From an uncultured SAR116 cluster alpha proteobacterium (GTDB lineage Bacteria; Pseudomonadota; Alphaproteobacteria; Puniceispirillales; Puniceispirillaceae): a DNA stretch of 64,000 nucleotides. The translations under genes and the position numbers were made by a program. The notes below the pieces were generated by a model that was not told the DNA's origin, ran no database searches, and saw only the letters and a program-made list of their open reading frames with translations. This document shows positions 1 through 64,000 of this stretch, piece by piece; the first letter of the stretch is position 1, and every line of letters starts with the position of its first letter. The stretch is from NCBI GenBank assembly GCA_902622515.1, contig CACNQE010000003.1, forward strand, positions 1-64,000, in the 5' to 3' direction.

Positions 1-173
1 TTTTTTCTCCTCTTTTGTCAGCCCCATTGGCCAAACTTCTAGAGAAACAAACGACACGATAAGAATTTGTTTAATATTTTTTTAAATTTATTAATTTTTT
101 TTTACTTTTTTTTTAATAATCGCTATTAAATGAGGTAAAATAAATTAAGAAATTATATTTTTTTGGAAATATT

Positions 174-659
174 ATGAATTGTCCTAACTGGATATATGAA
201 ATTTGCATTGCAAGAGTTGCTAGCGAGTATTTATCCTCGGAACTAGATATTGTGGCATTTGCTAAAAAGTACAGCGAGGGTCTTGCTGTTTTATATAACC
301 CTATACCCATTGAGGCTTTTTCTGAACCCACAGAACAAATAATCATCTTCCTTGCAGAGATTGAGGCTGGCGAAAATGCTGTCGAATTACTAGAAAACTT
401 TACATATTTTAGATTATATTTCGAGGCATTAAATGTACCCCGAAAGCTAAAAACTGTTTTTGGAAATATTGAAGACCCTGTAAAGCAACCTCTTGAGCCG
501 AAAGAAAACACACTTAAAGCTTTGAGGGCCTATATATTTGGTTTGAGGTCAAATACCGTCCCCACTAGGCCTGCAGGATGGTTGCTAGAAAAAGACGAAA
601 ACATTCCCAAACTTGCAGAGCTGGTTGCAAAACCTGTGACTATTTTAGATATACTTTAA
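174..659 (+). CDS. hypothetical protein, 161 aa
   Basis: I do not recognise this protein. It is an acidic, probably soluble, mostly helical protein with no signal peptide and no long hydrophobic segment. Two cysteines sit near the start (MNCPNWIYEICIARVASEYL). It begins with ATG after a weak GGAA element 6 bases upstream and ends just before the convergent fliD gene. It is preferred over the opposite-strand frame at 113-511 because that frame has a low-complexity, shadow-like composition. Its place at the edge of the flagellar island could mean a motility role, but nothing in the sequence shows that. Confidence 0.6.
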   Translation: MNCPNWIYEICIARVASEYLSSELDIVAFAKKYSEGLAVLYNPIPIEAFSEPTEQIIIFLAEIEAGENAVELLENFTYFRLYFEALNVPRKLKTVFGNIEDPVKQPLEPKENTLKALRAYIFGLRSNTVPTRPAGWLLEKDENIPKLAELVAKPVTILDIL

Positions 660-687
660 ATTTAATAAAAACTATTACGCCGCTTAA

Positions 688-2970
688 TTATGATTTTAGG
701 CTCGCTTTCCAAGATTCCATCATATTTGTTATTGTTGTTTCAGTAGATTTTAACTGCGCTACCAAAGTGTCCATGGCAGCATATTGAGCAACATATCTTG
801 CTCTAATGGTTTCCATTTTGGAGGAAATATCAGCAAGTTGTTGTTCATATTCAACAACATCCTCATCTAACGAATTAATTTTTTTCTCAATATCCCCTCC
901 ACTAGCCAACATTTCCGTTGCAAAAATTTGAAGAGTTTCGGACAGAGACCTGCCAACATATATGTTTGCAGAACTTGCTCCAGTTTCTGTGGAAAGAAAC
1001 AGGCCAGCCAAGATACCTCCTGAAGAGTAATAGGTCGAACCTGAATTTATCAATTCAATATCCGTATCTATTGTACCGGCACTTGTACTACTATCAATTG
1101 CAAACGAATATTTGCCTGGTGTATAATCAGAGCCAAGCATTGAACCTGAAACCAATGAAGAGTCTGACACAACTCTACTAGTCGTAATTGCTGCAAAGTA
1201 TGTTGGATTTTCAGAAAAGTAACTCTTGAATTTATCTTCATCTATTGACAAAGAACCATCTAATTCAGTCAAAACACCAAAATTGGTTAAATAAATTGAC
1301 TCGTCTGTATACCCCTCAATAGCCTGCGTAGTTAGGCTTGTTAACTGTTTTAATAAATAAGATGCTAAAGGATCTCCCGCTAACGCTCCGGGGTCTGATG
1401 TTGAACTCCCGCGGTCTGTCAACGCTTTTAAGGTGGAAATTGACGAATTCATTTGGTCCACAAATACCTGCAATGCCAATAAGGCATTCGAGCTATCCCA
1501 ATTACCTGAAATAATTTCAGCTGAGGATGTAGTGCTATTTAAGGTTAAAGTTACTCCATCGATTAAATCAGTGATCGTATTTGAAGTTCTGGTTACCGAT
1601 ACACCATCGATAGAGAGGCTAGCATCGGATGCCGAGACGCTCTCAACAGTATCCAGATAACCAACATTTGCTAACGCTACATCTCCATCTGATGCATCAT
1701 ATGTTAATGTGAGTGCATTAGATCCAGCAGAAACCGTAAAATTCATATCACTGTAACCAGTAGCTGAAGTTATAGCCGATACCACTGCTGCTAAGTCCGC
1801 TGGTGTTGATGAAAAACTAACTGATAAGTCATTTGTCCCATCATGAAAAAATAATGTTTTTCCTGACAATGCACTTATATCTGAGGCTGTAAACCCAGCC
1901 ACAGATTGTATTTCAGCTGTTGACCCCGTAACTCCTTGCGTAGTCTGTGAAACAGAGAGACCACTCGCTGGATTAAATGCACTTGTGCCAGAGGTATCAT
2001 AATTAGTTAAATAGTATAAATTACTATCATCTGGTCCCCCTGTAGATAAAACGCTGACACTTGATAAATCAACATTTCCGTCTGAGGAGTCATAGGTGAG
2101 AGTTAATGCATTTGTGCCCGCCGTTACTGCAAAATTCATGTCACTATAACCAGAAGTAGAGGTTATAGCTGAGACAACGGCAGCTAAATTTGAGGGTGCA
2201 GAACTAAATTCAACCGATAATGAATTTGTCCCATCATGCAAAAAAAGCGTTTTCCCAGATAATGCACTTATATCTGATGAAGTAAATCCCGCAACGGATT
2301 GAACTTCTGCTGTTGAACCCTCAACTCCAGCAGTTGTCTGCGAAACAGTCTTACTACTACCCGAGGAAATACGCATTGCGTTCTGAGCGCCCTCTTCAGA
2401 TTTTAAAACTAAAGCAAAATTAGAGTCGGATTGTTTTAAAATGGAAGCAGTAACACCTATATTAGCGGCGTTTATTGCATCTTTTACCTCGGCTAAGGTA
2501 TCGGAACCATTGTCAATTGCAACACTGCCTCCCGTGACTTCACTATTAACTGTGAAACTTCCACTAGACCAACTTCCAAATTCAAACGTAAGTGTTCCAG
2601 AACCTACATTAGCAGACTCGGATGTGAATCCATCAAATACGAGTGTATGAGCTTGTGCAATTTGACTCACTTCAAAACTACTCGAAAATTGGTCTACTTT
2701 TGCATCATCTCTTATCGTAGCAGTTACTGATGAACCTGCTTGAGTTAGTGACATACCAGTTACACCATTCATAGCACTCATCGTACTTTTGAAATCGGTT
2801 AAATTCTGCCTAACAGAACCAAAACTTGAGATAGAAACGCTTGCTTCTTCTTTTTGACTATTAACAAGCGCTTCCTGTGGTTCTTGCTCTGCCGCAACCA
2901 ATGCATCAATTATTTGAGTTGTATTAAGCCCACTTCCTACATTAAGGGCACTTAAATAATCAGTAGCCAA
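688..2970 (-). CDS. fliD: flagellar hook-associated protein 2 (filament cap) FliD
   Basis: FliD forms the cap at the filament tip and helps exported flagellin subunits fold into the filament. The N-terminus carries the conserved FliD_N pattern (SALNVGSGLNTTQIIDALV), and the last 60 residues form a coiled coil with the typical tail in which the polypeptide turns back to the core (RARYVAQYAAMDTLVAQL). At 760 residues it is much longer than the usual 450-500. The extra length is in the variable central domain, where a unit of about 95 residues occurs twice (about 209-303 and 340-434), roughly four fifths identical. The protein is Ser/Thr/Gly/Ala-rich and has no cysteine, as is common for exported axial proteins. 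A sigma-54 promoter lies about 70 bases upstream. The family call is firm. Confidence 0.95.
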   Translation of the reverse strand: MATDYLSALNVGSGLNTTQIIDALVAAEQEPQEALVNSQKEEASVSISSFGSVRQNLTDFKSTMSAMNGVTGMSLTQAGSSVTATIRDDAKVDQFSSSFEVSQIAQAHTLVFDGFTSESANVGSGTLTFEFGSWSSGSFTVNSEVTGGSVAIDNGSDTLAEVKDAINAANIGVTASILKQSDSNFALVLKSEEGAQNAMRISSGSSKTVSQTTAGVEGSTAEVQSVAGFTSSDISALSGKTLFLHDGTNSLSVEFSSAPSNLAAVVSAITSTSGYSDMNFAVTAGTNALTLTYDSSDGNVDLSSVSVLSTGGPDDSNLYYLTNYDTSGTSAFNPASGLSVSQTTQGVTGSTAEIQSVAGFTASDISALSGKTLFFHDGTNDLSVSFSSTPADLAAVVSAITSATGYSDMNFTVSAGSNALTLTYDASDGDVALANVGYLDTVESVSASDASLSIDGVSVTRTSNTITDLIDGVTLTLNSTTSSAEIISGNWDSSNALLALQVFVDQMNSSISTLKALTDRGSSTSDPGALAGDPLASYLLKQLTSLTTQAIEGYTDESIYLTNFGVLTELDGSLSIDEDKFKSYFSENPTYFAAITTSRVVSDSSLVSGSMLGSDYTPGKYSFAIDSSTSAGTIDTDIELINSGSTYYSSGGILAGLFLSTETGASSANIYVGRSLSETLQIFATEMLASGGDIEKKINSLDEDVVEYEQQLADISSKMETIRARYVAQYAAMDTLVAQLKSTETTITNMMESWKASLKS
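1669..1953 (-). repeat. second copy of the intragenic FliD repeat
   Basis: This segment encodes FliD residues about 340-434 and is a diverged copy of the segment at 2062-2346. Shared strings include AGFT-SDISALSGKTLF, LAAVVSAITS and GYSDMNF. The copies are separated by about 36 non-repeated residues. Confidence 0.9.
2062..2346 (-). repeat. first copy of the intragenic FliD repeat
   Basis: This segment encodes FliD residues about 209-303. Hand alignment with residues 340-434 gives about 75 matches over 94 positions without gaps, so the central domain arose by internal duplication. Confidence 0.9.
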
Positions 2971-3036
2971 TTTTTCCTCTTAATCTAAGAAAATTAATTT
3001 AAAAATATTTTACACAATAGATAACGGCAGAAAATT

Positions 3037-3051
3037 GCAATTTTTATGCCT
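3037..3051 (-). promoter_or_regulatory. sigma-54 promoter of fliD
   Basis: On the minus strand the bases read AGGCATAAAAATTGC. The -24 GG and -12 GC are exactly 12 bases apart, which is the RpoN spacing. The -24 box (AGGCA) departs from TGGCA by one base. It points at the fliD start about 67 bases away. Confidence 0.75.
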
Positions 3052-3167
3052 AACTAGAAATAAGCTTATTTAAAATTATTTTCAAAATTTTACAATTTGC
3101 AACGAAAGTAATTAAGAGTATGCTTTTTCCTGAAATGGATACTAAACATTTTCTTTTTGATTGAGCC

Positions 3168-4910
3168 ATGTTAGTGAAGCCGGCAAACCATACAAATCGC
3201 TCTGTAGCGTTTTCCACTCTTCAAGCTATTTTCATAGTAATGATTACTGGTATTAGCTTTGGGATTTTGATGTCAATTGTTTCAAACGCTTTTGTCATTG
3301 GTGTCGACTGGCTTTTTAATACTAGACACTATTTTAATTTCCTAGATTTTTCTTTTTTTGGTAAACAACTCTCCCCAACGCCTTTAATAACACTTTTATG
3401 CGCAGTATTTGTAATATTATTTATTCGAAAAATCTTTTCTATTAGCAGATGGCATGGACCTGCAGACTCTATCTATGCTGCGCACCGAACAGATAATGAA
3501 TTAGACGTAAAAGCTGGATTTGGTTCAACCATTGCTGCTTTTATTTCAGCGGGAAGCGGTGCTTCAGTAGGACAGTATGGACCATTAGTGCACTTTGGAG
3601 CAACGGTAGGAAGCTACGTTAGAACATTAACTAATGGGAAAATTAGCACTGACGTATTTATTGGATGTGGTGTTGCAGGAGCTATTGCAGCTGGTTTTAA
3701 TGCCCCAATTGCTGGAACTATTTTTGCCTGTGAAACGATTTTAAGACACTTTTCTTTGCGTGCAGTAGCACCGGTAGCGATAACCAGCATCACTTCTGCA
3801 GGCATAAGCCAGATATTTTTTGGCAATGTGAATACCTTTTCGATGTCTGGAATTAATCCTGACCTAATGTTTTTGCTACCACTTGCTCTACTCACTGGTC
3901 CGATCTTTGGGATTTTATCAATAATTTATATGGTTACTCTCAGAAAAACTTCGGAAGTAGCAAGAGACTTAAAATGGTCACCTATGAAACTATTAATCAC
4001 CGCAGCACTGATTACTGGTATTACCGGTATGTTTTTACCAGAAATACTTGGGTTGGGAATTGAGCATATAGAAAGTATTCTTAATGATGGTTTCCATGTG
4101 CACTATTTGTTTTTCCTTCTAGTTGGCAAATTAATTATTACTGGTGTTTGTATTGGATTTGGAATGTTTGGAGGAATTTTTTCGCCCGCTTTGTTTATTG
4201 GTGCTGCTGGAGGAGCGTTATTTACAAAAGTAGCTACCCTGATAGGCGGTGCTACTGTCGCCACAGCTATTGGACCGGGATTAATAATATGCGGGATGGC
4301 GGCATTATCTAGTACAGTGGTGGGCACACCTATTGCTGGTGTCTTAATTATGTTAGAGCTAACAATGAGCTATGAATTAGCTCTAGCTGCAATGCTAAGT
4401 GTAGTAACAAGTTCGTTAGTAGCACATTTGTTATTCGGCCACTCATTTTTCGACAGACAGCTATTAGATAGAGGGATTGATATTTCACAAGGTCGAAGTC
4501 AAATTGAAATGATGGAATTGTCAGTGAAGCAATTAGCAACAAGCGATTATGTAAGCCTTTCACAGGATACTATTGCAGAAGATGCTATTAAAGCCATGAC
4601 CAAATCAGAGGCAAGTGAGGCCTATATTGTAACAAAAGAACAAAAATTTTTTGGTAAGGTTAGCCTGCATGGACTACTTAAAATCAAAAAAAATAATCCT
4701 GTAACAGACGCACTAATTCAAAAACCAATTATTATAAAGCATGATGCTTCTCTTCAACAAAGCATAGAGATAGCTAGTAAGTTTGTTGGGGAATCCATCC
4801 CAGTCGTAAATAAAGAAACTAAAGAAATGCTTGGTGTCGTAAGTGAAGCCGATCTTTTTCAAGCGTATCTTTTAACACAAAATAAAATCATAGATTTAGA
4901 AAAAAAGTAA
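3168..4910 (+). CDS. ClC-family chloride channel/transporter with C-terminal CBS pair
   Basis: This is an integral membrane ClC protein moving chloride or a related anion. Residues about 15-440 contain many hydrophobic helices, and about 450-575 form two CBS domains, which usually sense nucleotides. The third selectivity motif is intact (GIFSP, residues 336-340). The second, normally GREGP, reads GQYGP (135-139), so the external gating glutamate is replaced by tyrosine. The first, normally GSGIP, is degenerate (WHGPADS near residue 95). Loss of the gating glutamate is known to uncouple proton exchange in studied ClC proteins, so channel-like behaviour is a reasonable inference. It sits between fliD and fliS but has no obvious flagellar role. 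Confidence 0.9.
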   Translation: MLVKPANHTNRSVAFSTLQAIFIVMITGISFGILMSIVSNAFVIGVDWLFNTRHYFNFLDFSFFGKQLSPTPLITLLCAVFVILFIRKIFSISRWHGPADSIYAAHRTDNELDVKAGFGSTIAAFISAGSGASVGQYGPLVHFGATVGSYVRTLTNGKISTDVFIGCGVAGAIAAGFNAPIAGTIFACETILRHFSLRAVAPVAITSITSAGISQIFFGNVNTFSMSGINPDLMFLLPLALLTGPIFGILSIIYMVTLRKTSEVARDLKWSPMKLLITAALITGITGMFLPEILGLGIEHIESILNDGFHVHYLFFLLVGKLIITGVCIGFGMFGGIFSPALFIGAAGGALFTKVATLIGGATVATAIGPGLIICGMAALSSTVVGTPIAGVLIMLELTMSYELALAAMLSVVTSSLVAHLLFGHSFFDRQLLDRGIDISQGRSQIEMMELSVKQLATSDYVSLSQDTIAEDAIKAMTKSEASEAYIVTKEQKFFGKVSLHGLLKIKKNNPVTDALIQKPIIIKHDASLQQSIEIASKFVGESIPVVNKETKEMLGVVSEADLFQAYLLTQNKIIDLEKK

Positions 4911-4924
4911 AATCATTTAGTTGA

Positions 4925-4938
4925 AGCTTAATTAAGCT
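4925..4938. repeat. 14-bp perfect palindrome at convergent gene ends
   Basis: AGCTTAATTAAGCT is self-complementary and covers the stop of the 4932-5294 gene, facing the end of the ClC gene. There is no following T-run, so a terminator role is uncertain. Confidence 0.4.
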
Positions 4939-5294
4939 ATAATATCGATTTGATCTTTGAAACGCGGAGTATCTTCATGAATGTTTGAAGTTCTTGCTTC
5001 ACGAGTAGCAGCCATATTGTGATTATAAGCCGGAGAAAACGAAGAACGGGCCAGAAAAAACTCTTCTGCACTAATTGAAGATGGGGCCATTCTTGGATGC
5101 GATATCGTAACTTGTGGTCTGTTTTCCTCGTACCTGTGAGATTTTTTCACTTCATCTAAAGGCTCCACCCCATAAATAGTCTGTTGAAGAGTTGGCATAG
5201 TGTTTGCACGTACATGACCAAGCGGTTGTACCACTGCATCTGGTTTAATTTGAGCGGTTGGTCCAACTAATTGTGTAGATAAAGGATAAAACAT
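4932..5294 (-). CDS. hypothetical protein, 120 aa, in flagellar cluster
   Basis: I do not recognise this product. It is a soluble, proline- and histidine-containing protein with no membrane segment, starting MFYPLSTQLVGPTAQIKPDA. A TTG nine codons upstream would extend it, but the ATG is preferred; neither has a clear ribosome binding site. It is divergent from fliS, and a good sigma-54 promoter pointing at fliS lies inside this frame on the opposite strand. The gene is likely real because its composition resembles coding sequence, but the overlap with the promoter leaves some doubt. Confidence 0.5.
   Translation of the reverse strand: MFYPLSTQLVGPTAQIKPDAVVQPLGHVRANTMPTLQQTIYGVEPLDEVKKSHRYEENRPQVTISHPRMAPSSISAEEFFLARSSFSPAYNHNMAATREARTSNIHEDTPRFKDQIDIIA
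5193..5207 (+). promoter_or_regulatory. sigma-54 promoter of fliS-fliT
   Basis: The bases TGGCATAGTGTTTGC fit the TGGCAYR-N4-TTGC consensus, with GG (5194-5195) and GC (5206-5207) 12 bases apart. Transcription would start near 5219, leaving a leader of about 110 bases before fliS. The site lies inside the opposite-strand hypothetical gene. Confidence 0.75.
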
Positions 5295-5329
5295 AATAAA
5301 GTATAACTGATTTTTAAACAAAAATCAAA

Positions 5330-5743
5330 GTGTCGGAGCTAGAAAATCTAATGAATTACAATAAAATGTTAGACGCATACTCAAATTCAGAGAAAAAAGC
5401 TGTAATTGAAGCTGAGGACTCACACTCTATGGTCCTGCTTTTATTCGATGAACTTATTAAGTCCATGCGTATGTTTTGTGAAAATATTAATCCAAAAGAG
5501 GCAGATTTGGAGATAAGAGCTGAAAAAATGAGCCGCTCCCTCACTATAATTTATGCGTTACAATCTAGTTTAGATTTTGAACAGGGAGGAGAGATTGCTG
5601 AGAATCTTTTCCGACTATACGAATATGCAAGAGAGCAAATATTAATAGACCATAAAAGTGGAGAGGCTGTTGGAGTCAAAGTAGCTATTTCCTCTTTAGA
5701 AGAGATACGTGAAGCGTGGGTAGAAATTAGGTCTATTTTATAA
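5330..5743 (+). CDS. fliS: flagellar export chaperone FliS
   Basis: FliS binds the C-terminus of flagellin in the cytoplasm and keeps it unfolded until export. The 137-residue helical protein has the family signatures: an N-terminal segment with MLDAYSNSEKK, then HSMVLLLFDELIKSMRMF, then the region around SLDFEQGGEIAENLFRLYEY. GTG is used as start; an ATG seven codons later is the alternative. It overlaps the next gene by one base, a fliS-fliT arrangement typical of flagellar clusters. A sigma-54 promoter lies about 110 bases upstream. Confidence 0.93.
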   Translation: MSELENLMNYNKMLDAYSNSEKKAVIEAEDSHSMVLLLFDELIKSMRMFCENINPKEADLEIRAEKMSRSLTIIYALQSSLDFEQGGEIAENLFRLYEYAREQILIDHKSGEAVGVKVAISSLEEIREAWVEIRSIL

Positions 5744-6039
5744 TGAAATTAGGAGACCAACTAGAACAGTTTAAAAGCTTATCGAAACAACTTTTAAAGG
5801 CACTCAAACAGAACAATTATTCTAAAGCAGAAAGTATATCCTCTAAACAACAGATGCTTATTGAGAAGACAGTAAATAATAATCCGAAAACACCTAGTTT
5901 GGAACTAGAGAATCAATGGATATCGGAAATAAAATCTTATAGAGATATTCGCATTTCATTAGAGTTACAGCTTAAAAAGTTGAATACTAAAACTAAAAAA
6001 AACCTTAATCGCCTAAAAGGTTATACAAACAGGATGTAA
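5743..6039 (+). CDS. FliT-like flagellar chaperone (small helical protein)
   Basis: The 98-residue product is a lysine-rich, fully helical, probably coiled-coil protein with no membrane segment. Its ATG shares a base with the fliS stop (TAATG), so translation is very likely coupled. In many bacteria the gene directly after fliS is fliT, encoding a chaperone for FliD and a regulator of export. Size, helical character and position fit that role, but sequence conservation in FliT is low and I assign it mainly by context. Confidence 0.6.
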   Translation: MKLGDQLEQFKSLSKQLLKALKQNNYSKAESISSKQQMLIEKTVNNNPKTPSLELENQWISEIKSYRDIRISLELQLKKLNTKTKKNLNRLKGYTNRM

Positions 6040-6042
6040 AAA

Positions 6043-7146
6043 CTAATCTATTTCAATATCTATAGACAAATCAGATTTGGGCAATGGCTTTTCTATCATA
6101 AGCTTTTTCATCTTCTCTATCAAAGTGGTTCTGCGTAATTTTAGATTCGATGCTGCTTGGCTCACCATACCTTCTGTTTTTTCTAAAGCTGCTTCGATTA
6201 ACACTACCTCCACATCTCTCAAGTGTCTTCTAAGGTCAATAGTGTCAAAATAGTGGAACCATTGTTTATAATGAGATGGATGAGGAACTGGCTTTTCCAT
6301 CTCTGGCGGAAGTTGTAACTCTTCCTCTGTTGCTAAATCTGCCGTTGCATCCCATAATAGCTCCTGCTCATCTGCTCTGTCAGGAACTTTAAGTCTTAGT
6401 AAATTTTCCCGGACGTTTTTGCTATTAATCTTACTATCGGGAAAAAGGACACTTGCCCGTTCAATAACATTGCGCAATTCTCTGACATTTCCAGGCCAAG
6501 AATACTTAGACAGTTCCAGAAAACCTGTTTCATCAAAATTTGGCTTAGCTAAACTTTGAGTTTGTGCTGAGATGGCCTCAACAAGGTCTGGAATATCTAC
6601 AGCACGTGAAGCGAGCGGTGGCACTTGCACTGGAAACACATTGATACGATAAAACAAATCGGACCTAAACAAACCTTCATCAATTTTCGATTCAATATTT
6701 TGGTGTGTTGCACAAACAAGGCGAAAGTCTACTTTTATTTCGTCATTCCCTCCAACTCTCTGAATTGTCCTTTGCTCAAGTGCCCGTAATAACTTTGATT
6801 GTAAAGGCATCGGCATATCACCAATTTCGTCTAGGAATAATGTACCACCCTCTGCCTGTTCAAAGCGTCCTGCCCTTGTTTTTTCTGCACCAGTAAAAGA
6901 GCCTTTTTCATGACCAAATAACTCTGATTCCAATAGTTCAGAAGGTATGGCAGCGCAATTTACGGAAATAAGCTTTCCTTTTCTTTCAGATAATTCGTGG
7001 ATAGCTCTGGATATAACCTCTTTGCCTGTACCTGTCTCTCCTTGAACTAAAACAGCTGTTGGCGTTTTGGCGACCGCATAGATAAGTTTTTTTAGTTCTT
7101 CAATTACTGCAGACTTACCTACAATTATGTCGTCAATATTTCCCAT
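6043..7146 (-). CDS. fleQ: sigma-54-dependent flagellar activator, FleQ-like, without receiver domain
   Basis: The protein is a bacterial enhancer-binding protein. It begins almost directly with the AAA+ domain: Walker [10 protein letters not shown] near residue 37, the sigma-54 contact loop [13 protein letters not shown], Walker [14 protein letters not shown], and [15 protein letters not shown]. The C-terminus carries a Fis-type helix-turn-helix ([20 protein letters not shown]). No N-terminal receiver or GAF domain is present, so it is probably not controlled by phosphorylation. It is divergent from fleT across about 215 bases, and FleQ-box-like sites lie in that gap. No sigma-54 promoter is visible ahead of it, consistent with a top-level regulator of the flagellar hierarchy. 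Confidence 0.85.
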
Positions 7147-7169
7147 GAAAATGCCTAACCATTTTAAGT

Positions 7170-7226
7170 GTCATTATTTTGTTCACAAATTATAGAAAAA
7201 AGCAAGTCCTGTGTCAGAATTTTGAA
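7170..7226. promoter_or_regulatory. two degenerate FleQ-box-like sites between fleQ and fleT
   Basis: GTCATTATTTTGTT (7170-7183) and GTCAGAATTTTGAA (7213-7226) each keep one GTCA half-site and a partial TGAC half-site with the 6-base spacing of the Pseudomonas FleQ box. They lie 80-135 bases upstream of the fleT sigma-54 promoter, where an enhancer is expected. This is a weak, motif-only call. Confidence 0.35.
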
Positions 7227-7305
7227 CTACATTCAAGAAATGTTATGCTTATTTTTTATTTTATATTTCAACACACTAGGAGTTTTTTTTAGTAAATTTT
7301 CTTTT

Positions 7306-7320
7306 TGGCAAGCTTTTTGC
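7306..7320 (+). promoter_or_regulatory. sigma-54 promoter of the fleT-fliEFGHIJ operon
   Basis: TGGCAAGCTTTTTGC matches the consensus with GG (7307-7308) and GC (7319-7320) 12 bases apart. The predicted start near 7332 leaves about 30 bases, including GAAGGA, before the fleT ATG. Confidence 0.85.
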
Positions 7321-7361
7321 CTTTATCCTTTCGAACAATTTTTTACGTGAAGGAAAAATAA

Positions 7362-8543
7362 ATGAGCGATGTTCACCTTATTACAGAAATGTTCTCTTCT
7401 GTGGACCGCCTTTCAGAGATTTTGCAGGACCGTCAAATACCGTTTATTTGCAGTGATAATATAACAGCTGACGTTGATATATCATCTAGTAAATGCCAGA
7501 CTCTCATCATAAGCGATCAATACTATAAAAAAGTTGGTAATGATGCACTAATTTCATTCGCGAAAACTTTGAGAGCTAGCCACATATGTGCGGTAAGTGA
7601 AAACCAACCAGAATTTGGAATTACATCTGAACTCGGCGGTAAGATGATTTTCCTTCGCTTGCCTAACCAAAAAAGTGAAAATATTAGCGAAGATTATGGA
7701 TTGCAAATGCTTGCAACATTAGTATCCAACTCAGGCGTTGTTGCGGCAAGTGACGAAAGTAGTCAAAAATTATTCAAATTGGCAAAGCGAGTCGCTAATA
7801 CAGATGTAACTGTTTTTATAAACGGCCCAACTGGAACTGGCAAAGAAGTATTATCTAAGTTCATACACAATAATTCAAAACGAAATGAAGCGGGATTTGT
7901 TGCCGTAAATTGCGCAGCTATTCCAGAAAATATGCTAGAGGCTATCTTATTTGGCTACGAAAAAGGTTCGTTCACTGGAGCTTCTACTACCAATAAAGGT
8001 ATTTTTAGAGCTGCGGACAGTGGAACATTATTACTGGATGAAATCTCAGAGATGCCAATTTCCTTGCAGGCAAAATTATTGCGAGCCCTACAAGAAAAAT
8101 CTGTTACGCCAATTGGCTCTCAAACATCAATTCCCGTTGACGTCAGAGTCATAGCTACAACAAATAGGAATATGGTTGAAGAAATCAAAAATGGAAATTT
8201 CCGAGAAGATTTATATTACCGACTAAATGTTTTTCCTCTTTCCACATTAAGTCTGGCAGAGAGAACATCTGACATTATCGCTATTTCAACAGTGTTGATC
8301 AAAAAACACTGTAATGAAATTGAGAGTATACCATTTTTAGCAACATCTGCTCTCAACCTATTGGTAAATTATACCTGGCCAGGCAATGTTAGAGAGCTGG
8401 AAAATGTAATTCAGCGCGCATTGGTATTATCGGATGGAAAAACCATTAGTGCAGAGGATATCATTATCGATGACACTCTATATCAAGGAGGCGGTCAAGC
8501 ACACATTCAAAACATGATGGAAAAACAAGCTATAGCAGGATAA
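7362..8543 (+). CDS. fleT: sigma-54 activator lacking a DNA-binding domain, FleT-like
   Basis: This 393-residue protein has an N-terminal domain of about 130 residues that looks like a degenerate receiver. It is followed by a complete AAA+ sigma-54 interaction domain: Walker [25 protein letters not shown], Walker B GTLLLDEISEMP, and [15 protein letters not shown]. It stops about 30 residues after the AAA+ lid, and no Fis-type helix-turn-helix follows. This is not a frameshift artefact, because fliE starts 10 bases after the stop. In Rhodobacter sphaeroides the fla1 activator FleT has this architecture, sits ahead of fliE, and works with FleQ. Position and domain complementarity support the same arrangement here. 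Confidence 0.85.
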   Translation: MSDVHLITEMFSSVDRLSEILQDRQIPFICSDNITADVDISSSKCQTLIISDQYYKKVGNDALISFAKTLRASHICAVSENQPEFGITSELGGKMIFLRLPNQKSENISEDYGLQMLATLVSNSGVVAASDESSQKLFKLAKRVANTDVTVFINGPTGTGKEVLSKFIHNNSKRNEAGFVAVNCAAIPENMLEAILFGYEKGSFTGASTTNKGIFRAADSGTLLLDEISEMPISLQAKLLRALQEKSVTPIGSQTSIPVDVRVIATTNRNMVEEIKNGNFREDLYYRLNVFPLSTLSLAERTSDIIAISTVLIKKHCNEIESIPFLATSALNLLVNYTWPGNVRELENVIQRALVLSDGKTISAEDIIIDDTLYQGGGQAHIQNMMEKQAIAG

Positions 8544-8553
8544 GGGGTTTAAA

Positions 8554-8868
8554 ATGACGAGTATAAATTCATCAGTTGTAAAACTTGATAGCCTTCATGA
8601 GAAGGTACTAGAAAAAGCAGCAGAAACACTTGACACATCAGGCCAAAATGTTGAGTTTTCTGATAGAATGAAAAATGCTTTGACAGAAGTCGCAGATGCA
8701 CAAAAACAGGCAGCTGACAGCATGAAGGCCTTTGATCTTGGGCTTGAGACAGACTTGAGTAAAGTTATGGTTGACCAGCAAGTATCCTCCCTTGGATTTC
8801 AACTTACTCTGAACGTAAGAAATAAAATGTTGAGTGCCTACAAAGACATATTAAATATGCCAGTTTAA
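8554..8868 (+). CDS. fliE: flagellar hook-basal body protein FliE
   Basis: FliE joins the MS ring to the proximal rod. The 104-residue product has the conserved pattern: a central helical segment (FSDRMKNALTEVADAQKQA), an acidic stretch with DLGLETDLSKVMV, and a C-terminal helix (LGFQLTLNVRNKMLSAYKDI). The start is ATG 10 bases after fleT, preceded by a GGGG element at the fleT stop. It is the first structural gene of the fleT operon and is followed by fliF, the usual order. Confidence 0.93.
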   Translation: MTSINSSVVKLDSLHEKVLEKAAETLDTSGQNVEFSDRMKNALTEVADAQKQAADSMKAFDLGLETDLSKVMVDQQVSSLGFQLTLNVRNKMLSAYKDILNMPV

Positions 8869-8924
8869 AGCTACTGGATGAATTTTTAAAAAACAATAGG
8901 ATCTATTAAACTGGGAAAAGAAAA

Positions 8925-10637
8925 ATGGCTGAATCTACAACAATGGATAATATGAACTCAACCGCAGTAATAGAGCAGCGAAACGGTATTTTATCAAATG
9001 TGCGCAGACTAACATCTGATCCTAGTTTTAAAAAGTCCCTTCCATCAATTATTGCCGTGTCTGTTTTAGTATTAGGTCTTATAATTTATATGTTATTACA
9101 ACAACCAAGCTTAACACCGTTATATGCCTCACTACCTGAAGCTGAAAAAGCGCGGGTTGTAGAGGCGTTAAAAAATGCGGGATATGACGTAAGCATTGAT
9201 CCATCTACAGGAGATGTATTGGTTCCAACTGGTGATTATCACAAATCACGTATGACACTGGCAGCACAGGGACTTCCCGCATCCGTGCCCGATGGTTATT
9301 CGGCTATAGGTGATATACCTATAGGTTCTAGTAGGTCAGTTGAAAATATTAGATTGAAGCAAAGTCAAGAGATAGAGCTTGCACGCTCAGTTGGTGAAAT
9401 ACAAGGGGTGATTGCAGCTCGTGTTCATTTGGCAATTCCTGAAAAATCTGTTTTTGCGAGAACATCTATGGCGCCTACAGCATCAGTTTTTGTTCAAATG
9501 ACCGAAGGAAGGACATTAAGCAAACAACAAGTGAATGCAATTATTCACTTGGTTTCTTCTTCTGTTCCTAGCCTAGCAAAATCTGATGTAACAGTCGTAG
9601 ATCAATATGGTGGACTGCTATCAAACCCAAATGATGACCCAGCAAGCGCACTATCTGATGCACAATTAGAACATCGAATTAAAGTTGAGGCTATTTATCG
9701 TAGCAGAATAATATCCCTAGTCTCACCTCTTGTTGGAGCTGGCAATGTAACAGCTCAAGTGAATCTTGATATAGACTTTACAAAAAGTGAAATCACCGAA
9801 GAAAGAGTTGACCCAGAAGGAAATGCCCTTCGCAGTGAGCAAAAAAGCTTGGATCTAACCGCTGAAGAAACAGCCAGGGGTGTTCCTGGAGCAACAACTA
9901 ATAGAGCTCCTACCCAGGCAGAAATTGCTACTCAGCAAAATGCAGGAAACGAACCTGGTGAGTTCAAGACTCGTTCTTCTAACGAAGTTCGAAATTATGA
10001 AGTAAGCCGTAAAGTTGAGACAACATTACGACCGTCAAATAAGATCAATCGCATTCAAGCATCTGTTTTAGTGCGAGAAAAGGAGAATGTAAACCCAGAA
10101 ACAGGGCTTTTAGAAGCAGTCTCACTAACGCCAGAACAAATTGCAAACATCGAACAGTTGGTAACAAATGCAATCGGCATTGATAAAGAAAGAGGCGATC
10201 AGTTAACAGTTGAAAGTGCTGCTTTCGTCTCGGATATAGAGGGTATATCCAAGGCTTGGTACGAGATTGATTTCTTTACCAACCTTATTCAACAGGCAAT
10301 GACTGTTCTTGTAATGGGTGTTATTGTTCTTGGTGTTATTCGTCCGCTTATCAACCGTATCATGATACCGACAGCATCTGGAAAACCTGGAGAAGCAATG
10401 GTTGGGTTAGAAGATGATCCCGATTTAGATACCGTTGAAATCGAAGAAGGTGAGAGTCTTGAAGATATAAAAGCTAAGTTAAAGCCTAAAAAAGCAGCAA
10501 TCTCACCTGAGATGTTAGATACTGCAAACTCTTATGATGATAAGGTAGCTATTATTAGAATGATTGTTGGAGAAGAATCTGGACGAGTTGCTAATGTGTT
10601 TAAGTCTATGATGAATGTTGATAAAGAACCTTCATAA
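8925..10637 (+). CDS. fliF: flagellar MS-ring protein FliF
   Basis: FliF forms the MS ring in the inner membrane, the base on which the rotor and export apparatus assemble. The protein has an N-terminal membrane helix (about residues 40-60) and a YscJ/FliF ring-building domain with LTPLYASLPEAEKARVVEAL. Further conserved stretches are SRMTLAAQGLP and ARVHLAIPEKSVF, and a second membrane helix lies near 455-475. The acidic C-terminal tail, which binds FliG, is present. The 570-residue length is normal. It follows fliE by 56 bases. Confidence 0.97.
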   Translation: MAESTTMDNMNSTAVIEQRNGILSNVRRLTSDPSFKKSLPSIIAVSVLVLGLIIYMLLQQPSLTPLYASLPEAEKARVVEALKNAGYDVSIDPSTGDVLVPTGDYHKSRMTLAAQGLPASVPDGYSAIGDIPIGSSRSVENIRLKQSQEIELARSVGEIQGVIAARVHLAIPEKSVFARTSMAPTASVFVQMTEGRTLSKQQVNAIIHLVSSSVPSLAKSDVTVVDQYGGLLSNPNDDPASALSDAQLEHRIKVEAIYRSRIISLVSPLVGAGNVTAQVNLDIDFTKSEITEERVDPEGNALRSEQKSLDLTAEETARGVPGATTNRAPTQAEIATQQNAGNEPGEFKTRSSNEVRNYEVSRKVETTLRPSNKINRIQASVLVREKENVNPETGLLEAVSLTPEQIANIEQLVTNAIGIDKERGDQLTVESAAFVSDIEGISKAWYEIDFFTNLIQQAMTVLVMGVIVLGVIRPLINRIMIPTASGKPGEAMVGLEDDPDLDTVEIEEGESLEDIKAKLKPKKAAISPEMLDTANSYDDKVAIIRMIVGEESGRVANVFKSMMNVDKEPS

Positions 10638-10687
10638 TTGATAAACACGTAGCTTAGAAGATATTTTTGCTAGAATGTGAGAAAAAG

Positions 10688-11731
10688 ATGGCTGAGTCAG
10701 AAAATAAATCAGATGGAAATGAACAAACTGTATATGATTCATTGAACGGCATACAAAAGTCTGCAATCTTGATGATGCTTCTTGGGGAAGAAGAAGCATC
10801 AGAAATTATAAAGAATCTTGGTCCTAAAGAAGTACAAGCCCTTGGTGCTGCTATGTATTCAGTTCAAGGATTAGGCCAAGACACTGTAAATCAGGTGCTC
10901 GACGAGTTTTTATCTATTATAAAACAACAAACGAGCTTAGGCCTTGGAGCTGGCAATTATATTAAAAATGTTCTCAATAAAGCTATCGGGGAAGAGCGCG
11001 CTCAATCCGTTTTAAGCAGGATTGCACCATCTAACTCAGAACGACCCATAGAAATTTTAGATTGGATGGACGCTCCCTCAATAGCTGATTTAATTTCAGA
11101 TGAGCACCCTCAAATCATTGCTTTAATAATTTCTTATTTAGATGCTTCACTTGGTGCAGATGTTCTTAACCTCTTAGCTGAAGAAATGCAGGCTGATGTT
11201 ATAGCCAGAATTGCTAACCTTGATACAGTAGGGCCTGATGCACTAAATGAGCTTGAAGATGTAATGCAAAAGAAATTCAAAGCTAACACATCGCTCCGCG
11301 CTACGCAGGTTGGAGGTATAAAAGCAGCAGCAGCAATAATGAATTTTACTAATCAAGAGCAAGAAAGTAAAATTATGAAAGTCCTTGGCAAGGACGACAA
11401 ACATCTAGTTGTTGCTATTCAAGAAAGTATGTTTGTATTTGAGAATCTTCTTAAATCAGATGACAAATCTCTTCAAATGCTCCTTCGAAATGTAGAAACT
11501 GACGACCTGATCCTTGCTCTCAAAGGAGCAGACGAGATACTTAGAGAAAAACTATTTTCTTGCATGTCATCACGTGCGGCAGCAAATATAGTGGATGAGA
11601 TGGAAGCTCTCGGCCCCGTTCGCCTAAGTGAGGTGCAAGATGCTCAGAAACGAATAATTAACGTCGCGAGACGGATGTCGGATGAAGGCTCTATAGTATT
11701 AGCCGGCCGTGGCGGTGAGGACTACGTCTAA
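10688..11731 (+). CDS. fliG: flagellar motor switch protein FliG
   Basis: FliG is the rotor protein that contacts the stator and transmits switching. The N-terminal domain is recognisable (GIQKSAILMMLLGEEEASEI). The middle domain contains DEHPQIIALIISYL, close to the EHPQ motif. The C-terminal domain contains the charged torque helix (FENLLKSDDKSLQMLLRNVE). I chose the ATG at 10688, preceded by GTGAGAAAAAG, over an upstream in-frame TTG at 10667 because it has the better ribosome binding site and gives a normal length of 347 residues. Confidence 0.97.
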   Translation: MAESENKSDGNEQTVYDSLNGIQKSAILMMLLGEEEASEIIKNLGPKEVQALGAAMYSVQGLGQDTVNQVLDEFLSIIKQQTSLGLGAGNYIKNVLNKAIGEERAQSVLSRIAPSNSERPIEILDWMDAPSIADLISDEHPQIIALIISYLDASLGADVLNLLAEEMQADVIARIANLDTVGPDALNELEDVMQKKFKANTSLRATQVGGIKAAAAIMNFTNQEQESKIMKVLGKDDKHLVVAIQESMFVFENLLKSDDKSLQMLLRNVETDDLILALKGADEILREKLFSCMSSRAAANIVDEMEALGPVRLSEVQDAQKRIINVARRMSDEGSIVLAGRGGEDYV

Positions 11732-11772
11732 TTAAAGAAAGATAATGTTAAATATTTAATTGGAATACCAAA

Positions 11773-13080
11773 ATGGCAAGCGAACAAATTACCTACGCAG
11801 ATGAACAAGCTGAGCTACCCAATGCGTTGGAAGATTCCGAAATCGCGAGGATAATGAAACTTGTGAGTGGATCAGGTTATAAAAAATCTGAAAACGCACC
11901 CACTAGAATAAAACAGGAGTTTAAACCACGGTCTCTTGTTGAAATTGCTATGGAAGCGCAAAAAAAACTAGATAACGAAGACAAAAAATCAAAAAATGAG
12001 TCATTACAAACCAAAGGTGCAAAACAAACTATAGATACAGATACAGATAAAAATGGGGATGAGCCAGTCAAAGCTTTGTCTGCTGAAATTGAGGAAAAAG
12101 ATTCTGAACAAATAGAGTCTCCCTCTTCCCTTCCTGGTAATAATGACATTGAACTAGCTGATGAGCAAATTGGTCTTAACGCAGCTACTCCGGGTGACAA
12201 CGACACTACAATCTCATCAAAAAGTGCTGAAAGCAGTATAACTGAGCCAATTGCTGATTATAGTGAAGGTGCCCAAAGTGAAGAAAGTAGCATACCTGAC
12301 AATATTGAAACCCACACTTCCCAAAGCACTGATGAATTAACTGTTCAATATAACAAAGGTTATAAGGATGGTATAGAAGCTGGAAAAGATGAAAGGGAAA
12401 TAGAATTACAAGAAAAGTTTTCTTCACAATTAAGCATACTTGATGCACTTATATCAAATTTCGCGAAAAATAATTATGCCGATACAGAGCTATTAGAAAA
12501 AGATATTCGAACAACTATCTTATCACTGGCAAGTGAGCGCGCAGGATTCGCCATAAAAGAAATGCCTGAACATTTCCTTAAAAGAATAGACACGCTTATT
12601 TCTCGCGTTGGTACGAGCAGTAAAAATCCTATTATAAAGTTAAATAAGGCAGACTTGAATCATGTGGAAATGGTTAAAGAAAAATCGGAGGCCCTCTCGA
12701 AATTTACTTTTTCTGAGGACGAGACACTAAACCACGGCGACGTAGCTATATCCTTAGGTGGAATCGAAATAGAAGATATAATAGAGAAGCGTATTTCTCT
12801 TACACCTATAGAAACCAATGAGGGAAAAAATACTATTCCAGAAATAGTTACCAAACCAAAAGCGGAAATATCTAATTCTTCAGACACTTTAGTTGGTCAA
12901 AATGAACAAGACGATAAATTAAATGATACCGAGAATAAATCAACACAGCAAATTAAATCTGATGACAGGTCAGAAGTGGTTGAACATGAAGATGAAGTCA
13001 AGGGTAAGAAAAAGAATGAGAGTGAGAGTGACATAACTGCTGAAAATTCCTCTGAAAAAATCCAGGACAAATCATCATGA
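11773..13080 (+). CDS. fliH: flagellar assembly protein FliH (long acidic form)
   Basis: FliH regulates the export ATPase FliI and docks it to the export gate and C-ring. Its position between fliG and fliI, its coupled stop/start with fliI (ATGA) and a central region with YNKGYKDGIEAGKDERE support the call; the glycine-containing repeat there resembles the FliH GxxxG stretch. At 435 residues it is about twice the usual length. Residues about 85-175 and 365-435 are low-complexity, acidic and Ser/Glu/Asp-rich, probably disordered. Only the central 190-345 region looks like a folded FliH core. Confidence 0.8.
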   Translation: MASEQITYADEQAELPNALEDSEIARIMKLVSGSGYKKSENAPTRIKQEFKPRSLVEIAMEAQKKLDNEDKKSKNESLQTKGAKQTIDTDTDKNGDEPVKALSAEIEEKDSEQIESPSSLPGNNDIELADEQIGLNAATPGDNDTTISSKSAESSITEPIADYSEGAQSEESSIPDNIETHTSQSTDELTVQYNKGYKDGIEAGKDEREIELQEKFSSQLSILDALISNFAKNNYADTELLEKDIRTTILSLASERAGFAIKEMPEHFLKRIDTLISRVGTSSKNPIIKLNKADLNHVEMVKEKSEALSKFTFSEDETLNHGDVAISLGGIEIEDIIEKRISLTPIETNEGKNTIPEIVTKPKAEISNSSDTLVGQNEQDDKLNDTENKSTQQIKSDDRSEVVEHEDEVKGKKKNESESDITAENSSEKIQDKSS

Positions 13081-14399
13081 TATCTCTTCAGGAGAAACTT
13101 TCTAAAAGTATCCATTCATTAAATTTGGATCAGCCTATTTCTGTTTCCGGAAGAGTTAATCGATATGATGGACAAATGGTAGAGTGTGATGGTTTTCCAG
13201 CAACAATCGGATCTCTATGTGAAATTGATACAGAAACTAATGGAACTGCAATAGCAGAAATTATTGGATTTCATGGCGGACAAAATCTATTGAGCCTTCA
13301 TGATTTTGGTGCTCGAATAAGCGTTGGTGCAATAGTGCGCGTTATAAATGATGGGTATATGATACCAGTTGGCGAGGGTTTGTTAGGGCGCGTTACAGAT
13401 GCGCTTGGATCACCACTGGATGAAAAGCCCATTCCAACATTAAATGACAAATGGCCTTTGTTGGGAAAGGAATTAAACCCTCTTGCTAAAAATCCTGTGG
13501 ACACCCCTTTGGATGTTGGAGTACGTGCAATAAATAGTCTTCTTACTGTAGGTCGGGGTCAGCGTTTAGGTATTATCGCTGGTTCTGGTGTGGGCAAATC
13601 AATCTTGCTCGGAATGATGAGTAAATATACCGAAGCAGATATTGTAGTCGTTGGAATGATAGGTGAGCGTGGACGAGAAGTTGGAAGTTTTGTAAATACC
13701 ATTTTTTCAGAGGAGTCAAAAGAAAGAACAGCTATAGTAGCTGTACCAGCAGATAGGTCTCCTTTGCTGCGAATAAGAGGAGCTGAGAGAGCAACTGCAA
13801 TTGCAGAATATTTTCGTGATAAAGGGAAAAATGTCCTCTTAATTATGGACTCGCTTACAAGGGTTGCGCATGCTCGAAGAGAAATTGGACTTGCTCTTGG
13901 TGAACAACCAACTTCAAAAGGCTACCCACCCTCTGTTGTTTCCATGATACCTCGTTTGATAGAAAGAACAGGGAGTGGCGTCAAAAATCAAGGAACTATA
14001 ACAGCCATTTACACTGTTCTAGCTGATGGAGATGATTCTAATGACCCTGTTGTGGATACAGCGCGTGCTATTCTTGATGGCCATATACTGTTATCAAGGA
14101 AACAAACACAAATGGGAGTATACCCCGCTATTGATGTGCCTATGTCGGTTAGCCGCGTGATGAGCGAAATCACTGACGAAAATTTACAAAAAAGCGCTCA
14201 GAAATTCAGGAAGCTAGTATCATTATATATGGAGAACCGTGATTTGATTTTAATGGGTGGGTATACATCTGGGCAAGATCCAGAATTAGATGAAGCAGTG
14301 GCTCTTTGGCCAAAATTAATGGGACATATACAACAGGCTGAAACTGAAAGAGCTGATTTTACGGCAAGTAAAGAGGCCCTATTGAGCCTTATCAAATGA
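13077..14399 (+). CDS. fliI: flagellum-specific ATP synthase FliI
   Basis: FliI is the cytoplasmic ATPase of the flagellar type III export system. The F1-beta-like fold is clear: Walker A GIIAGSGVGKSILLG near residue 165, then the family sequence VVGMIGERGREVGSF, Walker B VLLIMDSLTRVAHARREIGL, and GEQPTSKGYPPSVVSMIPRL. The 440-residue length is normal. The ATG overlaps the fliH stop by four bases, so translation is probably coupled. No missing catalytic residue is seen. Confidence 0.98.
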   Translation: MISLQEKLSKSIHSLNLDQPISVSGRVNRYDGQMVECDGFPATIGSLCEIDTETNGTAIAEIIGFHGGQNLLSLHDFGARISVGAIVRVINDGYMIPVGEGLLGRVTDALGSPLDEKPIPTLNDKWPLLGKELNPLAKNPVDTPLDVGVRAINSLLTVGRGQRLGIIAGSGVGKSILLGMMSKYTEADIVVVGMIGERGREVGSFVNTIFSEESKERTAIVAVPADRSPLLRIRGAERATAIAEYFRDKGKNVLLIMDSLTRVAHARREIGLALGEQPTSKGYPPSVVSMIPRLIERTGSGVKNQGTITAIYTVLADGDDSNDPVVDTARAILDGHILLSRKQTQMGVYPAIDVPMSVSRVMSEITDENLQKSAQKFRKLVSLYMENRDLILMGGYTSGQDPELDEAVALWPKLMGHIQQAETERADFTASKEALLSLIK

Positions 14400-14433
14400 C
14401 AAACTCTTTTTGTAGATATGGTGTGAATTTCGG

Positions 14434-14859
14434 ATGAAAAAGAAATCAATATATGAGCGATTTACACTAAAACAACAGATTGGTATATCGAGGCAAGCAG
14501 AAGCAATGCGCATTCTTAACTCTGAACTCAAAAAATCACAAGAATTAGTTCAACAGTTGACCAAAATTGCCAATCAAACCGAAATAAAAATAGGGGAAAC
14601 AAACGCTATTTCCTTACGCTCCTCCTCTTGGTATGGAACAAGAGTGCAGGAACAGCTTGAAACATCAAAGAACCGAAATAAATTCTTACAAAAAGAAGTA
14701 GATGACTCAAAAAAAATGCTTGCCAAGGCAGTCCACAAAAAAAATAAATCAGAAGAGTCATGGCATCAATACGAAGCGAGTGAACGAGCGAATAAAGAAG
14801 AAAAGTTAGATCGAGAAGTCGCAGACCGTAAGAGACTGCCTAGAAAATTTGGTAGATAA
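14434..14859 (+). CDS. fliJ: flagellar export protein FliJ
   Basis: FliJ is a small coiled-coil protein that acts with FliH and FliI, resembling the central stalk of a rotary ATPase. The 141-residue product is highly charged and continuously helical, with heptad-like leucine spacing in the first half and a Lys/Glu-rich second half. Sequence conservation is low in this family, so the call rests on size, coiled-coil character and position right after fliI. It is the last gene before a new sigma-54 promoter. Confidence 0.85.
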   Translation: MKKKSIYERFTLKQQIGISRQAEAMRILNSELKKSQELVQQLTKIANQTEIKIGETNAISLRSSSWYGTRVQEQLETSKNRNKFLQKEVDDSKKMLAKAVHKKNKSEESWHQYEASERANKEEKLDREVADRKRLPRKFGR

Positions 14860-14902
14860 AACCCTTATATTAATAAATTAGTCTTTTAGGCTTTAAAAAA
14901 GT

Positions 14903-14917
14903 TGGCATTTTATTTGC
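14903..14917 (+). promoter_or_regulatory. sigma-54 promoter of fliKLMN
   Basis: TGGCATTTTATTTGC has the -24 GG (14904-14905) and -12 GC (14916-14917) at 12-base spacing. The predicted start near 14929 is about 28 bases ahead of the fliK ATG. Confidence 0.8.
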
Positions 14918-14956
14918 AACGCATTTGAAAATTTTAATTCATTGCGGATAAATAGT

Positions 14957-16441
14957 ATGACACATGTTACCGGTGGAACAAACTCCAGCGTTCAATCTTC
15001 TCAAACCACAAGACAAGCAGAAAAACAAGATAATCAATCTGATGCTTTATTTGAAAACATATTCTCCATAGTGAGCGAACTTGACCCAGATTCTATTGAT
15101 TTTATAAGTAGTGAATTAAAATTAAAATTAAATTCTGGGGAGAAAAATATCTGGCAGTCGATAGAAGCAAATTTAAATGACTCGGACGCTCATACAGGAA
15201 ACCCTGAAGAAAAGAACAACAGCAATCTTGCAACCGCAATAGGAAAATTAAGGTTACTTTTGAATGAGAAAAATTTACAAGAAAACATGGTTGAAGATGG
15301 ATTAGAAGAAAAGATCTCTCCATTGAATAAAAATAATGCCTCTGAAATAAATTTTAACGAAATAAAAATAGAAAAAATACCAGCCGCACATCCATTTTCA
15401 CGCCAGACTTTGGCTTACGCAAACGCCAAACTAACTTCTCTGCCTACAAATAAACTAAGCAATTTTTACGACAACCCCGCAAGTAGTGATGACCTCACCA
15501 AAGTAATTAAGTTAATCGAACAAGCAATAGCATCAAAAGAATCAAGTAATAACCCTTCAGATATAAAAACAGAAAAAAGTTTTGTAAATACTTCCAAACT
15601 CAAAAATACCAGTGCATTGGACAAAGCTATGGAGGTATTAGACGAACAAAAAGTGGTTAAAAAAACTTATGCTGGTCTGGAAAATTTAGAAAGCCTGAAA
15701 AACAAAGAGACAATATCAGTCTCTAAGGATAGTTCTAATAATAAAGATTTTTTAAATACACAGGTTTATAAAATCCCCAATTTGAAACCGCCCTTGATTA
15801 ACTCTTTTAATAGCAAAAGTCATTCAAAAGAAAACACAACAGGAACTTTGACGAGGCAAGTGGAATTGAGTCAGCAACTTACTTCCAATGCAACAAGCCA
15901 ATCAAATATACAAAATAACAGTTTAGATATGCATTCTGGTGGAAATTCAGGACAAGATTCTAACGAATATCAATCTCAAAATCAGATACTTAGAGCCAAC
16001 TCTCCTTTGTCTACTATTCAAAAGCTTAATATGGCCGATAAAGCTTGGAAAGAAGTCCTCGTACGTCAAATAGAAACGCAATTAAAAGATGGCAATAAAA
16101 CTCTAGATATATCTCTAAATCCTAAACAATTAGGTAGAATGACCGTTTCCATTAATTTATCAGGAGATGATGCATCTATACAGATTTCTACAGAGACCTC
16201 TGCCGCTGCCAACATATTATTAGAATCAGAGGGAAAACTGGCACAGATGATGCAGGATTTCGGCTTGCGATTGAGTTTGCTTCAAGCAAGCTTTTCAAGC
16301 AAGCATGAAAAGGAGACAAAACAAGGAAGTGATAATGAAAAGTTATCAAAAACCACTAAAGAATCGTTGGAAGATAAAACTGGACTGAATAAAACAAATT
16401 TGGGAAAAATAGATAATTCAATTTTAAATATAATTGCATGA
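14957..16441 (+). CDS. fliK: flagellar hook-length control protein FliK
   Basis: FliK is exported and measures hook length, then switches the export gate to filament substrates. The first 350 residues are low-complexity, Asn/Ser/Lys-rich and probably extended, as expected for a molecular ruler. The C-terminal Flg_hook domain is conserved (TLDISLNPKQLGRMTVSIN and LLESEGKLAQMMQDFGLRL). I prefer the ATG at 14957; an in-frame TTG at 14942 lies very near the predicted transcription start and has no better ribosome site. The C-terminal extension is Lys/Glu-rich. Confidence 0.92.
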   Translation: MTHVTGGTNSSVQSSQTTRQAEKQDNQSDALFENIFSIVSELDPDSIDFISSELKLKLNSGEKNIWQSIEANLNDSDAHTGNPEEKNNSNLATAIGKLRLLLNEKNLQENMVEDGLEEKISPLNKNNASEINFNEIKIEKIPAAHPFSRQTLAYANAKLTSLPTNKLSNFYDNPASSDDLTKVIKLIEQAIASKESSNNPSDIKTEKSFVNTSKLKNTSALDKAMEVLDEQKVVKKTYAGLENLESLKNKETISVSKDSSNNKDFLNTQVYKIPNLKPPLINSFNSKSHSKENTTGTLTRQVELSQQLTSNATSQSNIQNNSLDMHSGGNSGQDSNEYQSQNQILRANSPLSTIQKLNMADKAWKEVLVRQIETQLKDGNKTLDISLNPKQLGRMTVSINLSGDDASIQISTETSAAANILLESEGKLAQMMQDFGLRLSLLQASFSSKHEKETKQGSDNEKLSKTTKESLEDKTGLNKTNLGKIDNSILNIIA

Positions 16442-16468
16442 TATTATACTAACCTAAAGGAACAAAAA

Positions 16469-17044
16469 ATGGCTGATGAAGAAGTAGAAGAAAAAAAATC
16501 TAAAGGTGGTCTGCTCAAAATCATTTTGTTTGTGGTAGGTGGTATTGTTCTTATTGCAGTAGGGCTCGGTGTTGGCTATTTCGTATTTGGTAGCAGCCAA
16601 CCTGACCCATCAGAGGAAATTGAGGCTATCATTGAAAGAAAAATGGAGGAAGCAGCGGCAGCAGAAGCATCAGAAGATAACTCATCTCCGAAGAAAGTTT
16701 CAAAAGAAACACCAGAGCAAGAAAATTTTGTGACCATTTATTATGAATTCCCAGGGACATTTACAACAAACTTGAGGGGCTCTCGAAAAATGCTTCAAGT
16801 AGGGATAGGTGTTTCAACACAATATGATGATAAAGTGATGATAAATGTTGAGTCACATGAGTTAGCGTTGCGCTCTACAATATTGGGTGTATTGAGTGAA
16901 TTTGCCGAAGAAGACATTGAAGGAACAAATGGAAAGGCTGCACTTGCTTCTGCACTTAAAGAGGGGATAAATAATAAATTAATTTTATTAGAAAACTTTG
17001 GCGGCATTCAGGAAGTTCTATTTACGTCTTTCGTACTAAATTAA
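16469..17044 (+). CDS. fliL: flagellar basal body-associated protein FliL
   Basis: FliL is a single-pass inner-membrane protein that surrounds or stabilises the stator. After a short acidic/Lys-rich cytoplasmic segment there is one membrane helix at about residues 15-45. An acidic linker follows, then the periplasmic FliL domain with YYEFPGTFTTNLRGSRKML and a C-terminal segment ending VLFTSFVLN. The 191-residue length is typical. A clear AAAGGA ribosome site precedes the ATG. Confidence 0.95.
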   Translation: MADEEVEEKKSKGGLLKIILFVVGGIVLIAVGLGVGYFVFGSSQPDPSEEIEAIIERKMEEAAAAEASEDNSSPKKVSKETPEQENFVTIYYEFPGTFTTNLRGSRKMLQVGIGVSTQYDDKVMINVESHELALRSTILGVLSEFAEEDIEGTNGKAALASALKEGINNKLILLENFGGIQEVLFTSFVLN

Positions 17045-17071
17045 GATTTAAATCTAACAGGAGTATTTATC

Positions 17072-18049
17072 GTGGCATCTACCCGAAAATTAAGCACAGA
17101 GGAAGTAAATGCGCTGATTGAAGGTCTAGATGGAGAGGACGAAGGCTCAACAATTTCTGACGGAATAGACGATAGTAATATAAGACCATTTAAATTTGGA
17201 TCCGATGACTTATCCTTGATGGGCGATTATTATGCACTTCGCATGATTAATGAACGCTTTGCAAGATTTGCTAGAAGCGTTTTTCTCCCAATGCTTAGGC
17301 TTCAACCTCGTATCTCTTCTTTTCCCCCAGAGGTAAAATCCTTCGATGAATATGCTGCTAATATTGATGGTTTTATGAGCATGAATATCAGTAGGATGGA
17401 AGAATTACGAGGCAATATGATGATGGTAATTGATCCCTCGTTTATTTCTATTCTAACAAACGCATATTATGGTGGTAAAATTGAGCCTTTAAAAAGCAGA
17501 CGGTCAGAATTTACAACCACTGAAGATAGATTAATTGAACTAATAACAAAAGGTCTTAATAAGGTTTTACAAGATGCTTGGAATGATTTAACACCAACAA
17601 CAATTACTTATCAAAGTAGAGAAATCAATCCACAATTTGCATCATTCGTTGATGGCACGGATTTGGTGATTATATGCTCTTTTGTTATTCAATTACCCAA
17701 TACCGATGCTGCCAGTTTTGATATCATATATCCTTTGCAAATACTAAAACCAATCGCATCACAACTTCGTTCGCGTGTACAATCTGATATTTCTTATGAC
17801 GATGACAGTTGGCGAGAGGAAATGGAAAAAGCAGTACTGGAAATACCACTTAGAATAAAGGCAAAGTTAAGTGAGCCAAAACTGTCAATGAAAGCACTAA
17901 TTAATTTGAAACAAGGTGATGTTTTTCCAATTCAAATTGGCGAGGGTGTTGAAATACTCATGGATGAAGAGTTATTATTTAGAGGGGAAATTGGAGAAGT
18001 TAGCGGTCAAGCAGCAATTAATTTAACCTCTAGAATTAGAAAAATATAA
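17072..18049 (+). CDS. fliM: flagellar motor switch protein FliM
   Basis: FliM forms the C-ring wall and binds phosphorylated CheY. The N-terminal CheY-binding peptide is visible (LSTEEVNALIEGL), followed by the middle CheC-like domain with NERFARFARSVFLPMLRLQP and the C-terminal SpoA domain with NLKQGDVFPIQIG. The start codon is GTG, preceded by an AGGAG element about 9 bases upstream. The 325-residue length is normal. Confidence 0.97.
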   Translation: MASTRKLSTEEVNALIEGLDGEDEGSTISDGIDDSNIRPFKFGSDDLSLMGDYYALRMINERFARFARSVFLPMLRLQPRISSFPPEVKSFDEYAANIDGFMSMNISRMEELRGNMMMVIDPSFISILTNAYYGGKIEPLKSRRSEFTTTEDRLIELITKGLNKVLQDAWNDLTPTTITYQSREINPQFASFVDGTDLVIICSFVIQLPNTDAASFDIIYPLQILKPIASQLRSRVQSDISYDDDSWREEMEKAVLEIPLRIKAKLSEPKLSMKALINLKQGDVFPIQIGEGVEILMDEELLFRGEIGEVSGQAAINLTSRIRKI

Positions 18050-18104
18050 TAAGAATAAAACTGGTATAATAGGCCATTGTAAAAAAAACAGAAAGGACAA
18101 TAAG

Positions 18105-18404
18105 ATGTCTGAGGAAACAGAAAACCAGAGTGAAGAGAATGTCGGCTATGATAATTTGCGGATTTTGGAAAATATAGAAGTTAATCTTACAGTGGAAGTT
18201 GGCAGTGCTGAGTTAAAGATTAGAGATTTATTAAGATTAAATGAAGGTTCTGTTATTGAGCTCGACAGATTAGCTGGCGACCCGTTAGATATTTTAGCAA
18301 ATGGAACTATGATTGCTAAGGGAGAGGTCGTGATGGTTGGCGAACGTTTTGGAATTCGATTCTCTGAAATAGTTTCTCCTGAAAAAAGAGTTGAAAATCT
18401 CTAG
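18105..18404 (+). CDS. fliN: flagellar motor switch protein FliN
   Basis: FliN forms the base of the C-ring and helps dock export complexes. The 99-residue product is nearly all SpoA domain: VNLTVEVGSAELKIRDLLRL, then GSVIELDRLAGDPLDILANG, then GEVVMVGERFGIRFSEI. An AGAAAGGA element precedes the ATG. It is the last gene of the fliKLMN unit; a regulatory gap with a FleQ-like box and a new sigma-54 promoter follows. Confidence 0.97.
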   Translation: MSEETENQSEENVGYDNLRILENIEVNLTVEVGSAELKIRDLLRLNEGSVIELDRLAGDPLDILANGTMIAKGEVVMVGERFGIRFSEIVSPEKRVENL

Positions 18405-18423
18405 AAATATCAATTTGTTTCGT

Positions 18424-18450
18424 TGTCATAAGTATGTCAATATTATGACA
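18424..18450. repeat. inverted repeat containing a FleQ-box-like site
   Basis: TGTCATAA (18424-18431) and TTATGACA (18443-18450) form 8-base arms around 11 bases. Nested in it, GTCAATATTATGAC (18436-18449) fits the Pseudomonas FleQ box pattern GTCA-N6-TGAC. The site is about 100 bases upstream of the fliO sigma-54 promoter, a typical enhancer distance. Confidence 0.55.
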
Positions 18451-18544
18451 TAACAATTAGAATGTTAAAAAATATTCTTTATAAACATTATTTTGATCAA
18501 AAATTACAATATGTTACCAATTAATATCGTTTTAGAGAACATTA

Positions 18545-18559
18545 TGGCATGAGTTTTGC
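18545..18559 (+). promoter_or_regulatory. sigma-54 promoter of fliOPQR-flhB
   Basis: TGGCATGAGTTTTGC is a near-perfect -24/-12 element, with GG at 18546-18547 and GC at 18558-18559, 12 bases apart. The fliO ATG is 41 bases further on. Confidence 0.85.
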
Positions 18560-18600
18560 CTTTGTAAATCACTTTATTAGATTGAAGGATTTACACAGAT

Positions 18601-19071
18601 ATGGTTGCCATAAATCCATTTAGTTACGAACAAGTCACCATAATATTCATATTTCTATCAATTCTGTTAGGCATTCTTCTTTTTGTGCGTAAAAATAGGG
18701 GTCGATTTAGTATCACGTTACAAAATGAGAAAGCAATTTTTGTAATGGAAGATACTGCCATCAGTCCATCTGAACGTTTAAGATTGATAAAGGTAGGAGA
18801 TGAAATCTTTTTAATGGCTTCTAGCAAAGGGGTTTCTGCCCAGCTCGTAAAGCTTGATACAGAGAATAGTATTTCAAAGCAAACCAAATTAGATAATCAA
18901 CAAACCACAAATATCAATCAATCTCCGCTAAGTGAAAGCAAAGTTAAACAGCACGATAAGTTAGAGCTAACAGCAAAAAGTGCAAATGTCAGTCTGACCC
19001 AAACAAAATCAATATTCGATGCAATAAAGCAAGCTCGCACTAAAAACCCATTATTAGGATTAAATAAATGA
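18601..19071 (+). CDS. fliO: flagellar biosynthesis protein FliO
   Basis: FliO is a small membrane protein that helps assemble the FliP ring of the export gate. It has one N-terminal membrane helix (about residues 10-28). A compact basic/beta region typical of FliO follows (LQNEKAIFVMEDTAISPSER, then LIKVGDEIFLMASSKGVSAQ), and then a Ser/Lys/Gln-rich tail. The 156-residue length is slightly above usual. It overlaps fliP by four bases (ATGA). Confidence 0.85.
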   Translation: MVAINPFSYEQVTIIFIFLSILLGILLFVRKNRGRFSITLQNEKAIFVMEDTAISPSERLRLIKVGDEIFLMASSKGVSAQLVKLDTENSISKQTKLDNQQTTNINQSPLSESKVKQHDKLELTAKSANVSLTQTKSIFDAIKQARTKNPLLGLNK

Positions 19072-19904
19072 ATAAAAAATTGAGATTTAACATAATGGGG
19101 AAAATTCTAAAACATAGTCTACGGCTTAAAAACGTATTCTTTCTGGGCTGCTTTTTTTCTTTAAGCGTATTAAGTTTTGACAATGCATTCGCGCAATCAG
19201 CACTGGAGACAAGTCTATCTGGCTTGCCTGTGTTAAATGTAATGAATGGTGATGGAGAAGCTGGAACTACCTATTCACTATCCTTACAAATACTAGCATT
19301 AATGACTGCATTGACAGTCCTTCCCTCTCTAGTCTTAGGAATGACTTCATTTACCAGAGTGATTATTGTTTTATCTATTTTAAGGCAAGCAATGGGGACG
19401 CAACAAACACCCCCTAATCAAGTCCTTATCGCAATTGCACTATTTTTAACTTTTTTTATTATGGCGCCAACATTTGAGACTTTATATGATAAAGCTATCT
19501 CACCCTATCTCGAAGGAGAGATGACTGCAGATGTTGCCCTATCAGATGGCACTAATGTAATGAAAAGATTCTTAGTACAAAATACAAGAATAACCGACCT
19601 AAATATGTTTTCAGATATGGTTGGTATTTCAAATTATGAGTCACCAGAGGCTGTTCCTTTATCTGTGTTACTGCCAGCTTTTATCACTTCAGAATTAAAA
19701 ACTGCTTTTCAGATAGGGTTCCTACTATTTCTACCATTCTTAGTAATTGATATGGTAATCGCTTCTATTTTGATGTCTCTTGGAATGATGATGCTCAGCC
19801 CAATGCTGGTAGCTATGCCATTCAAATTACTTTTATTCGTATTAGTTGATGGCTGGTCAATGACAGTTGGCTCACTCGTAGCTACTTATTCTATTGGAGG
19901 ATAA
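19068..19904 (+). CDS. fliP: flagellar export gate protein FliP
   Basis: FliP is the main component of the export gate in the MS ring. A signal sequence ending near AFAQSA is followed by the conserved SLQILALMTALTVLPSLVL, MTSFTRVIIVLSILRQAMGT and, near the end, LGMMMLSPMLVAMPFKLLLF. The 278-residue length includes about 25 extra N-terminal residues. A second ATG (codon 10) is possible, but the first overlaps the fliO stop. Confidence 0.97.
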   Translation: MNKKLRFNIMGKILKHSLRLKNVFFLGCFFSLSVLSFDNAFAQSALETSLSGLPVLNVMNGDGEAGTTYSLSLQILALMTALTVLPSLVLGMTSFTRVIIVLSILRQAMGTQQTPPNQVLIAIALFLTFFIMAPTFETLYDKAISPYLEGEMTADVALSDGTNVMKRFLVQNTRITDLNMFSDMVGISNYESPEAVPLSVLLPAFITSELKTAFQIGFLLFLPFLVIDMVIASILMSLGMMMLSPMLVAMPFKLLLFVLVDGWSMTVGSLVATYSIGG

Positions 19905-19905
19905 A

Positions 19906-20184
19906 TTGAATAGCGCAAATTTATTTGATCAGAATGTAGAATTTTTAAGAATAGCCTTTTGGCAAATCATTTTAGCAGCTGGGCCATTACTGGCTATTGG
20001 TCTCGCTGTTGGTCTCACTATAGGCATTATACAAGCAGCCACTTCAATAAACGAAATGACCTTAAGTTTTGTTCCAAAACTAGTTATCGTAATGATATCT
20101 TTTGGCTTTCTTTCGAATTTTATTTTAACCCAGCTCACCGATTATTTTGGTTTTATTTTTGACCAAATTGCTAATATTAGCTAA
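19906..20184 (+). CDS. fliQ: flagellar export gate protein FliQ
   Basis: FliQ is a two-helix membrane subunit of the export gate. The product has hydrophobic hairpins at about 18-40 and 54-76 and the conserved GLTIGIIQAATSINEMTLSF. I start it at TTG 19906 because GGAGG (19896-19900) lies 5 bases upstream, overlapping the end of fliP; an in-frame TTG at 19894 falls before that site. This gives 92 residues, the usual size. Confidence 0.94.
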   Translation: MNSANLFDQNVEFLRIAFWQIILAAGPLLAIGLAVGLTIGIIQAATSINEMTLSFVPKLVIVMISFGFLSNFILTQLTDYFGFIFDQIANIS

Positions 20185-20190
20185 TTTGAT

Positions 20191-21012
20191 ATGCTTCCCA
20201 TTACTGCTCAAACTATTACCACATTTCCAGGACTGGAGTTACAAGGCCTGATTACCATGGCCTTACAATTTTTTGTAGCAATGTTGAGAATTGGCGCATT
20301 TTTAATTTCGTCCCCTCTTCTTGGTGCAAGATGGGTTCCCCTACAAGTGAGATTGACCATGGGTGTAATGCTTACGATGGTTATTTGGCAATATACAACT
20401 CCTGTGAGTATAGAAGTGTTAACTTCTTATAAATCAATAATAATTATATTCTCAGAAATTGCTATTGGGCTTTCTGCTGGCCTAATTCTAACTATCTGGT
20501 TTGCCGCTATTTTGTTGGCTGGGGAAAAAGTAGCAGCATCGTCGGGATTAAGTTTTGCGGCGCAAATAGACCCCGCCACTGGTGGTCAAACACCAGTTGT
20601 TAGTCAGATTTTTTATCTTTTTTTATTAGTTTTATTTACAAGTACCGATGGACATCTAATTGCCATAAGCACGTTGCTAGACTCATATAGAATTTTACCA
20701 ATTGGCATTATTCCTTCGTTTGAAATCTTCATATCATCTGGCATTCAAGCAGCAGGTACCATGTTTTATGCAGCTTCAATCATAATGCTACCATTTTCAG
20801 TAGTCTTATTATTGACTAATGTAAGTATAGGTATAATTACACGTTCTGCACCATCCTTGAATTTATTCTCAATTGGTTTTTCAATAACTCTTATTGGGGT
20901 TTTCTTCGTTTTATATTTTTCTACAACATCATTGGCAAACTCTATCAGTGATCTGACAAATGCAAGCCTGCTCAACCTCAGAGAAATAATAGGAGGATTG
21001 GTTAATGGCTGA
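20191..21012 (+). CDS. fliR: flagellar export gate protein FliR
   Basis: FliR is a polytopic membrane protein of the export gate. The product has about six hydrophobic helices and family signatures including FFVAMLRIGAFLISSPLLGA, GEKVAASSGLSFAAQIDPAT and LLLTNVSIGIITRSAPSLNL. The 273-residue length is normal. It overlaps flhB by eight bases, a common coupling in which FliR and FlhB work together. Confidence 0.97.
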   Translation: MLPITAQTITTFPGLELQGLITMALQFFVAMLRIGAFLISSPLLGARWVPLQVRLTMGVMLTMVIWQYTTPVSIEVLTSYKSIIIIFSEIAIGLSAGLILTIWFAAILLAGEKVAASSGLSFAAQIDPATGGQTPVVSQIFYLFLLVLFTSTDGHLIAISTLLDSYRILPIGIIPSFEIFISSGIQAAGTMFYAASIIMLPFSVVLLLTNVSIGIITRSAPSLNLFSIGFSITLIGVFFVLYFSTTSLANSISDLTNASLLNLREIIGGLVNG

Positions 21013-22153
21013 AGAATCACAAGATGGTCAGGATAAAACCGAAGAACCCTCCCAACGAAAAATAGATAAAGCTAAAGAAGATGGTCAGGTATTACAATCA
21101 AAAGAGATGTTCGTATTCACCTCCATCGCTATGGGTCTTATAATTTTTTTATTTATTCCAGAGGTAGCACTACCAGGAATGAGTGAGTGGGGAAAATTCT
21201 TTCAGATTGAAAGCAAAGAGCAATTATACAATCTTCCTTACTCACGCTTATACCAAGTCTTTGAGATTATAATAATTATCGCTTTATTCGTGGGAATTCC
21301 ATTGATGGTGGTGAGTCTTCTGACACAAATGGCTGTTGGAGGAATAAATTTTGCTCCAAAAGCAGCAACCTTTAAGGGTAACAAAATTAACCCCATAAAG
21401 GGTTTAAAAAGAATATTCTCCATTAAAGGGTTGGTCGAACTTGGAAAATCTATTCTTAAGGTTGTGCTATTAGTTGGCCTTTCAACACTTGTGATTTACA
21501 TAATGCTTCCACAGTTGCTAATGATCTCACATGGCACACTCAATAGCGCATTGGAAATCATGTATTATGCATTTCCATTTCTTATTGGAACCCTCTTAGC
21601 TGCATTAGCAATTATCGCAGCCATTGATTATTTCTGGCAAAGACACGTTCATATTGAACAATTAAAAATGACTAAGCAAGAAGTGAAAGATGAGCATAAG
21701 CAAACTGACGGCTCTCCAGAGGTGAAAGCAAAGATCCGACGCATGCAAATGGAAAAATCAAGAGAATCCAGCAAACAAAGAGAAGCACTTGAGAATGTTT
21801 CCAATGCAACAGCAGTTATCACGAACCCTACTCATTTTGCCGTGGCCTTAAAATATAATCCTGGTGAAATTGGTGCTCCAACCATTATCGCGATGGGTCA
21901 AGGAGCCATCGCAAGACAGATAATGGAGCGAGCAAATGAGCACAAAATTACTATCTTCCGTAGTCCACTACTCGCGAGAGCTCTTTATTTTACAGGGGAG
22001 ATTGGCAATGAGATTTCTGATAAACTTTACAATGCTGTCGCTATTGCCCTAGCTTACATATACAGAATTGAGCAAGGGCAAACTGCAGAGGAGCCTGATA
22101 TTACAATACCTGATGAATTAACTTTTGACGAATTTGGTAATATAGAAAAATAA
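21005..22153 (+). CDS. flhB: flagellar export switch protein FlhB
   Basis: FlhB controls substrate specificity of the export gate and cleaves itself at NPTH. The N-terminal region (DKTEEPSQRKIDKAKEDGQV), four membrane helices and the cytoplasmic domain are present. The autocleavage motif NPTHFAVALKY is intact near residue 275. The length of 382 residues is normal. The GAGGATTGGTTA before the ATG lies within fliR. Confidence 0.98.
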   Translation: MAEESQDGQDKTEEPSQRKIDKAKEDGQVLQSKEMFVFTSIAMGLIIFLFIPEVALPGMSEWGKFFQIESKEQLYNLPYSRLYQVFEIIIIIALFVGIPLMVVSLLTQMAVGGINFAPKAATFKGNKINPIKGLKRIFSIKGLVELGKSILKVVLLVGLSTLVIYIMLPQLLMISHGTLNSALEIMYYAFPFLIGTLLAALAIIAAIDYFWQRHVHIEQLKMTKQEVKDEHKQTDGSPEVKAKIRRMQMEKSRESSKQREALENVSNATAVITNPTHFAVALKYNPGEIGAPTIIAMGQGAIARQIMERANEHKITIFRSPLLARALYFTGEIGNEISDKLYNAVAIALAYIYRIEQGQTAEEPDITIPDELTFDEFGNIEK

Positions 22154-22197
22154 ATGATAAAAATAATAAATTAATAGGTTTAGGTAAAGATAAGAAA

Positions 22198-22416
22198 ATG
22201 GCACGTAACCCGAAAAGTATTGGTGAGATGATTTCAACTGTTACTTTCTTTGGTGTAGGTCTAGCTTGTATACTGCAAGCCTTAGCCTTTAATGAAGAGG
22301 GATTGACAATCAGAAGCTACATAAGTGTGTTTGCAGGACTTTTATGTGTTATGGGAGGTCTTCGTTTTGTAATAGCAGATATAATTTATAGAGTTAAAAA
22401 AAGAAAACGCAAATGA
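22198..22416 (+). CDS. small two-helix membrane protein, unknown
   Basis: I do not recognise this 72-residue protein. It has two hydrophobic segments (about residues 12-30 and 40-60) and a strongly basic tail (YRVKKRKRK), so the C-terminus is probably cytoplasmic. It follows flhB by 44 bases and overlaps the next gene by four bases (ATGA), so it belongs to a transcript continuing from the fliO-flhB unit. A membrane adaptor role near the flagellar base is only a contextual guess. Confidence 0.65.
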   Translation: MARNPKSIGEMISTVTFFGVGLACILQALAFNEEGLTIRSYISVFAGLLCVMGGLRFVIADIIYRVKKRKRK

Positions 22417-22643
22417 ATACCACTAAAAATAATGAAGTTAAATCTCAACTAAGTGCCCAACACGTAAATTGTTTTCGGTGTGAGTATTTATTCATAACGC
22501 ATGAAAAAAACAAACGGTATGGGTGCAAAAAATTTGGGTTTAAGGGACCTTATTTTCCCTCAATTACAGTATTTTCAACAACTGGCACGAAATGTGCTTA
22601 TTTCACATTGAAAAAGCGACTTAAAAATGGCAAGTCGTATTAA
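22413..22643 (+). CDS. small four-cysteine protein, possible zinc-binding
   Basis: The 76-residue protein has a CFRCEYLFIT start, then GCKKFGFKGPYFPS and a final cysteine (TKCAYF), giving C-x2-C...C...C. I recall short conserved proteins with this CxxC, GCxxFGFK and PS layout in several proteobacteria, some mis-annotated as uracil-DNA glycosylase. It is far too short to be an enzyme of that kind. Metal binding is inferred from the cysteine spacing. It is translationally coupled to the preceding small membrane protein gene. Confidence 0.7.
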   Translation: MNTTKNNEVKSQLSAQHVNCFRCEYLFITHEKNKRYGCKKFGFKGPYFPSITVFSTTGTKCAYFTLKKRLKNGKSY

Positions 22644-22663
22644 ATTAAATCCAGGGGTAGAGA

Positions 22664-23401
22664 ATGAGCACGGATTATAATGCAGTTCAAGAAAGCATCA
22701 AAATTGCCCTTGATGCAGCTGATGCGGCTACAGATGTCACAGCCGAATATAATAAGATTAGACGAGACCATAAAAAGTTGGAGAATTCAATGAATCAATC
22801 TCAGCGATTTATTTCTATAATTTTTGCTAGTTCTGTTGCAGCAGCAATAGCTGCCCTGGTTTTTGCAGGATTAATCTATTTTAGAACCTTGGCTGAGCTT
22901 ACTACAATGACAACAACAAGCAGAGAGGCACTGATTGTTTTTGCTGAAAATGTTGATAATATGAACGGTTCATTGGAGAGGCTTGAAGCTTCTCTTGAAA
23001 CCCAAACCGAGCTTGTTTCCTTGAATAAAACTCTAATTAACGAGCTGGGCTCATTAAAACAAGTAATTGCTGACTCGAATATTTCTATGGCCTCAAAATT
23101 AGATTCTACAGCCAATGCCCTAACAACAAGTAACGGCTCTCTTGCAGAATCACTGACTAAAGCAATTGCAAATGAATTGAATAGTCAAAATCGGAAAATG
23201 TTAGGACAATTGCAGAAAATTGAGAACCTGACTATTGATTCTATGTCCCAATTATCTGCTCGCGTCGCTAGTGACCAAACGTTATCTAAAGTGGCAGGAA
23301 GCCAACAAGTATTAGCAAAGCGATTAGATGGTCTTGCAACTCAAAACCAAGAAATACTTAAACAAATGGAAACGCGTGACAACAAGATTAGTTTTCCTTG
23401 A
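22664..23401 (+). CDS. membrane-anchored coiled-coil protein, unknown
   Basis: I do not recognise a family. The 245-residue protein has a cytoplasmic N-terminal helix of about 45 residues and one membrane helix (about 48-70, SIIFASSVAAAIAALVFAGL). A long helical, heptad-like region follows to the end, rich in Leu, Ser, Asn, Gln and Glu. A strong GGGG ribosome site precedes the ATG. This layout resembles membrane-bound scaffold or chemotaxis-like signalling rods, but no receptor or HAMP signature is visible. It is the third of four co-directional unknown genes after flhB. Confidence 0.7.
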   Translation: MSTDYNAVQESIKIALDAADAATDVTAEYNKIRRDHKKLENSMNQSQRFISIIFASSVAAAIAALVFAGLIYFRTLAELTTMTTTSREALIVFAENVDNMNGSLERLEASLETQTELVSLNKTLINELGSLKQVIADSNISMASKLDSTANALTTSNGSLAESLTKAIANELNSQNRKMLGQLQKIENLTIDSMSQLSARVASDQTLSKVAGSQQVLAKRLDGLATQNQEILKQMETRDNKISFP

Positions 23402-23446
23402 TACAACCAACTGATTTGGTAATTCGGTGCAATTGGATCATTATCA

Positions 23447-24289
23447 ATGACATATGCAGAAGAAAACTTACAGGTACAAGAAACTGTAAATGAGAGTACT
23501 CTCTCTCCAAATGTTGAAGCAGATAGTAATAAGGATGTCGCCCAGCACTTCATTTGCATCAAAGAAGTTCGTCCTGTTTCTCGTGCAAAAGCGCTTCGAC
23601 TAAAAACTGGAGATGTAATCGTTGGTATAGAAGGCAAGACCTTTTTGGGTAGTGTCGAAGAGTTACTAGATATATTTGATGAAATCAACGAAGAAGAAGG
23701 CGCTTTATTAACCATTTGGAGAGCAGGCGTCAGTTTTAACCTAATTATCTTTGGGCCTCTTGGGTGTGTGTTTGAGTTTACCTCAGATGAGGTAACACAA
23801 GCTGTTCATTCAGCAATTCCTGATATAAAAATGGATGATATTAAAGAATATACAACATTTGAATTGCTTCGGAATATTGATGGTGAATGTAATATCTTTG
23901 ATACTAAGGTATCACAATTGGGTATTTACCTTCCTCCAGTTTGGCTTATCCAACAACGTCTATGGGAACCATTATTTGCTACAATGGCAGTTTATATAGT
24001 TACACTAATAGTTCACTGGGCATTATTTTTGATAGCCGGAGTGTTGTTGGCTATTTACTTTCGTCGTGCTCAATTAATCTTACTTCGTAGTTTTAGTTTA
24101 TATAAAGGAAAGATAATCTGGATGATTATTGCTGAAAAAACTATGCTAGATGCACAAAAAATTGCTCGTTCATTCGATCCAAATATAACCTTCAAACCAG
24201 ATCTTGTTGGTCCACCTGCACCTATTGCATTAGATCCTGGAAAGAAAAAGAAAAAGAAAAAACGAAAGTCATCTATTCCAAGTCAATAG
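23447..24289 (+). CDS. PDZ-like domain membrane protein, unknown
   Basis: Residues about 35-105 resemble a PDZ domain: RPVSRAKALRLKTGDVIVGI fits the carboxylate-binding and GD-x-I region seen in HtrA and RseP. No protease domain accompanies it. One or two membrane helices lie at about 178-210, followed by a basic cytoplasmic tail ending in a run of lysines. There is no signal peptide, so the PDZ part may face the cytoplasm if the single-pass topology is right. The gene closes the post-flhB module, upstream of the convergent tRNA gene. The PDZ call is moderate; the function is unknown. Confidence 0.65.
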   Translation: MTYAEENLQVQETVNESTLSPNVEADSNKDVAQHFICIKEVRPVSRAKALRLKTGDVIVGIEGKTFLGSVEELLDIFDEINEEEGALLTIWRAGVSFNLIIFGPLGCVFEFTSDEVTQAVHSAIPDIKMDDIKEYTTFELLRNIDGECNIFDTKVSQLGIYLPPVWLIQQRLWEPLFATMAVYIVTLIVHWALFLIAGVLLAIYFRRAQLILLRSFSLYKGKIIWMIIAEKTMLDAQKIARSFDPNITFKPDLVGPPAPIALDPGKKKKKKKRKSSIPSQ

Positions 24290-24318
24290 GCAAAAACAAA
24301 TATTAAAAAATTATCTGT

Positions 24319-24395
24319 TGGTGGGCCCGGCAGGACTCGAACCTGCAACAACACGGTTATGAGCCGTGGGTTCTAACCAATTGAACTACAGGCCC
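24319..24395 (-). tRNA. tRNA with CAU anticodon (Ile2 or elongator Met)
   Basis: The minus strand reads as a complete 77-base tRNA. The acceptor stem is GGGCCTG paired with CGGGCCC, with discriminator A and an encoded CCA. The anticodon loop is CTCATAA and the T-arm is GCAGGTTCGAGTCCTGC. The D-stem GTTC/GAAC replaces the common GCTC/GAGC with pairing kept. A CAU anticodon could be elongator methionine or the lysidine-modified isoleucine tRNA. The unusual initiator features (unpaired first base, three G-C pairs under the anticodon) are absent. It sits immediately downstream of rpoD. Confidence 0.9.
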
Positions 24396-24409
24396 TGAAC
24401 AGATAACCA

Positions 24410-26380
24410 TTATTGCTCTAGGAAACTTCTTAATTTTCTAGAGCGCGAAGGATGTTTGAGCTTTCTAAGAGCCTTCGCCTCAATCTGTCTAATTCTCTCT
24501 CTGGTGACAGAGAATTGTTGCCCAACCTCTTCTAATGTATGGTCTGTATTCATACCAATGCCAAAGCGCATACGCAAGACACGTTCTTCACGAGGTGTAA
24601 GACTTGCCAATACCCTCGTAGTTGTTTCCCTTAAATTAGAATGAATGGCTGCTTCCAGAGGTTGTACTGCATTTTTATCTTCAATAAAATCGCCTAACTG
24701 GCTATCATCTTCATCACCGATTGGAGTTTCAAGACTGATTGGCTCTTTAGCAATTTTCATTACCTTACGAACCTTGTCTAGGGGCATAGAAAGTTTTTCT
24801 GACAATTCTTCAGGTGTTGGCTCTCTTCCTATTTCATGAAGCATTTGTCGCGATGTCCTGACTAATTTATTAATTGTTTCTATCATATGAACTGGAATTC
24901 TGATAGTTCTAGCTTGGTCTGCAATAGAACGGGTTATTGCTTGTCTTATCCACCAGGTTGCATAGGTTGAAAATTTATAACCACGCCTATACTCAAACTT
25001 ATCAACAGCCTTCATAAGACCAATATTACCCTCTTGAATTAGGTCTAAGAACTGAAGTCCGCGATTTGTATATTTCTTTGCAATGGATATTACCAGCCTT
25101 AAATTTGCTTCCACCATCTCTTTTTTTGCGCGTGCTGCTTCTCTCTGTCCTCTTTGTATAGTAAGAAAAACTTCCTTAAACTCAGGAACAGATAACCCTA
25201 CGTCCTCTACTATTAAAGATATTTTATTCTTGATATCTGCTACGGTGGCTGCATGCAAGTCTCTGAATTTTTGCCATGCTCTAGATTTATATTTAGGATG
25301 AGGCCATTCTGTTTCCAATTCATAGCCCAACCAAGCTTCTAAAAATTGATTTCTTGCAATGCCGCAACTAGTGGCAATAGATATTAATTGCCCTTCAAGC
25401 GTATTGAGGTGCTTGTTTAACTCTGACAACTGGGATGCCAATGCTTCAAGTCTATTCACATTGATATACACGTTTTGCAATTGCTCTGCTAATAAAATAC
25501 GTTTGTTTTGAAGTTTCTCAAGGTCATCTTCGGAGAGATCTTCTGCTGCTAACTGTCTCTCTTGCAATGTTTCATAAATTTTAAATGTTCCTGCTATTTC
25601 ATCTAACGTAGCCATTACATCATCAAAAACAGCATCCTCCATCGCTGCCAATGACAAAGTTAGATCATCTCCATCATCTGAGTCATGATCTTCTCCTGTT
25701 TCTTCATTGTTAGAATCTAACTCATCAGTTTCTTCGACTTCGTCTTCTTCCTCTTCTTCAGACAAATCATTTGCAACGTTAATAACATGGTCAGATACGT
25801 TCGATATAATTGACATATCCTCAATTGGAGTTCCATTTAGCTTTGTATACGTGGTATCCAGATCAATTATATCTCTCAGTGACGCACCACCGTCAGTAAT
25901 TTGTTTTTTCCACTGCAACAAAGCTCTTATTGTAAGTGGACTCTCGCATATTCCCCCTATCATCATTTCTCTACCGGCCTCAATTCGCTTGGCAATGGCA
26001 ATTTCACCATCACGAGACAATAACTCAACCGATCCCATTTCACGCAAATACATCCGAACTGGGTCATCAGAACCAGCACTCTCATTATCTGATACATTAC
26101 CAGTGGTGCTTCCGCTTTCACTCCCATCAACACTTGTTTCGTCTTGCTCCGCTGACTCTACTACCATAACACCCATTTCAGATAGGGCAGACATTACGTC
26201 TTCTATCTGCTCGGACGTTAACTCCTCCTGCGGTAGTGCAGAGTTCAGGTCATCATGGGTTACAAAGCCCGCACTCTGACCTTTCTTAATGAGAGCTTTA
26301 ATTTTTGAATTATTCGTATCCAGAACAGGTGCATCCGATACCTCTACTGCGGCGGTGGCGACAGCTTGTTTTCTTGCCAT
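24410..26380 (-). CDS. rpoD: primary sigma factor RpoD (sigma-70)
   Basis: RpoD directs RNA polymerase to housekeeping promoters. Region 1.1 is visible near the start ([20 protein letters not shown]), followed by region 1.2 ([19 protein letters not shown]) and an acidic non-conserved insert. Region 2 contains [40 protein letters not shown] and [20 protein letters not shown]. Region 4 contains [21 protein letters not shown] start at the ATG at 26380, which has GGAAGG 9 bases upstream, instead of an in-frame ATG 15 codons earlier. The length is about 656 residues. Confidence 0.98.
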
Positions 26381-26432
26381 AAATTCGAACCTTCCAGCTC
26401 CCAAACTCGAGCTTATTGTAAACAAACATTAT

Positions 26433-28109
26433 TTAACGACGTCTTGGTGCAAGCGATAAAGAAATGATTTCATCAACTTTTAGCTTAGCTTCATCTAATT
26501 CGATGCCTACTTTTTGATTGTTCAAGCTCGAATCGGATAACATTTCATCAATTTGTCTTAATGTTTTTTTATAACCCAGATCATATAGATGTTGCCTTAC
26601 TTCTTTTTCGTCAAGATCAGATTCACGAAATAAAATATCAAATAGATGATTTTTCAATTTTTCGCAATCCAAATCTCCAAATTCCAACGTTGAGAGAACG
26701 TCAAATTTATCTATTGCTATCTGCGGAAAAGAAATAAGCAAGCCCAGTAGTATTTGCGTTCTTCTAATAGAACCAGTCCTTGGTCTTCTTGCATTTACAT
26801 GCAAACCAGAATTAAAATTATAAGCTAACAAAGCCTCATTTCTTCTCGTCATGTCTCTCATCTTTTGAATTCTTCTCTCAATCTCGTCACCAAATGCCAC
26901 TCTCATTTGATTATGAGCGATAGTACGCACAAGTTTTCGTATCTCTTGCCAAAATAAAGCACGTTGTTCAGGTTGAACCAAATCATGCGAATTTGCTTTC
27001 CCTGACCAAGTCGCATCTAATAATGATGAAGCGCTATCAATAATATGCATTAATCCGTCAGCACCTTGATGGCGAAGTACGTCATCCGGGTCACTGCCAT
27101 CTGGGAGCGTGGCTATTCTTACAGTTTTACCAGGTTCTAGGATTGGTAAAATTCTTTCAATAGCTCTATTCGCAGCATTTCTACCCGCAACATCTCCATC
27201 AAAGCACAAAATAGGTTCATCATGTAATTTCCATGCGAGGCTTATTTGTTCTTCCGTAAGAGCTGTTCCGAGAGGAGCAAGTGCCGCTGCTTTTTTGGAT
27301 GCAGTGACAGATATTACATCCATATAGCCTTCCACTAACAATAAAGGCAAATTGCGTTTTACTCTCTCTCTTGCTTGAGGCCACCCATATAAAACAGCCT
27401 TCTTTGAAAAACTTGGACTCTCTGGTGAATTTAGATATTTTGGTTTAGAATCTCCCATGGCTCTTGCACCAAATGCAATCACTTGTCCTTTCCTATTTTC
27501 AATCGGAAAAATAACTCTTTCCCTAAAATAATCGTATTTTTTTCCATCTCGTTCTGAAATAGATATGAGACCCGCTAATTTAGAAACTTCCTCCACATAA
27601 CCCTTATTCTGTAAGTATTGATGAAGACCTACCCGTGGAGCATATCCAAGCCTAAATTCTTCTATGATTGATTCTGTAAGTCCTCTTTGGATAAGATAAT
27701 TTAAGGCCTTACGGCTCTGATCCAATTTCAAACTTTTTTGAAAGAATTCTGTGGCAGTTTCAAAACAAGACAACAAAGTTACGTTGCGTTCTTTTTTTGC
27801 ACTGTCTTGAGGCCTAAGTTCAGGCATGGGTATACCGGCGATATCTGCCAACTCCTGCACTGACTCTACAAAACTTAGACCACTTGTCTCTCTAACATAA
27901 TTTATTACATCACCACTTGCGCCACACCCAAAACAGTAAAAAAAACCTTCATCGTCATTCACATTAAATGAGGGGGTTTTCTCATTATGGAAGGGACACA
28001 GACCAATAAATCGATTTCCTCTTTTTGTGAGTTTTACACGTTTACCTATGATGCTAGAAAGGCTAATCCTGTCGCGCAGTTTTTCAATAAATTCAGGAGT
28101 GATTGTCAT
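26433..28109 (-). CDS. dnaG: DNA primase DnaG
   Basis: DnaG makes RNA primers for replication. The CHC2-type zinc domain is intact (GLCPFHNEKTPSF and YCFGCGASGDVI). The RNA polymerase core has FRERVIFPIENRKGQVIAFG, and the toprim domain has LLLVEGYMDVISV with CFDGDVAGRNAANRA. The C-terminal helicase-binding part is short and diverged. At 558 residues it is a little shorter than typical. It lies 50 bases upstream of rpoD, the conserved macromolecular synthesis order. Confidence 0.98.
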   Translation of the reverse strand: MTITPEFIEKLRDRISLSSIIGKRVKLTKRGNRFIGLCPFHNEKTPSFNVNDDEGFFYCFGCGASGDVINYVRETSGLSFVESVQELADIAGIPMPELRPQDSAKKERNVTLLSCFETATEFFQKSLKLDQSRKALNYLIQRGLTESIIEEFRLGYAPRVGLHQYLQNKGYVEEVSKLAGLISISERDGKKYDYFRERVIFPIENRKGQVIAFGARAMGDSKPKYLNSPESPSFSKKAVLYGWPQARERVKRNLPLLLVEGYMDVISVTASKKAAALAPLGTALTEEQISLAWKLHDEPILCFDGDVAGRNAANRAIERILPILEPGKTVRIATLPDGSDPDDVLRHQGADGLMHIIDSASSLLDATWSGKANSHDLVQPEQRALFWQEIRKLVRTIAHNQMRVAFGDEIERRIQKMRDMTRRNEALLAYNFNSGLHVNARRPRTGSIRRTQILLGLLISFPQIAIDKFDVLSTLEFGDLDCEKLKNHLFDILFRESDLDEKEVRQHLYDLGYKKTLRQIDEMLSDSSLNNQKVGIELDEAKLKVDEIISLSLAPRRR

Positions 28110-28195
28110 GTAAAATCGGATAATTTTTAAAATAGATAATTAAATTTGCAAAATTAATTCTAATCGTAAAGTTCAATAAAGGACAAAAGCTAATA

Positions 28196-28666
28196 TCATC
28201 CATTATTTGATAAACAAATTAATGCACCTTTAACATTTGCACTAATTTTACTGAAATCCATCTTACCAGTATATTCTTTCTTTAGATATCCCATTACTTT
28301 ACCCATATCTTTTACAGAAATAGCGTTAGTTCGGGATATTGCTGTTTCAATAGCTACTTTGATTTCATCTTCTCCCAATTGCTCTGGTAAGAATTCTTCT
28401 ATTATTTTTATTTCTAGCTCCTCCGTTTCAGCTAATTCATTCCTACCGGCATCTCTATACATTGCTGAGGATTCGCGTCGTTGCTTTACCATAGTTTGCA
28501 ACATCAATAGGATTTCATCATCACTAATACCTTCGGATATACCGTTGCCACGCGCAGTGATATCTCTATCTTTTAGTGCCGCAGCAATAAGCCTTATTGT
28601 AGATAGAGCAACTTTATCGCCAGCCTTTAGCGCGTCCTTCATAGAACTTGATATCTTATCTCTCAT
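28196..28666 (-). CDS. yqeY: GatB/YqeY domain protein
   Basis: YqeY-like proteins resemble the C-terminal tRNA-binding part of the amidotransferase subunit GatB; the exact role is not settled. The product has the expected layout: DALKAGDKVALSTIRLIAAA, KQRRESSAMYRDAGRNELAE, and EIKIIEEFLPEQLGEDEIK, then MGKVMGYLKKEYTGKMDFSK. I start it at the ATG at 28666, as an upstream TTG at 28678 adds only four residues. It precedes dnaG and rpoD on the same strand, the usual alphaproteobacterial order. Confidence 0.93.
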   Translation of the reverse strand: MRDKISSSMKDALKAGDKVALSTIRLIAAALKDRDITARGNGISEGISDDEILLMLQTMVKQRRESSAMYRDAGRNELAETEELEIKIIEEFLPEQLGEDEIKVAIETAISRTNAISVKDMGKVMGYLKKEYTGKMDFSKISANVKGALICLSNNG

Positions 28667-28790
28667 GATTACTGTCAATCTTTATGGTTTTTTTCATATT
28701 TTTATACGTTTAAAATCTCTCCATACTAAAAGGGAACAATTCTGGCAAGTTTATGTTTAAATTTACCCCATTATATTCTATGTCATACTC

Positions 28791-28819
28791 TTGACCTCTT
28801 CATCCGAGTTTTGTAAAAA
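28791..28819 (+). promoter_or_regulatory. candidate sigma-70 promoter for carAB
   Basis: TTGACC (28791-28796) and TAAAAA (28814-28819) are separated by 17 bases, in the divergent gap between yqeY and carA. The -35 box is good and the -10 box is weak. A leader of about 125 bases would precede carA. Confidence 0.4.
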
Positions 28820-28951
28820 ACGGAGGTTTAATTATTTATGAGTAAAAGCTTGTATTTCCCAAAAATAAAAAGAAAAACGCTATTAATTTCAGATAGGTAA
28901 ACCCTATATTGACCAATACATTCCTTTCTTAGAAAGTAGATAATAAATTAC

Positions 28952-30133
28952 ATGCCTAATACTCTGAAACGCCAGAATGATGCTCTACTAATTTTAGATA
29001 GTGGAGCTATTTTTTATGGATATGGATTTGGTGCAGAAAACGAATCGGTAGGCGAATTATGTTTTAATACCTCAATGACAGGATATCAAGAAATACTAAC
29101 TGATCCTTCTTATGCTGGACAGATAATTAATTTTACCTTTCCGCATATAGGAAATGTAGGAACGAACCCAATAGACATGGAGACGGGCAAACCTTCTGTA
29201 TTAGGCCTCGTAACCCGGAATCGAATAACGGCACCTTCTAATTGGCGAAACACTCAGTCATTTACCGAATGGCTCAAGAAATATAATATACCTGGTATAA
29301 GTGGAATTGATACACGTACCCTAACTCGGAAAATCCGTGATGAAGGTGCCAAAACAGCGCTGTTAAGTTATAAAAAAAATGCGGATTTTGATTTTGAGAC
29401 TATTAAAAATAAAATAGCTAACTGGCCAGGTCTAAAAGACATGGACCTTGCAAAAACTGTTACATGCTCGGCAACCACGGAGTGGTCAGGCGGTCTTTAC
29501 CGATTTGATTTCGAGCAAAAGTTATCGTCTGGTCTAAATGTTGCAAAAAAGCACAAAGTTATCGCAATTGATTTTGGTGCTAAACACAATATTCTCCGTT
29601 GTTTAGAAACGGCGGGTTGTGAAGTTATTCTACTACCTGCCAATACCACTGCTAACGATGTTCTATCATACAATCCAGATGGTATTTTCTTATCTAATGG
29701 ACCAGGAGACCCTGAAGCTACATCTAAATATTCAGGTAGTGAGATTCGAACTTTAGTTGAAACTGGAATACCTTTGTTTGGAATTTGCATTGGACATCAA
29801 CTCCTCGCGCTTGCATTGGGCGGTAGCACATCAAAAATGGATAGGGGGCATAGAGGGGCAAATCATCCTGTAAAAGATTTAACAACAAATCAAATAGAAA
29901 TCACTAGCCAGAACCATGGATTTGTAGTTAATGAGCATGACCTCCCGAATTTCCTTGAGGTGACCCATCGCTCGTTGTTTGATGGAAGTATTGAGGGGCT
30001 AAGACATAAAATATTGCCCTCATTTTCAGTACAATATCATCCTGAGTCTTCACCAGGGCCACATGACTCTCGAAACTTATTTAGTTATTTTACCTCTTTA
30101 ATGGAAAAAAGAGCCAATAATCATGCCACGTAG
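28952..30133 (+). CDS. carA: carbamoyl-phosphate synthase small subunit
   Basis: CarA is the glutaminase subunit supplying ammonia to CarB for pyrimidine and arginine synthesis. The N-terminal domain has LVLDSG-type start sequence ([17 protein letters not shown]) and [17 protein letters not shown]. The class I amidotransferase domain has the nucleophile loop [17 protein letters not shown] with its cysteine, and the His/Glu pair in [14 protein letters not shown]. The 393-residue length is normal. It overlaps carB by 11 bases. Confidence 0.98.
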
Positions 30134-33100
30134 AAGTGATATATCATCCATCTTGATAATTGGTGCTGGTCCGATAATTATTGGTCAAGCATGTGAATTT
30201 GATTATTCGGGGACTCAGGCATGCAAAGCCCTACGGGAAGAGGGTTATCGTATTATCCTCATAAATTCTAATCCAGCCACCATTATGACAGACCCTGAAA
30301 TAGCAGATGCCACATATATTGAGCCCATAACACCAGAAATGGTTGAAACAATTATCGGTAAAGAACTTCCAGATGCAATCTTACCTACTATGGGCGGCCA
30401 AACAGCACTAAATACGGCATTAAAATTACATGAAATGGGTGTGCTTGAAAAGTATAAGGTTGAATTGATTGGTGCAAAACCAGAAGCCATTGCTAAAGCA
30501 GAAGATCGTTCTTTATTTAGGTCTGCTATGGATAGAATTGGCCTTGAGTCCGCTCGCTCAGTCACAATTAGAGTTTTAGGAGATGCTGGAGATGCGTTAG
30601 ATCTCGTTGGTTTGCCTGCTATCATCCGGCCTTCTTTTACACTTGGGGGTGAAGGTGGTGGTATTGCTTATAATAAGGCTGAATATTTGCAGATAGTTTC
30701 TGACGGACTGCGGCTATCTCCTGTAAATGAAGTTCTTATTGAAGAATCACTTCTCGGCTGGAAAGAATTTGAAATGGAGGTGGTTCGTGATAACGCAGAC
30801 AATTGTATAATTGTCTGCTCCATTGAGAATGTAGATCCGATGGGAGTTCACACAGGAGATTCCATAACTGTTGCTCCAGCCCTAACACTTACAGATAAGG
30901 AGTTTCAAACATTGCGAAATGCATCCATTGCTGTTTTGCGAGAAATAGGTGTTGACACGGGAGGCTCAAATGTTCAGTTTGCTATTAATCCTAATACAGG
31001 GCGGATACTTGTAATTGAAATGAACCCTAGGGTTAGCAGGTCATCAGCACTTGCATCAAAAGCTACTGGATTTCCAATAGCAAAGATTGCCGCTAAGCTA
31101 GCAGTTGGTTACACACTAGATGAATTAGCAAATGATATTACCAAAGTAACGCCCGCTAGTTTTGAACCAACAATTGATTATATCGTTACTAAAATTCCAC
31201 GCTTTACATTCGAGAAATTCACTGGCTCAGAAGCTATTTTATCGACCTCCATGAAGTCAGTCGGTGAAGCAATGGCTATTGGCCGAAGCTTTAAGGAAAG
31301 CTTGCAGAAAGCACTTCGTTCACTTGAAACTGGGCTAACAGGCTTGGATGAGATTAGCCTACCTGTATCCACAGATGAGTTAAGCAGGGATGCATTGAAT
31401 GGGTGGCTTTCTGAGCAAACCCCGGACAGAATTTTACGCATTGCACAAGCGATAAGAAGTGGCATGAATACGGAAGAAATTCATAACATAACAAAATGGG
31501 ATATTTGGTTTATTAACGAAATTGCATCTATAATTGAAATCGAAAAAGAGCTATCTCAAGTTGGACTACCAGATAATAAACAAGAATTTTTATTTCTAAA
31601 GTCTGCAGGATTTCATGACAAGCGAATTGCATATTTGACTCATAATGAAGAAAAAAAAGTGACGCAGGTACGCAGATTGCTTAACGTTCATCCCATTTTT
31701 AAGCGTATTGATACATGTGCTGCAGAATTTGCCTCGGAGACCGCCTATTTCTACTCCACATATGAGGAAAACGGTTATGCAGAATGCGAGGCAGGCCCCT
31801 CTGATAAAGAAAAAATTGCTATATTAGGTGGTGGTCCCAATAGAATTGGACAAGGGATAGAATTTGATTATTGCTGTGTTCACGCGGCTTATGCTTTGTC
31901 AGAGTCAGGGTTTGAAACAATCATGATTAATTGCAATCCTGAGACAGTTTCAACAGACTACGATACATCAGATAGATTATATTTTGAACCATTAACTAGT
32001 GAAGATGTTATTGAAATATTGCTAAAGGAGCAGGAAAAAGGCACCTTGAAAGGAGTGATAGTGCAGCTCGGAGGCCAAACTCCTCTTAAAATTGCAAGAG
32101 ACATAGAAGCTGCAGGCATTCGTATTCTGGGAACCAGCACAGACTCAATTGATCTTGCTGAAGATAGGGAACGGTTTCAAAAGCTCATTATGAGTTTATC
32201 TCTAAAACAACCGGAAAATGGAACTGCCACATCAGTAAGTGAAGCGATTGATATTGTGAAAAGGATTGGCCTACCAGTGGTAATAAGGCCATCTTATGTT
32301 TTAGGTGGTCGAGCAATGGAGGTGGTGTTCCAACTCTCTGACGTTGAGAGATATATGCAAACTGCCGTAAGAGTGTCAGGTGATAATCCTGTATTAATTG
32401 ACCGTTTTATAGAAAATGCGATTGAAGTAGACGTAGATGTATTATGCGATGCTGAAAATGTATTTATTGCAGGAGTGATGGAGCACATTGAAGAAGCAGG
32501 CATTCATTCTGGAGACTCAGCTTGTTCACTACCACCTCAAACCCTGCCTCCTTATGTACTTAAGAAAATTCATCAGCAAACACGAGAATTAGCATTTTCA
32601 CTAAATGTTATTGGATTGATGAATGTTCAATTTGCGATTAAAAACGATGAGGTATTTCTTTTGGAAGTAAACCCCAGAGGAAGTAGAACAGTGCCATTTG
32701 TCGCAAAGTCAACAGGAAATCAAATCGCAATGATTGCTGCAAAAATTATGTCTGGTGAAAAATTATCTTCAATGAAAACACTCACATCGAAACAGAAACA
32801 TGTTGCAGTTAAGGAAGCCGTTTTCCCATTTGCACGATTTCCTGGTGTGGATGTTTTTCTTGGCCCAGAAATGAAATCAACTGGTGAAGTCATGGGCATT
32901 GATAAGGACTTTGGAATTGCATTCGCAAAAAGCCAGTTGGCAGCAGGTGTTAAATTGCCAACAGCTGGAATAGTATTTATTTCAGTAAAAGATGCAGATA
33001 AGCTCGCCTTCGTGGAAATTTGTAATATTCTCATCGGTTCTGGTTTTAAAATATTGGCAACAGAGGGAACAACTAAATATCTAAATAATGCAGGGATTGC

Positions 33101-33371
33101 AGCTAAAAGAGTTAATAAGGTTCTCGAAGGTAGACCACATGCAGTAGATGCAATGCTATCAGGTCAAATAGACCTTATTTTTAATACAGCACAAGGATTT
33201 GCCTCAATTAGAGATAGTTTGTCCCTCAGACAAACAGCACTTACAAACAATATTCCATATTATACAACAGTTTCTGGCAGTAGAGCGGCAGTTGCTGCTA
33301 TTGTTGCATTGCAAAAGATAAAAATTTCTGCAAAGTCTATACAGGATTATTTACATGACGCAAAGGGCTAA
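30123..33371 (+). CDS. carB: carbamoyl-phosphate synthase large subunit
   Basis: CarB makes carbamoyl phosphate from bicarbonate, ammonia and two ATP. Both ATP-grasp halves are present: [20 protein letters not shown] near residue 10, [20 protein letters not shown] near 165, and the second half from [18 protein letters not shown] near 565 with [16 protein letters not shown]. The C-terminal MGS-like regulatory domain covers the last 140 residues. The 1082-residue length is normal. The start lies inside carA, so translation is coupled. Confidence 0.99.
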
Positions 33372-33458
33372 ACATACTAAGCTTAGAGGGTTAAATTAAA
33401 TCTCATTACACTTAACTTTTGAATATATTTTTATTTGTAAAGCGATAAGAGGCCAAAT

Positions 33459-33938
33459 ATGGAAAAAATTCCATTCACTCAATCTGGATTAGAAAAAATT
33501 AAGACGGAGCTACAACAGCTAAAAAACGTTGAAAGACAACAGGTTATTCGGGCAATTGCTGACGCTAGAGAGCACGGCGACCTTTCTGAAAACGCTGAAT
33601 ATCATGCTGCTCGGGAACGCCAATCCTTTATAGAGGGCCGAATCACAGAGTTAGAGGATGTAACAAGCCGAGCTGAAGTAATAGAAACCAGCAGAATATC
33701 AGGCGAGACAGTGACATTCGGTGTAACTGTTGTAATTGTTGATGAACTTACAGATATAGAATATAATTATTCAATTGTTGGTCCATATGAGGCAGAGCTG
33801 GAAGAGGGAAAAATCTCAACAGCATCTCCTATCGCAAAAGGTCTTATAGGAAAGAGAGTGGGTGAATCCGTGGAGGTACAAACTCCTAGAGGTCCTCACC
33901 CATATGAAATAATATCTATTTCAGTTTATAATGGATAA
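33459..33938 (+). CDS. greA: transcription elongation factor GreA
   Basis: GreA rescues backtracked RNA polymerase by stimulating transcript cleavage. The N-terminal coiled coil contains IADAREHGDLSENAEYHAAR with the two acidic tip residues that enter the polymerase channel. The C-terminal FKBP-like domain contains SIVGPYEAELEEGKIS and SPIAKGLIGKRVGE. The 159-residue length is exact for the family. Its position after carB is the standard alphaproteobacterial order. Confidence 0.98.
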   Translation: MEKIPFTQSGLEKIKTELQQLKNVERQQVIRAIADAREHGDLSENAEYHAARERQSFIEGRITELEDVTSRAEVIETSRISGETVTFGVTVVIVDELTDIEYNYSIVGPYEAELEEGKISTASPIAKGLIGKRVGESVEVQTPRGPHPYEIISISVYNG

Positions 33939-33971
33939 TTATTGAACCGCTATACCCGTCTTTATTCAACC

Positions 33972-34451
33972 TCATCTAATCTCCAAAGGAACACCTGGAA
34001 GATTTTTTTCAGACCTTATCGAAACAGCTGTTTTTACGTGGCTCACATTGGGAGCGGGAGTGAGCTTACTAGTTAAAAATTTCTGAAAATCATCCCAATC
34101 AGTCGAAACAATCTTAAGTAGAAAATCTATCTCCCCCATAAGCATATGGCATTCTCTTACTTCTTCCCAACTTAATATCATATTTTCAAATTTTTTTAAA
34201 TCTACCTCCGCTTGACTAGTTAGCCCAACAAATGCAAACACAGTGACCGTATAACCTACGGCTTCCGGGTCTATCTCTGCATTATATCCTCTAATAACCC
34301 CTGCATCTTCCAGAGCTCTTACGCGCCTAAGACATGGCGGTGCAGATATTCCTGCATTTTTAGCAAGCTCGACATTACTTAATCTTCCATTTTTTTGAAG
34401 ATCAAATAGAATTTGTCTGTCAACTTTATCCAGCTTGTGTTTTTTAGTCAT
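33972..34451 (-). CDS. Lrp/AsnC-family transcriptional regulator
   Basis: This is a leucine-responsive regulator type protein. The N-terminal helix-turn-helix region is KVDRQILFDLQKNGRLSNVE with GISAPPCLRRVRALEDAGVI, and the C-terminal RAM domain spans about residues 65-145. I use the ATG at 34451; the frame extends 17 codons further without a better start. It is convergent with greA. The effector is unknown, but members of this subgroup often respond to amino acids. Confidence 0.92.
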   Translation of the reverse strand: MTKKHKLDKVDRQILFDLQKNGRLSNVELAKNAGISAPPCLRRVRALEDAGVIRGYNAEIDPEAVGYTVTVFAFVGLTSQAEVDLKKFENMILSWEEVRECHMLMGEIDFLLKIVSTDWDDFQKFLTSKLTPAPNVSHVKTAVSIRSEKNLPGVPLEIR

Positions 34452-34562
34452 AAATCTAATCCTTATTTGATTTTCAAACCATAAATAGTTAAACCAAAAC
34501 ACGCAAGAATATTACAAAATTTGAAAAACAAATGTAAGCTAGAATAAAAAAACAGTAAAAAA

Positions 34563-35555
34563 GTGTCCTATAATAATAATTCAAAAACATGCTGGATAGT
34601 TACAGATGGAACTATTGGAATGCTGAAACAATCTATAGCTGTAGCTAATTCACTGAATTTATTATATAATACACTAGAGGCACATCCAACACCAATTCTT
34701 CGATTATTTCCTAAACTTGCTAAGATACCAACTTGGCGACTTACAATCGGTCGCACCCCCAGCTGGATTAGAGGCCCCTACCCTGACTATATAATTAGCT
34801 GTGGACATAGAATGAGTGGATTATCAATTGGCCTAAGACGACTTTCGAAGGGTAAAAGCAAAACTATTCATATACAAGATCCCGGCATATCACCCAAAAA
34901 TTTTGACGTATTAGTTGTCCCTTCTCATGATAAGCTAGCGGCAGCGGAACATAAATACTCGAACCTTGTTATATCTACTGGCTCTTTGAGTTGGCTAGTT
35001 AAAGATGAAATTATGGAAAGTAAATCCAAAATGATTGACCGCTTTAGCCCGATCGATAAACCACAAATTATTTTGTTGCTTGGTGGAAATAATAGGCGAT
35101 ACAGAGTAACAAAAAAAATTCTGACTAGATTAGCCATGGATGTTTATGAGTATGCGAACACGAGAAATGCACGGCTCATAATTATACCATCTAGCCGCAC
35201 ACCAAAAAGAGCAAAAAATATTTTTGAGCACCTTGACAAAGAGCAAAAACATATTTTTTGGGATGGGAAAAATAGCAATCCATATCCGGAGGTTCTTTCT
35301 ATCGCAGATGAAATTATCGTCACCTCAGATTCGGTGAATATGGTTACAGAGGTATGCCTTTTTGGATTACCAGTGTTTATCGCTCAATGGCAAGAAGAAA
35401 CAGGAAGAATAGCCAATTTTCATAAAATAATGAATTCTTGTGGTTACACACAATATCTTCAGGACGCGAATGAAAATCTGAAACCAAAAATCCTTAATCA
35501 AATGCCTAAAATAGCTACGCAAATTTCCATAATTCTTAGAAAAGCAGCAAATTAA
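34563..35555 (+). CDS. ELM1/GtrOC1-family putative glycosyltransferase-like protein
   Basis: The 330-residue protein belongs to what is annotated as the mitochondrial fission ELM1 family (formerly DUF1022), common in alphaproteobacteria. Visible family stretches are WIVTDGTIGMLKQSIAVANS, CGHRMSGLSIGLRR, KTIHIQDPGISPKNFDVLVV, and a C-terminal part with ADEIIVTSDSVNMVTEVCLF resembling a GT-B nucleotide-sugar site. The start is GTG. Its bacterial function is not established; a glycosyltransferase role is inferred from fold similarity. Confidence 0.85.
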   Translation: MSYNNNSKTCWIVTDGTIGMLKQSIAVANSLNLLYNTLEAHPTPILRLFPKLAKIPTWRLTIGRTPSWIRGPYPDYIISCGHRMSGLSIGLRRLSKGKSKTIHIQDPGISPKNFDVLVVPSHDKLAAAEHKYSNLVISTGSLSWLVKDEIMESKSKMIDRFSPIDKPQIILLLGGNNRRYRVTKKILTRLAMDVYEYANTRNARLIIIPSSRTPKRAKNIFEHLDKEQKHIFWDGKNSNPYPEVLSIADEIIVTSDSVNMVTEVCLFGLPVFIAQWQEETGRIANFHKIMNSCGYTQYLQDANENLKPKILNQMPKIATQISIILRKAAN

Positions 35556-35762
35556 AAAATATTACCACTTTTTTCCAAAAATAAATTTCAAAATTTGAAC
35601 AACACTATACCTAATAACCACTTTTTAAAAAAACTTTTAAGTGCTTGCCTTTTATTTATCAAAAAGGTACGAAAATCTTCAACGACCGCAAAATTATATC
35701 ACGGTTTGGTTTAAAGAACCTAATATAACATCTCTCAACAAAGGTATTAAATTAACCTAACA

Positions 35763-36701
35763 ATGATTATTCCCATATTAATGTTAGCTCTCGGCTTGGC
35801 TATGCTGTTGACTGCTGCACATGTTATCATACCAGGCACTATATCGATTGCACATTACCTGCGAATTCCAGCTCATGTTGTCGCAGTCCTGTTAATTGCC
35901 GCCGGTACTTCTGCACCTGAATTAGTTGTTGCGGTGCAAGCTGCCTTGAATGAAACACCAGAGATCGTTTGGGGGAATATTATCGGTTCAAATATTACTA
36001 ATATCTTGGTAGTTTTGAGCATAACTGGCTTACTTTTTCAGATTAATACTAATGATTTAGCTATAAGAAGAGATATGCTTCTTCTCATAGCTATAACTAC
36101 TCTAATTTGTCTACCTGCTTATTATTTTTATTCGCTTCCATTATTTGTTGGCTTTTTATTAGTAATCATTATGGCTAGCTACACATTTTTTTTGGTCAAC
36201 CAAAAACCAGGCGAAAAAGAAACAGAAAAAAATTTAACAGAGAAACTTTCTTTTCAACGAACACTTATCTATTGTTTTTTTGGAATAACGGGTCTTGTTC
36301 TTGGGGCAGATACAATGATAAAAGGTGCCGTAGAACTTGCAAATAATCTATCTATTTCAAAGACTGTGATCGGCCTTACAATAATAGCTTTTGGAACCTC
36401 GTTGCCGGAAATTGCCGCTGCAGTTGCAAGCCTATTTCATCGTAGGGTCGATATGGCACTTGGTAGCATAATCGGTTCTAACATATTTAATATTGTTGCA
36501 GGATTAGGAATTACTAGGTTCGTAAGCGAGCTTCAAATATCCAAAGACATGCTTTCAACGGGAATGCCCACGATGATTTTTGCAACATTCACATTAGCCA
36601 TTTTTATTTTAACACGACGCCCTATTGGAAAAATAATAAGCTGCTATTTTTTAACAATTTATTTTATATTTTTATGGCTTAACGTTGGAATAAGTAGTTA
36701 G
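35763..36701 (+). CDS. CaCA-family Na+/Ca2+-type exchanger
   Basis: The 312-residue membrane protein has about ten helices in two inverted halves. Each half carries an alpha repeat: AAGTSAPELVVAVQAALNET with GNIIGSNITN, and FGTSLPEIAAAVASLF with GSIIGSNIFNIVAGLG. These contain the acidic ion-binding residues of the YrbG/NCX family. The likely role is exchange of Na+ or K+ against Ca2+ at the inner membrane. There is no linked regulator. Confidence 0.93.
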   Translation: MIIPILMLALGLAMLLTAAHVIIPGTISIAHYLRIPAHVVAVLLIAAGTSAPELVVAVQAALNETPEIVWGNIIGSNITNILVVLSITGLLFQINTNDLAIRRDMLLLIAITTLICLPAYYFYSLPLFVGFLLVIIMASYTFFLVNQKPGEKETEKNLTEKLSFQRTLIYCFFGITGLVLGADTMIKGAVELANNLSISKTVIGLTIIAFGTSLPEIAAAVASLFHRRVDMALGSIIGSNIFNIVAGLGITRFVSELQISKDMLSTGMPTMIFATFTLAIFILTRRPIGKIISCYFLTIYFIFLWLNVGISS

Positions 36702-37141
36702 AAAGTTTGAAAAGTTAATTCTTTCATCAATATTTTTATTGAAAATATGGGGAGTTGTTCACATCTTTCCAAAAAAAAACCCAAAATAAGACAAAATTAC
36801 ATTTTTTTTTGTTTAAGTTTTCTTGACAAGATTTAACTATCTGTATTTGTTATATTTTTTATAGTTGCCTAATATTTAGGCAAATTAGTCAAACTGCCTT
36901 AATTCTGCGAGTTATTGAGGGAAAATCAATTCTTATCAACAAACTTATCCACAGTTAAAGTGGATAAAGATTTAAAAAGAATCATAAATTATGATTCGTG
37001 TATATTATATTAATACAATAAAATTCCCAGACACAAATAATTTAAGATGGGAATTGCCAAGAAATTTTAGGATCTTATTAGAATATTGAAACAAGGTATC
37101 TTTATTTATATAAAATTGTTTAATAACTCACGGGATCACCT
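36702..37141. other. 440-base gene-free, dyad-rich AT region with DnaA-box-like sites
   Basis: No plausible gene is present. The region holds five dyads: TCAATA/TATTGA (36727-36742); TTGCCTAA/TTAGGCAA (36865-36883); TTATCCAC/GTGGATAA (36945-36967); GAATCATAA/TTATGATTC (36979-36997); and AATTCCCA/TGGGAATT (37022-37055). It also has long A and T tracts. The third dyad contains a perfect DnaA box. The last part must also hold the uvrC promoter. Origin, regulatory cluster or structured leader are all possible. Confidence 0.7.
36933..36967. promoter_or_regulatory. cluster of three DnaA-box-like sites
   Basis: TTATCAACA (36933-36941, one mismatch) and TTATCCACA (36945-36953, perfect consensus) lie on the plus strand. 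TTATCCACT lies on the minus strand (36959-36967, one mismatch). Three boxes within 35 bases is more than expected by chance, although AT richness raises the background. Confidence 0.55.
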
Positions 37142-39022
37142 ATGAAAACAGAAAATTCAATGTTTAAAGACGGATTTGCCTATTTAAAAAGTCAAGTGAG
37201 GTATTTACCCAACAAGCCAGGCGTTTATCGTATGTTTGATATAAACGGGTCAGCACTTTACGTTGGCAAAGCTAAATCACTTTCAAAAAGAGTAAATAGC
37301 TACACCCAAACAAACAGACTAACTAATCGTCTACTGCGGATGGTTTCCGAAACTAAATACTTAGAAATCACTGTTACTCACTCAGAGGTTGAGGCTTTGC
37401 TGTTAGAGTCAAATTTAATCAAAAAACTGAAACCAAAATATAATATACTTCTCAAAGATGATAAAAGTTTTGCTTTTATAATGGTAACAGAAGATCACGA
37501 CTTTCCACTGTTAACGAAACATAGAGGGAAAAGACGTAAAACCGCAAGTTATTACGGACCTTTTGCTTCTGCCAACTCAGTAAACAATACACTAGATTCT
37601 TTATCACGCGCATTTCTACTGCGTAACTGTAGCGACGCCATTTTTGCATCTAGAACACGCCCTTGTTTGCAATATCAGATTAAGAGATGTACAGCTCCTT
37701 GTGTTAACAAAATTTCAAAATCTGATTATCAAAAGCAAGTGAAAGCAGTGAAACAATTTCTCTCTGGAAATTCAGATACAGTACAAAAAAAATATGCATA
37801 TGAGATGCAACAGGCTTCAGATGCTCTTGAATTTGAAACAGCTGCTGTTTGGCGGAACAGAATTAAAGCGCTCACAGCAATTCAGGCAAATCAAGATATT
37901 AATCTGAAATCTTTACAAAATGCCGATATAATAGCGGCATCGATTTCTTCTGGTATATGTTGTGTGCAAGTATTTTTTGTAAGAAACGCAACCAATTATG
38001 GTAACACCGCCTTCTTCCCAGTAATAAATTCATTAGAAGACATAAAATCTGTTCTTTCAGCGTTTATAGGACAATTTTATGTTGATAAAATTCCTGCTAA
38101 CTTGATACTAACCAACCAACTTCCAAGTGAATGGAAATTACTAGAAGCTGCTCTATCAAAACGGTCAAATAGCAAAATTGAAATCTCAAAACCTGAAAGA
38201 GGTGATAGACGAAAAATAATGAAGATGGCCTTGCAGAATGCAGAAGAGGCTGTTGCCCGAAAACTCGCTGATACTTCATCCCAGCGCAAATTACTGGAAG
38301 AATTGAGAACAACATTTGAGATCAAAGCTTCTCTTGAGCGTATAGAGATATATGATAACTCACATATTCAAGGAGATCATCCAGTGGGAGCAATGGTTGT
38401 TGCTACTCCTGATGGTTTTGCTAAATCTTCTTATCGTAAATTCAATATGAAAAAAATAGGTGAATTTGCTGTGGAAGATGGTGATGATTTTAAAATGATG
38501 CGCCAAATGATTTATCGACGCTTCTCGAGAGCGCTAAAAGAAGACCCAAGTCATGAGTCAGCAAGCTGGCCAGACCTCATACTTATAGATGGTGGCAAAG
38601 GCCATATTAGCGCTGTTTATGAGGTATTGAACGAGCTTGGTATAGATAATATTGTAGCTATTGGCATATCAAAAGGTCCTGATAGAAATGCTGGCAGAGA
38701 GCAATTTCACACACGAGATAAAAAAAGTTTTACTCTGAAACCAGATAGCCCAGTAATGCACTATCTTCAACGTTTAAGAGATGAGGCACATAGGTTTGCA
38801 ATTAATAGCCATAGATCACAACGCGCAAGAGCGCAATTTAAAAACCCATTGGACAGCGTACCAGGTATTGGGATAATAAGAAAAAGAGCACTTCTTAATC
38901 ATTTTGGTTCGGCACGTGCAGTTAGCAACGCTGGCATACAAGACTTACAAGCAGTTCCCGGTATTTCTGTCAATATTGCCCAACATCTGTATGATTGGTT
39001 TCATAGCCGAGAGGAGAATTAA
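37142..39022 (+). CDS. uvrC: excinuclease ABC subunit C
   Basis: UvrC makes both incisions in nucleotide excision repair. The GIY-YIG domain is at the N-terminus (LPNKPGVYRMFDINGSALYV, then GKAKSLSKRVNSY). The UVR region is around residue 210-240. The RNase H-like 3' half has IEIYDNSHIQGDHPVGAMVV and LILIDGGKGHISA, and the helix-hairpin-helix pair lies at the end (SVPGIGIIRKRALLNHFGS). The 626-residue length is normal. No LexA-type GTTC repeat was seen upstream. Confidence 0.98.
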   Translation: MKTENSMFKDGFAYLKSQVRYLPNKPGVYRMFDINGSALYVGKAKSLSKRVNSYTQTNRLTNRLLRMVSETKYLEITVTHSEVEALLLESNLIKKLKPKYNILLKDDKSFAFIMVTEDHDFPLLTKHRGKRRKTASYYGPFASANSVNNTLDSLSRAFLLRNCSDAIFASRTRPCLQYQIKRCTAPCVNKISKSDYQKQVKAVKQFLSGNSDTVQKKYAYEMQQASDALEFETAAVWRNRIKALTAIQANQDINLKSLQNADIIAASISSGICCVQVFFVRNATNYGNTAFFPVINSLEDIKSVLSAFIGQFYVDKIPANLILTNQLPSEWKLLEAALSKRSNSKIEISKPERGDRRKIMKMALQNAEEAVARKLADTSSQRKLLEELRTTFEIKASLERIEIYDNSHIQGDHPVGAMVVATPDGFAKSSYRKFNMKKIGEFAVEDGDDFKMMRQMIYRRFSRALKEDPSHESASWPDLILIDGGKGHISAVYEVLNELGIDNIVAIGISKGPDRNAGREQFHTRDKKSFTLKPDSPVMHYLQRLRDEAHRFAINSHRSQRARAQFKNPLDSVPGIGIIRKRALLNHFGSARAVSNAGIQDLQAVPGISVNIAQHLYDWFHSREEN

Positions 39023-39192
39023 TTACTTTTTTTTTGAATTATGTCGTTTAATCATTAGGGGTGTCTAGCTTCCAAACTCAGTATTCTAGTGTTATAAAAA
39101 GAAAATGTCTTGTTAAAAGTTGCGAAAGAGGAATATGAACGAAGTTCTAAAATAATAATATATTTCATATGAATATTAGTTCTGAGAGTGAA

Positions 39193-39741
39193 ATGAACCT
39201 TCCCAATTTATTAACAATTCTTCGAATAACTACTGCCCCGATAATTGCTATCCTCATTTGGAGAGAAACAAGTCATGCTCAGCTCATAGCAGCATTTCTG
39301 CTGTTTTTATTTGCAGGTATTACAGATTGGTTAGATGGATATCTTGCACGCAAATTATTACTTCAATCTCACCTTGGCCGGATTCTAGACCCCATTGCAG
39401 ATAAAGTCTTAGTCGCATGCATCTTATTAGCACTTTCGTCCCATCATTCCAAAGATTGGATGTTTGTTGTTCCTACTCTTGCTATTTTTCTTAGAGAATT
39501 CATAATTTCAGGTTTCCGAGAATATATGTCCAAAGAGGGAATTTTAGTTCAAGTTTCTATTCTTTCGAAATGGAAAACAACACTGCAACTAATTTCAATT
39601 GGGCTTATCATGTTATCTATGATTTTTAGTGGTAATAACTTATTAGCTTCTAGCAGCATTACCTTATTTTGGATAAGTGCAGTTATCACCTTAAAAACAG
39701 GTTTTGATTATTTTAAGTCTGGGATGACTGAGCTCGAATAA
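39193..39741 (+). CDS. pgsA: CDP-diacylglycerol-glycerol-3-phosphate 3-phosphatidyltransferase
   Basis: PgsA makes phosphatidylglycerol phosphate in the inner membrane. The CDP-alcohol phosphatidyltransferase motif is clear (GITDWLDGYLARKLLLQSHL, then GRILDPIADKVLV), with the DG...AR...G...D...D residues in place. I start at the ATG at 39193 because the protein then begins with the usual MNLPNLLTILRI and follows a GAGAG element; an in-frame ATG at 39169 is the alternative. It follows uvrC, as in many alphaproteobacteria. Confidence 0.95.
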   Translation: MNLPNLLTILRITTAPIIAILIWRETSHAQLIAAFLLFLFAGITDWLDGYLARKLLLQSHLGRILDPIADKVLVACILLALSSHHSKDWMFVVPTLAIFLREFIISGFREYMSKEGILVQVSILSKWKTTLQLISIGLIMLSMIFSGNNLLASSSITLFWISAVITLKTGFDYFKSGMTELE

Positions 39742-39791
39742 GATACGATAACTTTTTTAAAGAGAGCAATTTTATTTTTCTGATTTCAATC

Positions 39792-40673
39792 CTATGATTT
39801 TGAATTAGTTTCTTCTGAGTAGGCTTCAACTAAACCTCTGCAAGCCAAATCAGGTTGAAAAGTAAAAGTACCGATTTTTGAAATGGGGGTGATTTCAGCA
39901 GCTGTTCCGGTAAGAAACGCCTCTTTTACATTCTCCAATTCATGGAGATGAATGTATCTTTCTTGGACTTCCCAACCTATCTTCCTTGCAAGGTCTATAA
40001 CCGTTTTCCTTGTGATTCCATTAAGAAAACAATCTGCAGTGGGTGTATGAATTTTTCCATCTTTCATAAGAAAAAATATATTTGCTCCTGTTGCTTCTGC
40101 GACGTACCCACGATAATCAAGCATCAAAGCGTCCTGAAATCCCTTTCGCTCTGCACTATGTTTGGCAAGGGTACAAATCATATATAACCCTGCTGCCTTT
40201 GCCTGAACAGGGGCTGATTCTGGTGAGGGTCTACGCCAATCTGCTATATCAAGGGTAATACCTTTCATTTTCGTTTCTGGGTCAAAATAACTTGGCCATT
40301 TCCATGCTGCCACGCCTACATTAATTGTTGTATCTTGTGCTGAAATTGCCATCATTTCGGAACCACGCCAACAAAATGGCCTTAGATATCCATCTACAAT
40401 GCCATTTGCGTCTAAAACCTCATATTTAATTTTTTCCATTTCCTCATCTGACATAGGTAGGTCAAAATCAAGGAAATTACAGGAAGCTCTTAGCCTTGCA
40501 GTATGTTCAGCAGATTTAAATATTTTACTGTTATATGACCGTTCGCCCTCAAATACGGACGAAGAATAATGTAGCCCATGGCATAAGATATGTGTTTTAG
40601 CTTCACGCCAAGGTACCATCTGCCCATTTATCCAAATAAATCCATCTCTATCATCAAATGGAATGAGAGTCAT
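39792..40673 (-). CDS. ilvE: branched-chain amino acid aminotransferase
   Basis: This PLP enzyme of fold class IV interconverts branched-chain amino acids and their keto acids. Recognisable parts are DGFIWINGQMVPWREAKTHI, LCHGLHYSSSVFEGERSY, and the PLP-lysine region ALMLDYRGYVAEATGANIFF. TPTADCFLNGITRKTVIDLA and EAFLTGTAAEITPI follow. The 293-residue length is normal. It is divergent from the MarR-type gene across about 120 bases. Confidence 0.96.
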   Translation of the reverse strand: MTLIPFDDRDGFIWINGQMVPWREAKTHILCHGLHYSSSVFEGERSYNSKIFKSAEHTARLRASCNFLDFDLPMSDEEMEKIKYEVLDANGIVDGYLRPFCWRGSEMMAISAQDTTINVGVAAWKWPSYFDPETKMKGITLDIADWRRPSPESAPVQAKAAGLYMICTLAKHSAERKGFQDALMLDYRGYVAEATGANIFFLMKDGKIHTPTADCFLNGITRKTVIDLARKIGWEVQERYIHLHELENVKEAFLTGTAAEITPISKIGTFTFQPDLACRGLVEAYSEETNSKS

Positions 40674-40795
40674 GCTAATTTCCTCGTCTGTTAACTTTTG
40701 CGATGATTAGTTTTCTAGCTGCAAAAATGTAATAAAATAATTCTAACCTATACTAATACTTTATTTTTTTATCAGGATCGTTATTATTGGTCAAC

Positions 40796-41293
40796 ATGAC
40801 TGACATAAAATCATCTCAAAAAGCATTATTCCTACGAAAGGAAACACTAAAACGGGGAATTGAGTTGCTGTTTTACGCTTATCGTGATTTTACTAATGAA
40901 GCTGATGCTATTTTATTTGAACTAGGTTTAGGTCGGGCTCATCACCGTGTTATATACTTCGTTGGAAAGAATCCTGGTATGACAGTGAGTGACCTTCTAA
41001 ACATTCTAAGGATAACAAAACAAAGCCTTTCTCGGGTATTATCTCATCTTATATCAGAGAGTTATATTTATCAGAGAATTGGTAGTAAAGATAAACGGCA
41101 ACGTTTATTATTCCTCACATCAAAAGGTAGTGCATTAGAAACACGACTCACAGATATCCAATGCACGAGATTTGCTAATGCCTATCTACAGTCTGGTGCA
41201 AGTGATGTTGCTGGTTTTGAGCAAGTCTTAAATGCTTTGCTAGATAAAAAGCAAAAACCCATTACGAAAAAAAGTGCAAATAGAGATGGGTAA
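40796..41293 (+). CDS. MarR-family transcriptional regulator (PetP-like position)
   Basis: The 165-residue product is a winged-helix MarR protein. LGLGRAHHRVIYFVGKNPGM is followed by the recognition region LLNILRITKQSLSRVLSHLI and a wing ending IGSKDKRQRLLFLTSKG. The ATG at 40796 is preferred over a TTG three codons earlier. The stop overlaps the response regulator start. In Rhodobacter capsulatus a MarR-type gene and a response regulator form petP-petR, required for bc1-dependent growth; the arrangement here is similar, but orthology is inferred. Confidence 0.9.
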   Translation: MTDIKSSQKALFLRKETLKRGIELLFYAYRDFTNEADAILFELGLGRAHHRVIYFVGKNPGMTVSDLLNILRITKQSLSRVLSHLISESYIYQRIGSKDKRQRLLFLTSKGSALETRLTDIQCTRFANAYLQSGASDVAGFEQVLNALLDKKQKPITKKSANRDG

Positions 41294-41990
41294 ACTGTTA
41301 GAACCAGCAGCCCATGTTTTAGTAGTCGACGATGATCAACGATTATTGGAATTGCTCAAAAGATTTTTAGAAGAAAGTGGATTTTGGGTAACGGGCGCAA
41401 GTAGTACTAACCAAGCCGACTCTTACATGAATAGCATCCACTTCGATTTACTAGTTATTGATATTATGATGCCTGGTACGACTGGAATTGAATGGCTCGT
41501 TGAATTGAGAAAGAAAACGTCTGTGCCAGCGATTTTTCTTACTGCCCTTGGTGAAACGGAAGACAGAATAGAAGGCCTTTCTGCGGGAGCAGATGACTAT
41601 CTTTCCAAGCCATTTGAGCCAAGAGAACTCGTTCTTCGTATAAAAAGAATTCTTGAACGGTCTCTGACCTCGCCTACAGGCCATAGTGAAATAATATTTG
41701 GAAATTTTGTTTTTAACCTCAAGAAGAAAAAATTATCAAACAATAAAATACAAGTTTATCTGACAACTTCTGAACAGGATTTGCTAAGCTGTTTCGCAAA
41801 AAATCCAAACAAAACACTTTCTAGAGAGAATTTGATAGATTTATTGGAAGGACGTATGCAGGGTAGATCAATCGATGTTGCGATAGCGAGATTGCGGTCA
41901 AAATTTGAAAGTGACCCCAAAAAACCTCACTTTCTCATGACAGTTAGACATCTTGGTTGGAAACTCCAAATCGATAAATTAATTGGTTAA
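41286..41990 (+). CDS. OmpR-family response regulator
   Basis: The receiver domain has the acidic pocket (VLVVDDDQRLLELL), the phosphoacceptor aspartate in LVIDIMMPGTTGIEWL, and the lysine in DDYLSKPFEPREL. A winged-helix output domain follows (TTSEQDLLSCFAKNPNKTLS to FLMTVRHLGWKL). I prefer ATG 41286 to the upstream GTG at 41274. It overlaps the MarR gene by eight bases and is followed by the kinase gene, so the three probably form one operon. Confidence 0.94.
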   Translation: MGKLLEPAAHVLVVDDDQRLLELLKRFLEESGFWVTGASSTNQADSYMNSIHFDLLVIDIMMPGTTGIEWLVELRKKTSVPAIFLTALGETEDRIEGLSAGADDYLSKPFEPRELVLRIKRILERSLTSPTGHSEIIFGNFVFNLKKKKLSNNKIQVYLTTSEQDLLSCFAKNPNKTLSRENLIDLLEGRMQGRSIDVAIARLRSKFESDPKKPHFLMTVRHLGWKLQIDKLIG

Positions 41991-42051
41991 AAACTAATAA
42001 CTAGGTAACAATTATTCAGCACAGAAAAAACTACTTAATTGGAATGTGTGA

Positions 42052-43374
42052 ATGCAGTTAAGAAAATATTTTCCGAAAACGTTATTCAATCGCTTGGTAG
42101 CAATTATTTTGGTTCCGATGTTCCTAGTACAACTAATTACTGTACTAATTTTTTTCGAACGTCATTGGGATTCCGTTACAAGGCAAATGGCGGATGCGCT
42201 GGCAGGTGAAATAAAATTATTGATTGAAAGATTATCTTCCGAACCATCAACAAAAGAAATTTATGACCTTCAGATTTATGCACACAAATATTTCAAATTC
42301 AATGTTGATTTTGTTGAGAATGCAAAGTTAGTCAGTAAAGACATTGAGACAAATACCAACTACACAGCCTTCGCATTTAAGCGAGCGATGAATTCACATA
42401 CAAATTACCTATGGACGGCGGCTTTAAATCAGAATAATGATAAGATTTTTATATATATACAATTTCCTAACGGAATTCTTACCATTAAAGTTGGTAAAAA
42501 GCGTCTTTTTAGTTCTACAAGCTTGCTTTTTATTGGATGGACTATTGGCAGTTCACTAATTTTATTCTTAATCGCCCTTTTTTTTATACAAGGTCAGGTA
42601 AAACCAATTCTTCGGCTTGCTGTAGCTGCAAGACAAATGGGGCTTGGAAGGGACATAACAAATTCTTTTCATTTAGAGGGTGCAAGAGAAATAAGAGCTG
42701 CAGGCCGAGCATTTCAAGCAATGAGACATCGTATAAAACGTCACCTCAATGAGCGAACAACTATGTTAGCCGGTGTCAGTCATGATTTGAGAACACCCTT
42801 AACAAGGATGCGACTGCAATTAGAATTGCTAAAGAAAACACCTGAAATTGAAGAATTAACAAAAGACATAGCAGAGATGGAAGCTATGATTGAGGCATAT
42901 CTTGCGTTTTCAAGAGGAGAAGCATCAGACCCTCCTCATTTAGGTGATATAAAGCAGCTTTTGCGAGATATTACTGAGCAATTGCAAAAAACGTATCCCG
43001 AACGTCTAACGCTAATTTTTAATGAGGATGAAATTCCCACCTTCCCTATTCGTGCACCCTCTCTTCGTCGTGCCTTAATGAATATCCTTGAGAATGCCCT
43101 TCGATATGCTTTTAATGCTGAAATAAGAGTTCGGCGAATAGAAGATACGGTTTTAATTCAGATAGATGATGACGGCCCAGGTATACCAAATGAGAAAAGA
43201 ACTGACGCTATCCTTCCATTTAAAAGATTAGAAGCATCTAGAAACCAGAAAACAGGTGGTACAGGTCTTGGCCTCTCGATCGCGAGTGATATAATTTTGA
43301 GTCATGGTGGACAACTAGATTTGTTGGAATCGCCCAAAGGAGGTCTTCGTGTTCGTGTTATTTTACCGATATAG
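42052..43374 (+). CDS. sensor histidine kinase, EnvZ-like
   Basis: The 440-residue kinase has two membrane helices (about residues 14-36 and 160-182) around a periplasmic segment of about 120 residues. A HAMP domain follows, then the dimerisation domain with the phosphoacceptor histidine (LAGVSHDLRTPLTRMRLQLE). The ATPase domain has N box LMNILENALRYAF, G1 IDDDGPGIP and G2 GGTGLGLSIASDI. It is paired with the preceding OmpR-type regulator. The signal is not apparent from sequence. Confidence 0.95.
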   Translation: MQLRKYFPKTLFNRLVAIILVPMFLVQLITVLIFFERHWDSVTRQMADALAGEIKLLIERLSSEPSTKEIYDLQIYAHKYFKFNVDFVENAKLVSKDIETNTNYTAFAFKRAMNSHTNYLWTAALNQNNDKIFIYIQFPNGILTIKVGKKRLFSSTSLLFIGWTIGSSLILFLIALFFIQGQVKPILRLAVAARQMGLGRDITNSFHLEGAREIRAAGRAFQAMRHRIKRHLNERTTMLAGVSHDLRTPLTRMRLQLELLKKTPEIEELTKDIAEMEAMIEAYLAFSRGEASDPPHLGDIKQLLRDITEQLQKTYPERLTLIFNEDEIPTFPIRAPSLRRALMNILENALRYAFNAEIRVRRIEDTVLIQIDDDGPGIPNEKRTDAILPFKRLEASRNQKTGGTGLGLSIASDIILSHGGQLDLLESPKGGLRVRVILPI

Positions 43375-43392
43375 ATGGACTATTACTTTGCT

Positions 43393-43722
43393 TTAATAAA
43401 GTCGTACACCGTTTTCAACGATAACCTCAGGCGTTACTAAAACAATATGACCGTTTTTGTTTGGAACACCTAAAGTTAATACTTCTGACATAAATGGACC
43501 AATCTGGCGAGGAGGGAAATTTATTACTGCTAAAATCTGTTTTCCTATCAAACTCTTTTTATCATATAGATCAGTTATCTGAGCAGATGATTTCTTATTC
43601 CCCAAATGACCAAAATTTATTTCAAGCTTGAATGCTGGTTTACGCGCTTCAGGGAATTCTTGAACCCTTATTATGGTGCCAGCCCGAATATCTATATCCA
43701 AAAACTGCTTAAAATCTGCCAT
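43393..43722 (-). CDS. csaA: tRNA-binding-domain protein CsaA
   Basis: The 109-residue protein is a stand-alone OB-fold of the EMAP-II/Trbp111 type, thought to act as a chaperone or tRNA binder. Typical sequences are FLDIDIRAGTIIRVQEFPEA, RKPAFKLEINFG, and a C-terminal VLTLGVPNKNGHIVLVTPE. It is convergent with the kinase gene across 18 bases and co-directional with the following TetR-like gene. Confidence 0.94.
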   Translation of the reverse strand: MADFKQFLDIDIRAGTIIRVQEFPEARKPAFKLEINFGHLGNKKSSAQITDLYDKKSLIGKQILAVINFPPRQIGPFMSEVLTLGVPNKNGHIVLVTPEVIVENGVRLY

Positions 43723-43790
43723 CTTTTACAACTCCATACTTTAGATTATGGGGTTTGAGACTTTCGCATTTTGTTATTGTTGTCAGCGTT

Positions 43791-44423
43791 TTATTCATAA
43801 CGAGAGTCTTCGAATAATTTGAAACTTTCTGCTATTTCAATTGCCTGACTCAAATTATTGTCAACCTCTCTAAATGTTGTGGCAAGACCATCGCTGTCAT
43901 CTTTGAACCAAACCACACTTGTTTTAACTAATAGACCAATTAATCCGTTTATACGCATAGAACGACGCGCCGCAGCAATTGGGTGGTCTTTTTTTTTATC
44001 TCCAGAAATAGTTAAAATCTTATCACAAAGATGATAGGCAGAAATTGTTATCGAGATGCCAAATTGAAAATCCTTCAAAGCCCATTTATGTATGCGCTGA
44101 AAAATAGGGCGCGTATCAGCAAAAGCTTCCAAAATCGACATTAATGTCTCGAGTACTTTTTCTTGGGTAGTCGCTTCAAAATCTTTCGAGAAATCTGCTG
44201 TAAGACTAACAAATATTTCGCTTACCCGTGCATTAAACCAATACAAAAACAATTCGTTAACATCAAGAAAAACAGACCTAACCAAATCAGCATCCTTATT
44301 TATATCTGATGATAATTGGTCTAGTGAAATAACTGATAAGTCGTTTGTTTCATGAAGTCTTTTTATGAGAGCTTCTGAAAGACATTCTTTTAAATCAACT
44401 ATACCTTGGTAATTTTTTTCCAA
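43791..44423 (-). CDS. divergent TetR-like all-helical protein
   Basis: The 210-residue product looks like a TetR-family protein. The first 55 residues (SLDQLSSDINKDADLVRSVF) fit a degenerate helix-turn-helix. The C-terminal half ends in a pattern I associate with a TetR subgroup (VVWFKDDSDGLATTFREVDN). Helix-turn-helix residues are poorly conserved, so DNA binding is uncertain. A distant COQ9-like protein was considered, because that family shares the fold, but its lipid-binding signature was not seen. It lies between csaA and proC. Confidence 0.5.
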   Translation of the reverse strand: MEKNYQGIVDLKECLSEALIKRLHETNDLSVISLDQLSSDINKDADLVRSVFLDVNELFLYWFNARVSEIFVSLTADFSKDFEATTQEKVLETLMSILEAFADTRPIFQRIHKWALKDFQFGISITISAYHLCDKILTISGDKKKDHPIAAARRSMRINGLIGLLVKTSVVWFKDDSDGLATTFREVDNNLSQAIEIAESFKLFEDSRYE

Positions 44424-44479
44424 AACACTCTCACTATCAATAAAAATAACCTATTGTATTACGAAAATAACGCTTTATT

Positions 44480-45364
44480 TTAGTTTGGCAAGACTAACTC
44501 ACCAAGCTCGCGGCTTCTTTTTTCTGCTTTCTGCATAGCCGTTAAAATGAGATCAAGAAAGCAATCTTCTTCCATCAACACTGATAAAGCAGCTGCAGTA
44601 GTGCCACCTTTGCTTGTTACATTCTCACGTAAGGTTGATGAATCTGATGGATCTTGTGTCAGAAGAACACCTGCTCCAAAAACTGTTTCCCTAGCTAATT
44701 TTCTTGAAAGTTCGTCAGGAATACCTAACTTTTTTCCTGCAAGTTGCATTGCTTCCGCTAAAAGAAAAACATATGCAGGCCCAGACCCTGAAAGGGCCGT
44801 TACCGCATCGATCATCTGCTCATTTGGAAGCATAATTACCTCTCCCACTGCCTTTAGTAAATCAACACAATATTCTGTTTTTTGTTTTGGTATCTCTGCA
44901 TCTGCATAAATGGCGGTTATTCCTGCACCAACAGAAGCAGGAGTATTTGGCATTGCGCGCACAATCTGTTTGGTTCCATTTAAGTGTTCCCGTAACCAAT
45001 GAGAAGACAGTCCAGCAGCGATTGACAAAAAAACAATATTTTCATCAGTAATTTTTGAAAAAGGTGCTATTGCATCGAGCATCACCTGTGGTTTCACAGC
45101 CAAAACCACAAAATCGATGGGTGTGGTGTTTTGTGCTATTAACTGTTCGAGTGAATCATAACAGGTAATCAAATCTAACGCTTCGAGCTCGGCACTTATA
45201 CCAGCTGGTTCGATTATACTTATACACTTAAATTTTTCTCTTTGATGGACCCAACCCTCTAATAATGCAGACCCCATTTTACCACAACCGAGTAAAACAA
45301 GATGCTGATTACGCTCCCATTTTGGTTGATTTTGAGTTTTTTGCATTGGTGCGTTAGTTGTCAT
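44480..45364 (-). CDS. proC: pyrroline-5-carboxylate reductase
   Basis: ProC catalyses the last step of proline synthesis. The nucleotide-binding fold begins HLVLLGCGKMGSALLEGW, with PQVMLDAIAPF and RAMPNTPASVGAGITAIYAD following. The C-terminal signature is intact (ALSGSGPAYVFLLAEAMQLA, then LRENVTSKGGTTAAALSVL). The N-terminus has about 18 extra residues before the fold. It is followed upstream by the YbjN-like gene only 15 bases away, so both probably share a transcript. Confidence 0.97.
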   Translation of the reverse strand: MTTNAPMQKTQNQPKWERNQHLVLLGCGKMGSALLEGWVHQREKFKCISIIEPAGISAELEALDLITCYDSLEQLIAQNTTPIDFVVLAVKPQVMLDAIAPFSKITDENIVFLSIAAGLSSHWLREHLNGTKQIVRAMPNTPASVGAGITAIYADAEIPKQKTEYCVDLLKAVGEVIMLPNEQMIDAVTALSGSGPAYVFLLAEAMQLAGKKLGIPDELSRKLARETVFGAGVLLTQDPSDSSTLRENVTSKGGTTAAALSVLMEEDCFLDLILTAMQKAEKRSRELGELVLPN

Positions 45365-45379
45365 ATTTTCTTAAAAAAA

Positions 45380-45871
45380 TCAAGCATGCCCATGACTTTG
45401 TATCATACCGAAAGTTACGATATCCCGCGCAGCATATGGACCATTTAAAACTTGATAAATAGTCGGGAAGGCCTGCTCTGCCTCTCCCAGAACAATTTCG
45501 ATTACATCCTCTATTTGCTCAGGTGACGCACCACCTGCTCCTCGCAACATAAGTTTATGTCTGACTTTTATAGTATTCGTGCGCTCACACGCAACAAAAT
45601 GACCGAGCCAAAGATCTTGATTCAATAATGAAGTTAACATTGTTACTTCAGATAACTGAATTTTATCAAAAGTGATATCAAGATTACAACTTACGTCGAG
45701 AGTTTCTTCACTCTCGAACCACTCAATATGCAACTGATGTTGCCCCCACCTACCTGGAACATCTGCAATTAGTTCATTAATGTTATTGCGATGCAAAAAC
45801 CATTCTCGCTGTTTTACAAACCGCGTTACTAAATCTATTGGCTTGGCGTCTATAAAATCTGAAATACTCAA
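45380..45871 (-). CDS. YbjN-domain protein
   Basis: The product resembles the YbjN family of alphaproteobacteria (WGQHQLHIEWFESEETLDVS, LNQDLWLGHFVACERTNTIK, then LRGAGGASPEQIEDVIEIVL). YbjN-like folds are related to type III secretion chaperones; the function is unknown. I place the start at TTG 45871 because AGGAAG lies 6 bases upstream. The open frame continues 36 codons further to another TTG without a ribosome site. No ATG exists at the N-terminus. The length becomes 163 residues. Confidence 0.8.
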   Translation of the reverse strand: MSISDFIDAKPIDLVTRFVKQREWFLHRNNINELIADVPGRWGQHQLHIEWFESEETLDVSCNLDITFDKIQLSEVTMLTSLLNQDLWLGHFVACERTNTIKVRHKLMLRGAGGASPEQIEDVIEIVLGEAEQAFPTIYQVLNGPYAARDIVTFGMIQSHGHA

Positions 45872-46072
45872 TTCACTCTTCCTAACATAAACTCGTCCAT
45901 TCAGCGATCTTCTTTTCAAAATATTGAACCCAATAAATTCTTTAAATTTAACAAAAGACGTTAAGGACAAGCAACACAATATTTAGTATGTGCCTTTTTG
46001 ACTTCATACATATTGTAGTATGTTTGGAGGAATTTCACTTATTTTTCAATAAGTCACGAAAAATAATTAATA

Positions 46073-46360
46073 TCAATTTTTTCTTTTAGATATTTTTTTT
46101 GATACTGTTGATTTTTGCCTTTTTACTGTTTTAATTTTCTCTAACGTGATTTCAAGCAGTTCGATTCGTGAAATCAGACCCTCCAACCTTGTTGTAAGTG
46201 CTTCAAAGTCTTCATAGGTAACTAAATTAGACTCATTTTGTTTACGCTGGTAACGCGCATTTATAATGTTCTTTACTTCTAATCTCATTTCATCAGCGAG
46301 TGACGCTGCGCCTTGAGCCATTTTACTTAAGTCTGAAAAAATTGTTGAACGGTTTTTCAT
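46073..46360 (-). CDS. ubiK: UbiK/BMFP-family accessory factor
   Basis: UbiK-like proteins are short trimeric coiled coils that assist aerobic ubiquinone biosynthesis. The product begins with a helix DLSKMAQGAASLADEMRLEV and continues with a coiled coil around YEDFEALTTRLEGLISRIEL, ending in a lysine-rich tail. The start is ATG 46360, preceded by GAGGAAAAA; an ATG-less extension upstream is rejected. It is divergent from lgt, an arrangement common in alphaproteobacteria. Confidence 0.85.
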   Translation of the reverse strand: MKNRSTIFSDLSKMAQGAASLADEMRLEVKNIINARYQRKQNESNLVTYEDFEALTTRLEGLISRIELLEITLEKIKTVKRQKSTVSKKISKRKN

Positions 46361-46528
46361 TTTTTCCTCACTAAAATAGCTACCTTTTGTTTGCATACGA
46401 AATCAAATATAAAATTAATACGTCTTTGACCTTAAGGCAATAGGGCGATAGAAGACAAAAAGAAGATTTTTTAAAAAAACTTAAGCAGAGGATGATTAAG
46501 TTAGATTCAACTTATATGGGTTAGAAGA

Positions 46529-47347
46529 ATGACCGAGCAATGGTTTACATTTCCTATTATAAATGAAATAGCCATAGAAATAGGCCCGATAGCAATTAGA
46601 TGGTATGCTCTTGCTTATCTAGCTGGAATATTTACTACGATGCTTTTAATGAACCGGGAGGCAAAAAAAGATAGTTTTGCATTTGAGCCAGAAGATATTA
46701 CCAGACTTACAAATTTTTGCGTAATCGGTATTATAATTGGAGGACGATTTGGTTTTGTTTTATTTTACAATTTTGATTTTTATATATCGAACCCCATTGA
46801 AATTTTTAAAGTATGGAACGGTGGCATGTCTTTTCATGGTGGCTTACTCGGAGTGATAATTGCAACTATTTTAACGGTAAGAAAAACAAAAATACCTATT
46901 TTTCAATTATCAGACTTACTAGCATGCTTGGCGCCAATAGGATTATTTTTGGGAAGAATTGCAAATTTCATCAACGGAGAATTATACGGACGAATAACAA
47001 ATCATCCGATTGGTATTATTTTTCCAAAAGGTGGTCCTCTACCCCGGCATCCAAGCCAACTTTACGAGGCTGTTTTGGAGGGTTTATTAATATTTATAAT
47101 TCTTAATGGTATGAGGATAATAAACCCGAAGTTACCAAGCGGCTTAATAACAGGGATGTTTTTTCTTTTATACGGCTTATCTAGGATAATAGTAGAATTT
47201 GTGCGAGAACCAGATAAACATATCGGGTTTTTAGGGAGCATAGGTACGATTCAAATTACCACTGGCCAATTATTAACTGCACCAATGATACTAATTGGGG
47301 GTATGTTGGTCTATTTTAGTTTAAAACGTAATTTCGACTCTAGGTGA
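46529..47347 (+). CDS. lgt: prolipoprotein diacylglyceryl transferase
   Basis: Lgt transfers diacylglycerol from phosphatidylglycerol to the lipobox cysteine of prolipoproteins. The membrane protein has seven helices. Conserved residues lie in IRWYALAYLAGI, GGMSFHGGLLG, and the signature GRIANFINGELYGR, with RHPSQLYEAVLEG near residue 175. The 272-residue length is normal. It starts the lgt-midA-pgeF run with a gap of only six bases to the next gene. Confidence 0.98.
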   Translation: MTEQWFTFPIINEIAIEIGPIAIRWYALAYLAGIFTTMLLMNREAKKDSFAFEPEDITRLTNFCVIGIIIGGRFGFVLFYNFDFYISNPIEIFKVWNGGMSFHGGLLGVIIATILTVRKTKIPIFQLSDLLACLAPIGLFLGRIANFINGELYGRITNHPIGIIFPKGGPLPRHPSQLYEAVLEGLLIFIILNGMRIINPKLPSGLITGMFFLLYGLSRIIVEFVREPDKHIGFLGSIGTIQITTGQLLTAPMILIGGMLVYFSLKRNFDSR

Positions 47348-47353
47348 ACCCCA

Positions 47354-48439
47354 GTGAATAGCGCAAAATTTCGTAATTGGGTGAAAAAAGAAATTTTGAG
47401 TTCAGGCCCTATTTCTCTTTCTAATGCAATGAGGGCTGCACTAACACATAAAGATTTTGGTTATTACCACTCAAAAAAAATAATAGGTAGTAACGGAGAT
47501 TTCATAACTGGTCCTGAGATAAGTCAAATATATGGCGAATTAATTGGAGCATTTCTTGGCTACATCTGGGAACATTCAGGAAAACCATCTAATAGCCTAT
47601 TATGCGAATTTGGTCCAGGTCTTGGCACACTGAGTGCAGATATTAACAGGGCATTAAGCCAAATCTATCCAAATTTTTCATGTTCACCTCTCCACTTGAT
47701 CGAAACAAGCAAATCTTTTCGAAAAATACAAAAAACCAAACTTAAGAAACAATCGGTGTATTGGCATGAAGATTTTAAGAAAATACCAAAAAATCCAGTA
47801 TTTGCGGTTGCAAATGAATTTTTTGATGCCCTTGGAGTAGACCAAGCATTCTTTGATGGTATAAATTGGCGACAAAGACTATTAAATTTTAGCACTAAAT
47901 TTGAATATGTAGCTGGACCAATTTTAAATGAAACACAAATAAAACTATTTGATGCAAACCACATTAAAAATCCAGATAAGGGAACTATAATTGAATATAG
48001 TCCAAAAACTGATCAGATTATAACTGAAGTTGCCCTTCATATAAAGCAGTTTGGTGGCATTTTATTAATTATCGATTATGGAAAAACCAACCAGATTGGG
48101 GATACTATTCAGGCAGTTTTAAATCATAAACCTGCAGAACCGTGGTCATCAGCGGGTGATGCAGATATATCACACTGGGTGGATTTTAAATCAATTGAAA
48201 GGACAGCAGAGAAAGTGGGTGCTAGGTTTATTGGGCCCGTATCACAATCGCATTTTTTGACGCAAATTGGTATTAAGCAAAGAGCACAAAATTTATCACA
48301 AATAGATAATCCTCGACATAATAGAGCTATTTTTGCTGCTGTAGATAGGTTGATCTCTCCTGCTCATATGGGAAACCTTTTCCAAGTTGGGTTAATCACC
48401 CCTACTGGAAAAGGTTTCCCACCTGGCTTTGAAGTTTGA
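47354..48439 (+). CDS. MidA/NDUFAF7-family SAM-dependent methyltransferase
   Basis: The protein belongs to the family of arginine methyltransferases related to NDUFAF7, which in mitochondria methylates a complex I subunit. Visible motifs are KDFGYYHSKKIIGSNGDFIT, the SAM-binding CEFGPGLGTLSADI, VFAVANEFFDALGVDQ and LLIIDYGKTNQIGDTIQA. The start is GTG, six bases after lgt. The bacterial target is not established. Length 361 residues is typical. Confidence 0.92.
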   Translation: MNSAKFRNWVKKEILSSGPISLSNAMRAALTHKDFGYYHSKKIIGSNGDFITGPEISQIYGELIGAFLGYIWEHSGKPSNSLLCEFGPGLGTLSADINRALSQIYPNFSCSPLHLIETSKSFRKIQKTKLKKQSVYWHEDFKKIPKNPVFAVANEFFDALGVDQAFFDGINWRQRLLNFSTKFEYVAGPILNETQIKLFDANHIKNPDKGTIIEYSPKTDQIITEVALHIKQFGGILLIIDYGKTNQIGDTIQAVLNHKPAEPWSSAGDADISHWVDFKSIERTAEKVGARFIGPVSQSHFLTQIGIKQRAQNLSQIDNPRHNRAIFAAVDRLISPAHMGNLFQVGLITPTGKGFPPGFEV

Positions 48440-48487
48440 AATCTATCAAGTATGTTTATCTTAGATTAATAACAAAAAGGTGAAAAA

Positions 48488-49324
48488 ATGTTTCCTTATC
48501 AGCTCCATAAATCTTTTACTGGTGCTGCCTATTACCAGCATGAACTTTTATCCTCAGATATGTTGATTCATGGATTTTTTACCCGAAAAGGTGGGTGTTC
48601 GACTGGAGAGTTCTCAGGATTAAATAGCTCTTTAAATTCTGGCGATTTGTTCGATAATGTAAATCAAAACAGAAAGTTAATTAAAAAAAGTCTGGCCCAT
48701 AAGAGATGTCAATTAATTACTTTAAATCAGGTACATGGAAATGAAGTGATTATTATTGATACTGGAAATATTGAAAATGCTAAACATCCTGCTTCTGGAT
48801 ATAAAGCTGATGGTTTTGTTACCAAGAAGAAAAATATACTTCTCGGAATACTAACAGCAGATTGTGCTCCAATTTTAATGGCAGATTGCAATGCAGGAGT
48901 TATAGGTGCATGCCATGCAGGTTGGAAAGGCGCTATTTCAGGGATTATCGAAAATACAGTTCTTGAAATGTGTAAAATCGGCGCTGAAACAAAAAATATA
49001 TTTTGTGTGATTGGGCCTTCAATTGAACAAAAAAGCTATGAAGTTAGCGCTGATTTCAGAGAAAAAATTTTAGACGTAAAACCATTTGCACTAAATTTAT
49101 TTTCTCCAGATACAAAAAAAGAGAATAATACGTCTAATGGAAAGTTCTTTTTTGATTTACAAGGCTTCTGCGCGACATTACTTAAGCGAGCAGACATTAA
49201 TTATTATAGAAGTATAAATGTTGATACTTATCAGAATCATGAATTATTTTATAGCTATCGTTCATCTTCCCATAATGGTGAGTCACTTTTTGGCAGACAA
49301 ATTTCTGTAATTGGAATCAGATAG
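48488..49324 (+). CDS. pgeF: peptidoglycan editing factor / purine nucleoside phosphorylase (laccase-domain) PgeF
   Basis: This is a YfiH/Cu-oxidase_4 family protein, now considered to remove misincorporated amino acids in cell-wall precursors or to act on purine nucleosides. The zinc-binding His-Cys-His set is present: LNQVHGNEV, ILTADCAPILMAD and GACHAGWKGAISGI. The C-terminus has the family's SYRSSSHNGESLFGRQISVI. The 278-residue length is normal. A clear AAAAGGTG element precedes the ATG. Confidence 0.93.
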   Translation: MFPYQLHKSFTGAAYYQHELLSSDMLIHGFFTRKGGCSTGEFSGLNSSLNSGDLFDNVNQNRKLIKKSLAHKRCQLITLNQVHGNEVIIIDTGNIENAKHPASGYKADGFVTKKKNILLGILTADCAPILMADCNAGVIGACHAGWKGAISGIIENTVLEMCKIGAETKNIFCVIGPSIEQKSYEVSADFREKILDVKPFALNLFSPDTKKENNTSNGKFFFDLQGFCATLLKRADINYYRSINVDTYQNHELFYSYRSSSHNGESLFGRQISVIGIR

Positions 49325-49332
49325 AGACCTAT

Positions 49333-49401
49333 ATGCCACATTTATGGTTATTTTTGCTATTTTGTTTTATTGGATTATTGGCATCCTGTTTTTTAGGGTA
49401 A
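49333..49401 (+). CDS. possible 22-residue lipoprotein-like peptide
   Basis: An ATG frame of 22 codons reads MPHLWLFLLFCFIGLLASCF and ends with LG. The hydrophobic segment followed by LLASC resembles a lipobox, so the mature peptide would be only a lipidated tripeptide. The ribosome site is weak (GAGA). It lies just after pgeF and could be a chance frame in AT-rich DNA. Confidence 0.25.
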   Translation: MPHLWLFLLFCFIGLLASCFLG

Positions 49402-49481
49402 TATATGGATATTCTCCACTTGTCATTATGCTGTACGGTTGTTAAACAAATGAACTCGCAAATTTTCATAGGTATGGTCTC

Positions 49482-50414
49482 ATGAAGGTCTTATCATGTA
49501 ACTCAAATCGGCCCCTTGCAGAAGCAATCGCAACATATCTGAATGTATCACTCACTGAAGCAGATGTCCGAAGATTTGCGGATATGGAAGTATTTGTTGA
49601 GATACATGAGAATGTGAGAGGAGAAGATGTTTTTATTATTCAATCAACCTCCTACCCTGCTAATGATAATATCATGGAACTGTTAGTCTGCTTAGATGCA
49701 CTTCGCCGAGGTTCCGCGAGACGTGTAACGGCCGTGTTACCATATTATGGATACGCAAGACAGGACAGAAAATCTGGGCCACGCACCCCCATTTCTGCAA
49801 AGCTTTTAGCTAATTTAATAACATCAGCTGGTGCAGATAGAATTTTGACGATTGACTTACACGCAGCTCAAATTCAAGGTTTTTTTGATATTCCGGCAGA
49901 TAATTTATACTCGGCACCTGTATTTAAAACAGATATCATCTCTCGTTATAATTCTAATGAACTAGTTGTTGTTTCACCTGATGTGGGAGGAGTAATTCGT
50001 GCCCGTGCCATTGCAAGCAGAATTGAGGCTGATCTTGCGATAATTGATAAAAGAAGACCCCGAGCAGGAATATCTGAAGTAATGAATATTATAGGTGATG
50101 TGTCAGGTCGGCATTGTATTATGGTTGATGATATTATTGACTCTGGTGGCACCTTATGTAATGCAGCGCAAGCTTTAATAGACGCCGGTGCAATCACTGT
50201 CGATGCCTATGTAACTCATGGGGTTCTATCAGGGGGAGCTGTTAGCAGAGTAGCATCTTCACCTTTAAATTCGCTTGTAACTACTGATTCAATTCAATCA
50301 ACAGAGGCTATGCGTGTTGCAACAAATATCCGTCAAATAACAATAGCACCGCTCCTTGGAGAGGCGATAAGAAGAATACATGAAGAACGTTCTGTATCTT
50401 CTCTCTTTCAATAA
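49482..50414 (+). CDS. prs: ribose-phosphate pyrophosphokinase
   Basis: Prs makes PRPP for nucleotide, histidine and tryptophan synthesis. The class I signature is clear: [75 protein letters not shown] and the PRPP loop [20 protein letters not shown]. The 310-residue length is normal. It precedes rplY, a conserved neighbourhood. Confidence 0.99.
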
Positions 50415-50461
50415 AATTTTAAAATTAAAATTGTTTGATTTTATATATTATTCTTGTTTTT

Positions 50462-50478
50462 TAGGCATAAAATGCCTA
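50462..50478 (+). repeat. short hairpin between prs and rplY
   Basis: TAGGCAT and ATGCCTA form 7-base arms around AAA, 48 bases after the prs stop. There is no strong T-run, so it may be a weak terminator or processing site. Confidence 0.4.
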
Positions 50479-50536
50479 TCAACTCATTATCATGCACCCC
50501 TGGAGGCATGAAACTGACTATGATAAGGAGAAAAAT

Positions 50537-51172
50537 ATGTCAGAAAATACATTGATTAGCGCAGATTTGCGTAATCGGGTTGGTAAGGGGTCCGCCCGTG
50601 CGGCACGCCGTGCAGGCAAAATTCCCGCTGTTATTTATGGCGACAAAAAACAACCAATTTCTATTGAGATCGAAGCGCGGATGATGCGTAAAATAATTAA
50701 TGAGCCTGGCATTTTTAGCCGTTTGCTTGATATTAATGTAGATAACGGAAAACATACTGTATTAATGCGCGATATACATTTTCACCCTGTAACCGATGAC
50801 CCTATGCACTTTGATTTTCTTAGAGTTAGTCAATCAAGCACTGTTTCAGTTTCTGTGGGTGTTGAGTTTATTAACGAAGCAATTTGCCCTGCATTAAAAA
50901 TAGGTGGGGTCTTGAATATTGTTCGCTACGAAGTTGAGTTAAATTGCTTGCCAACTTCCATTCCAGAGAAAATAATTGTTGATTTGTCCGAAGCAAAAAT
51001 TGGAGATTCCATTCACATTAGTGCGGTTGAGTTACCCGAGGGTGTAACGCCCACTATAACTGACCGTGACTTTACCATTGCTACTCTTCAGTCACCAGGT
51101 GGTGGAGTTAAAAACGAAGAAGATGAGGAAGTCGAAAGTACAGAACCTAGCGAAGAAAACGAAACAGAATAA
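50537..51172 (+). CDS. rplY: 50S ribosomal protein L25/Ctc
   Basis: This is the long (TL5/Ctc) form that binds 5S rRNA. The L25 domain has RNRVGKGSARAARRAGKIPA, VIYGDKKQPISIEIE, and HFHPVTDDPMHFDFLRV, followed by a beta domain and an acidic tail (EEDEEVESTEPSEENETE). I start at the ATG at 50537 because GGAG lies about 9 bases upstream; an in-frame ATG at 50492 has no such site. The length is 211 residues. Confidence 0.97.
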   Translation: MSENTLISADLRNRVGKGSARAARRAGKIPAVIYGDKKQPISIEIEARMMRKIINEPGIFSRLLDINVDNGKHTVLMRDIHFHPVTDDPMHFDFLRVSQSSTVSVSVGVEFINEAICPALKIGGVLNIVRYEVELNCLPTSIPEKIIVDLSEAKIGDSIHISAVELPEGVTPTITDRDFTIATLQSPGGGVKNEEDEEVESTEPSEENETE

Positions 51173-51194
51173 AGATAAAAAATAAATTACCTAG

Positions 51195-51216
51195 AGGGGG
51201 CCATTATGGCCCCTTT
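51195..51216 (+). terminator. intrinsic terminator after rplY
   Basis: AGGGGGCC and GGCCCCTT form a GC-rich 8-base stem around ATTAT, with one G-U pair, followed by a short T-rich segment. It lies 23 bases after the rplY stop and is the clearest terminator hairpin in the window. Confidence 0.75.
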
Positions 51217-51256
51217 GCTCTTTAACAGTTGAAAAAAGTAGAGATGGATTGGTCTC

Positions 51257-51880
51257 ATGCTATTGTGGGTTGGTCTAGGAAATCCTGGCCAGAAATACCA
51301 GAAACAACGTCATAATATTGGTTTTATGATAGTTGAAAAAATTGCTTCTCAGCACTCGTTCGCTCCTTGGAAAAATAAGATGAAAGCAAGGATCTGCGAA
51401 GGAGAAATAGCTGGCCAAAAGATAATATTACTTAAACCGCAATTATTTATGAATAAATCAGGCGAACCACTATCACAAGTTGCAAGATTTTACAAAATAT
51501 CATTAGATTCAATTTATGTATTCTATGACGATATTGACCTCAAACCCGGAAAAGTGAAAATTAAAAATGGAGGTGGGCATGGAGGTCACAATGGCCTACG
51601 AAATATAGATGAAAATTTGGGGAAAAATTATTGGCGAATACGAACGGGTATTGGGAGACCTGCAAACAAAGAATTAGTTCAAAAATGGGTTCTAAACGAT
51701 TTTAGTTCTGAAGAGCAACAGAGCTGGTTAAATTTTCTATTGCAAGTTATTGCAACAGAGTCAAATAAACTTGCAGGGAGAAATCCTGAGCTTTTTATGT
51801 CAAGAGTATCTTTGCTTACCAATGCTGAAGCTAAATTGCGCAAAGAAAATCAGATTACTGGAGATTTAAATGGGATTTAA
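51257..51880 (+). CDS. pth: peptidyl-tRNA hydrolase
   Basis: Pth recycles peptidyl-tRNA released during translation. Signature elements are WVGLGNPGQKYQKQRHNIGF with the catalytic His, LLKPQLFMNKSGEPLSQVA, YDDIDLKPGKVKIKNGGGHG and GHNGLRNIDENLG. The 207-residue length is normal. It overlaps the start of ychF by 11 bases, so translation is probably coupled. Confidence 0.98.
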   Translation: MLLWVGLGNPGQKYQKQRHNIGFMIVEKIASQHSFAPWKNKMKARICEGEIAGQKIILLKPQLFMNKSGEPLSQVARFYKISLDSIYVFYDDIDLKPGKVKIKNGGGHGGHNGLRNIDENLGKNYWRIRTGIGRPANKELVQKWVLNDFSSEEQQSWLNFLLQVIATESNKLAGRNPELFMSRVSLLTNAEAKLRKENQITGDLNGI

Positions 51881-52967
51881 CTGTGGAATCGTTGGATTAC
51901 CAAATGTAGGAAAATCCACTTTATTTAATGCTCTTACTAAAACAGCTGCTGCTGAAGCAGCCAATTATCCATTCTGCACTATAGAGCCTAACACAGGACG
52001 TGTTGCAGTTCCTGACGAAAGATTAAAACAACTCGCGTTATTAGCAAAATCAGCACAGACTCTCCCAACCCAGCTTGAGTTTGTGGATATTGCAGGACTG
52101 GTTAAAGGAGCATCACAAGGGGAGGGGCTCGGAAATAAGTTCCTTGCAAACATCAGGGAAGTTGATGCCATAGCGCATGTTCTAAGATGCTTTTCAAATG
52201 AGGATATTACCCATGTTGAGGGAGAAATTAATCCTTTAAGAGACGCTGAAATAGTTGAAACTGAGCTCATGCTTGCTGATATTGAGTCTCTTGAAAAAAG
52301 AATGGAAAGTCTCAAAAAGAAAGCAAGGGGTGGTGATAAAGGAGCAATTCAAGATTTGGCTCTGATGGAAAAAATTTTTCAAAATCTCTCTGACGGAAAT
52401 CCTGCTAGAACAACTCCTCTGTCTGAAGATGAAGTGCGAAGAATGAATTTTATGCAACTAATTACAGCAAAACCTATTTTGTACATTTGCAACGTAGCTG
52501 AGGAAGACGTGATAAATGGTAATTCTTTTAGCAAATTAGTATTTGAAAAAGCCAAATCTGAAAATTGTAATGCGGTAATTGTATCTGCTGCAATTGAAGC
52601 TGAAATAGCATCACTTCCAGAGGAGGATGCGAATGAGTTTTTAGTTGAACTAGGCCTTAAAGAAGCTGGTTTAGATAGAATGATAAAAGCTGGGTATGAT
52701 TTGCTAGATTTAACAACATTTTTTACAGTAGGTCCAAAGGAAGCTCGCGCATGGACCGTACAAACAGGAGCTAAGGCACCTGAAGCTGCAGGGGTAATTC
52801 ATACTGACTTTCAACGCGGCTTTATTCGGGCCGAAACGATAGCTTTCGATGATTACATAAAACACGGAGGAGAAGCTGCATGCAAAGAGTTAGGCAAATT
52901 TAGAGTAGAAGGGGCTGAGTATCTTGTAAAGGATGGTGACGTTTTTCATTTTAGATTTAATGTTTAA
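51870..52967 (+). CDS. ychF: ribosome-binding ATPase YchF
   Basis: YchF is an OBG-family P-loop NTPase that prefers ATP and binds ribosomes. The P-loop is GIVGLPNVGKSTLFNALTKT, switch elements follow in DIAGLVKGASQGEGLGNKFL, and the C-terminal TGS domain has DLTTFFTVGPKEARAW and DFQRGFIRAETIAFDDYI. The 365-residue length is exact. The start overlaps the end of pth. The convergent bc1 operon ends 42 bases beyond. Confidence 0.99.
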   Translation: MGFNCGIVGLPNVGKSTLFNALTKTAAAEAANYPFCTIEPNTGRVAVPDERLKQLALLAKSAQTLPTQLEFVDIAGLVKGASQGEGLGNKFLANIREVDAIAHVLRCFSNEDITHVEGEINPLRDAEIVETELMLADIESLEKRMESLKKKARGGDKGAIQDLALMEKIFQNLSDGNPARTTPLSEDEVRRMNFMQLITAKPILYICNVAEEDVINGNSFSKLVFEKAKSENCNAVIVSAAIEAEIASLPEEDANEFLVELGLKEAGLDRMIKAGYDLLDLTTFFTVGPKEARAWTVQTGAKAPEAAGVIHTDFQRGFIRAETIAFDDYIKHGGEAACKELGKFRVEGAEYLVKDGDVFHFRFNV

Positions 52968-53009
52968 CTCATAATCATAACGAAGAATGGATTAATCAGT
53001 TTATGCTTT

Positions 53010-53774
53010 TTATGCTTTTTTTACATCAGACCAAATGAACCTCATAGCACCATAACTCATACCGACCATAATTAGCAAAAAAATCATTACTTTTACACCT
53101 GTGCGTTTGCGCTTCTCAAGACTTGGCTCAGCAGTCCAAGTAAGAAAATATACCAGGTCGCTAGCAATAGAAGATATGTCTGCAGGAGCGCCGTCTGCAT
53201 ATGAAACATCATCTCCATATATAGGTTGTGGCATAGCAATTAGATTACCAGGATAAGCGGCATTGTAATACATGCCATCGGGAACTTCCTTATCACCAGG
53301 AGCATCCTTGTAAGATGTTAACAAGCTATAAAGATAATCTGGACCATTGGCACGTGCCTTGGTGATAAGAGACAAGTCAGGTGGATAAGCACCACCATTG
53401 CCTGCACGTGCCGCTGCGTCGTTAGGATAGGGTGCGGGAAACCTATCCGCTGCAATGCCCGGGCGCATAAACATTTCCCCGTCATCATTTGGTCCATCTT
53501 CTACTTCATATTCTGCCGCGAATGCTTTAATTTCTGCCTTACTATAACCAAGATCTGACAGATTACGAAAAGCAATATAATTGAGTGAGTGACAGGACGC
53601 ACATATTTCTCGGTAAGCTTGAAATCCACGTTGCATAGCTGATTTATCCAATGTTCCAAAAGGTCCACTGAAACTCCAATCTTTGTGTTTTAAAACAACA
53701 TCACCAGAACCAGCAGCAAATGAATTACTTACAAATAAGATACAACCAAAAATTAATGAACCAAACCATTTCAT
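53010..53774 (-). CDS. petC: cytochrome c1 of the bc1 complex
   Basis: Cytochrome c1 accepts electrons from the Rieske protein and passes them to soluble or membrane cytochrome c. A signal peptide ends near SFAAGS. The heme site is CASCH in REICASCHSLNYIAFRNL, with the P-rich region (FPAPYPNDAAARAGNGGAYP) and the axial methionine region following. A C-terminal membrane anchor (VMIFLLIMVGMSYGAMRFIW) completes it. The 254-residue length is normal. It overlaps petB by one base. Confidence 0.97.
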   Translation of the reverse strand: MKWFGSLIFGCILFVSNSFAAGSGDVVLKHKDWSFSGPFGTLDKSAMQRGFQAYREICASCHSLNYIAFRNLSDLGYSKAEIKAFAAEYEVEDGPNDDGEMFMRPGIAADRFPAPYPNDAAARAGNGGAYPPDLSLITKARANGPDYLYSLLTSYKDAPGDKEVPDGMYYNAAYPGNLIAMPQPIYGDDVSYADGAPADISSIASDLVYFLTWTAEPSLEKRKRTGVKVMIFLLIMVGMSYGAMRFIWSDVKKA

Positions 53775-55027
53775 TATACTTTCTCCTTAACGGCAGATGC
53801 CGCACCCGCCATAGCTGAGCCTCCCAGCACCGATTTAGACAAGGATTGAGGAAGAGGTTTGGGCGTTTCTATGACGGACAACAAAGGAAGAATAACTAAA
53901 AAGTGAAGAAAGTACCAAGCTGTCGCAACGCGGGATAAAACAACATAAATTCCTTCAGCAGGCATGCCACCAAGATAACCAAGTGCGATACAGTCTGCAA
54001 AAAATACCCAAAAGAAAATTTTAAAAACTGGACGAAAATTTCCAGAGCGTATAGGAGACCTATCTAACCAAGGCAGAATGAACAATACCGCAATTGCTCC
54101 AAACATAGCTAATACTCCGCCAAGTTTATCAGGAACAGCACGCAAAATTGCATAAAAGGGTAAAAAATACCATTCTGGGACAATATGTGCCGGTGTTTGC
54201 ATTGGATTTGCTGGAATGTAATTGTCAGGATGACCCATAAAATTTGGAAAGAAAAATATTGCCGCAGCAAATAGGGTTAAGAAAACAGATAAGCCAAAAA
54301 AATCTTTAATTGTATAATAGGGGTGAAAAGGCACAGTATCTTGAGGACCACTTGGATCAATTCCTATTGGATTATTTGACCCAAAACGATGAAGAGCTAC
54401 CAAGTGAAGTATTACAACACCAACGATAAGGAATGGCATTAAATAGTGCAAAGCAAAAAATCTATTCAAAGTTGGGTTATCAACTGAAAAACCACCCCAT
54501 AAAAAGGTTACAATTGAGTCGCCTACAAAAGGAATCGCTGAAAACAAGTTAGTTATAACGGTCGCACCCCAGAAACTCATCTGTCCCCATGGTAATACGT
54601 ACCCCATAAATGCTGTTGCCATCATCAATAGAAGAATAAGAACCCCTAAAATCCAGAGTAATTCTCTAGGGGCTTTATATGAACCATAGTATAGCCCTCT
54701 GAAGATATGAATAAATACCACTATGAAGAAGAAACTGGCACCGTTCATGTGAATATATCGGAGCAACCAACCGTGATTTACATCCCTCATTATTCGTTCA
54801 ACAGACTGAAAAGCGTAATCGACATGGGGTGTGTAGCTCATTGCCAAAACAATTCCAGTAACTATCATTATTACTAATGATACGCCAGCCAGCGATCCAA
54901 AATTCCAAAAATAGTTTAGATTTTTGGGCGTTGGATACTCATTAAGCTCATGATCCATAAATGAAAAAATAGGAAGTCGATGATCAATCCAACGTACTAC
55001 TGGGTTTGAAAATTTATCTGCTGACAT
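53774..55027 (-). CDS. petB: cytochrome b of the bc1 complex
   Basis: Cytochrome b carries the two b hemes and the quinone sites Qo and Qi. It has about eight membrane helices. Conserved parts include [58 protein letters not shown], and the PEWY motif in [20 protein letters not shown]. The 417-residue length is normal for an alphaproteobacterial unsplit cytochrome b. It is the second gene of petABC. Confidence 0.99.
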
Positions 55028-55052
55028 GATATATTCCTTATTCGATAGTTAA

Positions 55053-55607
55053 TTAACCGATTTTTATGAGAGATTCTGTTTCAAATGTATATGGTGGTAT
55101 TTCCAGATTAACTGGGGCAGGCCCTTTTCTTATTCTCCCAGAGCTATCATAATGCGAACCATGACATGGACAAAACCAGCCATCATATTCACCTTTAATC
55201 TCTCCGGTTTTTTGACCAAGAGGGACACATCCGAGATGTGTACAAACACCGATCATAACTAAATATTTTGGATTTGATACACGATCAACATCTAGCTGAG
55301 GATCTTTTAATTGTGATAACTCAACAGATTGAGCAGTGTTGATTTCATCTTCTGTTCTATGTCTAATAAAAACAGGCTTACCACGCCACTTAACAGTTAT
55401 TGACTGTCCAATATCTATTTTTGATATATCAACTTCTATCGAAGCAAGTGCCAAAGTATCCGCTGCTGGATTCATTTGGTCTATAAGAGGCCATGCAACA
55501 GCTGCTGCCCCGATGCCTGCCATAGCGTAGCTCGCAACTACTATGAAATCACGACGTCTACCATCTACATGGGTATCCTCTTGTTTCGAGGTATTTGTTT
55601 TTGCCAT
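55053..55607 (-). CDS. petA: Rieske iron-sulfur subunit of the bc1 complex
   Basis: The Rieske protein carries a 2Fe-2S cluster that oxidises ubiquinol. An N-terminal twin-arginine-type signal anchor ([20 protein letters not shown]) is followed by the soluble domain. The cluster ligands lie in CTHLGC and CPCHGS, and [16 protein letters not shown] follows. I start at the ATG at 55607, after GAGGGGA; an upstream in-frame start is rejected. The length is 184 residues. petA leads the operon. Confidence 0.97.
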
Positions 55608-55792
55608 CTTCCCCTCACCACATTTTATTGGTGAACTTCTTATCAAGTCTTGTTAAGAAATTTCTTTTTTAAATTTTATCGTAATAGTAGTCATGAGAAC
55701 AAAAAATTCTACCCTATTTTCCATAAAAATAGTCTAAATTGCCAAACTTTTTCCACAGATGGAACAATTTGTCGCAAGATTGTATCTTTAGC

Positions 55793-56671
55793 TTAAGGCC
55801 AACGAACTTTCGGGGGGAGACTCATTAAAATTGCATCAATATTGCCGCCCGTCTTAAGTCCAAAAAGCGTTCCTCGATCATATAGTAAATTAAATTCAAC
55901 GTATCTTCCCCGTCGGATTTCCTGATATTCTCGGTCTGTTTCGTTCCAGATGGTATTTTTAGTTTCCTTTACGATTTCAGAATAGCAATTGTTGAATGTA
56001 CTACCAACATCTTGGATAAATTCAAAATCAGTATTCCAATCAACATTGTCCAAACCATCGAAGAAAATCCCCCCTGCTCCACGAGGCTCATCTCGATGTT
56101 TCAGATAAAAATAATCATCGCACCATTTTTTAAATTTCGCATAGGAATCTTTTTTATAATTATCACAGGCCTTTTTTAGAGCTGCATGAAATTTCTCTGC
56201 TTGTCCATCAGCGGGTCGAATTGGCGTTAAATCAGCACCTCCACCAAACCAAGATTTAGAGGTAATGATGAAACGCGTATTCATATGTGCTGCGGGGACA
56301 TAGGGATTTACGGGGTGTGCAACCACTGAAATTCCAGCTGCCCAGAATTTTCCATCTCTTTTTGCACCTGGGATAGATGCACGAAATTCCTCAGATAATT
56401 CGCCATGTACTATTGATGTATTAACGCCTACTTTTTCAAAGATTCGTCCGTTCATCAATCGCATTTTACCGCCGCCGCCGCCTTCTCGATTCCAGATCTT
56501 TTCAACAAAAACACCAGCATTTAAGTCTGTAGATTGTTTTGGAGCCTCATTCTCAATCGCTACAAATGAAGAGCAAATCTCTTCCTGTAATAAATGAAAC
56601 CATGCTACAGCTTTTTCTTTTTTTTGTTCCAAATCCAACATTCTATTTAACATTTTCCTATGAGGCTTCAT
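55793..56671 (-). CDS. hemF: oxygen-dependent coproporphyrinogen III oxidase
   Basis: HemF decarboxylates coproporphyrinogen III to protoporphyrinogen IX using oxygen. Conserved sequences are NREGGGGGKMRLMNGRIFEK, HPVNPYVPAAHMNTRFII, SWFGGGADLTPIRP, and RRGRYVEFNLLYDRGTLFGL. The 292-residue length is normal. The requirement for oxygen fits an aerobic cell with a bc1 complex next door. It is a separate unit, 185 bases before petA on the same strand. Confidence 0.98.
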   Translation of the reverse strand: MKPHRKMLNRMLDLEQKKEKAVAWFHLLQEEICSSFVAIENEAPKQSTDLNAGVFVEKIWNREGGGGGKMRLMNGRIFEKVGVNTSIVHGELSEEFRASIPGAKRDGKFWAAGISVVAHPVNPYVPAAHMNTRFIITSKSWFGGGADLTPIRPADGQAEKFHAALKKACDNYKKDSYAKFKKWCDDYFYLKHRDEPRGAGGIFFDGLDNVDWNTDFEFIQDVGSTFNNCYSEIVKETKNTIWNETDREYQEIRRGRYVEFNLLYDRGTLFGLKTGGNIDAILMSLPPKVRWP

Positions 56672-56764
56672 ATTTTTTTAATCTACGAAGCCTAAACAAT
56701 TAAAGTATTGGTGTTAGTAATAACAGCTCAAATAGAAAAACATACTAAATAATGACCGTGACAT

Positions 56765-58000
56765 TCAACTTTCATATATTTTAGGTATAAAATTGTTGGG
56801 GGAAAAATCTGTATTTTCCGGCAGTTTAAATTCATTCATAACCCAAAGGTGTTCAAGTTCCTTTAGTTTTAATCCCATTTCTGGTCCTGTACTCCAACCA
56901 GCTTGCTTTAAGTCTCTTCCTGTAATTGGAAATTTTGGTTTTTTAAAAGCATCAATGGAACTCCATTTATTTTTTGGAAATAAAAAACCCTTTCGAATAC
57001 AATAAATCCGCACTTTGTCAGATAAATCAGATGCGTGCCAATAAGCTGTTTTTTGCCAATGATTGGTGATAAGTTTTGATGCTTCTGAGTAAGTCAATTC
57101 CTGCATTAGTCGCTCGAAGCGCGCTCGCTCATGGCGAGAGAATCTAATTTTGCTATAAATTTTATTTTTTTTATGAACTGGAGTGATTGCCGCTAATCTT
57201 GCTAGCCAATCAAGTTGTAAAAAGGCATTTTTAAAAATATCAATCTCAAGATTGACCAAAGAAAAACAAAAACCAAATCCAAGTCTGTCCAAGCCTATTT
57301 TTTTCGCAAGATAGAGAGAATTAATAGGATTACTTGCCATAAGCCATTTACTAAATTCGTCCGTAATTCTCTCTAATGAAAGCAGATTTAATTTCTTACA
57401 ATGCCTTTTTAGTGCTTCAATATCATCCTGAGGTATTTCAAACTCTGGCATCCATGCGAAAAGCCTAAAAGCTCTAAGTATTCTGAGGTAATCTTCCTGA
57501 ATTCGGTCATCAGCACTGCCAATGAAAGTAAGCTTTTTATTATGCAGATCTAAAAGACCATTACACGGATCGAATAGAGTATTCGCATCTGTCAAATAAA
57601 TTGCGTTTATAGTGAAATCACGTCGCTGTGCATCAAGCAGCCAATCTGTTATAGGTTCAACTTCGCTGCGTCGTCCATCACTTTTAATATCTTTTCGAGT
57701 CTGCGTAACTTCTATTGAAATATCGTTTTCAACAACCGTAATAGTGCCGTGAGAAAGTCCCGTTTCATAGAATTTTATTTTGTGTTTATTTAAAATCTCA
57801 ATAAAATGAACTATTGGGAAATTTATTGCTATATCAAAGTCTTTGACAGGCTTTTTCATTAACAAATTCCGTACAGCACCCCCTACGAGACGGGCCTCTT
57901 TATCGTTTTCCCTTGCGATTTTTTGTATCTTTTTTATCAGCGCTCTAGCTTTTCCAGCTGGAAATTCTAATTTTTTTATGTTTTTTCCTCCATCGCTCAA
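56765..58000 (-). CDS. CCA tRNA nucleotidyltransferase / poly(A) polymerase family
   Basis: The protein belongs to the class II nucleotidyltransferases that add CCA to tRNA 3' ends. The catalytic head has ARLVGGAVRNLLMKKPVKDF with DIAI, RRSEVEPITDWLLDAQRRDF and FDPCNGLLDLHNKKL, and the neck has EDYLRILRAFRLFA. The start is uncertain. The frame opens at TTG 58000 without a ribosome site, while a GGAGG element lies inside and precedes an ATA codon by 7 bases. The tRNA in this window already encodes CCA, so repair is the more likely role. Confidence 0.9.
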   Translation of the reverse strand: MSDGGKNIKKLEFPAGKARALIKKIQKIARENDKEARLVGGAVRNLLMKKPVKDFDIAINFPIVHFIEILNKHKIKFYETGLSHGTITVVENDISIEVTQTRKDIKSDGRRSEVEPITDWLLDAQRRDFTINAIYLTDANTLFDPCNGLLDLHNKKLTFIGSADDRIQEDYLRILRAFRLFAWMPEFEIPQDDIEALKRHCKKLNLLSLERITDEFSKWLMASNPINSLYLAKKIGLDRLGFGFCFSLVNLEIDIFKNAFLQLDWLARLAAITPVHKKNKIYSKIRFSRHERARFERLMQELTYSEASKLITNHWQKTAYWHASDLSDKVRIYCIRKGFLFPKNKWSSIDAFKKPKFPITGRDLKQAGWSTGPEMGLKLKELEHLWVMNEFKLPENTDFSPNNFIPKIYES

Positions 58001-58042
58001 TAAAGCCCATTTAATAAATAAAATACTAATTTTAGTCTTTAC

Positions 58043-58318
58043 CTATTCCTTTGAATCAAAGCTACCTCCTATTATTTCACCATTTTCAATCTCGGCAGGA
58101 CTATATTGCATTTTTGGAGAAGCACCATTTAATTCAAATAATGCGAATGAACTAACGCTCAGGATTATACTAACTAATAAGATTAAAATAGTCCGATTTT
58201 TCTCAATAAATTTTCTTAGCTCGCTATCCTTTGACATCCTGTTAGAAATTAGTCGTAATGCCTCTATCAGTATTATAGCTACTAAAATAGCACACGCGAT
58301 GTAAACATACCTTCTCAT
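58043..58318 (-). CDS. small two-helix membrane protein (DUF6111-like)
   Basis: The 91-residue protein has membrane segments at about 3-20 and 45-63 with a basic loop between them. A small membrane protein, often labelled DUF6111, commonly sits between the NUDIX and CCA genes in alphaproteobacteria, and size and position match. Sequence alone gives no more. The stop lies 42 bases before the CCA gene and the start 14 bases after the NUDIX gene, so all are likely co-transcribed. Confidence 0.7.
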   Translation of the reverse strand: MRRYVYIACAILVAIILIEALRLISNRMSKDSELRKFIEKNRTILILLVSIILSVSSFALFELNGASPKMQYSPAEIENGEIIGGSFDSKE

Positions 58319-58332
58319 ATCGAGAACCCTTT

Positions 58333-58908
58333 CTAGACCTTACTTGGGGAAATATCTGATAGTTGTTTTAAGATAGCAGCTGTAGCGCCCCAAACTAGTG
58401 GATTTGTATTTTTAATTTCCAAAAATCTTTTACTACTTGTTTCTGAACTATATGTTCGTAAATGATAGCGATTTGGATCAAGATATGAAGATAAAGGAGA
58501 AATTATAATTTCTTCGACTTCGTTTGGATTGCGAATTAATTGTTGTGAAGCACTCAAAGGAGTTTTATCTAAATATCCCACTACCGGGTAAATATGAAAT
58601 CCCGTTAATGTAACAACTGGTGATAAAAATCCCAAAACTTCAACTTCACTTGATGATAGGCCTACTTCCTCCTTTGTTTCTCGGAGGGCGGTATCTACAA
58701 TTGTCTCATCAATGGATTCAAGTTTTCCACCAGGAAAGCTTATTTGACCAGCATGTTCATTGAGGTGTGGCGCTCGCTTTGTTAGTAAAACAGAAAGAGC
58801 GCTTATTTCACCAATCAAAAGACATAGAACAGCAGCTGGCCTCATACCTTTTAAAGGCGCTTCAGCACAAAATTCACTAAAAACTCCAGATTTAATTTGG
58901 CTAAGCAT
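58333..58908 (-). CDS. CoA pyrophosphatase-type NUDIX hydrolase
   Basis: The 191-residue enzyme has the NUDIX box (PGGKLESIDETIVDTALRET, then KEEVGL) with the metal-binding glutamates. The upstream CoA-type signature (LTKRAPHLNEHAGQISFPGG) matches the UPF0035/NudL subgroup that cleaves coenzyme A. It is part of a conserved alphaproteobacterial group with the DUF1285 gene on one side and the CCA gene on the other. Confidence 0.93.
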   Translation of the reverse strand: MLSQIKSGVFSEFCAEAPLKGMRPAAVLCLLIGEISALSVLLTKRAPHLNEHAGQISFPGGKLESIDETIVDTALRETKEEVGLSSSEVEVLGFLSPVVTLTGFHIYPVVGYLDKTPLSASQQLIRNPNEVEEIIISPLSSYLDPNRYHLRTYSSETSSKRFLEIKNTNPLVWGATAAILKQLSDISPSKV

Positions 58909-59005
58909 CTTTAAATATCTTTTGTGTAATCATAATTTTTCGATAGTTTTTGTTTTAATAAGAAACATTTAACTAGTTTTTTTTCAATGTAAATAAAATT
59001 AAACT

Positions 59006-59476
59006 TCATTGTAAAACAAGGAATTCTTCTGCTGACCAAACGCCTATGTCACCATCGGAATTCTGAATGACCATATCCATTAATTGATAATAAACTGGAC
59101 GACTAATCTTAGCAATCAAACCTTTATCTAAGGTTACATAAGGTATTTCTTGCTGTTTGTTATTTTTTTTAAAAAAAATTGAATGCTTTGCACCAGCGAT
59201 ATATTTTCTTTCAATATTATCAACCAATTCTAATCTTGGTCTTCCTCCTCCAACACTTTTCAATACATTTAGGGCAACTATTATAAACGGCGCATCTTCT
59301 ACTGTTATTTCTCCTTTTTCTACCGGCGTTGTTAGCCAATATTTGCCGTTAGCATCTTTTGTTAAAACTGATGCAAATAATTTCACTATGGCTTTACGTC
59401 TAATCTCACCACCCTCATGAAACCAGCGTCCATCAGAAGCAATATGTATGTTAAATTCATCAAGCATTCGTGACAT
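59006..59476 (-). CDS. DUF1285 family protein
   Basis: The protein matches the DUF1285 family. Its conserved elements are IHIASDGRWFHEGGEIRRKA, IVKLFASVLTKDANGKYWLT and TPVEKGEITVEDAPFIIVAL. The function is unknown, though structures show a bifunctional-looking two-domain fold. I start at the ATG at 59476, with GGTGA about 10 bases upstream; the frame extends 19 more codons to a TTG without support. It heads the DUF1285-NUDIX-membrane protein-CCA run on this strand. Confidence 0.85.
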   Translation of the reverse strand: MSRMLDEFNIHIASDGRWFHEGGEIRRKAIVKLFASVLTKDANGKYWLTTPVEKGEITVEDAPFIIVALNVLKSVGGGRPRLELVDNIERKYIAGAKHSIFFKKNNKQQEIPYVTLDKGLIAKISRPVYYQLMDMVIQNSDGDIGVWSAEEFLVLQ

Positions 59477-59753
59477 AGAAAGCTTTTCACCAATCTGAGA
59501 TAAAATTAAGTTTTTACTTTTACAAGACAACAAAATTATCCAATGTACTACTTAATTCCATAAACTAAAAGTTTGAATTAAAGATAAATTATAAAGATGA
59601 GAGTGATGAAAATATAAAACTTTTTTCAGAAAATAAAAACCAACTAATAATATTAAGTAGAAACAATCAGTTTCAACTTTCATTTCTTTAATCTTTGAAG
59701 TATTTTTGATAGGTCATTGAACCGACAGTTCAGTTTTTAATAAAGCTTTTTTA

Positions 59754-60668
59754 ATGTATATTTATTTTCCTATTGCAGAAATTTCCTTGAACCTTTTCAT
59801 CGTCATTGGTTTGGGTGGTTTTATTGGTTTTTTATCTGGGCTTTTTGGCGTTGGCGGTGGTTTTCTAATGACGCCACTCCTAATTTTTCTTGGAATTCCA
59901 GCACCTGTAGCTGTGGCGACTGAGGCAAATCAGATTGTCGCATCTTCTGTATCTGGGGTAATTGCTCACTGGCGTCGTAAAAATGTCGATTTTAAGATGG
60001 GAACAGTATTGTTGCTTGGTGGCTTGGTAGGCTCGTCACTTGGTGTTCTTTTGTTCGCACTTTTAGAAAAGATAGGACAATTAGATTTAGTGATAAAATT
60101 ATCCTATGTGTTTTTTTTAGGTATTATCGGTATTTTGATGCTTTGGGAGAGTGTTCGTACTTACATTAGATCACGAAAAACAGAATTTCATAGTCGTAAA
60201 TTGCATGCACATAATTGGCTTCATGGTTTACCCCTTAAAATGCGTTTTAGGCGCTCAAAACTTTATATAAGTGCCTTAGTGCCCTTCTCTATAGCAGCTT
60301 TTGTCGGCGTACTTTCTGCTATTATGGGAGTTGGTGGTGGTTTTATTATGATTCCTGCAATGATTTATCTTTTGGGTATGCCAACTTCCGTAGTCATTGG
60401 TACATCACTATTCCAAATAATCTTTGTAACAGCAAACGTAACTTTACTCCAGTCTGTACAAACTCAAACAGTTGATTTTCTATTAGCAGGAACACTTTTA
60501 TTTGGGGCAGTCATTGGTGCACAAATTGGAACTCGATTTGGGGGGATGTTACGTGGAGAACAACTGCGCGGCATGCTAGCTATCATTGTTCTACTTGTAA
60601 GTATTAGGATAGGTTATGAACTTATCTCCATTCCATTAGATATATTTTCTTCGGAGATAGTTAAATGA
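59754..60668 (+). CDS. TauE/SafE-family sulfite/sulfoacetate exporter
   Basis: The 304-residue membrane protein has about eight helices and two repeats of the TauE motif: FLSGLFGVGGGFLMTPLLIF near residue 25 and VLSAIMGVGGGFIMIPAMIY near 190. Family members export sulfite, sulfonates or other anions. The following gene overlaps it by four bases and encodes a TIGR02186 protein, a pairing I know from alphaproteobacteria. The substrate cannot be decided here. Confidence 0.93.
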   Translation: MYIYFPIAEISLNLFIVIGLGGFIGFLSGLFGVGGGFLMTPLLIFLGIPAPVAVATEANQIVASSVSGVIAHWRRKNVDFKMGTVLLLGGLVGSSLGVLLFALLEKIGQLDLVIKLSYVFFLGIIGILMLWESVRTYIRSRKTEFHSRKLHAHNWLHGLPLKMRFRRSKLYISALVPFSIAAFVGVLSAIMGVGGGFIMIPAMIYLLGMPTSVVIGTSLFQIIFVTANVTLLQSVQTQTVDFLLAGTLLFGAVIGAQIGTRFGGMLRGEQLRGMLAIIVLLVSIRIGYELISIPLDIFSSEIVK

Positions 60669-61465
60669 GCAATTCTTATCGATATGGTGATTATTCTGAT
60701 ATAAAACACCTAGCACTGATTAGTGTCTTTTCATTTATTATAAATTTTCTATTTTTTTCATCTTGTTACGCTCAATCAAATGCACTAGTGGCTGATTTAT
60801 CAAAGTCAAATATTTCAATAAACACTGATTTTAATGGTGCATCTCTTCTACTATTTGGTTCAATTGCTGGAAAAGATGGCGACGATATAATAGTGGTCAT
60901 TAGCGCCCCCCCGACCGAGATTATAACGAGAAAAAAATCAAAAATGAGCGGTATTTGGGTAAATGCTAGTTCCATAAAATGGAAAAATGCACCAGCCTTT
61001 TATCAAATATTTTCAACCGACACTTTATCTAAAATAGCGACCAGAGATGTCCTTCAGTCTTTGGCTATTGGAACACAGTTTCTAAACCTAAAATTTGAGA
61101 AGTCCGGAGAATTTGATACTAATAATTACAATGAATGGGTAGAAGCACTAAACCGCAATATGAAATCTGCCTCCCTATGGAAAACTAATGAAAATGCAGT
61201 TCAAGTGATTAGAGGAGCACTTTTTAGAACGGAGGTTGACCTTCCAGCTAACATTACGATTGGAGACTATGAGGTACGGATAATTCATTTTAGGAATGGA
61301 CGTTTAATTGCCGAGGATAAGACTGCTATAGCTGTTAAAAAAGCTGGTTTCAGTGCTATAATCTACCAACTAGCCCACGAATATTCTATTTTTTATGGTA
61401 TATTTGCAATAGCTTTTGCTGTTTTTGCGGGTTGGCTTGCGGCGGCAATCTTTCGAAAAACGTAA
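60665..61465 (+). CDS. TIGR02186 family periplasmic/membrane protein
   Basis: The 266-residue protein has an N-terminal signal segment (LALISVFSFIINFLFFSSCY, cleaved near AQSNA) and a beta-rich periplasmic domain starting ISINTDFNGASLLLFGSIAG. One C-terminal membrane helix (about 240-262) anchors it. TIGR02186 proteins are usually encoded next to TauE/SafE genes, as here with a four-base overlap. The role is unknown; it may assist the exporter. Confidence 0.88.
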   Translation: MSNSYRYGDYSDIKHLALISVFSFIINFLFFSSCYAQSNALVADLSKSNISINTDFNGASLLLFGSIAGKDGDDIIVVISAPPTEIITRKKSKMSGIWVNASSIKWKNAPAFYQIFSTDTLSKIATRDVLQSLAIGTQFLNLKFEKSGEFDTNNYNEWVEALNRNMKSASLWKTNENAVQVIRGALFRTEVDLPANITIGDYEVRIIHFRNGRLIAEDKTAIAVKKAGFSAIIYQLAHEYSIFYGIFAIAFAVFAGWLAAAIFRKT

Positions 61466-61554
61466 GATTCCTAAAAGACGAATTTTGAACAACAAGTTGT
61501 CATATTTCATAAAATATCGTTAAACTTAAAACAAATCAGGATTGAGATTTTTTT

Positions 61555-62031
61555 ATGCAAAATGAAACTAAAAATAGATTTTTTTTAGTGGTTGTGGATG
61601 AAACAGAAGAGCTTCATCAGGCTCTTCATTTCGCCTGCGCTCGAGCAAAATCAATAGATGCTAATATTGCATTGGTTTATGTCATCACACCCAATGATTT
61701 TGGACACTGGGCCAGTGTGGATGCTCTTATGAGAGAAGAAGCCCGCGAACAAGCAGAAGAAGTAATCAAAACCCATTCTGACTACGCCAATAGTTTCACA
61801 GGCAAGACACCACTTGTTTATATCAGGGAAGGTGAAACTACCGACCAAATATTACAACTGATCGAAGAAGAAGAGCAAATTTGTCAATTAGTGCTTGGAG
61901 CAAACACAAAATCGGACTCAGCTGGTCCTATTGTGAATTATATTACGGGAAAAGGCGCTGCAAGATGCAAAATACCCGTCGTGATAGTACCTGGTAATTT
62001 AACAGATGCCCAGATAGAAGCATTATGCTAG
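61555..62031 (+). CDS. universal stress protein UspA family
   Basis: The 158-residue protein has the UspA fold: FLVVVDETEELHQALHFACA, a central IALVYVITPNDFGHW, and the nucleotide-binding end (LVLGANTKSDSAGPIVNYIT). The residues around GANTKSDSAGP resemble the ATP-binding G-x2-G-x9-G[ST] loop in a loose form. It is a single gene, 89 bases after the TIGR02186 gene. Its stress or redox role is inferred from the family. Confidence 0.9.
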   Translation: MQNETKNRFFLVVVDETEELHQALHFACARAKSIDANIALVYVITPNDFGHWASVDALMREEAREQAEEVIKTHSDYANSFTGKTPLVYIREGETTDQILQLIEEEEQICQLVLGANTKSDSAGPIVNYITGKGAARCKIPVVIVPGNLTDAQIEALC

Positions 62032-62124
62032 AATAGCACCTTTTTAAATTCAATGCTTGACTAATTACAGTCTCCCACCCTATTTCACATATAATTGAGG
62101 AATACAAAAACTGGGTTCAGTACA

Positions 62125-62634
62125 ATGCGATTATTATTTTTACTTTTTATTATAACAGGATTTATAGGCATGCAAACTAAGGCAGATACAGATTTAAAAC
62201 TTACATTGGAGACCACCGCTGGTAATATAGAAATTAGCTTATTGCCCGAGCTAGCACCAAATCATGTCGCACGCATTTCAGAACTCGCTGAAACAGGATT
62301 TTATGATGGAATTATATTCCACAGAGTAATTCCTGGTTTCATGGCTCAAACAGGTGACCCTGATGGTAATGGTATGGGGGGATCAGGGCAAAAACTTAAA
62401 GCAGAGTTTTCTGATTATTCTTACCGCGAAGGCACTGTAGGGATGGCAAGAACTTCAAATCCAGATAGCGCTGACTCGCAATTTTTCATTTGCTATGATG
62501 GATGTTCACATTTGACAGGGCAATACACTGTTTGGGGACAGGTGTCTGATGGAATGGATAATGTATACAAAATCTCCGCTGGCGAACCTCCAACCGAACC
62601 AGATAGAATAATATCAGCAAGTATTTCTGAGTAA
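62125..62634 (+). CDS. secreted cyclophilin-type peptidyl-prolyl isomerase
   Basis: A cyclophilin with an N-terminal signal peptide (MRLLFLLFIITGFIGMQTKA) for export to the periplasm. The catalytic core is typical: FYDGIIFHRVIPGFMAQTGD with the active-site Arg, GTVGMARTSNPDSADSQFFI and LTGQYTVWGQVSDGMD. I start at the ATG at 62125; the frame extends upstream 10 codons to a TTG without a ribosome site. The mature protein is about 150 residues. Confidence 0.94.
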   Translation: MRLLFLLFIITGFIGMQTKADTDLKLTLETTAGNIEISLLPELAPNHVARISELAETGFYDGIIFHRVIPGFMAQTGDPDGNGMGGSGQKLKAEFSDYSYREGTVGMARTSNPDSADSQFFICYDGCSHLTGQYTVWGQVSDGMDNVYKISAGEPPTEPDRIISASISE

Positions 62635-62654
62635 GTATTTACATAGCACCTATT

Positions 62655-63557
62655 TTAATGCTTTTTTGATAAAACTGCAGAGTTAAAAAACATAGGAGAA
62701 AATTGTACTATTAGCCCAATCCAAATTAAACCAAACACAACAATGTCCACTAAACTGAAGTCTTCTCCTAACAAAATGCTTATTATCATTTGACTGGTTG
62801 GATTTAAATAAAAAATCAATCCAGCGACAGCAAGCGGTAAAACCTTATTCCCATTGTGAAACAAATATAACGGAATTATGGTAAACAATCCGCAGAAAAT
62901 GGCTAATATCAAACCAATAATTTCTCCACCAAAAAATAGAGGCGTGCCAACACTTGACTGCCAGCTAAAATACAACAATGCGATCGGCATGAGTAAAGTT
63001 GTCTCAATCATTAAACCTGTATCTGATTTCACTGGGAGTTGCTTTCTTATAATGGCATAGGCTGCAAATGTTGTAGCCATACTAATAGCAATCCATGGAA
63101 AATTTGATAGAACAGAGCCTTTAAGAAAAACGGCCATGACAGCAAAAAAAAATGCAATCTTGGTTGTTTTTTCTAAGCGCTCTCCTAGAAAAAAATATCC
63201 TAAGGTAGCAGTAAATAACGGATAAATGTAATATCCAAGAGCTGATTGCATTAATTGTCCATGATGAATAGCAAAAATAAAAAATAACCAATTAGCACTT
63301 ATTAAAAGTGCACAAACTAAAAATAAAATTATATTTTTAAGAGAGCTAAGCGCGTCCCCTATTTCTAACAAACGTTTTTGAATAACAAATAAAAAAATAT
63401 ATATAAGGCTAGCCCAAAATACCCGTTGAGCAACAATTTCAATAAAAGCATATTTATACAGTAAATTATAATAAAGAGGTACTATCCCCCAAATTAATGC
63501 TCCCGATGTTGCACTGAGATAACCATATAGTGCTTTATTCATTTTTTGGGTTTCCAT
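62655..63557 (-). CDS. rarD: RarD/EamA-family permease
   Basis: The 300-residue protein has ten membrane helices in two EamA repeats. The RarD subgroup features are GALIWGIVPLYYNLLYKYAF, LISANWLFFIFAIHHGQLMQ with SALGYYIYPL, and AGLIFYLNPTSQMIISILLG. Members are thought to export metabolites or confer chloramphenicol sensitivity changes; the substrate is unknown. An alternative ATG five codons later is possible. Confidence 0.93.
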   Translation of the reverse strand: METQKMNKALYGYLSATSGALIWGIVPLYYNLLYKYAFIEIVAQRVFWASLIYIFLFVIQKRLLEIGDALSSLKNIILFLVCALLISANWLFFIFAIHHGQLMQSALGYYIYPLFTATLGYFFLGERLEKTTKIAFFFAVMAVFLKGSVLSNFPWIAISMATTFAAYAIIRKQLPVKSDTGLMIETTLLMPIALLYFSWQSSVGTPLFFGGEIIGLILAIFCGLFTIIPLYLFHNGNKVLPLAVAGLIFYLNPTSQMIISILLGEDFSLVDIVVFGLIWIGLIVQFSPMFFNSAVLSKKH

Positions 63558-63606
63558 TTTGGCTAAAAAAGAGCGCTAAAATTAACATAGCGAAAATTAA
63601 GTTAAG

Positions 63607-64000
63607 TTACAGGAGGTTTTTAAGTATTTCCTTTAAATCTACAGACCTATCTTTTATTATTGCAGGAGATATAGGAATGTTTTTCTCAATTAATCTTTTA
63701 CCTACCATGTAAGCTTGTGAGTCCTCCAAAGCTTCAACACAAACTAATTTATCCTGGTACCAGTTCCATACAGAAAAACTACCCTCTTTTTTTCCTTCAC
63801 GCACTTCAGCTCTTAAAAACTCGTCTTTTTTTGGTTTTGGTAAAATTCCTGCAATTTGCAATTTTAAGTCATATTGATCGGACCAAAACCAAAATACCGG
63901 TTGAGATGGTAAAGGAGAGTTAGTTATCGATGCCGCAGCTACCGTGGCACTAAATTGTGAATGAAAAACAGACTCAATTCGATTATTTAATTCTCCCGAA
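63607..64000 (-). CDS. ferredoxin/rubredoxin reductase-type FAD oxidoreductase, C-terminal part
   Basis: The frame is open to the window edge on the minus strand, so the 5' end is missing. The last 131 residues are visible. They contain RIESVFHSQFSATVAAASI, then PVFWFWSDQYDLKLQIAGIL, and VCVEALEDSQAYMVGKRLIE. This is the Reductase_C domain of FAD-dependent ferredoxin reductases such as those of Rieske oxygenase and P450 systems. The NAD- and FAD-binding folds lie outside the window. The partner ferredoxin is not seen. Confidence 0.88.
   Translation of the reverse strand, partial: SGELNNRIESVFHSQFSATVAAASITNSPLPSQPVFWFWSDQYDLKLQIAGILPKPKKDEFLRAEVREGKKEGSFSVWNWYQDKLVCVEALEDSQAYMVGKRLIEKNIPISPAIIKDRSVDLKEILKNLL

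Follow-up and report, generated by a model that had tools for sequence, protein, structure and literature searches.

Two-activator control of a flagellar system is already known from Rhodobacter (Cereibacter) sphaeroides, whose FleQ and FleT are among the few known hetero-oligomeric sigma-54 activators. According to the available text of PMC11999139 and PMC7277832, FleT of this species lacks a DNA-binding domain, does not activate transcription alone, needs FleQ for its expression and forms hetero-oligomers with FleQ. The flagellar system concerned, fla1, is named fla3-type in PMC12363192. In the literature found, FleQ/FleT work was confined to C. sphaeroides, where the pair operates alongside additional sigma-54 factors and another flagellar system. 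Among literature titles on FleT/FleQ, in a search covering few subscription papers, no other bacterial order was found, and in the same kind of search none of the matches listed dealt, judged by title, with flagellar regulation in SAR116 or Puniceispirillum. Here, we find that a whole alphaproteobacterial group has FleQ/FleT as its inherited switch.

Other described systems share parts of this arrangement. FleQ and FleS/FleR of Pseudomonas, and FlrA and FlrB/FlrC of Vibrio, resemble the present proteins in the AAA+ domain and helix-turn-helix (HTH) of FleQ and in the AAA+ domain of FleT. FlbD of Caulobacter and other alphaproteobacteria, which works with FliX, is likewise a flagellar sigma-54 activator with AAA+ similarity. 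HrpR/HrpS and VnfA1/VnfA3 also consist of two related activators working together (available text of PMC9542535), but they are not flagellar and are likened to FleQ/FleT by mode of action rather than by orthology.

The fleQ-fleT locus

The window (the whole stretch of 64,000 nucleotides that was analysed, from an uncultured SAR116 cluster alphaproteobacterium of the order Puniceispirillales) carries the features listed in Table 1. An earlier note, made from the sequence alone, had described two divergent activator genes here, one encoding a FleQ-like protein that starts at the AAA+ domain and ends with a Fis-type HTH, and the other a FleT-like protein without HTH. Both open reading frames were found where that note placed them, separated by 215 bp. 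At this locus, the gap contains no open reading frame and so no kinase gene, and the named neighbours likewise include none.

Table 1. Coordinates of the regulatory pair, the adjoining flagellar genes and the candidate control sites in the window
Feature	Position	Strand	Remarks
Candidate sigma-54 promoter	3036..3052	-	ahead of fliD
Candidate sigma-54 promoter	5192..5208	+	122 bp ahead of fliS
fleQ-like gene	6043..7146	-	367 aa; AAA+ sigma-54 activator plus C-terminal Fis-type HTH, without N-terminal domain
HTH_8 of FleQ-like protein, residues 309-349	6100..6222	-	RR-TTL-EKM-K stretch in common with P. aeruginosa FleQ
Candidate FleQ box TGTCAGAATTTTGAAC	7212..7227		2 mismatches to TGTCA-N6-TGACA; 77 bp ahead of the sigma-54 site; position conserved order-wide
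Candidate sigma-54 promoter TTGGCAAGCTTTTTGCC	7305..7321	+	41 bp ahead of fleT start
fleT-like gene	7362..8543	+	393 aa; N-terminal region of ~120 residues, AAA+, lid, without HTH
FleT N-terminal region, residues 1-122	7362..7727	+	conserved among FleT proteins; no receiver-profile match
AAA+ sigma-54 activator domain of FleT, residues 129-293	7746..8240	+	PF00158, 228 bits
fliE, fliF, fliG, fliH, fliI, fliJ	8554..14859	+	after fleT; fliE by Pfam, others by similarity and position
Candidate sigma-54 promoter	14902..14918	+	24 bp ahead of fliK; no FleQ box found
Two overlapping candidate FleQ boxes	18424..18450		TGTCATAAGTATGTCA 1 mismatch; TGTCAATATTATGACA 0 mismatches
Candidate sigma-54 promoter ATGGCATGAGTTTTGCC	18544..18560	+	ahead of ORF 18601 (fliO by position), fliP, fliQ, fliR, flhB

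The Pfam profile search of the FleQ-like protein matched PF00158 at residues 8-173 (235 bits) and HTH_8 (43.7 bits), in line with the domains described in the earlier note, and matched no domain on the N-terminal side of the AAA+; the frame can be extended upstream by only 8 codons (375 vs 367 aa). The top PDB match was P. aeruginosa FleQ (294 bits). From the c-di-GMP contact residues of FleQ named in the available text of PMC10723142 (R138, R144, R185, E330 and R334), the window protein keeps R185 only. The GSFTGA loop was read in both the FleQ-like and the FleT-like protein.

In the FleT-like protein, the lid family runs to residue 367, and no HTH family was matched in the Pfam search even up to E=1. 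With a home-made, hence rough, HTH profile from 25 tails, the FleT-type tails of 15-28 aa scored at most 4.3 bits, and the FleQ-type tails that are uncut by a locus end (from the order, families f11 and f20, Octadecabacter and Cereibacter) scored 33-47 bits. Since FleT-type proteins end at the same C-terminal point across the order, the HTH was not removed by a local frameshift; the note had argued the same from fliE, which does begin 10 bases past the fleT stop. FleT heads the fliEFGHIJ gene run behind the predicted sigma-54 promoter, as a predicted operon. The Walker A, Walker B, arginine-finger and WPGNVRE stretches of the window FleT are all kept, as is its loop; motif statements are confined to the window proteins, as the regular expression missed some motifs in relatives (among FleQ proteins of the order, the arginine-finger stretch in 10/31 and the loop in 1/31).

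The N-terminal region of FleT did not bear out the note's label of a degenerate receiver. Its profile (30 sequences, two G009 FleT rows being left out) aligned with the N-terminal profiles of FleR, NtrC and FlbD at hhalign probabilities of 0.0-0.3, whereas these three matched each other at 94.9-99.5. An AlphaFold2 prediction of FleT from the single sequence without alignment (mean pLDDT 40.4) was too poor to judge the fold, so that the region may hold a receiver fold without sequence signal. Some papers describe FleT, or both FleT and FleQ, as lacking a regulatory domain (available text of PMC3162934 and PMC9542535); in contrast, C. ovatus FleT aligned with the window FleT from residue 1.

Orthology with Cereibacter and spread through the order

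The note had likened the pair to FleQ/FleT of R. sphaeroides, and the comparison held for whole proteins, operon and trees. The domain plans, the HTH-less FleT, the order fleT-fliE-F-G-H-I and a sigma-54 site ahead of fleT are common to both. The window FleQ matched the FleQ of C. ovatus and C. johrii at 52-53% over the full length, and the window FleT matched that of C. ovatus at 49% over residues 1-370. In C. ovatus and C. azotoformans, fleT is followed by fliE, F, G, H, I, K, L, M, N, P, Q, R and flhB. Window-type FleQ grouped with Cereibacter FleQ at 97/93 in a tree of 73 rows, and the HTH-less FleT proteins, Cereibacter included, formed one clade (99/89 in the 44-row tree, 94/49 in the 73-row tree). 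In the 73-row tree, the long-branch Cereibacter activator L106 fell between window-type and gammaproteobacterial FleQ, a placement that is unsure. The systems differ in that fleQ and fleT lie ~20 kb apart in Cereibacter but are adjacent and divergent here, and in that the window's genome has one rpoN vs four in C. sphaeroides (available text of PMC7277832).

FleT was carried by 40/61 genomes, the window's own included, and in 35 of these 40 fleQ lay divergent beside it; the remaining five loci end on that side. FleT and FliI occurred together in 37 genomes, FleT only in 3, FliI only in 6 and neither in 15 (Fisher p 4e-7 over the 61 genomes, kinship not corrected). Judged by sequence comparison, the FleQ/FleT pair is thus order-wide and inherited within the order. 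This answers in part the question, left by the earlier note, of inheritance or transfer: inheritance holds within the order, and the cluster type is unlike the classical alphaproteobacterial one.

Sigma-54 promoters and candidate FleQ boxes

With a strict pattern, a sigma-54 site was found ahead of fleT in 25/31 regions of the order vs 0.5 expected; because the site is near-palindromic, there were reverse-strand matches as well in 16/31. Loose scoring yielded 147 sites across the window vs 73 in shuffles, and hence only well-placed sites are named candidates. Ahead of fleT, the dyad TGTCA-N6-TGACA was present in 31/31 regions vs 4.9 expected, compared with 3-10/31 for other spacers (spacer 4, 4/31 vs 4.8 expected, is at chance level), counts that concern non-independent genomes and a motif first found in these same upstream regions. 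The dyad form was first noticed by eye in families f4 and f11, and a spacer scan then gave spacer 6, so that spacing and motif were chosen after part of the data had been seen.

Within the window alone, spacer 6 gave 4 sites (at most 1 mismatch) vs 0-4 at other spacers, which is no enrichment. Over 20 loci, box/promoter pairs with at most 2 mismatches were not enriched (30 at spacer 6 vs 13-33 elsewhere), and pairs with at most 1 mismatch were (12 vs 0-3); these 12 comprise 6 fleT sites, one fleQ-fleT gap in reverse (L073) and 5 elsewhere. The P. aeruginosa FleQ consensus GTCaNTAAAtTGAC equals the order's dyad in half-sites and spacing, although the same source, which used ChIP-seq, arrived at no generally valid consensus for FleQ and regarded the P. 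aeruginosa motif as unreliable in the strain it examined (available text of PMC6120874). No FleQ box was found ahead of fleT in C. ovatus, which does have the upstream sigma-54 site, or in genome G153. FleQ would be expected to bind the candidate box.

Ancestry of FleT and mode of action

In the tree with FleQ as outgroup, FleT, the sphingomonad type and the gammaproteobacterial FleR grouped at 95/92, and the FlbD-type rows formed a separate clade (100/98), as they also did in the 73-row tree. This tree of 44 rows was chosen from 73, with gammaproteobacterial rows added and without the long-branch rows L071, L082, L088, L089, L094, L102 and L106, the G009 extras, L101 and near-duplicates; family f14 is called sphingomonad type by its grouping with Qipengyuania. 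We regard it as unlikely that FleT is an FlbD homologue minus its HTH, in which case the pair would be an alphaproteobacterial FlbD/FliX circuit that was remodelled and gained FleQ. In favour of this reading, FlbD was the top NCBIfam model for the AAA+ part of FleT (296 bits, below the cut-off of 750), and FlbD types have an HTH in all tested rows but one, L088 (G217), which by the home-made profile indicates that the HTH can also be lost on the FlbD side. An AU test rejected FleT with FlbD (p 0.010), leaving the wider group of FleT, sphingomonad-type homologues and FlbD unrejected (p 0.138). The earlier note had named an FlbD-clade position of both proteins, or an HTH in FleT, as evidence against its reading; neither was seen. 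Further against FlbD ancestry, the top PDB match of FleT was V. cholerae FlrC (289 bits), and FliX was found in 0/61 genomes by a search that detected the Caulobacter control. The gene order in the window, fliD-fliS-98 aa ORF-fleQ-fleT-fliEFGHIJ, is of Pseudomonas type, with FleT in the position of fleR in the P. aeruginosa order fleQ-fleS-fleR-fliEFGHIJ, and is unlike the Azospirillum order fliF-fliH-fliN-motA-FlbD type-flhA. The rooted tree and the gene order both suggest that FleT is of FleR/FlrC type rather than FlbD. The system here differs from those of Pseudomonas and Vibrio in that there is no fleS, FleT has neither receiver match nor HTH, and FleQ has no N-terminal domain; the HTH of FleT would have been lost after the split from the sphingomonad-type homologue, which still has it.

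The locus is probably a FleQ/FleT system, with two activators acting in the flagellar hierarchy. FleQ, with AAA+ and HTH, would bind the GTCA-N6-TGAC dyad upstream of the sigma-54 promoter and switch on fleT-fliEFGHIJ; newly made FleT would then join FleQ in hetero-oligomers, with DNA binding supplied by FleQ, and these would open later sigma-54 promoters. The division of domains, the orthology and the candidate promoter and box are established at the sequence level, and the hetero-oligomers and class III role are predicted by analogy with the C. sphaeroides experiments. That FleT instead acts without FleQ, activating sigma-54 RNA polymerase from solution while FleQ controls only FleT expression, seems to us unlikely: its catalytic stretches are intact and activators without a DNA-binding domain are known, such as Helicobacter FlgR and Chlamydia CtcC (available text of PMC3162934), but the orthologue in C. 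sphaeroides fails to activate by itself, and FleT is found together with FleQ in the order, in f11 and f20, in Octadecabacter and in Cereibacter, and also, though unlinked, in G153.

Origin of the fla1 flagellum

The inherited pair bears on the origin of the Rhodobacter flagellum. The evidence leaves about evenly balanced a wider proposal in which FleQ/FleT would be native to the order and to neighbouring groups as their flagellar switch, and R. sphaeroides would have acquired its "foster" fla1 system from a relative of this lineage within the alphaproteobacteria, rather than by direct transfer from a gammaproteobacterium. On that line, FleT would derive from a FleR-type response regulator by loss of the HTH and by replacement of the receiver with an unrelated N-terminal domain, turning a phosphorelay checkpoint into an activator-assembly checkpoint. 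The genome in which FleQ/FleT works here has a single rpoN and a single window-type FliI, and dozens of related genomes are open to comparison. This provides a FleQ box that can be tested, a proposed succession of losses (kinase, receiver, HTH) and relatives of the fla1 flagellum among alphaproteobacteria. The FliI of the cluster grouped with those of Cereibacter fla1 and an Octadecabacter plasmid (100/99), apart from classical alphaproteobacterial FliI. The unrooted FliI tree had three blocks: classical alphaproteobacterial, gammaproteobacterial, and window type with sphingomonads. By midpoint root and raw identity, with no outgroup, window-type FliI lay beside the gammaproteobacterial block, the window protein being 45-49% identical to gammaproteobacterial and 37-42% to classical alphaproteobacterial FliI.

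FleQ and FleT divide the activator domains between them

Both reading frames lie where the earlier note had placed them. In the minus-strand FleQ-like product (367 amino acids) the sigma-54 activator domain starts at residue 8 and is followed by the lid, a linker and a Fis-type helix-turn-helix (HTH) at residues 309-349, and the plus-strand FleT-like product (393 amino acids) consists of about 120 residues, the activator domain and the lid, with its C-terminus 23 residues past the AAA+ stretch used in the searches. As the note also claimed, fliE starts 10 bases after fleT and both proteins keep GSFTGA. Since Walker A, Walker B, the arginine-finger stretch and WPGNVRE are all present in both as well, the two proteins should function as ATPases and have a loop for contacting sigma-54. 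From its residues alone, the window FleQ is predicted to have lost control by c-di-GMP. The reading of the FleT N-terminus as a degenerate receiver was not confirmed. This region is conserved across FleT proteins, with an ELGG motif as its clearest part; profile comparison matched it neither to the receivers of FleR and NtrC nor to the N-terminus of FlbD, whereas these three profiles match each other, and alignment by eye showed no conserved acceptor aspartate, acidic pair or lysine.

Features of the window and of the compared loci
Feature	Sequence	Position	Strand	Remark
ClC-type chloride channel gene	window	3168-4910	+	between fliD and fliS, inside the flagellar cluster
ORF of 129 aa	window	4932-5321	-	no family match; overlaps the fliS candidate sigma-54 site; possibly not a real gene
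fleQ-like gene	window	6043-7146	-	
Candidate FleQ box	window	7212-7227		
Candidate sigma-54 site	window	7305-7321		
fleT-like gene	window	7362-8543	+	
Two overlapping candidate FleQ boxes	window	18424-18450		
Candidate sigma-54 site	window	18544-18560		
Sigma-54-like site	window	22582-22598		precedes the next two ORFs
Two ORFs (245 and 280 aa)	window	22664-24289	+	end of flagellar block
ClC-type gene	L069, Octadecabacter plasmid	11077-12819		adjoins fliD
ClC-type gene	L248, genome G153	6208-7872		adjoins FleQ-type gene
Sphingomonad-type FleT homologue	L070	7872-9038		before fliE
Activator on FlbD side of tree	L088, genome G217 (f53)	5958-7073		no HTH by home-made profile

The pair is order-wide and has counterparts in Cereibacter

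Among 61 genomes (the window's own and 60 relatives), FleT was found in 40 (E < 1e-100), and in 35 of these a divergent FleQ-type match adjoins it; the remaining five loci (L015, L016, L022, L024, L036) stop either inside FleT or after at most about 400 bp on the FleQ side. FliI was found in 43 (E up to 1e-50). Both occur in 37 genomes, FleT only in 3, FliI only in 6 and neither in 15 (Fisher p 4e-7, not corrected for kinship). The own genome has one rpoN copy, FliI at one place and the activator domain at seven: fleQ, fleT, three weak matches in other proteins and two frames on contig C1 (460 aa, 169 bits; 473 aa, 54 bits; 3.6 kb apart), which by position look like ntrX/ntrC.

Beyond the order, 386 genomes sampled from the class showed the pair in four members of family f11 and two of family f20. 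The Octadecabacter plasmid pOA238_118 carries it too, in a cluster that includes rpoN. In G153 (family f97) FleT precedes fliE, and the FleQ-type gene (372 aa, 37% identity) is on another contig. In the phylum sample, 75 of 397 genomes had a match at E < 1e-78, 63 of them outside the class; the frames in these 63 are 445-742 aa long, and almost all match in the AAA+ part only. Two genomes, G026 (contigs C125, C188) and G030 (C28, C29), carry two pairs each, by duplication, a second cluster or a mixed bin. The related genome G009 (7% contamination) may be a mixed bin, since it has three copies of FliI as well as additional, divergent FleQ and FleT genes (L151-L154, L167, L174, L175).

Cereibacter johrii, C. 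azotoformans and C. ovatus were located with PufX as bait. Among their fla1 genes, FleQ is 52% (C. ovatus) and 53% (C. johrii) identical to the window protein over its length, and 57% over the first part in C. azotoformans, where the gene is cut by the edge of the region compared. FleT of C. ovatus is 49% identical over window residues 1-370, and that of C. johrii is truncated by the contig end. The Cereibacter FleT ends 15 residues past the AAA+ point used for the window protein. C. ovatus and C. azotoformans carry, downstream of fleT, the genes fliE, F, G, H, I, K, L, M, N, P, Q, R and flhB, and fleQ lies beside fliD, about 20 kb from fleT. Two papers on R. sphaeroides describe an operon of fleT and fliEFGHIJ switched on by FleQ with sigma-54-2, a FleT that is without a DNA-binding domain and does not activate alone, and class III promoters served by FleT/FleQ hetero-oligomers (PMC7277832, PMC11999139). 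We judge the FleQ/FleT system to be real and order-wide, a known kind with new holders.

A candidate sigma-54 promoter and a conserved box precede fleT

Of the 31 order regions, 25 have the strict sigma-54 pattern before fleT (0.5 expected). The pattern also precedes fleT in 4/4 f11 regions (0/2 for f20), Octadecabacter, C. ovatus and G153, and a looser GG-N10-GC site is present in the six order and two f20 regions that it missed. The dyad TGTCA-N6-TGACA (up to 2 mismatches) was found upstream of fleT in all 31 order regions (4.9 expected; 3-10 of 31 with other spacers), in 2/2 f20 and 4/4 f11 regions and in Octadecabacter, with none before fleT in C. ovatus or G153. Sphingomonad-type regions have the promoter pattern in 1/6 (0.46 expected) and the dyad in 1/6 (0.41 expected). 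Half-sites and spacing are those of the P. aeruginosa FleQ consensus GTCaNTAAAtTGAC in PMC6120874, which also states that ChIP-seq could not derive a general FleQ consensus. PMC10723142 proposes that the box ends are read by an arginine pair of the HTH, and the window FleQ has the same pair. Weighing against a FleQ box, along with the ChIP-seq result, is its lack of enrichment when the window is taken by itself. The candidate sigma-54 site at 18544 has a perfect box 93 bp upstream, and G015 and G025 also have box/promoter pairs with at most 1 mismatch. The Octadecabacter plasmid has a perfect box just before the annotated rpoN start, with a sigma-54 match 54 bp inside rpoN.

Domain division, orthology, promoter and conserved box are established at the level of sequence. 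In the most probable working, FleQ would bind the candidate box and open the fleT promoter, FleT would join FleQ, and a mixed FleQ/FleT ring would open later promoters. In this way the next stage would be licensed by expression of the first operon.

Ancestry of FleT and relatives of fla1

The 73-row AAA+ tree places window-type FleQ with Cereibacter FleQ (97/93) and, further out, with gamma FleQ (86/82). FleT clusters with its counterparts from Octadecabacter (96/70) and Cereibacter (94/49), and is joined by the HTH-bearing sphingomonad-type homologues (100/99), then by P. aeruginosa FleR and the Aeromonas FlrC-type (99/91). The earlier note had named placement of both proteins in the FlbD clade as an outcome that would speak against it; FlbD-type rows stand apart from FleT (99/90, and 100/98 in a 44-row tree rooted with FleQ as outgroup). 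In the 44-row tree the HTH-less FleT proteins form one clade (99/89), joined with the sphingomonad type and gamma FleR at 95/92. AU tests rejected Cereibacter+gamma (p 0.0003) and FleT+FlbD (p 0.010); FleT+sphingomonad type+FlbD was not rejected (p 0.138). The P. aeruginosa order is fliD-fliS-fleP-fleQ-fleS-fleR-fliEFGHIJ; the window has fliD, the ClC gene, fliS, a 98-aa ORF, fleQ, fleT and fliEFGHIJ, with fleT in the position of fleR and no fleS between fleQ and fleT.

The FliI tree has three blocks: one (100/99) unites the window, the order, f11, f20, Octadecabacter, G153, the G009 extras and Cereibacter fla1, and is joined by the sphingomonad type (100/100); a second (100/98) holds Cereibacter fla2 together with classical alphaproteobacterial FliI; gamma is the third (81/93). 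The nearness of the window type to gamma comes from the midpoint root and from identity (45-49% to gamma vs 37-42% to classical alpha). A review traces fla1 to an ancestral gammaproteobacterium (PMC7277832), and a 2025 paper calls it 'fla3-type', recruited from other alphaproteobacterial orders (PMC12363192). The trees fit gamma-like depth with alphaproteobacterial nearest relatives. Since the Cereibacter branch lies next to that of the order rather than within it, an unsampled donor shared by Cereibacter fla1 and the order is equally possible. The FleQ/FleT finding offers evidence both on how FleT arose and on which lineages are related to R. sphaeroides fla1.

The sphingomonad-type homologues before fliE (L070 and f14 loci L078-L081, L085) keep the HTH and have a short N-terminus unlike receivers, possibly an intermediate state. 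The activator of L088 is possibly a second, independent HTH loss.
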